Source of the DNA: Daejeonella sp.
Lineage (GTDB): Bacteria > Bacteroidota > Bacteroidia > Sphingobacteriales > Sphingobacteriaceae
Assembly: GCF_030684675.1 (NCBI RefSeq)
Contig: NZ_JAUXXZ010000008.1
Span: 1 to 36,803 of the forward strand
Direction of reading: 5' to 3'
Length of the DNA: 36,803 nt
Shown: positions 1-36,803 of the stretch, in pieces
Numbering within the stretch: position 1 is the first letter of the stretch
Layout of the letters: every line of letters begins with the position of its first letter
The notes under the pieces: generated by a model
Told to the model about the DNA's origin: nothing
The model's database searches: none
What the model saw: only the letters and a program-made list of their open reading frames with translations
Position numbers and translations under genes: made by a program

Positions 1-188
1 CCTATCGTGTGGACACATTTCTGTGTCGTTATGCTTAGGCATCCAGTATCCCCCGCCGGCGGGGGAATTAAAGGGGGTGGAACCTCCCCGTAGCCCCTCC
101 AAAGGGGCACAGCATAGCGCCTAAATCCCTACTTAATAATAAATTTTGATACTTTGACACCTGTTTAAAGATGTGTACACACGATAGG
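1..188. repeat. Short element with 18-bp terminal inverted repeats
   Basis: Bases 1-18 and 171-188 are inverted copies matching at 17 of 18 positions (mismatch at position 12 of the left arm). The 188-bp interval has no plausible gene. Its interior has a GC-rich palindrome (about 50-63, ccccgccggcgggg) and a hairpin near 94-109 (gcccct / aggggc). This looks like a MITE or REP-type element. The left end coincides with the window edge, so the repeat may extend further left. No target-site duplication can be tested. Confidence 0.45.
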
Positions 189-254
189 ATAAAACCGGAT
201 CCCGCGTATGCTGGAACCTCCCAATCCTTAAATAAGGGAATTAGTCTGCAGCCC

Positions 255-293
255 CTTGCAATTGATTAAGCTCCCGGATTAATCAATTGCAAG
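255..293. repeat. Perfect 15-bp inverted repeat (hairpin)
   Basis: Bases 255-269 and 279-293 are exact reverse complements around a 9-nt loop. There is no U-run on either side, so it is not a classical intrinsic terminator. It lies in a gene-free stretch (189-585). Apart from this hairpin and the terminator at 313-343, that stretch is AT-rich and shows nothing else I recognise. Confidence 0.55.
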
Positions 294-308
294 AAAAGGG
301 TATAAATG

Positions 309-343
309 AAAAAAACGGTCAGATATTGAATATCTGACCGTTT
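309..343 (-). terminator. Rho-independent terminator of the peptidase operon
   Basis: Bases 313-326 and 330-343 form a perfect 14-bp stem with a 3-nt loop. Read on the minus strand, the stem is followed by seven U residues (A-run at 309-315). It lies about 240 nt downstream of the S9 peptidase stop, with no gene between, so it probably ends that minus-strand operon. Confidence 0.7.
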
Positions 344-585
344 CCCCAAAAATTACAATTAAAAACTTGTAGATCCTTAAAGCTATTCCCCACCTCTCAG
401 AGTACAATCACTGCATGTCTGAAATGCGTTTTTACTTTCGTAAGACAAATAGCCTTGAGGTTGATTAACCTTTATTTTATAAAATTACACTTTTTCATTA
501 TTTTTCTAAAATAAGTTTTCCACATTTTTTATAAATAAAAATTGCGAAAATCATTCATTTACAGGCTTTTAGATATCTGTGCCAA

Positions 586-2949
586 TTATTTGAGTGTTTT
601 TTCAAATAATTTTAGGATTCTTTTGTACTCATCCGTCCAGCTTGAAGGCTCCAAAAACGCATGGTCTTCAACCGGATAAACAGCGAGTTCCCAGTTCTCT
701 TTTTTAAGTTCAATGAGCCTTTGTGATAATCGGATGATATCCTGAAAATGAACATTCACATCTACCATTCCATGAGCCATCAGCAGATTACCTTTTAAAC
801 CCTCAGCAAAATAGATCGGAGAACTTCTTTTGTAAGCAATCTCATCATTGGCGGGTTCATTCAGGATGTTTGCAGTATATCCATGATTGTAATGTGCCCA
901 GTCGGTTACAGAACGCAGCGCAGCACCCGATTTAAATACGTCCGGTTCATTGAATAAACCCATTAATGCCATGAATCCACCATATGAGCCCCCATAAATA
1001 CCGACATTTTTAGGATTAACACCATATTTTTCAATGAGCAATCTAACCCCATCGACATTGTCGCTCAGGTCTTTTCCGCCCATATGACGGTATATTCCGG
1101 TACGGTGATCCCGCCCATAGCCTGAGCTTGCTGTATAATCGATGTCTATTACGGTATATCCCAAATCAGCAAGCAGGTTATTGAACATATATTCCCTGAA
1201 GTACTGACTCCACCAATAATGCACATTCTGCAAATAACCTGCACCATGAACAAATACCACGGCCGGTTTAGAGGGAGCAGGACTTTCTGGTTTGTAAACT
1301 CTTGCATATACATCTGAACCATGACGGTTTTTGAAGCTCAGTACCTCAGGTTCCCGCCATTTATAAGAATCGAATTCAGCGCTGCTGGAGCTGGTAATCT
1401 TCTCTGCTTTTGCTCCTGCTTTGTTCTCCTGCAGGTATAATTCCCATATTTTGTTTGAAGTTGAATGGCGGATAGCAAGCCATTTTTCATCTGGAGAAAG
1501 ACTGACTTCATTACCTCCTCTCATGGATGTGAGTTTAACAAATGTTCGTCCTGTAACAGGGATCCGGTAAAAATGAGTGATACCGGGATGCTCCATGTTT
1601 GCTGTGAAATAAAAGCTTTTCTTATCGTTTGACAATTGAAGTGTTTGTACTTCATATTTTCCGGCAGTAAGTAATTTTTTGTCTCCGGAATTTACATTCA
1701 GGGTATAGATATGGGAGTATCCGGTAGCCTCGCTCTGGAAATAGATTGTTCTGTTATCAATCCATCCGATATTGCTCCCACCAAAGAAACCACCGATACC
1801 TGGGCCACCAATCCAGGCTTCATCCCGCTGCCTGTCGAGGGGCGATAATTTGCCACTTTGGGGATCCAGCTTCATGATCCAGCGGTCTTTATTGTCGAGT
1901 GCCGAAACAGTCACTACTGCCAATGAGCCATCAGAATTCCAGAAAGGGCCATTGATCGAGACTTTACGATCTTCATTTTTCTTTGTTCTTTCTTCCAGCT
2001 GTTTGGGATATTCTTTTACATAATCCGGCAGGTCCTTGATTCCCGGAATCTCTTTGGTAGAGATAGCATAAATCGTATCCCTTTGGATATCATAAAGATA
2101 ACTTTCATAGCCAGGTAATGCGTTACCCACTTTCGTACGTCCGCTGATATCTTCAGTGTACCCTGTTGTGCTGATATAGTTTGGAACTATCGTGTTTTTA
2201 TTGCCCTCGGCACGTTTCACAATCCGGAAGGCGATAAACTTTTCATCCGGACTCAATCGTAAACCATTCAGAAAACTGCGTTCATCAAGGTAGAATTCTT
2301 TCGGGTCTTTTGGCTCATTTGCTTTATTCTTTGCCTCCTGCTCTTTTCGATCAGCTTCCCTCTTTTTTATGATCTCAAATTCATTGATCTGATCCTGTCT
2401 GAGCCATTGATCCTGTTTCGATAGTTGACTTTCAGGACGCTTTTTAGAGCGGGTAAAATTACTAAGTTGTACAAGTTTCCCTCCGCTAATGGAGATGCTG
2501 AAGAGGTTATCTCCGCGCTGGAAAAGTACTTTACTTTCGTTTTTGTCAAATACAGGGTTAGCTTCCCGTTCAAGGGTATTTGTAAGAGCCTGTTCCTCCC
2601 CGGTGCTAATCGTTTTGATAAAAAGGTCTCCTTTGCGCTCAAAAAGCACTTTTGTTCGGTCTCTTGTATAAATAATTGTTCCTTTATCCAGATTTTCCGT
2701 TATTTCTTCGGATACTTTTTGGGGCTTACGTATATCTAAAGAAATCTGATACATAGGATCTTCCTGTTCCTTTTCAGGATTCCAGTTAAAATAGATGTTT
2801 TTGCTGTTTTCATCCCATTTGATGTTAGAGGGGGAAACACCCATCCATTTTGGATCGCGCATGATCTTTTCTACGCTGAGGCTCCCTAAATCCTGAGCAA
2901 ATAGTGCTAAGGGTGAAGCTAGAAAAAGGCAAAATATGATTCTTTTCAT
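586..2949 (-). CDS. S9 family prolyl oligopeptidase / DPP-IV-like serine peptidase
   Basis: This is a secreted serine exopeptidase or oligopeptidase of 787 aa. An N-terminal signal peptide (about 1-19, ending LALFAQ) is followed by a long beta-propeller-like region (about 20-520) and an alpha/beta hydrolase domain (about 540-787). The catalytic triad is visible: Ser655 in GGSYGG, Asp730 in GMVDVNVH and His763 in VEDHAF. Length and order match the DPP-IV / S9B-S9C families, which cleave peptides in the periplasm. It is the last gene of a four-gene minus-strand operon with two M14-type proteins, which suggests joint breakdown of extracellular peptides. Specificity cannot be read from sequence. 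The domain looks complete. Confidence 0.93.
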   Translation of the reverse strand: MKRIIFCLFLASPLALFAQDLGSLSVEKIMRDPKWMGVSPSNIKWDENSKNIYFNWNPEKEQEDPMYQISLDIRKPQKVSEEITENLDKGTIIYTRDRTKVLFERKGDLFIKTISTGEEQALTNTLEREANPVFDKNESKVLFQRGDNLFSISISGGKLVQLSNFTRSKKRPESQLSKQDQWLRQDQINEFEIIKKREADRKEQEAKNKANEPKDPKEFYLDERSFLNGLRLSPDEKFIAFRIVKRAEGNKNTIVPNYISTTGYTEDISGRTKVGNALPGYESYLYDIQRDTIYAISTKEIPGIKDLPDYVKEYPKQLEERTKKNEDRKVSINGPFWNSDGSLAVVTVSALDNKDRWIMKLDPQSGKLSPLDRQRDEAWIGGPGIGGFFGGSNIGWIDNRTIYFQSEATGYSHIYTLNVNSGDKKLLTAGKYEVQTLQLSNDKKSFYFTANMEHPGITHFYRIPVTGRTFVKLTSMRGGNEVSLSPDEKWLAIRHSTSNKIWELYLQENKAGAKAEKITSSSSAEFDSYKWREPEVLSFKNRHGSDVYARVYKPESPAPSKPAVVFVHGAGYLQNVHYWWSQYFREYMFNNLLADLGYTVIDIDYTASSGYGRDHRTGIYRHMGGKDLSDNVDGVRLLIEKYGVNPKNVGIYGGSYGGFMALMGLFNEPDVFKSGAALRSVTDWAHYNHGYTANILNEPANDEIAYKRSSPIYFAEGLKGNLLMAHGMVDVNVHFQDIIRLSQRLIELKKENWELAVYPVEDHAFLEPSSWTDEYKRILKLFEKTLK

Positions 2950-2986
2950 AATATTTTCTTCAAATGAATTTCTTGCTATTCAATCT

Positions 2987-3511
2987 TTAAATTAAATTCT
3001 GCTTTGAACCGGAGCTCATTGTTTCGTTCAAGTATGTAATAAAATTTTTTTTATCGGGACTAAACTCCATGATCCAGCGGTTCGTTTTGGCTGCCGGAAT
3101 TAAATTTGAGGTAAATTCATCAGCAGGTAAATACTGTGCAAGGGCGGTGCTGATCTTTTGGTCAGAATCCCTGCCATAGTTAGTGATGCTATCAGGGCTT
3201 CCATCTGTATGCCGGTGATCATGCTTCAGGCGGATTCCACCTTTCGTTTTTGTGAGCACCCATGTGCGTGTTTGATTTTCGCCAACATTAAAAGGTAACT
3301 TTAACTCAGATCTGTTGCTTCTGCTGACTTTAAAACTCAACACTTTACCCCAAAAATCATTTGCCTTTGTGGTATCCGGCATGTAAATAGCCTTACCATA
3401 AAAGGTTTTGCCTTCAAGGGAGCGAATTGCTTTAAAAAATTCCTTTTCTCCTTGCCCGAAGAGAAGGGTATTAAAAAGGAGAAGACATGTTGTAATGCAA
3501 AGTAGTTTCAT
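2987..3511 (-). CDS. Small secreted protein of unknown function
   Basis: I do not recognise this 174-aa protein. It has an N-terminal signal peptide (MKLLCITTCLLLFNTLLFGQ), and the remainder looks like a soluble periplasmic domain with a His/Asp-rich patch (KHDHRHTDG) near the middle. I chose the ATG at 3511 rather than an upstream start at 3553: only this start places the signal peptide at the N terminus, and it leaves 1 nt after the stop of the upstream M14 gene, which suggests translational coupling. It sits between an M14 peptidase and an S9 peptidase and may assist or be processed with them; this is inference from position only. Confidence 0.75.
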   Translation of the reverse strand: MKLLCITTCLLLFNTLLFGQGEKEFFKAIRSLEGKTFYGKAIYMPDTTKANDFWGKVLSFKVSRSNRSELKLPFNVGENQTRTWVLTKTKGGIRLKHDHRHTDGSPDSITNYGRDSDQKISTALAQYLPADEFTSNLIPAAKTNRWIMEFSPDKKNFITYLNETMSSGSKQNLI

Positions 3512-3512
3512 A

Positions 3513-5249
3513 TTATTGGGCTCTAATTGCCACACCACCCTTTTTACTGTCAACGTTTACCTGGTATTTCTCTCCGTTCTGGATTATCCACCTAACTGTA
3601 ACCGTTCCGTTTCCCGGGATATTCGGCACCTTGATGTTTTCAGGATCATTTTTCTGCTCCTCTGCAATGTTCAGATCACGGTTGGTAACGATCATTCCTG
3701 CTATCACTTTTGCTCCCTTCAGACTAACCAGATCAGGAACTTCAATCTTGTACTTCAGATCCTGACTTGAATGTGTTGGCATCAGGCGCTTATTCGCAAT
3801 AACAGCAGTCACCTCCTTTAATCCGGCACCCAAATCCTTTTCAGAAATCTCTTCGACAGAAAGTTTCGGGGTATGATAGGCATGATATAAAGTGAAAGCC
3901 ATATTACGGTGTGCATCGCTTTCAAGCAAAAATCCTGGATGCAGACGGCCAAAAGATTTCTTAAAACCACCAATTTCTATATCACCATATTGGGGATGTT
4001 TGAATGCTTTCCAATTGACAAAGGCATCATTAAAAAGCAGATTCCGGTCGAAAGAATATTGTTCAGATTGGGCACTTCTGTCAGCAGGTTTATTATATAA
4101 CAGAAACTGCGTCCATAGCTCATTTGAGAAAGTATAAATACCCCTTCCGCCGTAAAACCAATCCAGCTCCCCTCCAAAAACGGAGTACAGATCTTTGTAT
4201 ACAACCAGGTATTTATATCCTGGAATCAGTTCCTCACCTTTTTTGCCAAGGGCATCATAAACCTGAACATCCTGTGCATTGTAGGTGTTTAAATCCTCAA
4301 GTGCACCCGGCCCACGGAGAATCATACCGCCATTATTATGGTAAGACTGTCCTGCAGCAATGTTTGGATGTTTCATCACAAATTCGGAAATCGAACGGTT
4401 TTCAGGCAATGAGAATGGGTATTTATAGGCACCGTTTTGTATGTGATTTGGCTGCCAGTTCCATGCCCAGTCGCGGTTAGGGTCATAAAAACCTTCTCCG
4501 TCTTCATTCACATCACCATCCCCGTCGTTATCAATTCCTTCATAGCCCAGCAATTCATATTCTCCCTGCTGATCGACGCCTACACTGATCATTCGTCTCG
4601 GATCTTCCGGATCAGGCTTTAAACGGCCATTCGGATTTTTCCGGCGCATGAAAACAATATGCCCGTCACCATCAAGGTCATCATAACCATCTTCATTTAT
4701 TTCTCCGTCGCGGTCATTGTCTACTGGAATCATCCCTGAACGTGGGGAATTTGCATTATTTGCCTTATGGATAAAATTATCCCTGGCATCAGGGTTGATC
4801 GTTGGAGCGATGTAAAAGGTTTTATCCTCTAATAAGTCCTGAATATGTTTTGTATCTGCAAAAGACTCAGCAAGATACCATGCTGTGTACAGCGCGAATT
4901 CGCTACCCTGAATTTCATTTGAATGGATGTTCCCATCAATATACATCGCAGGTTTTCTTCCTGGGTCGCCCTTCTTAAAATCAGAGATCGTCATCACCCA
5001 CATTTCTTTTCCAAGGTGTGATTTTCCCATAGATTCAAGCTTTACAAGATCAGGATAAGCTTTTGCAAGCTTTTTACAGATCTCGGTAATTGCAGCATAG
5101 TCATTATAACGGTTCCAGCTTACCGGAACTTTCGGGTTAGCCGGACTTCCCGAAGCTTTTAGAATCTGCTCAGGTTGTTGTGCCTGCAAGGTAATTGCCA
5201 GAACAAGAACCGGAAGGGTAAAAAATATTTTCTTTATGAATGCTTTCAT
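3513..5249 (-). CDS. M14 family zinc carboxypeptidase, secreted
   Basis: This 578-aa zinc metallocarboxypeptidase has a signal peptide (about 1-23, ending TLQAQ). The M14 zinc site is present: His109 and Glu112 in the HSNE motif, a third ligand at His304 (QSYHNNGG), and the likely catalytic Glu377 in FSNELWT. The conserved INPDARD segment follows at about 151-157. An insertion at about 176-255 carries two Asp-rich EF-hand-like loops (DNDRDG, DLDGDG, DNDGDGD) that could bind calcium. A beta-sandwich-like C-terminal domain follows the catalytic part. It is the second gene of the operon, downstream of an inactive-looking paralogue, and would remove C-terminal residues from peptides outside the inner membrane. 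Confidence 0.93.
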   Translation of the reverse strand: MKAFIKKIFFTLPVLVLAITLQAQQPEQILKASGSPANPKVPVSWNRYNDYAAITEICKKLAKAYPDLVKLESMGKSHLGKEMWVMTISDFKKGDPGRKPAMYIDGNIHSNEIQGSEFALYTAWYLAESFADTKHIQDLLEDKTFYIAPTINPDARDNFIHKANNANSPRSGMIPVDNDRDGEINEDGYDDLDGDGHIVFMRRKNPNGRLKPDPEDPRRMISVGVDQQGEYELLGYEGIDNDGDGDVNEDGEGFYDPNRDWAWNWQPNHIQNGAYKYPFSLPENRSISEFVMKHPNIAAGQSYHNNGGMILRGPGALEDLNTYNAQDVQVYDALGKKGEELIPGYKYLVVYKDLYSVFGGELDWFYGGRGIYTFSNELWTQFLLYNKPADRSAQSEQYSFDRNLLFNDAFVNWKAFKHPQYGDIEIGGFKKSFGRLHPGFLLESDAHRNMAFTLYHAYHTPKLSVEEISEKDLGAGLKEVTAVIANKRLMPTHSSQDLKYKIEVPDLVSLKGAKVIAGMIVTNRDLNIAEEQKNDPENIKVPNIPGNGTVTVRWIIQNGEKYQVNVDSKKGGVAIRAQ

Positions 5250-5285
5250 CTTTTTCTATTTAATTTTTCAAAACAAATCCTGGAA

Positions 5286-6929
5286 TTATAAAGGGATTTC
5301 TACAGTCTTTGTTCCACTCGTCGGACTACCTGTATTAATTGTCAGTTTACCTGAACCTTTTATCAGCCAGGATATGCTTTGGTTTCCCTGACCTTGAATC
5401 GCATCGATTAATTGGTTTTTGCGTCCACTGATAATTGTTTGATTCGCTTGCGGAATTACTTTAACAGATAGCTTCTTTACCCAATAGCTTCGTTCGCCAA
5501 CCTTGGTGTGGGTGGGTAAAATTCCTTTATTAAAAAGAGTGACTGTGACTCTGGTCAGGTCATTACCTAATTTCTCTTTTTTTATATTTGTGATATCAAT
5601 GGAAGGAGTATACTTGCTAAGTGCCAGAATAAAGTCGCTATGCTTTTTTACCAAATCTTCAACCAGCTTAAAGGGAGGATTTTTTAATACAAAAGGATCA
5701 ATTCCCCCAATTTCTACGGTTTGTCCGGGGAAATCAGGGTGTTCAATCTTTGTCCACTCTGTAAAATTGTCTTTTAGTCCCTGGCTATCGGCCCAACGGA
5801 GGTAATTTGCCGTCGGATCTTCAATTTTCAGATCCTTCACTTTTTTCGCTGTATCGGCTTTTGCCTTCGGTACCCACCATCCCGGCGTACTGAAACTATT
5901 ACGGCCGTAATGGAAATAAGCCCATTGAGCAAAATCACCCCCCTCTGAAGCACTTTTGGGAGCATCCTTTAAGCCAACTGTTTTAATATAAAGTTCGGAA
6001 ACCAGAGTATTTGCCTTTGCATCTGCTTCAAAATAGCCGGTAATGATGCGCTTTGAAATAGCCTGTGCATTAAAAGATACCGGTACTGAAAGGTTATTAT
6101 AGGGTCCGAATGTGATTACTGAATAAATATTAAACATCTCAAACAGGTTGTCGAGTAAAGTCCTGTTCTCAATTTCAGAGACCATGTGTTCTCCCGACCC
6201 CGGAATGAAATTCGGATAGTCATAACTCATATTCTTATTAAAATGTACCCCACCTTCAGCGTCTTCATTATAATTTCCATCCTTATCATTGTCGGTTCCT
6301 TCAGAAAAAAGCAGGTATTTACCTACTTCGCCTTTCGTTGGATCGGCAAGAATCATCGACCGGGGTTCTTCAGGGTTGATACGGTATTTTCCTGTTGGAT
6401 CTTCAACTCTGATCCAGCTTATTTTGCCATCTTTATCCAGGTCATCAAACCCATCTTCATTCAGCTTTCCATCGCGGTCCTCATCTGTAGCTTTTGCGTT
6501 TCCACTTCTTGCATAGCGGATTTGACTGAAGTATTGTTCCGTAGCATCCGGACTCATGTTCGGAAAAACATAAAATGTATTTTTCTCAAGAATATTCTTA
6601 ATACTATCCTGGGCAGAGTCCTTGAGTATTTTTTCCGCAAATCCCAAAGCCAGCTCAGTGCCCAGAAGGTGTGAACCTTCAACGCCTCCAACAATTGCAA
6701 GCGCCGGTTTTTGCCCAATGTTTCCGCTGCCAATGCTAAGCATCCAGATATCTTTTCCGCCTATGGTTTTGACAAGAGATTTAACTTTTACCAGTGATGG
6801 ATAGGTTTTAGCGAGGGAATTTATCCGCTCTGAAACCCGGGAGTTATTGCTGTAATCCTGTGCATTTAATTCTCCAAAAAAGAGAAAAATACACCACAGC
6901 AAAACTGAGGTTTTGTAAATTTTATTCAT
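5286..6929 (-). CDS. M14-like protein with degenerate zinc site (pseudoenzyme candidate)
   Basis: This 547-aa paralogue of the adjacent M14 carboxypeptidase has a signal peptide (about 1-23, ending LNAQ), Asp-rich calcium-type loops (DEDRDG, DLDKDG, DNDKDG) and a similar C-terminal domain. The catalytic residues are not conserved. Where the neighbour has HSNE, this protein has E84-G-S-H87, so His and Glu are exchanged. The third ligand His is Gly in my alignment (ITFGPYNN), and the catalytic Glu position is occupied by WW. It may be a non-catalytic binding partner or scaffold. It is the first gene of the operon, 36 nt upstream of the active paralogue. The alignment was done by eye. Confidence 0.85.
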   Translation of the reverse strand: MNKIYKTSVLLWCIFLFFGELNAQDYSNNSRVSERINSLAKTYPSLVKVKSLVKTIGGKDIWMLSIGSGNIGQKPALAIVGGVEGSHLLGTELALGFAEKILKDSAQDSIKNILEKNTFYVFPNMSPDATEQYFSQIRYARSGNAKATDEDRDGKLNEDGFDDLDKDGKISWIRVEDPTGKYRINPEEPRSMILADPTKGEVGKYLLFSEGTDNDKDGNYNEDAEGGVHFNKNMSYDYPNFIPGSGEHMVSEIENRTLLDNLFEMFNIYSVITFGPYNNLSVPVSFNAQAISKRIITGYFEADAKANTLVSELYIKTVGLKDAPKSASEGGDFAQWAYFHYGRNSFSTPGWWVPKAKADTAKKVKDLKIEDPTANYLRWADSQGLKDNFTEWTKIEHPDFPGQTVEIGGIDPFVLKNPPFKLVEDLVKKHSDFILALSKYTPSIDITNIKKEKLGNDLTRVTVTLFNKGILPTHTKVGERSYWVKKLSVKVIPQANQTIISGRKNQLIDAIQGQGNQSISWLIKGSGKLTINTGSPTSGTKTVEIPL

Positions 6930-7059
6930 GAAATTAATCGGTTAGTTTCAGCCGATAAATATAAACACAATTTCATTCTCAATTGGTTACGCAATTTAAG
7001 ATTGAAAACAAGAGAGATAGCTGTTACAAATGACAAAGAAGAACAGAAGAAAGTAACTT

Positions 7060-7175
7060 GTGTTAAGTTAACAATACTATGAAGTATAATGTTATTCTTG
7101 TAAAACCCATTTACAAATGATACTCTATACAATTAAACTTACAAAAGCACATATATCAACCTTGAAAGAAGTTAA
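7060..7175 (+). mobile_element. Degenerate left end of an IS630-type element
   Basis: The 12-bp string gtgttaagttaa at 7060 is also the presumed left end of the IS at 36667. After it, both loci share an AT-rich leader containing a conserved gtaaaac block, and then an ATG opening the similar peptides MILYTIKLTK and MIRYTIKLSK. The similarity fades after about 20 codons and no transposase body follows. It is therefore most likely a solo or decayed end of a related element. No right end was found nearby. Confidence 0.55.
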
Positions 7176-7332
7176 ACAGGAAGTTGAGACTTGGCAGAAG
7201 AATCTGAATAATAAAAACAGCAAGATCAACGGGCAATTTACTAACAAGGAGGCAAGGGTGAAATTAAAAAGATTGTATCTGTCAATTCATTGGCCAGGCT
7301 ACAGAGATGAGGATTGGTGGTGGCTCTGGTAG
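7117..7332 (+). CDS. 71-aa ORF starting as an IS630 transposase N terminus
   Basis: The first ~20 residues (MILYTIKLTKAHISTLKEV) resemble the start of the IS630-family transposase at 36730. The rest is Lys-rich and ends with a striking aromatic tail (DEDWWWLW), with no match I recognise. It could be a truncated transposase fused to unrelated sequence, or a chance ORF within IS debris. After it, 7333-7422 holds only a short hydrophobic reading (ending AGILFSNF) that is too short to call. Confidence 0.3.
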   Translation: MILYTIKLTKAHISTLKEVKQEVETWQKNLNNKNSKINGQFTNKEARVKLKRLYLSIHWPGYRDEDWWWLW

Positions 7333-7407
7333 CAAGTGTAATTGGAGCTATGGCAGGCATTCTATTCTCGAATTTCTAAATGCTATTAGTTAGACAGCCA
7401 ATAAGGG

Positions 7408-7415
7408 TATATTTG
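7408..7415 (+). promoter_or_regulatory. Candidate -7 element for the MerC-like gene
   Basis: TATATTTG matches the Bacteroidota -7 consensus TAnnTTTG exactly. It ends only 7 nt before the ATG at 7423, so the transcript would be almost leaderless. No good -33 TTTG is present at the usual spacing. This is weak evidence. Confidence 0.3.
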
Positions 7416-7422
7416 GACCAAC

Positions 7423-8037
7423 ATGAGATTAATAAATAATTTAGATAAAATTGGAACATCAGGAGTGCTTCTTACGGTATTACTATCGCCTTGCTGTTTT
7501 CCAATTATTGCAGTTGCCGCTACAGTTTTGGGATTAGGCAGCTTTGAACTTTTTGGGGAATGGACGATGTGGATCTTCCAGGCTATGGTTTTGATTTCCA
7601 TCATTGGACTTTATATATCATATCGCAGGCACCGGTGTCTGTATCCGTTAATTGCCGCTGTTATTAGCGGGTTTTTAATTATTTATGGATATCATTTTGA
7701 CACCAGCGATTATTGGGTTCACCTTCTTTATGCAGGTTTGATCAGCCTTCTACTAGCTACCATCTGGAATTATCGGCGTAACAAACTTCATTCCTGCTGT
7801 AATATCACCAGCAATAATCAGGATCAACTCATTGAGCTAAGGTCAACAATTACCTGCCCAAATTGCGGCCATAAAAAAGACGAAATTATGCCTACGGATG
7901 CTTGTGCATATTTTTATGAGTGTGAAAAATGTAAAGTCAGATCAAAACCCTTGAAAGGTGATTGCTGTGTCTACTGTAGTTATGGAACTGTTAAATGTCC
8001 GCCCATGCAAGGCTCAAATCCATGCTGTACTTCATAA
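7423..8037 (+). CDS. MerC-like membrane protein fused to a GDCCVxC domain
   Basis: This 204-aa protein has a MerC-type membrane half (about 1-118, four predicted helices) with a vicinal Cys pair in SPCCFPIIA (Cys24, Cys25) in the first helix. The cytoplasmic C-terminal half (about 124-204) is Cys-rich, with CPNC (145, 148), CEKC (167, 170), the GDCCVYC motif (Cys181, 182, 185) and CCTS at the end. MerC proteins import Hg(II). GDCCVxC proteins are a small Cys or selenocysteine family whose function I do not know; this copy uses Cys. There is no merA or merR in the window, so the role could be mercury or another soft-metal uptake or relay. It is alone on the plus strand beside the large efflux operon. 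Confidence 0.82.
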   Translation: MRLINNLDKIGTSGVLLTVLLSPCCFPIIAVAATVLGLGSFELFGEWTMWIFQAMVLISIIGLYISYRRHRCLYPLIAAVISGFLIIYGYHFDTSDYWVHLLYAGLISLLLATIWNYRRNKLHSCCNITSNNQDQLIELRSTITCPNCGHKKDEIMPTDACAYFYECEKCKVRSKPLKGDCCVYCSYGTVKCPPMQGSNPCCTS

Positions 8038-8165
8038 ATTTAGTGCCAAATTTGCCGCTTAGCGAAGCCCTAGTATGGTATGTCTTGTGAAGTAAGTAAT
8101 GCGAATAATCTTCTTTATGGAAGGTTTTTATTTTAGAGTTTAAATCTTGTTATGTTGAGCAGAAA

Positions 8166-8333
8166 CTACCAATGTTTAATAAAATAATGTCTCAAAGTTA
8201 GGAAAGTACTAAAAGCGAGTATTAAAGCCAATAACCAGTATATAACCATGAGTAAAGGTTTAGGTTTATAGGCAAGGCTTATCTTTTTCCTTTTGGTGTC
8301 CTTTTGAGCAGCAACTGGGGCCTTGATTGTCAC
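8166..8333 (-). CDS. Small single-pass membrane protein (55 aa)
   Basis: A short ORF that begins with GTG at 8333, preceded by an AGAAGGA-type ribosome site about 5 nt upstream. The N-terminal half is basic (KDTKRKKIS). A hydrophobic helix (LLMVIYWLLALILAFSTFL) is followed by a short basic tail ending HYFIKHW. I do not recognise the family. The basic N terminus followed by a helix is typical of real small inner-membrane proteins. It follows the truncated DUF1345 gene on the same strand, at the distal end of the metal-efflux operon. The remaining bases of 8038-8466 hold one hairpin and nothing else I can support. Confidence 0.5.
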   Translation of the reverse strand: MTIKAPVAAQKDTKRKKISLAYKPKPLLMVIYWLLALILAFSTFLTLRHYFIKHW

Positions 8334-8373
8334 CGGTTTCCTTCTTTTATTTCTGCTCTGTATTATCAGTTTT

Positions 8374-8404
8374 AATCATTAAACGTTTGGTTCGTTTAAT
8401 GATT
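8374..8404. repeat. 12-bp perfect inverted repeat upstream of the 55-aa ORF
   Basis: Bases 8374-8385 and 8393-8404 are exact reverse complements around a 7-nt loop. It lies between the stop of the DUF1345 gene (8467) and the small ORF start (8333), both on the minus strand. There is no U-run, so it may be a processing or attenuation hairpin or an operator rather than a strong terminator. Confidence 0.45.
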
Positions 8405-8466
8405 CCTTGCATTGTGGTTTTACAACAATTTTAGTTAGTGCAATTAAACTCAAGCCACACAAATTT

Positions 8467-9093
8467 TTATCCTTCCATATTTAAAAACCATTCCTGAGCC
8501 TGTTGAATAGCCTCGAACACTAATGTTGATTCTTTAATTCCCCCATATTTTTTTAATTGATTTTTTCCTTTTTTATCGTTATCCATATCGCAATAGTAAA
8601 AATGGGCATATCTTAATGTAAAAATGGTGTGAACCAACCACCAGGAGCTCATCACACACGCAAAGGGAATAATGATCTGATAAAGAAGATCTTTCCTGGA
8701 ACTTTCATCACTACTTTGTAAAAGTATCAGAATGGCAAAAAGACTGGCAAATGCGGCTGCAACGGCAAACAAAAATACTAATGTACGGCTGGAGTCCTGT
8801 GCATGAGCTTCATGCTTCACTTCAGCAGGATGTGACGTTAAAATAGTGATCCAGGCGAGAATTAAACTACTTAAAGCATACGCTAGCCAGGTAACCATAA
8901 AATGAACGGAGGAAGAAAATCTTCCATAAGTCAACATGAAAATAATTGCGGCTATTCCGGCTGAGACGGATAATTTATGATTGGCATTCAACCGGTTGAT
9001 GTACCCTGAACATTTTTTGATTCCAGAAGCTAAAACAGTGAAATATTTCATTACATATAATAGTTTTTTAAAGGCTATGAAGCCCGTATCCAT
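8467..9093 (-). CDS. DUF1345-family membrane protein, C-terminally truncated
   Basis: This 208-aa multi-pass membrane protein has helices at about 43-60, 66-86, 103-125 and 137-159. The family hallmarks WLVHTIFTLRYAHFYY and the SHPAEV/QDSSRT segments identify DUF1345, whose function is unknown. Full-length members continue past the following GG with a conserved phenylalanine-rich region and two more helices. Here the family similarity stops after KKYGG, and about 24 unrelated residues lead to the stop. This suggests truncation by deletion, rearrangement or frameshift, so the protein may be non-functional. An alternative start is the internal Met15. It sits at the 3' side of the metal-efflux operon. 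Confidence 0.72.
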   Translation of the reverse strand: MDTGFIAFKKLLYVMKYFTVLASGIKKCSGYINRLNANHKLSVSAGIAAIIFMLTYGRFSSSVHFMVTWLAYALSSLILAWITILTSHPAEVKHEAHAQDSSRTLVFLFAVAAAFASLFAILILLQSSDESSRKDLLYQIIIPFACVMSSWWLVHTIFTLRYAHFYYCDMDNDKKGKNQLKKYGGIKESTLVFEAIQQAQEWFLNMEG

Positions 9094-9254
9094 GTTTTTT
9101 TGAGTCAGAAGACTTATGCCGGTTTCATTTTCATTCTTTTAAAGAGAAGGTCTTCCGGATCACATTTCTTTTAAAGCACTTTTACTCCTTTTAAAAAACT
9201 ATAAATAATGTTTATTTCGAGCTCCAAATCAGACTGATTCTTAAAGCTTTAAAA

Positions 9255-9524
9255 TTAGAAATCAAATAAGTTACCTAAAAAGCCCTTTCGCCCATGTTTG
9301 TATGGATTATTATGATGCGACCCATGCCCACGTGACTGGCTATAAGGTTGTTGCACATTTTCGCTCCGAGGATTATCAGAAGTATTAAGTTCAGCAGAAC
9401 GTTCAATAATTTTATCCAGCTCGCCTTTGTCGAGCCATACACCTCGACAGGCAGGGCAATAATCAATTTCTATACCCTGCCTTTCAGCCATTACTAAAGT
9501 TTCATTACAATTTGGACATTTCAT
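9255..9524 (-). CDS. TFIIB-type zinc-ribbon protein
   Basis: This 89-aa cytoplasmic protein has an N-terminal zinc ribbon of the zf-TFIIB (PF13453) type: Cys3-x2-Cys6 and Cys23-x2-Cys26, followed by the characteristic GVWLDKGELDKII. The C-terminal tail is Ser, Asn, Gly and His-rich (GHGSHHNNPYKHG) and ends in a short hydrophobic GFLGNLFDF. Such proteins bind one zinc; their role is mostly unknown. Its place in an operon with a zinc/cadmium-type ATPase fits a metal-linked role, but that is inference. Confidence 0.85.
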   Translation of the reverse strand: MKCPNCNETLVMAERQGIEIDYCPACRGVWLDKGELDKIIERSAELNTSDNPRSENVQQPYSQSRGHGSHHNNPYKHGRKGFLGNLFDF

Positions 9525-9562
9525 ATTTGTGTTTTTAATTAAATCTGTTTTACATTATGACC

Positions 9563-9907
9563 TTATTCCTTTAACCATATCTTTGCCTCTCCCTTATTCT
9601 TTATAGGATAGAAGCGTATCTGCGCATTTTTAAACGGTTTTAACAGTGAAACAATTCGTTTATCATCTTCGTTTGCACCCACGCAGCAAATTTTTTCAAA
9701 ATCTTCTGCATGACTAATACATTGTAAGAATTTGTCATCAGACCACTGATCAAATCTTGCGACCTCCAGATACCATCGCACTTTTTTACCGTTAGTTAAG
9801 ATATTATGAACAATTGGATGGAGCTTTTCATAATCACCTGCCTTCAACTGATTATCTGCCTTTGTCGCAATAATATTATCTGAGGTAAATTCCAATAGTT
9901 GTAGCAT
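9563..9907 (-). CDS. SpoIIAA-like (STAS/SEC14) domain protein
   Basis: This 114-aa soluble protein consists of one SpoIIAA-like domain (PF11964 type). The pattern is an N-terminal strand with DYEKLHPIV, then a strand KVRWYLEVARFDQWS, then a CCVGANEDDKRIV segment and a closing RFYPIKNKGEAKIWL. The family is found in many bacteria, often in stress or metal loci, and its biochemical role is not established. The gene starts 21 nt downstream of the P-type ATPase stop, so it is very likely cotranscribed with it. Confidence 0.8.
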   Translation of the reverse strand: MLQLLEFTSDNIIATKADNQLKAGDYEKLHPIVHNILTNGKKVRWYLEVARFDQWSDDKFLQCISHAEDFEKICCVGANEDDKRIVSLLKPFKNAQIRFYPIKNKGEAKIWLKE

Positions 9908-9928
9908 TCTTTTGTTCCGATTAATTTA

Positions 9929-12058
9929 TCATGCATCATTTTTATAAGCCAATAGCCGCAGCGCATTAAATACAACGATTAATGTCGAGCCTTCATGAGC
10001 AATCACTGCCGGCCCAATGGAAGCTATACCCAGGATGGTCAGGGGGATTAAAGCAGCCACAACGCCGAGACTGATCCACAAGTTTTGCTTAATGATCATT
10101 TTTGCTTTTCTGCTTAATCCAATTGCAAAAGGAAGACTTTCCAGCCTGTCGCCCATTAACGCAATATCTGCGGTTTCTAAAGCGACATCAGATCCGGCAG
10201 CGCCCATGGCAATTCCTACACTGCTTTTCGCCATTGCCGGTGCATCGTTTACACCATCACCGACCATAGCAACCATTCCTTCAGATTTGTCCAGTTTTTG
10301 TACAGCCTTCACCTTATCTTCAGGCATGAGGTCACCCCATGCATCTGTTACCCCGATCTGTTTGGCCACAGCTTCGGCCACCTGCTGATTGTCACCAGTA
10401 AGCATGATCATCTTTTTAATACCGAGAGCTGTCAACTCAGAAAGCATCTGTTTTGCTTCTTTACGGGGAACATCCATCAAAGACAATATGCCGATAAAGT
10501 CCTTGTCACGTTTCACCAGCATAGAGGTATGCCCTCCCTTTTCAAGGTCTTCAACCTGTTTTAAAATTTCCAGAGGAATACCGCCTTTATTAAATAAAGC
10601 CTTATTACCGATGTAAACCTTTTTTCCGTCAACTTCAGCCTGAACACCCCTGCCGATAATCCCCTTTACGTTATGAGCTTCCGGAATTTTTTGCTTCTTT
10701 AATTTTTCCATTGCACCCTTAACTATAGCCTCGGCCAGCGGGTGATCACTTAACTTTTCAACGGCCACTGCAAGGGCAAGTAGCTCTTCTTCAGAAATGC
10801 CATTTAGAGGAATAGCATTGGTAAGCTGAGGTTTACCTTCTGTTAGAGTACCAGTTTTGTCAAATGCAATTGCATTTAAAGATCCCAGATCCTCCAAAGG
10901 CCGCCCTCCTTTGATCAGTACCCCTCCACGGGCAGCGCGTGCTACTCCGCTTAAAACCGCACTTGGTGTTGATATAGCCAGAGCACAAGGACTGGCTGCA
11001 ACCAGCACCGACATTGCCCTGTAAAAGCTTTTACTAAAAGGCTCATCGATAACCAGAAAAGCAAAACATAGCAACGCTACTAAGATCAGCACAACCGGTA
11101 CAAAGTATTTTTCAAATTTATCGGTAAACAATTGGGTTGGCGATTTTTGCTTTTCCGCTTCATTGACCATTTTCACTAACCTCGAAATGGTTGAATCTTT
11201 AGCCTCCTTAATTACCTTAACCTCTAATACAGATGAGCCATTAATTGTACCCGCGAAAACTCTGTACTGTGGCTTGATGCTTTTCTCGCTGGTATAGTCT
11301 TTCGCAGGATCGGGAACAGGCGACTTGTCGACAGGCACACTTTCTCCGGTAATAGGAGCTTGATTTACGCTTCCTTCACCTTTAATCACCACACCATCAG
11401 CCGGTATTTTGCTATTAGGCTTGATGATAATAATATCACCTAAAACTAATTTTTCAATACGGATTTCTTCCTCTTTCCCATCCCTGATTACCAGCGCGGT
11501 GGGAGGGGCAAGACTTGTTAAAGCAGCAATCGATTTGCGTGCTTTGCCCATGGCATAATGTTCCAAAGCATGACCCAGACTAAACAGGAACAGCAATAAA
11601 GCACCTTCGGCCCAGGCACCCAGTATGGCAGCTCCTATGGCAGCTACAAGCATCAGGAAGTCAATTTCAAATCCGCCTTTAAGGATCGTTTGAACGGCTT
11701 CCTTAGCCGTAAAGTACCCTCCCAGGAAGTAAGCTATAATATAGAGCGACAGACTGATCCAGGAAGGGATGGTATTGAGATAAGACATACCAAAGCCCGA
11801 ACCTAAAGCTGCGCCGCAAAGAAGAGCGAAAATAAGTTCAGTATTTTTACCAAAAACACCTCCGTCCTCATGTCCCGCATCTTCTGCGTGGTCGTGTTTA
11901 GCCTTTTTGGATTCCGATCTGTTTGTTTCTTCCCTCCCGGGAGTTTCTTTAGGAATGGGGTTTTTTAACCGTTTTTCTTTCGGATCATTAACAGCTTCAG
12001 TTTTCCGGGGCGCTGTTCCAGTTTTTTGAACCTGGCCTTTGCGATTATTTTTTTCCAT
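9929..12058 (-). CDS. CPx-type heavy-metal P1B ATPase (Zn/Cd/Pb-type exporter)
   Basis: This 709-aa inner-membrane ATP-driven metal exporter lacks an N-terminal HMA domain. Instead it has a Lys-rich hydrophilic leader (about 1-70) with a small His patch (KHDHAED). The motifs are: TGES (237-240) in the actuator domain, SPC (356-358) in the metal-binding helix, phosphorylated Asp400 in DKTGTLT, HP (439-440) in the nucleotide domain, and GDGVNDAP near the hinge. The SPC motif and family resemblance favour a ZntA/CadA-like substrate range over copper, but this cannot be fixed from sequence. It lies 20 nt after the cusB-like gene, so inner-membrane and trans-envelope export are coupled in one operon. 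Confidence 0.92.
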   Translation of the reverse strand: MEKNNRKGQVQKTGTAPRKTEAVNDPKEKRLKNPIPKETPGREETNRSESKKAKHDHAEDAGHEDGGVFGKNTELIFALLCGAALGSGFGMSYLNTIPSWISLSLYIIAYFLGGYFTAKEAVQTILKGGFEIDFLMLVAAIGAAILGAWAEGALLLFLFSLGHALEHYAMGKARKSIAALTSLAPPTALVIRDGKEEEIRIEKLVLGDIIIIKPNSKIPADGVVIKGEGSVNQAPITGESVPVDKSPVPDPAKDYTSEKSIKPQYRVFAGTINGSSVLEVKVIKEAKDSTISRLVKMVNEAEKQKSPTQLFTDKFEKYFVPVVLILVALLCFAFLVIDEPFSKSFYRAMSVLVAASPCALAISTPSAVLSGVARAARGGVLIKGGRPLEDLGSLNAIAFDKTGTLTEGKPQLTNAIPLNGISEEELLALAVAVEKLSDHPLAEAIVKGAMEKLKKQKIPEAHNVKGIIGRGVQAEVDGKKVYIGNKALFNKGGIPLEILKQVEDLEKGGHTSMLVKRDKDFIGILSLMDVPRKEAKQMLSELTALGIKKMIMLTGDNQQVAEAVAKQIGVTDAWGDLMPEDKVKAVQKLDKSEGMVAMVGDGVNDAPAMAKSSVGIAMGAAGSDVALETADIALMGDRLESLPFAIGLSRKAKMIIKQNLWISLGVVAALIPLTILGIASIGPAVIAHEGSTLIVVFNALRLLAYKNDA

Positions 12059-12078
12059 GTTAAAGATTGATAATGTCC

Positions 12079-13314
12079 TTATTCCTCTTCACTATTTTTC
12101 ATTTTTGAAAGCAGATCATAAGCTCCTCTCATAACTACTTTTCCGGTTAGATCAGACTTCCCGGGGATCTGCACCTCGATATATCCGCCATCACTTATAC
12201 CAGTAGTTATTTCCACCATTTCAAAGTGAAAGGTTTCTCCTGCCTTTTCTTTCTCAGATTTTGTCTCGTTTTCCTTTTCAGTGTGCTGGGTTGGTACTTC
12301 GGTTGCAGTTTGAGAGGCTACAAAAATGTACTTTTTTCCCTCGAAATCAACAACCGCAGGTTGCGGTAAGGTCAAAACCTCGCTGCTTCCGGTTTCTATA
12401 AATGCCTTGAGATAAGTTCCGGGAATAAAACCTTTGCTTCCTTTAGCAATTGCATGGACTGTTACAGTTTTGTCCGGATTAATTTCGCCGCCCACCAACT
12501 GAACTACCGCCCGTAATTCGGTCGTATCATTCGTCATGGTAAAGCGAACCTGCTGACCTGCTTTTACTTTTACTGCATCTTTCTCAAATACATTTAACTC
12601 CACATGCAGGTTTGAGCTGTTTACGATCTCAAACATGACATCATTTGGATTAACAAATTTCCCAATATTGACATTCACTTCGGTTACATAGCCGCTGATG
12701 GGGGCATAAATATTCACCTGGCTTCGGATATTTCCTGCTGTTAGGCTCGCCGGATTAATATTGATCAACTGGAGCCGCTGTTTCAACGCATTCTCTCTGG
12801 CCAGAGTGCTTTGATACTGAGCCTTTGACTGCTGCAGGGTCTTTTGAGAGTTGACGTTCTGTTGAGCCAGGGTTTGCTGCCTTTTATACTCAGAATTGGT
12901 GAGTTCCAACTGACTCCTGCTTTCCAGATAGTCCTGCTGAAGCTGTACAAATTCCTGGTTTTGCAGAACCGCAATTACCTGCCCTTTACTTACTCTACTT
13001 CCCTGCAAAAGAGGGGTCGATTTAACAATCCCTCCCATTTGTGTAGTAACGCTCACCAGATTTTGAGGCGGTACATCAATAAATCCATTAACTTTTAATA
13101 CACCGCTTAAAGATCTCATTTCTGCTGAGCCCAATGTGATGCCTACCGTTTTATATTGTGCTTCAGTAATTTCTACAGAGGTTTCACTTACACTATGAGT
13201 GCTGTCCGCCTGAGTTTGTTCAACTGAGGTCTCTTTACTCCCACAAGAGGCCAAAAAAGCCATTAATATGGTTAGGAAACATATCTGTTTAATTATTTGA
13301 ATTTTACTTTTCAT
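12079..13314 (-). CDS. CusB/CzcB-type efflux RND periplasmic adaptor, lipoprotein
   Basis: This 411-aa membrane-fusion protein is anchored by a lipobox (LASC, Cys24). Barrel-sandwich segments flank a long coiled-coil hairpin (about 105-175, QLQQDYLESRSQLELT and following), and a beta-barrel and a membrane-proximal domain follow. An acidic, Lys/Glu-rich insert (HTEKENETKSEKEKAG) interrupts the distal part. It would link the inner-membrane CusA-like pump to the outer-membrane channel. The gene is 11 nt downstream of the CusA-TolC fusion and 20 nt upstream of the P-type ATPase. Confidence 0.92.
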   Translation of the reverse strand: MKSKIQIIKQICFLTILMAFLASCGSKETSVEQTQADSTHSVSETSVEITEAQYKTVGITLGSAEMRSLSGVLKVNGFIDVPPQNLVSVTTQMGGIVKSTPLLQGSRVSKGQVIAVLQNQEFVQLQQDYLESRSQLELTNSEYKRQQTLAQQNVNSQKTLQQSKAQYQSTLARENALKQRLQLININPASLTAGNIRSQVNIYAPISGYVTEVNVNIGKFVNPNDVMFEIVNSSNLHVELNVFEKDAVKVKAGQQVRFTMTNDTTELRAVVQLVGGEINPDKTVTVHAIAKGSKGFIPGTYLKAFIETGSSEVLTLPQPAVVDFEGKKYIFVASQTATEVPTQHTEKENETKSEKEKAGETFHFEMVEITTGISDGGYIEVQIPGKSDLTGKVVMRGAYDLLSKMKNSEEE

Positions 13315-13325
13315 CTTCTATTAAA

Positions 13326-16300
13326 TTATAAACCCATAAGGTATTGAAGTGTATAAACTGATTGATTATATTGATTGATAGCCTGGAGATAACTAAACCT
13401 TATTTCTGAATAGGTTCGTAATCCCTGTAAATATTCCACATAACCAATCTCTCCGTTCTGAAAGGCTATCTGAGATTGCTTAAGAATAAGGTTTGCATTT
13501 GGCAGTGCGCTTGATTTATAATATTCAATACTGCGTGAGTTTTTTAACAATTCCTGATAGGCTTTGTTGTACTGGCCCTGAAGATTAGTTTGAAAAAGGC
13601 TAAATTCACTTTCAGCAACCTGCTTTCCGATTTGTGCAGCCTTAATACGTGCTGAAAAAGGTTTAGCAAAAATTGGGATAGAAATACCCGCTTGTATACC
13701 CTGAAAACGCTTACCGCCGTTGAAATAAACATTCTGCCCGTTAACACTCTGACTGCCAATGATGGACTGATTAAAATATCCTACCGAAAAATCCGGGCCT
13801 AAACGTGCTTTTTCAAGACCGATCGATTTATCTGCAATTTCAATCTGCTGCCTGTATGAAGCAAGCAAAGGATTTCTTGCGATCATACTGTCAAGGACTA
13901 TAGCATTCCAATTTTCCGGGACAAACTGTTCTTTTGTGATCTCAATATTCTCCTGCGAGTTAAGAAGCCTTTGGAGTTCGGACGTATAAACTAAAATATC
14001 AGATTGATTTTTGCTCATTTGATTACGCACTTCATTATACTGTGTCTCAGCTGAAGTTTTTTCAAGCAGATTGGTTTCCCCGGTCTCGTATCGAAGTGCC
14101 GCAGCTTTCAGGAAGTTGCTGTAAACGGTGTCCTGGCTGAGATACAACTGTTGAAGAGCAATAAAATACGCAAGCTGGGTGTAGTTACTTTTGACCTGAT
14201 AGCTTAACTCGTTTTGAGTTATCGACAAGCCGATCTCTGCACCCCGGATCTGTGCATCGTAGAGACTACGCTGGCTTTTAAAAAGCCCTGGATTTGGAAT
14301 ACTTTGAGAAGCGCTGAAGTTATTATCCCTTTTTATCCCATTGATCTGTCCATATTGAACGTCGAAATTTGTTTTCCCCAAATCTCTTGAGCTTCCTCTT
14401 AATGCCTGTTGCTGATTAATCTGCAAGCCAGATGACGTGATAGCCCTGTTATTTTTAAGAGCTGTTTGTATCGCTTGTTGTAAGGTTATTGGAGAGCCTG
14501 ATACAGGCACCTGGGCTTTAGCTGCCGGAGCGATTAAAGTGATGCCGAGGATGAAGATGGCTACGGTAGCAGTAGGAATAGCTTTATTCACTTTTCTTTT
14601 AAAGCTTTCGAAATAGGTGTATAACACGGGTAAAACAATTAAGGTTAAAATAGTGGATGTTATCAAACCCCCAATGACGACGGTAGCCAGGGGCTTTTGA
14701 ACTTCCGCCCCAGCCGCAGAGGATAGAGCCATCGGTAAAAATCCTAAGGAGGCAACGGTTGCTGTCATAAGCACCGGTCTCAAACGGATAGCGGTTCCTT
14801 TAAGGACAATTTCATTTAATCCGTACTGATTGAGTTTTTTGAGCCGGTTAAATTCAGTAATAAGCACAATTCCGTTTAGCACCGCTACACCGAAAAGGGC
14901 AATAAAACCGACACCCGCCGAAATACTGAATGGCATTCCCCTTAGCAGAAGGGCAAAAATACCCCCGATGGCTGCCATTGGAATAGCTGAAAAGATAAGC
15001 ACAGACTGCTTAACGGAGCCAAAAGAAAAATACAATAGTAATAATATTAATAATAATGCTACGGGAACCGCAATAGAGAGCCTTTTTGTTGCCTCCTTCA
15101 GATTTTCAAACTGTCCGCCATAGGTGATAAAATATCCAGTCGGGAGTTTGATCTGTTGGTTGACCTTTAGCTGGATCTCTTCAACTACGCTGGCAATATC
15201 ACGTCCGCGAACGTTTAATCCTACGATAATGCGGCGTTGAGTATCTTCCCGCTGGATCTGATTAGGGCCAACCACGAACTCTACATCGGCAAGCTGGTCA
15301 AGTGGAATCTGGTTACCGTTAGAGGCAGTTACATAGACATTTTTTACATCTTCAATGTCCCGGCGGTTTTGAACTGACAAACGCACTACCATGTCATATC
15401 TTTGCTCGCCTTCATAAACTAACCCCGCCGACTGGCCCGCAAAAGCTGTATTCAATGCCTGATTAACAGTTTCTACACTTAATCCATACTGGGCAATTCG
15501 GTCACGGTTGATCCTTACTACGATTTGTGGCAAGCCCGTAGCCTGTTCCAGATATAAGTCTCGTGCCCCATCAACTGTCGAAACAATTTTTCCTATTTTT
15601 TGCGAGAGATCAGTTAATTGATTAAGATCGTCCCCGAAGATTTTAATACCTATATCCTGCCTTACACCTGATATAAGCTCGTTAGAACGTAATTGGATGG
15701 GTTGCGAAAATCCAAAACTAACACCCGGCACATCTTCCAAGGCTTCACCCATTAATTCTGCCAATTCTTCACGGTCATGGGTTGTTGTCCAGTCTTTCTT
15801 ATCTTTCAAGATTACCGTCAGATCCGTGGCCTCCATCGGCATTGGATCAGTTGGAATTTCAGCAGCGCCTATTTTCCCAATTACCTCTTTCACCTCTGGA
15901 AACCGTTCCACTAAGATTTTAGATGCCTGATTTATCTTATCAATAGATTGACTAAGAGAACTGCCCGTGAGTAATCTCGTTTCAACTGCAAAATCACCTT
16001 CTTCCAGCGTGGGGATAAATTCGCCTCCCATACGGGTAAAAACAAAAATGCTGACTGCCAGCAATGCTACTGATGAGATAACCACGAGCTTACGCCTGCG
16101 TAAAGCCGCATGTATCATCGGGCTATATTTTCTTTGAAAGAAATCCATCATTCGATCAGAGAAATTCTTTTTTTGAGAGAGGTTTTTACTAAGAAACAAG
16201 GATGATACCATTGGGACGTAAGTCAGGGAGAGGATAAATGCACCCAGAATAGCAAACGATACTGTTTGAGCCATCGGCCCGAACATTTTTCCTTCAATAC

Positions 16301-17711
16301 CGACCAGAGCCAGGATCGGCAGGTAAACGATTAAAATGATGATTTGACCAAAGGCGGCTGCACTCATCATCCGGACAGAAGATTTCTCCACCTGTTCATC
16401 CATTTCGGGCTGAGTAAAAGCCCTGCCTAGTTTATTACCGGCAAGGGTGTGCATAGTTGCTTCTACAATAATCACAGCCCCATCGACAATCAGACCAAAA
16501 TCTATCGCTCCAAGGCTCATTAAGTTTCCCGATACACCAAACAAATTCATCAGAGAAATAGCGAAAAGCATGGCAAGTGGTATGACCGAGGCTACGACCA
16601 GACCAGCCCTTAAATTTCCGAGGAACAAAACCAATACAAAAATAACGATCAAAGCGCCCTCAATCAGATTTGTAGCAACTGTTCCCATTGCTCTGTCCAC
16701 TAAAGCACTTCGGTCAAGAAACGGCTCGATAGTGACCCCTTCCGGCAAGGTTTGAGTGATGCGCTCTATTTTTGCTTTAACATCCTTAACAACATTGTTA
16801 GCGTTAGCTCCTTTTAGCATCATTACAATACCACCTACAGCTTCTCCCTGCCCTTCACGAGTAGCGCGGGTAAGCGCACCATACCGAATGGAGTTTCCGA
16901 TCTGGACGGTAGCAATATCACGAATTAATACAGGTATGCCATTTGTATTATTCTTAACGACGATTTTGTTTATGTCATCAAGACCGCCAACTAAGCCTTC
17001 ACTACGTATAAAATATGCGTTCGGCTTTTTATCAATATAAGCCCCTCCAGTATTCTGGTTATTCTGTGCCAGGGAATTAAAAACATCACTGATACTTAAG
17101 TTGAAACTTCGTAATTTATCCGGATCTAACGCAATTTCGTATTGTTTTAATAAGCCGCCAAAGCTATTCACTTCTGCAATGCCGGGGGTGCCTAAAAGTT
17201 GTTTACGAACGATCCAGTCCTGGATGCTTCTCAATTCACGGGCACCAAATTTCTTCTCAAAACCCGGTTTTGCATGAATTACATACTGGTATATTTCACC
17301 TAATCCTGTGGATATGGGCGAGATTTCAGGATTACCCAGATCTCCTGGTATATTGTTTTTTGCTTCGGCCAGCTTTTCGTTAACCTGCTGCCGGGCCCAG
17401 TAAATGTCCACATCGTCATGGAATACGATAGTTACTACGGAAAGACCAAAACGGGAAAGCGACCGAACCTGTTGAATTTCAGGTATGGTAGACATGGTTT
17501 GCTCAACAGGATAGGAGATTAAACGCTCCACTTCCTGAGTTGCCAGTGATGGACTCAAGGTTATAACCTGCACCTGATTGTTTGTAATATCCGGTACAGC
17601 ATCTATAGGTAACTGTCTGAGGGAATATATCCCCCAGGCGATCAGCGCCAGTGTAAACAGGCCAATAACTAGCTTGTTGTGTATGGAAAACTGAATAATT
17701 TTTTTCAGCAT
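13326..17711 (-). CDS. CusA/CzcA heavy-metal RND pump fused to a TolC-like outer-membrane factor
   Basis: This 1461-aa protein has two parts. Residues 1 to about 1045 form an HME-RND proton antiporter, with a first TM near 12-30, docking and porter regions, and the TM4 acidic motif DFGLIVDGAVIIVEA. Residues 1067-1461 form a TolC/CusC-type outer-membrane efflux domain with two long helical repeats. Between them, about 1046-1066 is a signal-peptide-like helix (ATVAIFILGITLIAPAAKAQ) with an AKA-Q cleavage-type end. This suggests the channel half may be cut free and exported separately. Fused CusA-TolC genes are known in Bacteroidota. It exports Cu/Ag or Zn/Co/Cd; the substrate cannot be read from sequence. 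Confidence 0.93.
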   Translation of the reverse strand: MLKKIIQFSIHNKLVIGLFTLALIAWGIYSLRQLPIDAVPDITNNQVQVITLSPSLATQEVERLISYPVEQTMSTIPEIQQVRSLSRFGLSVVTIVFHDDVDIYWARQQVNEKLAEAKNNIPGDLGNPEISPISTGLGEIYQYVIHAKPGFEKKFGARELRSIQDWIVRKQLLGTPGIAEVNSFGGLLKQYEIALDPDKLRSFNLSISDVFNSLAQNNQNTGGAYIDKKPNAYFIRSEGLVGGLDDINKIVVKNNTNGIPVLIRDIATVQIGNSIRYGALTRATREGQGEAVGGIVMMLKGANANNVVKDVKAKIERITQTLPEGVTIEPFLDRSALVDRAMGTVATNLIEGALIVIFVLVLFLGNLRAGLVVASVIPLAMLFAISLMNLFGVSGNLMSLGAIDFGLIVDGAVIIVEATMHTLAGNKLGRAFTQPEMDEQVEKSSVRMMSAAAFGQIIILIVYLPILALVGIEGKMFGPMAQTVSFAILGAFILSLTYVPMVSSLFLSKNLSQKKNFSDRMMDFFQRKYSPMIHAALRRRKLVVISSVALLAVSIFVFTRMGGEFIPTLEEGDFAVETRLLTGSSLSQSIDKINQASKILVERFPEVKEVIGKIGAAEIPTDPMPMEATDLTVILKDKKDWTTTHDREELAELMGEALEDVPGVSFGFSQPIQLRSNELISGVRQDIGIKIFGDDLNQLTDLSQKIGKIVSTVDGARDLYLEQATGLPQIVVRINRDRIAQYGLSVETVNQALNTAFAGQSAGLVYEGEQRYDMVVRLSVQNRRDIEDVKNVYVTASNGNQIPLDQLADVEFVVGPNQIQREDTQRRIIVGLNVRGRDIASVVEEIQLKVNQQIKLPTGYFITYGGQFENLKEATKRLSIAVPVALLLILLLLYFSFGSVKQSVLIFSAIPMAAIGGIFALLLRGMPFSISAGVGFIALFGVAVLNGIVLITEFNRLKKLNQYGLNEIVLKGTAIRLRPVLMTATVASLGFLPMALSSAAGAEVQKPLATVVIGGLITSTILTLIVLPVLYTYFESFKRKVNKAIPTATVAIFILGITLIAPAAKAQVPVSGSPITLQQAIQTALKNNRAITSSGLQINQQQALRGSSRDLGKTNFDVQYGQINGIKRDNNFSASQSIPNPGLFKSQRSLYDAQIRGAEIGLSITQNELSYQVKSNYTQLAYFIALQQLYLSQDTVYSNFLKAAALRYETGETNLLEKTSAETQYNEVRNQMSKNQSDILVYTSELQRLLNSQENIEITKEQFVPENWNAIVLDSMIARNPLLASYRQQIEIADKSIGLEKARLGPDFSVGYFNQSIIGSQSVNGQNVYFNGGKRFQGIQAGISIPIFAKPFSARIKAAQIGKQVAESEFSLFQTNLQGQYNKAYQELLKNSRSIEYYKSSALPNANLILKQSQIAFQNGEIGYVEYLQGLRTYSEIRFSYLQAINQYNQSVYTLQYLMGL

Positions 17712-17802
17712 TGAATTTAAATTAGATGTAAATAAAAAAACAAAGAATGCATTTCAGATCATCCAAAGGGCTGATCCGGGCGCAATAATTCGATAATTTT
17801 AA

Positions 17803-18126
17803 TTAACCTAATCTAGGCGGTTGCCAAATTGAGATAGATGTGGAAGTTGCTTTTCCTAATGTCTTGTTAGGGTACTCTAAGCTTATTTGTAATGGAATAT
17901 TTATGGAAAATATTGCATGCTTCATAATTGTTGGAGCGTTGCAGCAGGCACAAACACAAAATGGGGAACAGACATCCAAACCACGTTCATTGTGACTTTG
18001 TGCGGAAGAAGCTTCTATAAATACTTCTTTAATAGTGGAAGTTGATTTGTACGAAATAGCATCTGCACATGGCACGAGGCTCACCAGCATTACTATTGTA
18101 CATACGATCCGACTCCAGAATTTCAC
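17803..18126 (-). CDS. DUF6660-like small secreted Cys-rich protein
   Basis: This protein is about 107 aa and begins with a signal peptide (KFWSRIVCTIVMLVSLVPCADA). A short mature domain follows with the cluster CSPFCVCACC. Small proteins with this cluster at the head of RND metal-efflux operons in Bacteroidota resemble the DUF6660 family, and soft-metal binding is a natural guess. I chose the GTG at 18126: the only longer reading starts with TTG at 18156, inside a promoter-like element. It is 91 nt upstream of the CusA-TolC gene and is probably the first gene of the operon. Confidence 0.7.
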   Translation of the reverse strand: MKFWSRIVCTIVMLVSLVPCADAISYKSTSTIKEVFIEASSAQSHNERGLDVCSPFCVCACCNAPTIMKHAIFSINIPLQISLEYPNKTLGKATSTSISIWQPPRLG

Positions 18127-18141
18127 TTCTATAAATTTTGT

Positions 18142-18149
18142 CAAAGATA
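18142..18149 (-). promoter_or_regulatory. Candidate -7 element of the metal-efflux operon
   Basis: On the minus strand this reads TATCTTTG, an exact TAnnTTTG. It lies 15 nt upstream of the GTG at 18126 and supports that start over the TTG at 18156. No convincing -33 TTTG is seen at 19-21 bp. Confidence 0.4.
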
Positions 18150-18257
18150 TAAACAATCAATTAGTATATCAGTTTTTTTATTTAAGAAAAGTTTACACTC
18201 TAAATTGGGTATGACAACCTAATTGATGAGGCTGCAAGAGCATTGATTGCGTATTAA

Positions 18258-18530
18258 ACCCGTTATTTGGATGGATATGCCTATAGCCAATTCTGTCATT
18301 ATTATCGAGAGTGGCAGGAACTAAAGCATGTAAGTGGCCATTTCAATCATCAGCCAGCAGATATAGTGTACATAGACTTTACTGGAGAGAAGCTTCACAT
18401 CGTAGAACGTGTGAGACAGGGAAGATTATTAGTACAGAAGTTTATATTGCTGTCCTGGGCTTCAGTGGTTTCATTGATGTTGTGCAACGGCCACTACCGT
18501 CAGGCCTTTTGGCTAAAAAGATACCTCGCA
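18258..18530 (+). pseudogene. IS21-family istA transposase remnant
   Basis: One frame reads DGYAYSQFCHYYREW, then HQPADIVYIDFTGEKLHIVER, and then loses similarity. A second frame picks up with CETGKIISTEVYIAVLGFSG. Together these match the central part of IS21 IstA transposases (GYSYSQF, VDFAG, AVLPYSG). A single-base indel near 18395-18405 explains the frame change. Both ends of the gene and istB are missing. Nothing else is supported in the surrounding gene-free stretch 18150-18597. Confidence 0.7.
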
Positions 18531-18597
18531 CTACGTGTTTAAACACCCAAAAACCAGTTTTGATATTAGTGACATTCTTATTAACCCAAACTCAGGT

Positions 18598-19884
18598 TCA
18601 TATTGCAATACACTTTGTCATGGGCTGTCTCTGCATATTGCCGGGTCTATTCGTTACCCAATCCCATAATTTAACAGCACCACCCGTACTGCATTTCATC
18701 CGTAAATGAATGATTAATGCAGATACTAAAGTCAGAAAACCAATAAATAGTATGGCTGCATTGATACTGAAAAAATCAGCTATTATTCCTGTCAGAATTG
18801 CTCCAATTGCATATCCCAGGTCACGCCATAGCCTGAAAATACCAATACTCTTTGCCCTGTCCTGCGGATGGGTATTTTCTGCAACCGTTGCCAGAAATGT
18901 TGGATACACCATTGCCGTACCCCAGCCTAAAATGGAAGACAATATTACAAAATCAACCATACTATCAGCCCATACCAAAACAATCAGGGCAATGGCCTGC
19001 AAAAACATTCCAACATAGAGGATATCCTTTTTGCAAAATTTATCAGCCATTTTCCCTGTAAATAATTGACCAATACCCCAAACTGCAGGGTATATCGCTG
19101 CAATAATTCCGATTTCTGCAATGGAAAAACCTTTAATAGCAAGTAAGATTGGGAAGATCCCCCATGCCATACCATCATTCAGGTTATTTATTAAACCAGC
19201 CTGAGTTACAGAACCTAAGTTTTTATTCTTCCAGGTAGTGTCCCAAAAGATATTTTTCAACTTCGGAATGGTACTTGTAGCAGTCTCTATTGCAACATGA
19301 TGTTTAGTATCCTTTATAAAAAAGATACTTCCAAATAATCCAAAAAATACCAGGCCAATTCCTACATAAAAAGGGTAAGGTCTTATTCCATACTCACTGG
19401 CTATCCAGCCTGTCAGGAAGGCAACAAGTGCAACAGCAATGTATCCTGCAAATTCATTTAATCCCATTGCAAAACCTCGTTGTTTTTCACCAACAAGGTC
19501 AATTTTCATTACTACTGTACTCGACCAGGTTAAACCCTGATTGATCCCTAAAAGCACATTAGCTGCAATTATCCAGTTCCAGTCAGGGGCAAACATCAAA
19601 ATGAACGGAATCGGAATACCAATTATCCAACCTGCCACCAAAAGTGTTTTTCTGCCGTATTTATTGGCTAATGCACCTGTATAATAATTGGTGATTGCTT
19701 TAACTATGCCAAACACAATAATGAATGAGAGAATAGCTGTTTTAGCTGCTAAAGCGAATTCCTGTTCCGCAATCTGAGGAAGAATGGAACGTTCCAAACC
19801 TACCATCCCACCAACAAAACCATTGATGATGACCAGCAGGGTAAACTGTTTCCAGTTTTCTTTTAATCCTAATTGTACTCCCAT
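18598..19884 (-). CDS. MFS transporter
   Basis: This 428-aa integral membrane protein has about twelve predicted helices. The MFS A-motif-like loop lies between helices 2 and 3 (GALANKYGRKTLLVAG), and a second-half counterpart is GKMADKFCKKDILYVG. The substrate is unknown. Related carriers occur near sulfur or metal genes, as here, where it is the last gene of the cluster and starts 7 nt after the nucleoside-phosphorylase-like gene. The C terminus after helix 12 is a 30-residue hydrophilic tail (GNMQRQPMTKCIAI at the end) adjoining the IS21 remnant, so the last residues may be altered by that insertion. Confidence 0.85.
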   Translation of the reverse strand: MGVQLGLKENWKQFTLLVIINGFVGGMVGLERSILPQIAEQEFALAAKTAILSFIIVFGIVKAITNYYTGALANKYGRKTLLVAGWIIGIPIPFILMFAPDWNWIIAANVLLGINQGLTWSSTVVMKIDLVGEKQRGFAMGLNEFAGYIAVALVAFLTGWIASEYGIRPYPFYVGIGLVFFGLFGSIFFIKDTKHHVAIETATSTIPKLKNIFWDTTWKNKNLGSVTQAGLINNLNDGMAWGIFPILLAIKGFSIAEIGIIAAIYPAVWGIGQLFTGKMADKFCKKDILYVGMFLQAIALIVLVWADSMVDFVILSSILGWGTAMVYPTFLATVAENTHPQDRAKSIGIFRLWRDLGYAIGAILTGIIADFFSINAAILFIGFLTLVSALIIHLRMKCSTGGAVKLWDWVTNRPGNMQRQPMTKCIAI

Positions 19885-19891
19885 TTTATAA

Positions 19892-20665
19892 TTATAAGAT
19901 ACGTTTCAATAAGTATGACAATAGATTTAACGAATCGATGCTTCCGAAATGTTCTCCTTTTTCAAAATCACCTTCCGTTTGAGCCATGGTATTAGTAAGA
20001 TGTGCTAAACAGACGACATTCTTCTGTTTAGCCTCTGCAAAAGCATACAAAGCCGCTGATTCCATTTCCACACAACAAACCCCCTCTTTTTCCATCGCTG
20101 TTATGGCAGCCTGAGTTTCTCTGTATGGCGCATCTGTTGTCCAGCTTTTTGCTTCAAAATAGGGGCAATCAGCAGCTGAAGAACCAACTGCCAGTTTCTC
20201 ATATAGTACCTGAGATAGTTTTGAAATTGCATCAGGAGGCAGGTAATGATAACTTGTACCTTCATCCCTTTTAGCTTTGGTAATTAAAGCGAATCTTTTG
20301 CTTGATTGTGGTTGACTAATAATGCCGGATGATGTAATACTGATAAGACTAGTACAGCCTGATACAAATAATTGCTCTGCCACCAGCACTGCATAAGATG
20401 AGCCTACTATACAGGGAATGATGCCAACTTCAATGCCATCAACTTTAAAGCTGTACAATTTGGAATGATAGCATGCCCAGCATTCGTTTAAAGATGCCTG
20501 GTTAGTTTTTAGTAAATATTCAGATAAATCGCCGTCCGGATCAAGAAGACAGACCGAAGGGACATTGCAATCTTTTTTTTCTTTTTGCCGCTTTGCTTCA
20601 CGCAGGAGGTTTTCGGGTTTGAATACACTTTCCCTCTGATAATATTTATACTTTAATAAATCCAT
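19892..20665 (-). CDS. Nucleoside phosphorylase-like protein
   Basis: This 257-aa cytoplasmic protein belongs to the PNP/UDP phosphorylase superfamily. The clearest motif is the nucleoside-binding VEMESAALYAFAE near residue 205, preceded by TTDAPYRET. The phosphate-binding N-terminal glycines are less typical (DPDGDLSEYLL), and the usual GT-G segment reads SITSSGII. Family members split nucleosides with phosphate. Why it sits in a sulfur-type operon is unclear; salvage of a methylthio- or other nucleoside is one guess. The spacing is 16 nt from the rhodanese-MBL gene and 7 nt to the MFS gene, so these three are almost certainly one operon. Confidence 0.78.
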   Translation of the reverse strand: MDLLKYKYYQRESVFKPENLLREAKRQKEKKDCNVPSVCLLDPDGDLSEYLLKTNQASLNECWACYHSKLYSFKVDGIEVGIIPCIVGSSYAVLVAEQLFVSGCTSLISITSSGIISQPQSSKRFALITKAKRDEGTSYHYLPPDAISKLSQVLYEKLAVGSSAADCPYFEAKSWTTDAPYRETQAAITAMEKEGVCCVEMESAALYAFAEAKQKNVVCLAHLTNTMAQTEGDFEKGEHFGSIDSLNLLSYLLKRIL

Positions 20666-20681
20666 TCGTTTATCTTCAATT

Positions 20682-21788
20682 TTAAGAGACTGCGCACCTG
20701 TTTGCCCCGGCTTCTAAATCAATGGGGTTTATATCGCTGAAATCACCTGTTATGTTCTTTTCTACAATAGACAGGTAGTTAGCCGGTGTTGGCGGAATAC
20801 GTTGCTGAATAGTATCAATAAAATCTGCTTCACTCAATTGAAGCATAGGCACAGACTTTTTAACACTTCCTATCGTTGTTTGAATAGGCGCATTGTCAAA
20901 ATCTACCGGTTGGCTCGTATGGGCTGGCAGTATGATTATGTTTTCATCCAGTTCTAATAATCTTTGTAAAGATTGATAGAGCATTTTTGACTTTTGAATT
21001 GCTTCATCATGATTTGCCTTCAAATCAGGTCTGCCTACTCCATCAATGAATAGGGTATCACCTGTGAGCAATATTTTTTCACTAATCAAATAGCTTGTAC
21101 TTTCTAAAGTATGCCCGGGAGTTTGAATGGCTTTAATGCTGATATTTCCAATCTTAAAAATTGTATTATCGTCCACCGGCACAAAATTAAAGTTTACTTT
21201 ATTGGGTACAGGAAGGTTTAATGTGGCATTGTTGCTCTCCGCTAATTGTTTAGACCTTGAAAGATGGTCTGCATGAATATGGGTTTCGATTACATATTTC
21301 AACTTTAGGTTCCCATTTTTAAGGATGTCCTGATAGGCTTCAATTGGTAAAGAAGCATCTACTACTATTGCTTCATGGTTTGATGATACCATATAAGAAA
21401 GGCAGCCCTTACCTGTTCTTCTGAATTGTATAATTTCAAAATCAGGGAATGAAATCTTTGCTATGTTCCAGGACAGGCTCCACCCTTTCATACCCCCCTG
21501 GAGAGAATAGGCTTCAAAACCCTGCTTTTGAAGTAATGTAGCAGCAATCTCTGCTGTTTTACCTCCTGCACAAATAGTTACTACCGGGACTGTTTTATCA
21601 AGATACAAGCCATGCAAAGCATCAGGATTGTTTGTTTTCAACTTATCGTATGCATTAAAATATATGCTGCCTGGTATGAACCATTCAGTTCTTTCCTGAA
21701 TAGGCCTTATGTCAAGGACAGAGACTTCCTTTCCGGTTTCCAGCCAGGTTCTGAGTGTATTTGTATCTATTTGCTGAGTACCTACCAT
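20682..21788 (-). CDS. Rhodanese / metallo-beta-lactamase fusion (persulfide dioxygenase-like)
   Basis: In this 368-aa cytoplasmic protein, residues about 5-110 are a rhodanese domain with active-site Cys73 in the loop TICAGGKTA. Residues about 115-330 are a metallo-beta-lactamase fold with HIHADH (His170, His172, Asp174, His175), TPGHT, TGDTLF and LPAHT, the ETHE1/glyoxalase II-like metal site. Such fusions oxidise persulfide to sulfite and pass sulfane sulfur to thiol acceptors. Here the rhodanese is N-terminal, whereas most described PDO-rhodanese fusions have it C-terminal. It lies downstream of dsrE and fits a sulfide-detoxification operon. The exact reaction is inference. Confidence 0.86.
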   Translation of the reverse strand: MVGTQQIDTNTLRTWLETGKEVSVLDIRPIQERTEWFIPGSIYFNAYDKLKTNNPDALHGLYLDKTVPVVTICAGGKTAEIAATLLQKQGFEAYSLQGGMKGWSLSWNIAKISFPDFEIIQFRRTGKGCLSYMVSSNHEAIVVDASLPIEAYQDILKNGNLKLKYVIETHIHADHLSRSKQLAESNNATLNLPVPNKVNFNFVPVDDNTIFKIGNISIKAIQTPGHTLESTSYLISEKILLTGDTLFIDGVGRPDLKANHDEAIQKSKMLYQSLQRLLELDENIIILPAHTSQPVDFDNAPIQTTIGSVKKSVPMLQLSEADFIDTIQQRIPPTPANYLSIVEKNITGDFSDINPIDLEAGANRCAVS

Positions 21789-21824
21789 GATTTATAATTT
21801 AGGTTTTCTTTCATTCTGATGTTC

Positions 21825-22178
21825 TTAAAAAGTCAATACCTTATCGCTGTCAAGCACCCAGTTTGTAAGTTCAGCAAGATTGCTGATTTCCGCACCCTCA
21901 ATCAAGGGTAAGTTTATCAATCCTCTTGCTTCGGCACAGCTTCCGCATATTTTTACTTTGGCGCCTTTATTCAGTGAGAGTTTCAACATTCTTTCAATGT
22001 TGTAATAACCATTAGGGGTGATTTGACTGGCGATAGCACAATTAGCTGCATCCGCGATCAAAAAGATCCTGACTTCTACATCCGGGTTTTCTTTGTTAAG
22101 TTGATTTGCAATGCTTAAAGCATTAAATGCTTTTTCAGTTCCGTAAGGAGCATCATTGATAATGATTAAAGTTTTCAC
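21825..22178 (-). CDS. DsrE/TusD-like sulfur-relay protein
   Basis: This 117-aa protein has the DsrE/DsrF fold pattern: an N-terminal strand MKTLIIINDAPYG, a helix, and a Cys-containing loop CGSCAEARG (Cys78, Cys81) in the position where DsrE-type proteins bind a persulfide. Related proteins carry sulfane sulfur between partners. It is transcribed 36 nt ahead of the rhodanese-MBL fusion, a natural partner. A palindrome at 22270-22281 lies upstream and may regulate it. Confidence 0.85.
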   Translation of the reverse strand: MKTLIIINDAPYGTEKAFNALSIANQLNKENPDVEVRIFLIADAANCAIASQITPNGYYNIERMLKLSLNKGAKVKICGSCAEARGLINLPLIEGAEISNLAELTNWVLDSDKVLTF

Positions 22179-22269
22179 GTGTTTTTTATTTTTTTTTAAA
22201 TTCTTTAAATAACGCTGTGGTATGAGGGCTCTATCCCTGCCTTTCTAATTGCGCCTTACTGATTTTAAA

Positions 22270-22281
22270 TGGTATATACCA
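22270..22281. promoter_or_regulatory. 12-bp perfect palindrome, possible operator
   Basis: tggtatatacca is self-complementary. It lies 91 nt upstream of the dsrE-like start, just after the methyltransferase stop. It could be a dimeric repressor site. A related half (gtggtatg) occurs at about 22219. No regulator was assigned. Confidence 0.3.
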
Positions 22282-22309
22282 CAATTAAGAAATATCCTTT
22301 TTCATAACA

Positions 22310-22885
22310 TTAAGCTGAAAGTTTAGAAAGAATTAATCCAAAATGATATGGTTCAATATTGAAAGGTTCTTTATAGACTGAAAACATTTGCCTGTCAATC
22401 CAATTCAGAATCTGTTCAGGTTTTGGTCTTATGCTTAAACCTGGCCCACGGGGTGTTGAAATATCGCTCCGCCAATGAATGATTCCAATTTTTCCTTGTG
22501 ATTTTAGTATTCGATATGCTTCATTAAAAAATTCATTTGGGGTTTCGTGGTGTAAAATATTAAACAGCATCACATAATCCATTGAATTATTTGCTAAGCC
22601 TGTCTTTTTAGTTAAGACATCCCTATGTTCGGGTATTATGTTATCAATTCGTTCATTTTTAATTTTTTGTTCTAAAATATCAATCATCTCCTTTTCAATG
22701 TCATAAGCAAATAATCTACCGTTGATTTGTTTTGCGGCAGGGATTGTAAAAGTGCCATAACCACAACCAATTTCAACAATATCATTAACCTGACCGTTGA
22801 TTTGCATTTCAGATAGAATTGAATCAATGTCAAAAAAATCATTCCACATTTTTTCATCCGGCATTCCGCTTTCTCTGACTTTCAT
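22310..22885 (-). CDS. Class I SAM-dependent methyltransferase
   Basis: This 191-aa cytoplasmic enzyme shows the Rossmann methyltransferase motifs: motif I VEIGCGYGTFT near residue 38, the acidic strand end AYDIEKEMID (motif II), and motif IV VMLFNILHH. The N terminus MKVRESGMPDEKMWNDFF appears to be a conserved signature of a specific subgroup seen near metal or metalloid genes. The substrate is unknown; thiol or metalloid methylation would suit the setting but is inference. It lies 37 nt downstream of the haem protein gene. Confidence 0.85.
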   Translation of the reverse strand: MKVRESGMPDEKMWNDFFDIDSILSEMQINGQVNDIVEIGCGYGTFTIPAAKQINGRLFAYDIEKEMIDILEQKIKNERIDNIIPEHRDVLTKKTGLANNSMDYVMLFNILHHETPNEFFNEAYRILKSQGKIGIIHWRSDISTPRGPGLSIRPKPEQILNWIDRQMFSVYKEPFNIEPYHFGLILSKLSA

Positions 22886-22922
22886 AATGGATTATTCAAT
22901 TTTTATGCTGAAACTGCTGCTG

Positions 22923-23588
22923 TCATTTTACCACCAATTTCACTTTTCGTTCAAAATAATTTCCACTCATTCCTTCCTGTGCCTTGCCCTTAATACTCTC
23001 GCCTTTGGTCAGCATTACCTGTAATTGCAGTTCAGCATTTTTAGCATTGCTCAATGGCTGAATGGTCATGGGCAAACTTGTGATGTCGGCATTTTCATAA
23101 CCAGCAAGCTGATCACCCACCAAACGGCACGACATCGGGAGATTTACATCCCAACCGGGAGCAAATTTTGAAAGCGAATTTGTTCCGATGGTTGTTGGGT
23201 CAATGTATAACCATGCGTTTCGGTAAGATGCAGAAATTGAATTACTTTTTCTGCTTCCTATAACTGTAAGTACAGTTTTTTGCTCGCCCTTTTTGGCTTC
23301 AATCAAAAATGTCCCGTCCGGTTGTTTCAGGGATGCTTTTGTGTCCTTATCAAGAATGTCAATGATGGTGTTTGCATCGTCTTGCCACTGTCCGTTGTTA
23401 GCGTGGCAAGAGAGGCAATTTTTGGAATTGCTCAAAATGCCTACTGCCGGCGGATAGGCATAGGCTGCACCGCTGCTGTTTTGTTTTTCACTAAATTCGG
23501 GATGGTAAAAATTTTCCATCCCGATAAACTGATTGATAGTAATAATGACTATCAAAATAACCGTGAGAATAATTGCTTTGGTCTTCAT
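22923..23588 (-). CDS. Periplasmic c-type haem protein with single CxxCH
   Basis: This 221-aa protein has an N-terminal membrane anchor or signal (IILTVILIVIITINQFIG) and one haem-c attachment motif, Cys58-x2-Cys61-His62 (CLSCH). After about residue 75 it becomes a beta-rich domain with no named family that I recognise. It probably transfers electrons outside the inner membrane. Its neighbourhood, with an SQR-like flavoprotein and SHOCT and Met-rich proteins, makes a role in sulfide oxidation or copper redox plausible, but this is only inference. Confidence 0.72.
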   Translation of the reverse strand: MKTKAIILTVILIVIITINQFIGMENFYHPEFSEKQNSSGAAYAYPPAVGILSNSKNCLSCHANNGQWQDDANTIIDILDKDTKASLKQPDGTFLIEAKKGEQKTVLTVIGSRKSNSISASYRNAWLYIDPTTIGTNSLSKFAPGWDVNLPMSCRLVGDQLAGYENADITSLPMTIQPLSNAKNAELQLQVMLTKGESIKGKAQEGMSGNYFERKVKLVVK

Positions 23589-23620
23589 TGTCTTATTTTT
23601 TAAGATTGAATCTTTATTTT

Positions 23621-23842
23621 CTAATCATTTGACAGATCTTTTTTCATTTTCTCAAATTGCTCTTTGGTAATTTCTCCTTTTGCATATCGCCTTTTCAGAA
23701 TATCCATTGGCGATTCGGGGCTTTGTATGTTTTTATTTTGCGAATTATTTTTGATTAAAAAATAAATTGCGAGAATGATTAGAAGGGGGATAAACCACAT
23801 TCCCCATCCCATTCCCCACCAGCAGTTGTAATCGTGCATCAT
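23621..23842 (-). CDS. SHOCT domain membrane protein
   Basis: This 73-aa protein has an N-terminal segment rich in Trp, Met and Gly (CWWGMGWGMWFIPLLIILAIYF) spanning the membrane, a short linker, and a C-terminal SHOCT helix pair (DILKRRYAKGEITKEQFEKM). SHOCT proteins are common short membrane proteins beside metal-resistance and cytochrome genes; their function is unknown. It is 32 nt from the haem protein and 39 nt downstream of the Met-rich fragment. Confidence 0.85.
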   Translation of the reverse strand: MMHDYNCWWGMGWGMWFIPLLIILAIYFLIKNNSQNKNIQSPESPMDILKRRYAKGEITKEQFEKMKKDLSND

Positions 23843-23881
23843 GATACTATTGTTTTAAATTGTTTCTGAAATATTCTTTCT

Positions 23882-24106
23882 TCATTTCTTTTTATTGCCG
23901 TGCATCGGACACATCATCATTTCATCTTGCGTGGTCATATTTTTTTGCCCGTGCATCATTTGGGACATATGGCTGTTGTCCATCATCTGATACATCATGT
24001 CGTACATGGTGGAATCTTTGGTTTGCATCATCTTTTCCATCATTCTCATTTGCTGGTTGCTGCTGATTGCTTTTATGATTTCATTTTGTTTCAATGTGTC
24101 CTTCAA
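23882..24106 (-). CDS. Met/His-rich small protein, probable 5'-truncated gene
   Basis: About 74 residues with many Met and some His (MMYQMMDNSHMSQMMHG, MMMCPMHGNKKK), a composition typical of periplasmic copper-binding proteins. There is no ATG start and no signal peptide. The frame is open back to about 24165 and the only usual start is TTG at 24106. An ATG about 50 nt upstream is in a different frame. The usual N-terminal secretion signal is missing, so the gene appears to have lost its 5' part or suffered a frameshift. The C-terminal CPMHG could bind Cu(I). Confidence 0.5.
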   Translation of the reverse strand: MKDTLKQNEIIKAISSNQQMRMMEKMMQTKDSTMYDMMYQMMDNSHMSQMMHGQKNMTTQDEMMMCPMHGNKKK

Positions 24107-24248
24107 AATTGTTTCAGCGATATTGTTTTGCTGAAATGGTAATTCATAATTTTTTAGTTTTAAAGGTTAATGTTCAAATTAGTGATGGTAATATCCGGTT
24201 CATATTTCTGTTTAGAAATGATCCTGTTACAAGTGTTTATGATCCGTA

Positions 24249-25451
24249 CTATTTTGTAAACCATATTTCAAAAAGACGCTCAAATTCATGCTTTGCTTTT
24301 CTCCCCTCTTTTGAGGGTGCTTCAAGCTTTACATAAGGTGCAGGATAAGCATAAAAATCACCTGATCCTTCCGCAGCCAGGCCATCCCCAACATCTACAT
24401 AACAGATCCCTTTGCCGTTAAAGACAGCTGATATTTTTTCCCCCTTAATTTCAGACACAATATTTCTTGCCACAACATGTGCCTGTTCCTCCGCAAACAC
24501 TCCGCCTTTTGGGAGTAATGCGCCATTGAGTAAACGGATAGCAGTGATATCACCTATTGCAAATACTCCGGGATAACGCGTGGTGAGTTCATCCGTATTC
24601 TCCAATATTTGCATGGTTTGGGGATGAACGGGAATGTAGCCTGTGGAATCTGTTAAACCCGAATCAACAATTGATCTTGGCGCACCATGTGGCGGAACAC
24701 CTATTAACAGGTCATAACTGGTTTCTGTGTTATTTGTTCCTGAGGACTCCTTCGGAGAAAACAGAATTTTATTTGAACTGCCTTCTATTTTCGTAACGCT
24801 ATGTTCAGGATAATAATTAATGTGGTGCGCTTTTAATAGTTGATTAAACGCTTCGCCTATTTGTTGACCGGCAACAGGCATCGGCTGTTTTTCGGGTGAA
24901 TAAATTGAAATCTCAACATCCTGCCGCACTCCCTTTTCTCTCATAAACCACTCGGTTAATAAGGCTGCTTCATAAGGGGCAGGAGGGCAACGGAATGGAG
25001 TACGCGTAACCAAAAATGCAATCTTTCCTTTATTGAAGTTTTTTAGTTTTTGATGTATGTCAAAAGCTCCTTTGGTATCATAAAGATTGAGGCAAAACTC
25101 ATTAAAACCTGGAATAGTATCAGGATGTAATTCTGCTCCCGTAGCGATAATTAAAAAATCGCATGGTATGGTTTGAGCATTTGTATAAACTGTCTTTGTT
25201 TCCGGATTGATGCGGATAACATCTTCATTTATAATCTCAATGTCTTTTCGTAAAAGTTTTTTTAGCGGGCTCTCAACATAATCTAAATTGACCTTTTCCC
25301 CGATGATGACGGGCAAAAAAGAAGGATAGAAAATAAAGGATTGCCTTTTTTCAATTACTGCAATCCGATAGTCACCTGGTACCAGGCCCCGTAAGGTATG
25401 AGCAGCCGTTAAACCGCCCCATCCTCCTCCTAATACCAATATTGTTTTCAT
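24249..25451 (-). CDS. FAD-dependent oxidoreductase, sulfide:quinone reductase-like
   Basis: This 400-aa flavoprotein has an N-terminal dinucleotide-binding LGGGWGGLTAAHTL (about 7-20), ATG at about 103-105, and the second FAD motif GVFAIGD near residue 295. A conserved Cys155 sits in RCPPAPYEA, as in SQR and flavocytochrome c sulfide dehydrogenases, and another Cys lies near the C terminus in GKGICYVDVG. A pair of redox Cys fits sulfide oxidation to sulfane sulfur, with electrons going to quinone. The gene starts 10 nt after the ArsR-rhodanese stop, so the two are one transcription unit. Exact SQR type is uncertain. Confidence 0.82.
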   Translation of the reverse strand: MKTILVLGGGWGGLTAAHTLRGLVPGDYRIAVIEKRQSFIFYPSFLPVIIGEKVNLDYVESPLKKLLRKDIEIINEDVIRINPETKTVYTNAQTIPCDFLIIATGAELHPDTIPGFNEFCLNLYDTKGAFDIHQKLKNFNKGKIAFLVTRTPFRCPPAPYEAALLTEWFMREKGVRQDVEISIYSPEKQPMPVAGQQIGEAFNQLLKAHHINYYPEHSVTKIEGSSNKILFSPKESSGTNNTETSYDLLIGVPPHGAPRSIVDSGLTDSTGYIPVHPQTMQILENTDELTTRYPGVFAIGDITAIRLLNGALLPKGGVFAEEQAHVVARNIVSEIKGEKISAVFNGKGICYVDVGDGLAAEGSGDFYAYPAPYVKLEAPSKEGRKAKHEFERLFEIWFTK

Positions 25452-25461
25452 ACAATGAGTT

Positions 25462-26118
25462 TTAAAACTTTTCCTGCTGTCTTAATTTCCATTCCACATA
25501 ACCATCTTCCATACGGATTGCCTTGAATTTCTTTTGGTTCAGAAGTTTAATAGCATCAACAGCCATCACACATAATGGACCACGGCAATAGGCAATGATT
25601 GTTTGGTCTTTGGGCAATTCATTCAGCCTTTTTTTAAGCTGTGCCAGAGGAATAGATACTGCATTGGGTATATGGCCGGCCTTGTACTCATCTTCCGGTC
25701 TCACATCAATCAGTATCACTTTTTCCTTTTTACTCCTTGCAAGCAAATCATTAATGGTAATGGATTCGAGGATGTTTTTATCAGCTTTAAAATCACTGAT
25801 AAGTCTTTCCAGTTCGGCAATCTTGCGAAAGCCAAGTTCCTTCACTGCTGACACAAGCCGCAATACACTATCATCAGTAATGCTGTAAATGATAAAATTA
25901 CCCTGACGCTGTGTATTTACCAGCTTAACAGACTTTAGTATCTGCAAATGCTGTGAAGTACTTGCAACAGACATTGATATCTCTTTTGAAAGTTCTTCTA
26001 CAGAATAATCCTTTTGAGAAAGGACATCAATTAATTCCATCCGTTTGGGGTTTGAAATAGCATGTGTAACCCTTGATAGTTCCTGGTAAACCTGTTCTTT
26101 AATAGACGATGCTGACAT
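25462..26118 (-). CDS. ArsR-type repressor fused to a rhodanese domain
   Basis: This 218-aa regulator has residues about 12-95 forming an ArsR-type winged helix (recognition region ASTSQHLQILK), a coiled linker to about 112, and residues about 115-218 forming a rhodanese domain with CRGPLC at 178-183. The HTH half has no Cys, so metal or persulfide sensing through it is unlikely. The two Cys of the rhodanese loop could sense persulfide directly. The ATG at 26118 is preferred: a longer reading to 26157 needs a TTG inside the promoter region. It precedes the SQR-like gene by 10 nt. Autoregulation is suggested by the palindromic site over its promoter. Confidence 0.85.
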   Translation of the reverse strand: MSASSIKEQVYQELSRVTHAISNPKRMELIDVLSQKDYSVEELSKEISMSVASTSQHLQILKSVKLVNTQRQGNFIIYSITDDSVLRLVSAVKELGFRKIAELERLISDFKADKNILESITINDLLARSKKEKVILIDVRPEDEYKAGHIPNAVSIPLAQLKKRLNELPKDQTIIAYCRGPLCVMAVDAIKLLNQKKFKAIRMEDGYVEWKLRQQEKF

Positions 26119-26137
26119 ATAAAATAATTTCCCGGAG

Positions 26138-26169
26138 TAAAGGTAGCACCTTTTCAACTATTCTACAAA
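26138..26169 (-). promoter_or_regulatory. Bacteroidota-type promoter of the ArsR-rhodanese gene
   Basis: On the minus strand, TTTG (26169-26166) is followed after 20 bp by TACCTTTA (26145-26138), a 7/8 match to TAnnTTTG at consensus spacing. The start codon is at 26118, giving a short leader. Confidence 0.6.
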
Positions 26170-26181
26170 ATAATTGAATAG
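26158..26181. promoter_or_regulatory. Inverted repeat overlapping the -33 element (operator candidate)
   Basis: ctattc at 26158-26163 and gaatag at 26176-26181 are reverse complements with a 12-bp spacer. The repeat covers the -33 TTTG of the ArsR-rhodanese promoter, the place expected for repressor binding. Confidence 0.4.
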
Positions 26182-26217
26182 ATTTTTTAAAAGCTATGAA
26201 GTCAGCCGGGCGGGCCC

Positions 26218-26262
26218 GCATGAGCTTATGTTCATTTCATTTAGTAAGCAGTAAGCTCATGC
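26218..26262. repeat. 11-bp inverted repeat between dtxR and the ArsR-rhodanese gene
   Basis: gcatgagctta at 26218-26228 is the reverse complement of 26252-26262, with a 23-nt loop. A GC-rich tract (ccgggcgggcccg) adjoins it. No U-run follows on either strand. It lies after the dtxR-like stop on the minus strand and may end or process that transcript. Confidence 0.4.
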
Positions 26263-26306
26263 AGGTTTCATATAACAATCCCAATAGAAATTATTATCAT
26301 TTGTAA

Positions 26307-26969
26307 CTAGTAATTTATTACCACCAAGATACCGTTAGTTACCCTGCTGCTAACAATTATCTCTTTTTTTGATTTTAATTGCAGGATATAGCTTTGGTCA
26401 AATTCTTCTATCGACCCGATCTTGATGGTATCTCCCAAAGCCAGTCCGATCTTGTCCAGGTAAGAGAGGAACGCGGTTGAATGATCTGTTATTCCTGCGA
26501 ACCTGGCTTTACTGCCTGCTTTTAGTTTTGACAACAGAACAGCTTCAGATTTCATGAACTCACCATTCTCATCCGGGATAGGATCCCCATGCGGATCGGC
26601 TTTCGGATATCCCAAAAAACTATCAAGGCGGTTAATCAGATCTTCACTTTGTACATGCTCAAGTTGTTCTGCTATTTCATGAACTTCATCCCAGCCGAAT
26701 TCCAGTTTGCTGACAAGAAATACCTCCCAAAGTCTGTGTCTTCGAATAATTCCTACCGCACTTTTTCTTCCTTTTCCCGTTAACTTAAATCCTTTTGATT
26801 TCTCGTAGAGAATCCATTTTCTTTCAGACATTTTCTTAAGCATGTCCGTTACAGTTGCTGAATGGATAGCCAGAGCTTTAGCAAGGTCGGTATTATTAAC
26901 CCTTCCGCCTGTTTTCTCTTCAAGTTTATAGATCGCTTTAAGATAGTTCTCCTCGGTAAATGAATGCAT
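26307..26969 (-). CDS. DtxR/MntR family metal-dependent regulator
   Basis: This 220-aa protein has an N-terminal winged helix (about 1-65: TEENYLKAIYKLEE, then ATVTDMLKKMSER), a dimerisation and metal-binding domain (HRLWEVFL, WDEVHEIAEQLEH) and a C-terminal SH3-like FeoA domain (about 148-220). Such regulators bind DNA with Mn(II) or Fe(II). I chose the ATG at 26969 because the family typically starts MHSFTEENYL. A longer reading to 27014 runs into the 60-bp palindrome. It is divergent from the di-haem oxidoreductase operon. The palindrome between them is its obvious operator. Confidence 0.9.
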   Translation of the reverse strand: MHSFTEENYLKAIYKLEEKTGGRVNNTDLAKALAIHSATVTDMLKKMSERKWILYEKSKGFKLTGKGRKSAVGIIRRHRLWEVFLVSKLEFGWDEVHEIAEQLEHVQSEDLINRLDSFLGYPKADPHGDPIPDENGEFMKSEAVLLSKLKAGSKARFAGITDHSTAFLSYLDKIGLALGDTIKIGSIEEFDQSYILQLKSKKEIIVSSRVTNGILVVINY

Positions 26970-26996
26970 TGAATTCCGTTTCAAGCAAGATACTAA

Positions 26997-27056
26997 ATAA
27001 GATAAACAAAACATAATTTTTAGATATATCTAAAAATTATGTTTTGTTTATCTTAT
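26997..27056. promoter_or_regulatory. Perfect 60-bp palindrome between divergent promoters
   Basis: Every base pair from 26997/27056 inward to the centre at 27026/27027 is complementary (30 bp per arm, no mismatch and no loop). The central segment, tttagatatatctaaa, is a 16-bp DtxR-box-like motif. Each arm carries a caaaac/gttttg block that could supply the -33 TTTG of both divergent promoters. It sits between the dtxR-like gene (start 26969) and the di-haem oxidoreductase gene (start 27096). Confidence 0.85.
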
Positions 27057-27061
27057 ATTTA

Positions 27062-27069
27062 TATCTTTG
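27062..27069 (+). promoter_or_regulatory. -7 element of the di-haem oxidoreductase operon
   Basis: TATCTTTG matches TAnnTTTG exactly and lies 5 bp past the palindrome edge and 26 nt before the ATG. The nearest TTTG (27043-27046, inside the palindrome) is 15 bp upstream, which is shorter than consensus. Confidence 0.55.
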
Positions 27070-27095
27070 TCAATCAAATTTAACATTCTGCGGTA

Positions 27096-28295
27096 ATGCA
27101 AAACAAGTTTATTGTCCTTAGTCTCATTGCATGTCTCATCATTGCAGGTACGTCCTGTGAAAAAACTATCCCGGGCGCTCCAGAAGATGACCAGATTCTG
27201 GATGGCCCAATCGAAGGCTTAACACCTGAACAAAATCGAATTTTCCTAAATGGCGATGTGGCCTTTAATGGGGATGTATTTTCTGCAGCTAATGGGCTGG
27301 GACCCATGTTTGTTGCGAATTCCTGCGGAAGCTGCCATGCAGGAGATGGCAAAGGCCATCCTTTTACAACCTTAACACGTTTTGGCCAAAGCGATACATT
27401 GGGTAACAAATTTTTGATGCAAGGCGGGCCGCAGTTGCAAAACAGGGCTATACCTGGTTATCAACCAGAAAAAATTCCTGCTGGAGCTACATTTTCGAAT
27501 TTTACGCCTCCGGCTAATACTGGACTTGGGTTTTTCGAAGCTATATCGGATGCAACAATTATGGCCATGGCAGACGTAAACGATGCCAATGGGGATGGTA
27601 TTTCAGGAAGACCGAACTGGATAACTATCCCACAATATTCGGAGCTTCGTCCAGGGACTATTGTCCGGAACGGCAAATATATCGGGCGCTTTGGTAAAAA
27701 AGCAGCCGTTTATGATCTGTTACAGCAAACGGCAAATGCTTATAATCAGGATATGGGTATAACCTCAACTTACGAGCACTTTTCAACTTACAAAAATCAG
27801 GATATTGAGCCTGAAATATCGAACCAGAAAGTTCTGGATGTTGTATTCTATCTCAAAACACTAAAAGCGCCGGTACAAAGAGACCAGAATAATCCCGATG
27901 TAATTTCAGGCAAACAGGTGTTCCTGAATATTTCCTGTGGAAAATGCCATACACCGCAATTACAAACAGAGCCATCCAGTATAGCTGCCTTGTCAAATAA
28001 AACCTTTGCACCATACACAGACTTCCTGTTACATGACCTGGGACCAGCACTCGATGATAAATATACCGAAGGCACAGCATTGACACCCGAATGGCGAACA
28101 CCCGCTTTATGGGGTTTAGGCTTATCTAAAAATTCTCAGGGAGGTGAATATCATCTTTTACATGATGGAAGAGCAAAAAGTATTGAACAAGCTGTACTAA
28201 TGCATGGCGGCGAGGCTGAGCAGAGCAAAAATAAGTTTCAGCAGCTCCCATCAAGCGAGAAAACCAAACTCCTTAAGTTCCTTGAATCTTTATAA
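27096..28295 (+). CDS. Di-haem oxidoreductase family lipoprotein (DHOR, DUF1111)
   Basis: This 399-aa lipoprotein (lipobox ending AGTSC, Cys21) carries two haem-c sites, Cys77-x2-Cys80-His81 and Cys281-x2-Cys284-His285, in the order seen in the di-haem oxidoreductase family (formerly DUF1111). A calcium-like loop DVNDANGDGISG lies near 160-171. Family members are periplasmic or outer-membrane electron-transfer proteins, often in iron-regulated loci with imelysin. Here the partners are a Rieske protein and a porin under a DtxR-type regulator. Exact substrate is unknown. Confidence 0.88.
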   Translation: MQNKFIVLSLIACLIIAGTSCEKTIPGAPEDDQILDGPIEGLTPEQNRIFLNGDVAFNGDVFSAANGLGPMFVANSCGSCHAGDGKGHPFTTLTRFGQSDTLGNKFLMQGGPQLQNRAIPGYQPEKIPAGATFSNFTPPANTGLGFFEAISDATIMAMADVNDANGDGISGRPNWITIPQYSELRPGTIVRNGKYIGRFGKKAAVYDLLQQTANAYNQDMGITSTYEHFSTYKNQDIEPEISNQKVLDVVFYLKTLKAPVQRDQNNPDVISGKQVFLNISCGKCHTPQLQTEPSSIAALSNKTFAPYTDFLLHDLGPALDDKYTEGTALTPEWRTPALWGLGLSKNSQGGEYHLLHDGRAKSIEQAVLMHGGEAEQSKNKFQQLPSSEKTKLLKFLESL

Positions 28296-28296
28296 A

Positions 28297-28746
28297 ATGG
28301 ACAGAAGAAACTTTATCGCAAAAGGCTGTACTGCCTGTTTGTCTGTAGCAGTTATGCCGGCATTGCTTAGCTCGTGTACAAGCACCAGGTATCTTACCGG
28401 AACTGTTGAAAAGGATGGACTTCGGTTAAATAAATCAGAGTTTAGAATAACAGGCAAAGGGAGCAAAGCTTACCTGTCATTTCTGATTATTCGGAATGAT
28501 GCCTTTAAATATCCTATTTGTGTTTATCGTTTTAGCGAACAGGATTATACCGCCTTGTGGATGAGGTGTACCCACCAGGGAACAGAACTCCAGGCGTCCG
28601 GAGATTTCCTTCAGTGCCCGGCTCACGGAAGCGAGTTTAATAATAAAGGGCAAGTCACCAATGGGCCGGCCGACAATAACCTCAGGACATTCCCTGTCGT
28701 GGTGTCCAATAACGATATATTCATAGATATGAGAAAGCAATCATGA
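28297..28746 (+). CDS. Rieske [2Fe-2S] lipoprotein with Tat-type signal
   Basis: This 149-aa protein starts at 28297, one base after the DHOR stop; a longer upstream reading overlaps the DHOR gene and is rejected. The N terminus has twin arginines (DRRNFIAKG) and a lipobox (LLSSC, Cys27), so it is probably exported folded by Tat and then lipidated. The Rieske cluster ligands are Cys91-Thr-His93 and Cys107-Pro-Ala-His110. It would pass electrons between the di-haem oxidoreductase and another carrier. Its stop overlaps the start of the porin gene (ATGA), so the three genes are one operon. Confidence 0.9.
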   Translation: MDRRNFIAKGCTACLSVAVMPALLSSCTSTRYLTGTVEKDGLRLNKSEFRITGKGSKAYLSFLIIRNDAFKYPICVYRFSEQDYTALWMRCTHQGTELQASGDFLQCPAHGSEFNNKGQVTNGPADNNLRTFPVVVSNNDIFIDMRKQS

Positions 28747-29969
28747 AGAAACCCATTACCTTACTTCTAGTAATACTCCTTGTTAAAACAGGCTTCGCTC
28801 AAATTGATCCCGACTTATTGCGATCTCCTGATAGAGACTCTACGCGCATAAAATTGAACATGGACGCAGTCTATGATCGTCCTTTCCTTCAGGCTGCTAA
28901 GCTCCCGGTCGCTCTTGGGGGATATGCAGAAGCTAACTACCAATATTTAGGAACGGATGGTATAACCGAAGGACATCAGTTTCAAATGCGGAGACTCACG
29001 TTATTTGTGTCTTCGTCCATTGCAAAAAGAATTAAGTTTCTATCAGAGCTTGAGTTTGAAGACGGCACAAAAGAGATCAATATAGAATTTGCATCTGTGG
29101 ATTTTGAGTTCAATCCCCTGTTAAATTTAAGGGGAGGCATTGTTATGAATCCCATTGGGGCATTCAACCAAAACCATGACGGCCCAAAATGGGAGTTCGT
29201 TGACAGGCCTATATCTGCGACACAAATGCTTCCTGCAACATGGAGTAATGTAGGATTCGGAGTTTTCGGAAAAAAGTATCTCAAGAATTGGGTATATGCT
29301 TATGAAGCCTATTTAACAAACGGCTTTGATGAGACCATCATATCTAACTCCGAAAACAGGACTTTTTTACCAGCATCCAAAGCTAACAGAGATCGCTTTG
29401 AGGAAAGCTTTAACGGGGCTCCCTTATTAACCGGGAAAGTAGCCCTAAGGAACACAAAGATTGGTGAGTTAGGATTATCCTATATGGGCGGTATTTATAA
29501 TAAATTTCAGGATGACGGGCTTATTCTTGATGATAAAAGGCGGCTGAACGTTTTTGCAATTGATTTCAATACAGTTCTGCCTAAAATAAACACTTTCATA
29601 AATGCAGAATGGGCTTGGGTAAATGTAGATATTCCGGAAACCTATACAGAGCAATTTGGCACTAAGCAGCAGGGTGGGTTTATTGATTTGGTTCAACCAA
29701 TTATAAAAAAACCGCTGTTTGGTTTTGAAAGAGCAGTTTTAAATGCTGCTATCAGGCTGGAATATGTAGATTGGAATAAAGGAATATTCAGTTCAACAGG
29801 TGGAAATATTTCTGACCATATCTATTCTGTTGTACCTGCTTTAAGTTTTCGCCCTACTCCACAGACGGTGATCAGATTGAATTACCGATACAATTGGCAA
29901 ACGGATCTTCTGGGGAATCCGGCAGCAAAACTTGCTGGCTTTCAATTTGGTGTATCAACCTACTTTTGA
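28743..29969 (+). CDS. Outer-membrane porin (OprP/OprO-like)
   Basis: This 408-aa protein with a signal peptide (about 1-19, ending TGFAQ) has alternating beta-strands throughout and a C-terminal strand ending in Phe (FGVSTYF), typical of outer-membrane barrels. It has a porin O/P-like look (GGYAEANYQYLG near the N terminus, RMVMNPIG-like GGIVMNPIG in the middle). It overlaps the Rieske gene by 4 bp. Carriage with redox proteins could mean anion or substrate entry to the periplasmic chain, or a porin-cytochrome-type arrangement. The latter is speculation. Confidence 0.82.
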   Translation: MKKPITLLLVILLVKTGFAQIDPDLLRSPDRDSTRIKLNMDAVYDRPFLQAAKLPVALGGYAEANYQYLGTDGITEGHQFQMRRLTLFVSSSIAKRIKFLSELEFEDGTKEINIEFASVDFEFNPLLNLRGGIVMNPIGAFNQNHDGPKWEFVDRPISATQMLPATWSNVGFGVFGKKYLKNWVYAYEAYLTNGFDETIISNSENRTFLPASKANRDRFEESFNGAPLLTGKVALRNTKIGELGLSYMGGIYNKFQDDGLILDDKRRLNVFAIDFNTVLPKINTFINAEWAWVNVDIPETYTEQFGTKQQGGFIDLVQPIIKKPLFGFERAVLNAAIRLEYVDWNKGIFSSTGGNISDHIYSVVPALSFRPTPQTVIRLNYRYNWQTDLLGNPAAKLAGFQFGVSTYF

Positions 29970-30043
29970 TATCGTAATTGTTAAGCACTATAATTATATA
30001 AACTTTCCAATTAATTATGTAATAATATCAGCTATTTGATATG

Positions 30044-30051
30044 TATCTTTG
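30044..30051 (+). promoter_or_regulatory. -7 element of the copper cassette
   Basis: TATCTTTG, an exact TAnnTTTG, lies 37 nt before the ATG at 30089. No clear -33 element is present. Confidence 0.4.
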
Positions 30052-30088
30052 TTACCTAAATACATTTTTAGCGATGTATTGTGTTTCA

Positions 30089-30619
30089 ATGAAAATTTCA
30101 TCAGTACAGTTTAAAGCAGCTTTTTTGCTAATCGTATTCTCGCTGAGTACGATTGTAGGATTCGCTTGTTCTGTAGGATTAGATATGACCTTTAACGCAG
30201 ATCATCATAAAGAAACAGCCGGTCAACAACAAAAAAGCCATGAGCATGGCAAATCCCATGAGCATGCTGCTTCCGCTGATCATCATCAGGAGCCCGTAAG
30301 TCATCACGAGCATCCGGCAGATCATCACCAGAAACAGGCCGACCACCATAAACAAGTTAGCAATCTCCAGGAAAACCCTGAGGATGACTGTTGCAAGGAT
30401 GAAGTAGCTAAATTTGAAAAAAGTGACAAACGTACTCCCCAACCGTTTAATTACAATTTACAACCTCCGTTTGTTACTTTAGGATTCAATACCCCCTTTA
30501 ATATTAAAATAGATGTGCAGGCATCTTGTCTTCACTTACCCAGTAATAAATATTTTGTAAGAAATCACCATCCGCCCATAGCGGATACCCGCATAGCTAT
30601 CCAGAGTTTCCTGATTTGA
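30089..30619 (+). CDS. His-rich, HYC_CC_PP-like secreted metal-binding protein
   Basis: This 176-aa protein has an N-terminal hydrophobic signal (AAFLLIVFSLSTIVGFAC). A long His/Gln/Glu-rich stretch (about 36-95: HHKETAG, SHEHGKSHEHA, HHQEPVSHHEHPADHH) resembles metal-binding linkers. It is followed by DDCCKDE and a Pro/His C terminus (HHPPIADTR). The CC and PP landmarks recall the HYC_CC_PP family of Bacteroidota metal loci, though the HYC part is altered. I chose the ATG at 30089 rather than 30041 because it puts the signal at the N terminus. It is the first gene of the copper cassette and may buffer Cu or Zn in the periplasm. Confidence 0.65.
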   Translation: MKISSVQFKAAFLLIVFSLSTIVGFACSVGLDMTFNADHHKETAGQQQKSHEHGKSHEHAASADHHQEPVSHHEHPADHHQKQADHHKQVSNLQENPEDDCCKDEVAKFEKSDKRTPQPFNYNLQPPFVTLGFNTPFNIKIDVQASCLHLPSNKYFVRNHHPPIADTRIAIQSFLI

Positions 30620-30701
30620 TTTTTGTTTAAAGTTTGATACCCATGGTCATTATTTGAGCCATGCATTAATTATTTGCTTTAAACATTTAAATCATTTCAA
30701 A

Positions 30702-31172
30702 ATGAAAAAGATATTTTTTATAGTTGCATTTATTGCAACCGGACTTGTTCAAACATATGCACAGGATAAATCACCCCTGCACGTAGACCTGCTCACCCAT
30801 TATTATGCAATTAAAGATGCTTTAGTGGCTAGCAAGGCCGACCTTGCGGCAACTCATGCTGCTGAATTCGTTAAAACCGCGGCCTCTGTCGATGCCAAAA
30901 ACCTTCCGGACGCCAACAGGACATTACTTGTTAGGGATGCTTCTGCTATTGCCAGCGTTAAAGATCTGAAAAAGCAAAGAGAATATTTCTCTGCTTTCTC
31001 TGACAATATGGCAGCCTTAGCCAAAGTTACGAAGCTTGGTGATGGTGCTATTTATAGGGCGTATTGCCCGATGAAGAAAGCTAGCTGGCTTAGCAAAGAG
31101 CCTGCAATTAAGAACCCCTATTACGGTAGCGCTATGCTTACCTGCGGGAAGGTTGTAGAAACTCTTAAATAA
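30702..31172 (+). CDS. DUF3347 domain protein, secreted
   Basis: This 156-aa protein has a signal peptide (IFFIVAFIATGLVQTYAQ) followed by a helical DUF3347 domain. Its last third holds the family motif YCPMKKASWLSKEPAIKNPY and the closing MLTCG, a Cys/Met/His arrangement suited to copper. I use the ATG at 30702, which starts directly with the signal peptide; the reading from 30654 is not needed. A second DUF3347 protein follows 138 nt later. Such proteins often accompany CusB or copper oxidase genes. Confidence 0.85.
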   Translation: MKKIFFIVAFIATGLVQTYAQDKSPLHVDLLTHYYAIKDALVASKADLAATHAAEFVKTAASVDAKNLPDANRTLLVRDASAIASVKDLKKQREYFSAFSDNMAALAKVTKLGDGAIYRAYCPMKKASWLSKEPAIKNPYYGSAMLTCGKVVETLK

Positions 31173-31188
31173 TTCCAATCCAAGAAGG

Positions 31189-31216
31189 CCATAGGTGCAT
31201 TGCATCCTATGGTTTT
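31189..31216 (+). terminator. Weak intrinsic terminator after the first DUF3347 gene
   Basis: ccatagg (31189-31195) pairs with cctatgg (31206-31212), followed by four T residues. The short stem and U-run would give partial termination. Apart from this, 31173-31309 has no feature. Confidence 0.35.
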
Positions 31217-31309
31217 ACTCTGGAAGTTAAACCATTAAAACACTCATAGAACTATTCCGGTCGCTCCTTAAAGAAGTGTCGCTGGTATATTAATTTTAAA
31301 ACTAAAGAC

Positions 31310-31876
31310 ATGAAAACAATCATCTTAAGCTTAACGCTCGTATCAATACTTTTTGTTGCCTGTAACAATAATGGACCCAATAAACAAGCATCTGACAGTA
31401 CCGCATCAGTAGGGACTACGGACAAGGAAACAACCGAAAATAAAATGCCCGCAAGCGAAATATTGACTGGCTACCTTAAAGTCAAAAATGCGCTTACAAA
31501 TGACAATGATAAAGAAGCTGCTACCGCTGCAACTGAATTAGCTAAAGCCTTTAAAGCGATGGATAAAACAGCATTAAATGCGGAACAGAGTCAAGTGTTT
31601 ACTGATGTGGAAGCCGATGCCATAGAGCATGCTGAACACATTGCTGCCAATGCAGGTAATCTGGTTCATCAGCGTGAGCATTTTGAAACCTTAAGTGCAG
31701 AAGTCTATGAATTGGTTAAATCTACAGGCGCAGGACAAAAACTGTATTACACCAACTGTCCGATGTATAATAATAACAAAGGGGCTAACTGGTTGAGTGA
31801 AACCAAAGAGGTGAAGAACCCCTATTTAGGACTGGCTATGTCAACATGCGGGTCGGTTCAGGAAGAGCTTAATTAA
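31310..31876 (+). CDS. DUF3347 domain lipoprotein
   Basis: This 188-aa lipoprotein has a lipobox (LFVAC, Cys18) and a low-complexity Ser/Thr/Glu linker to about residue 45, then a DUF3347 domain. The motif YYTNCPMYNNNKGANWLSE and the closing MSTCG match the upstream copy at the equivalent positions. The two DUF3347 genes are paralogues, one soluble and one membrane-anchored, which suggests a relay of copper between compartments or partners. This is inference. The haem-binding gene starts 5 nt downstream. Confidence 0.85.
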   Translation: MKTIILSLTLVSILFVACNNNGPNKQASDSTASVGTTDKETTENKMPASEILTGYLKVKNALTNDNDKEAATAATELAKAFKAMDKTALNAEQSQVFTDVEADAIEHAEHIAANAGNLVHQREHFETLSAEVYELVKSTGAGQKLYYTNCPMYNNNKGANWLSETKEVKNPYLGLAMSTCGSVQEELN

Positions 31877-31881
31877 ACCCG

Positions 31882-32340
31882 ATGAGCAGACTAAAAATAG
31901 GATTAATTGTCTTATTGGTTATTCTGGTTGCTATTCAGTTTGTTCAGCCTGCACGCAACCAAAGTGTGCAGGCTTCAACCGGGGGCATAGCCAGCGTAAT
32001 ATCTGTTCCTGAGAATGTACAAGCGATTTTGCAAAACTCCTGTTATGATTGCCATAGTAACAATACCCGCTATCCCTGGTACGCTGGTCTGCAACCCGGA
32101 GCCTGGTGGTTGGCCTCGCATATTGATGAAGGAAAAGCGCAGCTGAATTTTGATGAGTTTGGAAATTATTCTAAACGCAGGCAGCTCAGTAAACTAAAAG
32201 CCATACAAGGATCAATCGAAGATGAAAGCATGCCCTTGCCTTCTTATACATTCATACATAAGGCTGCTAATCTTTCAAAAACGGATCAAAAACTATTAAA
32301 AGATTGGATAGAAATATCCAGAGATGAAATTTCTAAATAA
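31882..32340 (+). CDS. Haem-binding domain protein (haem_bd)
   Basis: This 152-aa protein has an N-terminal membrane anchor (IGLIVLLVILVAIQFV) and one haem-c motif, Cys54-x2-Cys57-His58, in NSCYDCHSNNTRYPWY. The YDCHSN-TRYPWY signature is characteristic of PF14376-type haem-binding proteins. It is probably a periplasmic, membrane-tethered electron carrier. It begins 5 nt after the lipoprotein DUF3347 gene and is 6 nt before the multicopper oxidase fusion, a plausible electron donor or acceptor partner. Confidence 0.88.
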   Translation: MSRLKIGLIVLLVILVAIQFVQPARNQSVQASTGGIASVISVPENVQAILQNSCYDCHSNNTRYPWYAGLQPGAWWLASHIDEGKAQLNFDEFGNYSKRRQLSKLKAIQGSIEDESMPLPSYTFIHKAANLSKTDQKLLKDWIEISRDEISK

Positions 32341-32346
32341 AAAATC

Positions 32347-35208
32347 ATGAATAAGCTATTAACCCTTGTCATCCTGCTTTTTTTCCAGCAGACCCTGTAT
32401 GCGGAGTATCCGGAGCACTCACATTCACTATCCGCCTCCATGCAGGTTGTTTATACCTGCCCCATGCATCCGGAAGTAAAGTCGGGCAAACCCGGAAATT
32501 GCCCAAAATGCGGAATGAAGCTGGTTGTTCAGAAAACAAAAGCCACGAAGACTTCAACTCCTGCTCAGGTAAAAAAAGTGCCAGCGCCAAAACCGGCAAG
32601 TCAGGGTGCAACGGCAAGTCCTGCAAAAAAAACCGAAGTTCCGGGACCTGCCATGGTATTTACCTGCCCAATGCATCCTGAAGTAAAGTCGAATAAGCCT
32701 GGTAACTGTCCTAAGTGTGAAATGAAACTGGTTGTTCAGAAATCCAAACCCACAAAATTTTTGACACCTGTTCCGGCAAAAAAAGATACGGCCCCTGCCC
32801 AGACTAAACCTATTGCAGATCCATCTGGTGAACATCAAGACATGATCATGCCCGCTAAAGACGATGTTGAAGTTATGGAGGATATGGACACTATGAAAAC
32901 AGCAAAAGCTAATCTTGGCCCCATTAAAACGATTCCCAAAAATACTCCGCCCCGCACCGTACGATACGACTTATATATTGCCGATACCATGGTGAATTTT
33001 ACAGGCAAATCGAAAAGGGCTATTGCTGTAAACGGCCAGATCCCTATGCCCACCCTTACCTTCACCGAAGGAGATACTGCTGAGATATATGTACACAATA
33101 AATTGAAAGAAGAGACCTCGCTGCATTGGCACGGGCTTTTTTTACCCAACAAAATGGATGGGGTTCCTTTCCTTACACAAATGCCTATAAAGCCCGGTGC
33201 CACTTATTTGTATAAGTTTCCTATTATTCAGCACGGTACACACTGGTACCATAGTCACAGCGGCTTGCAGGAGCAACTAGGTATGTACGGTTCTTTTATC
33301 ATGAACAAAAGAGAGGAATGGGACATACCAACTATCCCCGTAGTTATTAGTGAATGGCTGGATATGAAACCAGATGAGGCCCACCGTAGCTTACATGCTG
33401 CCACCGATTGGTTTGCAGTGCAAAAAGGTGCCGAGCAAACCTATTTAGAAGCAATAAAGTTGGGTTGGTTTAAAACAAAGGTGAAGAACGAATGGAAGCG
33501 CATGAATGCGATGGATTTAACTGATATCTATTATGATAGTCTTCTAATTAACGGTAGAAATCAAAGCCATCAGCCACAATTTAAAGCTGGTGATAAAGTA
33601 AGGTTGCGGATAGCAAACGGTGGAGCGTCCGATTATTTCTGGCTTAGCTACTCTGGCGGAAAAATTACTGTAGTAGCCACCGATGGAAACGATGTAGAAC
33701 CGATAGAAGTTGACAGGTTAATTATAGCTGTATCAGAAACCTATGATGTTGTTGTGACTATTCCTGAAAACAAGAGTTACGAATTTCTGGCAACACCTGA
33801 AGATCGTACAAAATTTACCTCTTTGTGGCTCGGGAGTGGCGAGAAAGTGCCTGCTGTAAGATGGAATCGACCCAAATATTTTTTAGGCATGAGGATGATG
33901 AACGATATGATGGATATGAATGGCAACCTAGTTGAGATGGAAGGAATGGCGATGAAAAACCAGATCATGGATATGAACACGGTAATGTATCCGGAGATTA
34001 CAGGTGAGGAAATCCGCAGTGCATCAAAGGTACGAAGTATGGAGAAGAGAGGGGCTGGTAAGAAACAAACTACCCCTATTACAGAAAATGGAGAGGTACA
34101 AATAAATACACCGATAAACCCTAGCAGTTCCGATATGGCAGGTATGACTATGGCTCCCTCTCCTTCGGAGAGGGCGGGGGGTAAGGCTTCCGAAATAGTC
34201 TCACTTAATTACGGGATGTTGCGGGCACCTGAAAAAACCACTTTACCTAAGGGTCCGTGGAGAGAAATAAAATTCGATTTGACGGGTAATATGAACCGTT
34301 ATGTCTGGAGCATTGATAACAAAGTAGTTTCGGAAAGCGATAAAATATTGATCAGGAAAGGCGAGAATGTTAGAATAATACTGTACAATAACAGCATGAT
34401 GCGCCATCCCATGCACCTGCATGGTCACGACTTCAGGTTGCTAAATGGACAAGGTGAAAACGCCATCATGAAAAACATCATTGACATTATGCCCATGGAA
34501 AGAGACACCATAGAATTTAACGCAAATGAACGGGGTGGTGACTGGTTCTTTCATTGCCATATTTTATACCACATGATGAGCGGTATGGGCAAAGTCTTTT
34601 CTTATGATAATCCACTAATTGATAAAACCGATATTACCAATCCTAAAGTTGCCCGGAGGGGATTGAATTCCGAAGACAGAAAATTTCATAAAATGGGTTC
34701 AGTCGGCTTAGAAAGTAATGGTAGCGACGGTGAATTTATGATGGCAAGTACTCGTTTTAAGCTGTCTACAGAATGGCGACTTGGTTTAAAAGCAATGCAT
34801 GGTAAAGAGAGCGAAACTAATTTTGGAAGGTACTTAGGTAGGAACCAGTGGATATTCCCTTTTATTGGGTTTGACTATCATCGTAACACAATAAGAAACC
34901 AAGGTGAAAAAAACATGTTTGGTCAAATTAGTAATCAAACCAACAGAAAAGCTTTTGTAGCCGGTATACAGTACACACTTCCCATGTTATTTATTGCGGA
35001 ACAGAGAATTGACAGTAAAGGAAAACTTCGTTTTCAATTATCGCGAGAGGATATTCCGGTAGCGCCAAGGTTAAGGTTGAACATATCTGGTAATACTGAT
35101 AAAGAATATACTACCGGACTTAGGTACATCGTAACCAAATACTTCAATTTATCAACTCACTACGACAGCGATATGGGGTTTGGGGGAGGATTAACTCTCA
35201 CTTACTAG
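32347..35208 (+). CDS. HMBD x2 - multicopper oxidase (CopA-like) - CopB-like barrel fusion
   Basis: In this 953-aa protein, after a signal peptide (about 1-19), two heavy-metal-binding domains begin CPMHPEVKS at Cys38 and Cys107. They look like a tandem duplication; the second has CEMKL instead of CGMKL. A multicopper oxidase follows: HWHG at 260-263, the HWYHSH region near 300, a Met-rich loop (about 515-620), HPMHLHGH at 687 and HCHILYHM at 736. Residues about 765-953 resemble a CopB-type outer-membrane beta-barrel ending LTLTY. It likely oxidises Cu(I) at the periplasmic face of the outer membrane. Residues 604-612 are encoded by a palindromic repeat. Confidence 0.88.
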   Translation: MNKLLTLVILLFFQQTLYAEYPEHSHSLSASMQVVYTCPMHPEVKSGKPGNCPKCGMKLVVQKTKATKTSTPAQVKKVPAPKPASQGATASPAKKTEVPGPAMVFTCPMHPEVKSNKPGNCPKCEMKLVVQKSKPTKFLTPVPAKKDTAPAQTKPIADPSGEHQDMIMPAKDDVEVMEDMDTMKTAKANLGPIKTIPKNTPPRTVRYDLYIADTMVNFTGKSKRAIAVNGQIPMPTLTFTEGDTAEIYVHNKLKEETSLHWHGLFLPNKMDGVPFLTQMPIKPGATYLYKFPIIQHGTHWYHSHSGLQEQLGMYGSFIMNKREEWDIPTIPVVISEWLDMKPDEAHRSLHAATDWFAVQKGAEQTYLEAIKLGWFKTKVKNEWKRMNAMDLTDIYYDSLLINGRNQSHQPQFKAGDKVRLRIANGGASDYFWLSYSGGKITVVATDGNDVEPIEVDRLIIAVSETYDVVVTIPENKSYEFLATPEDRTKFTSLWLGSGEKVPAVRWNRPKYFLGMRMMNDMMDMNGNLVEMEGMAMKNQIMDMNTVMYPEITGEEIRSASKVRSMEKRGAGKKQTTPITENGEVQINTPINPSSSDMAGMTMAPSPSERAGGKASEIVSLNYGMLRAPEKTTLPKGPWREIKFDLTGNMNRYVWSIDNKVVSESDKILIRKGENVRIILYNNSMMRHPMHLHGHDFRLLNGQGENAIMKNIIDIMPMERDTIEFNANERGGDWFFHCHILYHMMSGMGKVFSYDNPLIDKTDITNPKVARRGLNSEDRKFHKMGSVGLESNGSDGEFMMASTRFKLSTEWRLGLKAMHGKESETNFGRYLGRNQWIFPFIGFDYHRNTIRNQGEKNMFGQISNQTNRKAFVAGIQYTLPMLFIAEQRIDSKGKLRFQLSREDIPVAPRLRLNISGNTDKEYTTGLRYIVTKYFNLSTHYDSDMGFGGGLTLTY
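34156..34174. repeat. Palindromic REP-like repeat inside the oxidase reading frame
   Basis: ccctctcc (34156-34163) and ggagaggg (34167-34174) form a perfect 8-bp stem with a 3-nt loop, followed by a G-rich stretch. This repeat type is common between genes in Sphingobacteriales, from my recollection. Here it is in frame, encoding PSPSERAGG in the variable Met-rich loop, where an insertion would be tolerated. Confidence 0.65.
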
Positions 35209-35237
35209 AATATAAACACTAATCAAAATCAAAAAAA

Positions 35238-35681
35238 ATGAAAAAAACAACTTTAGTAGTCAGTATGCTGTTTTTATATGTAACAGCATTTGCGCAAACC
35301 AATGAAGTCGAAGCAGTAAAGGCGGTCCTTTCAAATTACCATAATGCTATTCAGAAATTAGACGCTACAGGTACGGAATTGCTTTTTACCGCGGATTCTA
35401 AAATTTATGAATCCGGGGGTATAGAAGGTACATATGCACATTACCTGGAGCATCACCTGGGCCCTGAGTTAAAAGTATTCAAGTCCTTTACTTTTAGCTA
35501 TTATAAAGCCGATGTAAAGGTTGATGGAGATTATGCGTTCGCAACTGAAACGTATAACTATGCCATTGTATTGGCAAAAGATAATTCTGAAATAAAACGA
35601 AGAGGAGTAGCTACTTCAGTACTAAAGAAGATTGAAGGAAAATGGAAGATCATGGTTAGCCATAGTTCGTCACGAAAGTAA
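35238..35681 (+). CDS. Secreted NTF2-like (DUF4440/SnoaL-like) protein
   Basis: This 147-aa protein has a signal peptide (about 1-20, ending VTAFAQ) and one cystatin/NTF2-like fold. A first helix (VEAVKAVLSNYHNAIQKLD) is followed by the strand pattern ending GKWKIMVSHSSSR, typical of DUF4440. Such proteins bind small ligands or act as accessory subunits. Its role here is unknown. It sits between two multicopper oxidase genes and is probably cotranscribed. Confidence 0.82.
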   Translation: MKKTTLVVSMLFLYVTAFAQTNEVEAVKAVLSNYHNAIQKLDATGTELLFTADSKIYESGGIEGTYAHYLEHHLGPELKVFKSFTFSYYKADVKVDGDYAFATETYNYAIVLAKDNSEIKRRGVATSVLKKIEGKWKIMVSHSSSRK

Positions 35682-35757
35682 TCCGAAATTATTTCTAATG
35701 ATAACACAGGGTAAATAGGTTCATCCGCTTTAATTTAATCATGTAGCATAAATAATT

Positions 35758-36678
35758 ATGAAACGCAGGAAATTTATAAAAAATGCAGGTTTAGGAGCAG
35801 GCAGCATACTTGCAGGAAGTTCTGTGGTTAATTTATTAAGCGCATGCGGCAAAGTCCACATGATGAATGGCGATGAGATGAATATGGGAGGGGAACCTGT
35901 ATCTATTAAAGAAGGGAATTTCAGTATGCCTCTCCCTCTTCCCAACAATGTAACAGGAAACGTAACATTAACTGCGCAAGCAACAACAGCAAATATTAGG
36001 GGCATCAATATTCCCGTTTTGGGCTATCAGGCTAAAGGTATATTGGGTCCTACTATCCGTGTTAACAGCGGCATAAATACCAGCATAAATTTTCAGAATA
36101 ATCTTTCTGAAAATAGTAATATACACTGGCACGGATTAAAAATTCCTGCGAATATGGATGGGCATCCGGAAGATGTTGTAAATCCAGGCAGTAGTTTTAA
36201 TTATCAATTCAAGATTAATCAACGGGCAGGATTAAGCTGGTATCACCCGCACCCGGACAGAGCTACGGCGAAGCAAGCTTTTCAAGGCCTGGCTGGTTTG
36301 TTTATAATTAATGACGCAGAAGAAGCGGCTTTAAATTTGCCTTCAGGGGTATATGAAATACCAGTGGTGATACAGGATAAACGCTTATCGTCATCGGGAA
36401 TTACCTATAACCCTTCAACAGGGGAAGTTATGTCTGGCTTTATGGGTGAAACAATCACTGTAAATGGAGAGGCATCTCCTGTTGTTGATGTGACCACACG
36501 GTTTTACAGGCTACGGGTGTTAAATGGTTCCAATGCCCGAATCTATAATCTTGCTTTAAATAATAATGCCGAATTAATTATAATTGGTAATGACGGAGGC
36601 TTATTAAAAAATCCTTCAAACGTTAAGAATATTTTACTGGCTCCGGGAGAACGCTTAGATGTACTAGTGTTAAGTTAA
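35758..36678 (+). pseudogene. Multicopper oxidase (CueO/CotA-like) truncated by an IS630-type insertion
   Basis: The 306-residue reading has a twin-arginine signal (KRRKFIKNAG) and a lipobox (LLSAC, Cys30). It then has the first oxidase domain with HWHG (His123, His125) and HPHPD (His163, His165), and a second domain to GERLDVLV. The third domain, which holds the remaining copper ligands (HPxHxH and HCH), is absent. The reading ends LVLS-stop, and the codons for the last residues come from the inserted element: the DNA switches to IS sequence at CTAG (36664-36667). Native sequence thus ends at about 36666. Full-length relatives are about 480-500 aa. The remnant cannot form the trinuclear site. 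Confidence 0.85.
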
Positions 36679-36803
36679 ATATATTATGACGTAATAAAAA
36701 TATATTGTATATTCGTAAAACAATCAGTTATGATACGATATACAATTAAACTCAGTAAAGGAGAAGTTGAGGAATTGATGGAGATCGTAAATAAAGGTTC
36801 CCA
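36667..36803 (+). mobile_element. IS630-family element, left end, continues past window
   Basis: The element starts gtgttaagttaa directly after TA in CTAG, the TA-target habit of IS630. An AT-rich leader of about 60 bp leads to a transposase start. The right end is outside the window. The relic at 7060 shares the same end sequence. Confidence 0.7.
36730..36803 (+). CDS. IS630-family transposase, N terminus only
   Basis: This partial reading (24 codons) gives MIRYTIKLSKGEVEEL then MEIVNKGS, which resembles the N-terminal helix-turn-helix region of IS630-type transposases in Bacteroidota. It has no stop before the window ends. The catalytic DDE domain is outside the window. Confidence 0.7.
   Translation, partial: MIRYTIKLSKGEVEELMEIVNKGS

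Follow-up and report, generated by a model that had tools for sequence, protein, structure and literature searches.

A perfect 60-bp palindrome lies between the gene for a DtxR-type regulator and the divergent operon of a DHOR-family di-haem protein in the genome of Daejeonella sp., and its centre is an ordinary DtxR/MntR-type box whose predicted regulatory role is well supported by comparison with related loci. Operators of this kind are known, but the extension is unusual and specific to the lineage. A long palindrome at a promoter is often taken to mean that symmetric binding of a protein has been selected. We lean towards a different account of this one, in which the palindrome is probably the operator of a metal repressor and template switching would have improved the pairing of its near-palindromic arms on more than one occasion. 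The window, as the term is used below, is the whole stretch of DNA that was analysed, 36,803 nucleotides of contig NZ_JAUXXZ010000008.1 (assembly GCF_030684675.1). The palindrome and its neighbours are as follows, with offsets counted from the centre and with G006 and G014 as two genomes of the same genus:

26997-27056, no strand: 60-bp perfect palindrome, 30-bp arms, no spacer
26997-27007, no strand: outer left arm (offsets 20-30), all paired in the window, 3 of 11 offsets paired in the same-genus loci
27046-27056, no strand: outer right arm (offsets 20-30), all paired in the window, 3 of 11 offsets paired in the same-genus loci
27008-27045, no strand: inner 38 bp, its arms symmetric also in G006 and G014 despite five mirrored differences per arm, its centre unpaired in those two genomes
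27019-27034, no strand: core DtxR/MntR-type box TTTAGATATATCTAAA (TTAGA-N4-TCTAA), a kind of word also found upstream of the second dtxR gene and of a TonB-receptor gene of this genome, and at DHOR loci
26307-26969, minus strand: DtxR/MntR-type regulator P0001, 220 aa, with PF01325, PF02742 and FeoA domains
27096-28295, plus strand: DHOR-family di-haem protein P0002, 399 aa, PF06537
28204-28746, plus strand: Rieske-domain protein, PF00355
28743-29969, plus strand: conserved third gene, 408 aa, outer-membrane-barrel-like by eye only

An earlier note on this DNA had described thirty base pairs per arm without error or loop, and the description is exact. An inverted-repeat search of the window returned arms at 26997-27026 and 27027-27056, 30 nt each, with 100% complementarity and a spacer of 0, and a direct check confirmed that the 60-mer equals its own reverse complement. 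With the base composition of the 126-bp intergenic stretch, for which a random pair is complementary with p = 0.331, 30 such pairs are expected by chance at 4e-15 per position, or about 2e-8 per 4.25-Mb genome. Spacerless perfect palindromes with arms of at least 11 numbered two in a sample of 401,076 bases, which comprised the window and 20 other stretches and covered about 9% of the same genome, namely that of the window, with arms of 30, and one with arms of 13. The palindrome is single-copy, its 34-nt half matching nowhere else in the genome at up to three mismatches. Elsewhere in the genome, a spacerless 26-nt palindrome (L164:602-627, on G000:C7) sits directly upstream of a GIY-YIG gene and has arms that resemble the half-site words of the window in inverted order, and near the contig start two more perfect inverted repeats with 15-nt arms occupy window positions 255-293 and 313-343, with spacers of 9 and 1 nt.

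The genes flanking the palindrome had been named as those of a DtxR-type regulator and of a DHOR-Rieske-porin operon. The regulator, the DHOR protein and the Rieske protein all carry the corresponding domains, but the "porin" was not confirmed, the third protein (408 aa) being without a match in Pfam at 0.001 and in NCBIfam at 0.01. Its gene is 93-94% identical in both same-genus loci. The regulator matches PF01325 (E 1.8e-15) and PF02742 (E 6.4e-31) and has a C-terminal FeoA domain (1.7e-8), as is typical of the DtxR/MntR family; against the NCBIfam equivalogs its best score was 146 bits, with a cut-off of 350. Its PDB matches include ScaR, SloR, IdeR, MntR and DtxR, and its AEQLEH aligns with AEVLEH of ScaR. 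Glutamate in place of Cys102 of DtxR is a feature of Mn-type primary sites, which prefer Mn over Fe, and the regulator of the window may have a site of this type. For the DHOR protein, no PDB relatives were found at 0.01. Farther along the operon come an HYC_CC_PP-like gene (27.6 bits, just below the cut-off of 28), two DUF3347 genes, a haem-binding-domain gene and a multicopper-oxidase gene, and the gene order of the locus is preserved in G006 and G014. That their shared genus is probably Daejeonella is also suggested by two more of its members: G001 carries a 90-nt site identical to the one of L030 (D. lutea), and the DtxR protein of G002 is identical to the one of L013 (D. oryzae).

The genome has a second DtxR-type gene, linked to an Nramp gene. 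In a tree, the regulator of the window groups with its same-genus partners in a separate clade that excludes the Nramp-linked copy (support 98/98). The recognition regions of the two are nevertheless nearly identical (SATVTDMLKKM in the window regulator, AASVTDMLKKL in the Nramp-linked copy), and the two proteins may therefore recognise one and the same core. G014 contains a further, truncated version of the locus (L172, on G014:C9, about 5779-6900). Its DtxR-type gene, for which the match starts at residue 19 and which is 66% identical to that of the window, directly adjoins the C-terminal portion of the third gene of the operon and clusters with the G006 copy in the tree; DHOR and Rieske matches are absent from the 12-kb stretch. 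Elsewhere in the window, one long ORF (13326-17711) fuses an AcrB-type RND pump (PF00873) to an outer-membrane efflux protein domain (PF02321).

The resemblance of the palindrome's centre to a metalloregulator box, which the earlier note had pointed out, is borne out by where the same DtxR/MntR-type word occurs. The word TTTAGATTAATCTAAA is found 33 bp upstream of the second dtxR of the genome (C51:45900), which is followed by an Nramp-Usp gene, and again in an intergenic position upstream of a TonB-receptor gene (C51:40460). As a bare pattern, TTTAG-N6-CTAAA is present at 10 places in the genome, compared with 26 for the reversed control, and because it is the rarer of the two it is meaningful only by position. 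Judged by position, TTAG-N6-CTAA stands within 200 bp upstream in 27 of 33 DHOR loci, where 0.26 would be expected from dinucleotide shuffles; the six loci that lack it are L111 and L121-L125. Thirty of these loci came from a search for DHOR (30 of 301 genomes), and three (L009, L018 and L075) came from a search for DtxR and have a DtxR gene by selection, so that the divergent DtxR gene found within 400 bp in 12 of the 33 loci is better read as 9 of the 30 loci found through DHOR.

The core consists of two TTAG/CTAA half-sites with 6 bp between them, which is the arrangement of a one-dimer operator of the DtxR/IdeR type, and it has the location of such operators, in front of the regulator gene or of metal genes. 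The suggestion that the long site binds several dimers finds no such footing, since the whole 60 bp contain a single copy of each canonical half-site, TTAG and CTAA, and none in addition in the arms, and the 60 bp do not contain the two-dimer 19-bp form with its four overlapping CCTAA-type motifs. A further box, TTTAGGCTTATCTAAA, inside the DHOR gene (28115-28130) is absent from both same-genus orthologues and was treated as chance. In another genus (g14), the DHOR upstream regions L101-L104 and L106-L108 have four half-sites in the order CTAAA-N6-TTTAG-N6-CTAAA-N6-TTTAG, at 11-bp steps, which suggests operators with room for more than one dimer.

Three promoter-like words surround the palindrome:

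27062-27069, plus strand: -7-like word TATCTTTG (TAnnTTTG) of the putative DHOR promoter, matched by a word in each of the same-genus loci (G006 and G014)
26986-26992, minus strand: incomplete and weak -7-like word TATCTTG toward dtxR
27075-27082, minus strand: complete TAnnTTTG word TAAATTTG toward dtxR, beyond the far side of the palindrome and absent in both same-genus loci

The Bacteroides -7 consensus is TAnnTTTG; for B. fragilis a TTTG at -33 has been deduced as well, whereas attempts to identify one in Flavobacterium johnsoniae did not succeed (PMC7366714). The palindrome does have TTTG on both sides, as had been noticed (27043-27046 on the plus strand, 27010-27007 on the minus strand), but its proposed role as the -33 element of both divergent promoters is doubtful. 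Only 15 bp on the plus strand, and 14 bp on the minus strand, where the word is incomplete, separate it from the -7-like words, and the plus-strand distance from centre to centre is about 21 bp, short of the roughly 26 bp expected of elements called -33 and -7. The layout, with the box between the DtxR-type gene and the divergent DHOR operon, fits the related proposal that one symmetrical site could control both directions. We infer that the adjacent Mn/Fe-type repressor of the DtxR family would bind the centre as its operator, and that, with metal in good supply, it would most likely shut down both the DHOR-Rieske operon on the other side and the gene that encodes it.

The orthologous space in G006 and G014 contains a 38-nt element with 16-nt perfect arms and a 6-nt unpaired centre, and the intergenic length there is 122 and 119 bp, compared with 126 bp in the window. 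Symmetric runs were counted over 27 DHOR-side boxes as offsets from the centre, with the first three ignored. The window alone is symmetric to offset 30. Six boxes reach 19, namely those of the same-genus loci L004 and L005 and of L101-L104 in one other genus, where the arm sequence differs from that of the window; L118 alone reaches 14, and the remaining 19 boxes, including L009, L018, L075, L099 and L100, reach 11 or less. No other locus examined has the full 60 bp. The earlier note had reasoned that conservation of such a long palindrome would imply selection, and had proposed asking whether relatives keep only the core or the whole length. The outcome that it named as a refutation, a short core kept without the long arms, is seen in the five loci just named, and the same-genus loci go half way, keeping 38 nt; since the palindrome is not conserved over its entire length, there is no need to assume that all of it is under selection.

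In 399 genomes of the family, the extended architecture AAAAC-N6-TTTAG-N6-CTAAA-N6-GTTTT was found with zero mismatches only in the window genome, G006 and G014 among the matches listed. With up to two mismatches, 78 of the 399 genomes had a match, but many of these look like terminators or coding sequence and the reversed control matches many genomes too, and only the three listed zero-mismatch cases are used here. A set of DtxR-box sites was also assembled, with 133 sites reducing to 107 distinct ones, ten duplicate or partial loci omitted, and 12 upstream regions having no box in 220 bp. Symmetric runs of at least 14 were present at 18 of the 107 sites, compared with 2.8 when arms were swapped between sites, although these long-armed sites are not independent (seven of the 18 are Spirosoma-type relatives); without the three focal loci the figures were 15 of 104 and 2.8. 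The per-offset excess of symmetry outside the core is small, with none at offsets 9 and 10 and 0.57 compared with 0.39 at offset 15.

The two arms seem to have changed in parallel. Between the window and the same-genus loci, offsets 4-9 and 15-19 are identical, and offsets 10-14, five adjacent positions, differ on both arms, with every change mirrored by its complement. Farther out, at offsets 20-30, pairing is 11 of 11 in the window and 3 of 11 in the relatives. Over offsets 9-20, comparison of the window with L004 and L005 gives six changed pairs, of which five are mirrored and one is broken; the flanks of L004 and L005 are 95% identical, so the two count as one independent comparison. Over all 30 offsets, 17 pairs have changed and six are mirrored, the other 11 being pairs that are unpaired in the relatives. 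A baseline was drawn from sites of the same query gene only, with the three focal loci left out. For 242 other site pairs with flank identity of at least 54%, 79 of 1,306 changed pairs at offsets 9-20 were mirrored; the count was 22 of 300 in the 69 site pairs where one site had a run of at least 14, and 2 of 58 in the 35 where both had runs of at least 12. Since mirrored changes are this rare in other long-armed operators, a concerted process acting on the arms is not general.

A protein-binding site accounts for the core, but not readily for arm bases that change and yet stay complementary. Template switching at quasipalindromes is known to give more perfect repeats (PMC7202029) and can produce multi-base compensatory changes (PMC8794818). 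At the present operator, a polymerase stalled during replication would fold back and copy one arm into the other. The arm sequence would then drift while symmetry stays, the arms would not be further canonical copies of the operator, and the 60 bp of the window would represent the most complete correction. As expected for a template-switch product, the repeat is imperfect in the relatives, perfect in the window, and located in a spacer of near-equal length. The apparent direction of copying differs between the centre and the outer arm, probably because more than one event was involved, and the five substitutions could reflect fewer events if gaps are allowed. Template switching would be the simplest account of the arms, on the strength of one independent comparison. 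That this comparison is single counts against the overall explanation, as do the DHOR loci that lack a box (6 of 33) and the bare pattern falling below its reversed control.

The best surviving alternative, possible in our judgment but unlikely, is that the arms are functional protein-binding DNA: a dimer would nucleate on the core, and more dimers would spread along degenerate sites in the arms to the -7 regions. This idea is kept alive by the distance from the core to the DHOR -7 word, which is 27 nt in the window and in G006 and G014, with the right arm filling most of the gap, compared with 6-7 nt in L009 and L018. Either the arms have a part to play, or RNA polymerase may be blocked in another way at this operator. 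Arrays do exist in the family, as in the g14 operators described above, and IdeR reads DNA shape more than bases (PMC8464063). The single TTAG and single CTAA in the 60 bp speak against spreading, and so does the fact that five of the six offsets between the core and GTTTT (offsets 9-14) have changed among the relatives, where a base-specific site would resist change.

Selection for pairing itself strikes us as improbable. Here the AT-rich palindrome would extrude as a cruciform, or form an RNA hairpin in the dtxR transcript, and act as a switch together with the repressor. Such selection would explain why symmetry was retained though the arm sequence changed, and the single-stranded DNA fold of the palindrome is strong (-25.2 kcal/mol, z -11.65). 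Cruciform-capable inverted repeats at promoters are also discussed in PMC3969353. If the minus-strand TAnnTTTG word at 27082-27075 is used, the dtxR transcript could contain the palindrome, and a role at the DNA level alone then becomes harder to claim; that word, however, is the one missing from both same-genus loci, and the short runs of 19 of the 27 DHOR-side boxes also count against selected pairing. The same low probability attaches to a fuller version in which base pairing of the arms, rather than their sequence, is maintained in the lineage, the arms co-evolve, and supercoiling-driven extrusion competes with repressor binding at one divergent promoter.

A recent inverted duplication that inserted the second arm, the alternative offered in the earlier note, is very unlikely. 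It would explain why the arms are perfectly identical, but it should have added about 30 bp, whereas the intergenic lengths are near-equal and both sides align with the relatives, as fits copying in place; moreover, the relatives already own the 38-nt symmetric element. Least likely of all is an artefact of assembly or amplification in this 84-contig draft genome, which the presence of the 60-bp form in one genome only might suggest, but on either side synteny and length agree with those of two other genomes, each of which has its own shorter symmetric element.

With template switching at a metal-repressor operator as the favoured explanation, what is conserved is encoded in the core, and the arms look like the outcome of mutation biased towards symmetry. 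If this is true, the length and perfection of an operator palindrome would be a poor guide to its footprint, and compensatory changes alone would be no proof of a selected hairpin. The comparison also connects the DHOR-Rieske operons of this Bacteroidota family with a DtxR/MntR-type box, a hint of a role in iron or manganese homeostasis. Among the papers listed, judged by titles and the openings of abstracts, none dealt with the operators of DtxR proteins in this family of bacteria or with operators altered by template switching.

The closest known operators are those of IdeR, for which the part of PMC8464063 considered here gives a one-dimer consensus, TTAGGNNNNCCTAA, spanning a 14-bp site, as well as a 19-bp two-dimer consensus. 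The core of the window palindrome has two half-sites at the same spacing and in the same geometry as the one-dimer site, beside a DtxR-family gene, and it matches 8 of the 10 specified bases of a consensus that comes from Actinobacteria (PMC8464063). It differs from the IdeR sites described there in having A/T rather than G/C at the inner base of each half-site, and the four-motif arrangement of the two-dimer site is missing from the palindrome. The symmetry also runs 22 bp past the 16-bp core on each side, in contrast to DtxR, IdeR and MntR operators as so described.

In its arms, the palindrome resembles the quasipalindrome corrections reported in PMC7202029 and PMC8794818, in that a near-perfect inverted repeat would have turned perfect with several mirrored changes and little change in length. 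The cases reported there concern lacZ reporters or RNA genes, whereas the repeat of the window surrounds a predicted transcription-factor site. An inverted repeat elsewhere in the Bacteroidota is also long and also precedes an operon, and a regulatory role has been proposed for it. That repeat, with its 8 mismatches, has been proposed to fold into a stem-loop and is tied to an HU protein, whereas the palindrome of the window has neither spacer nor mismatch and has a DtxR-type box at its centre.
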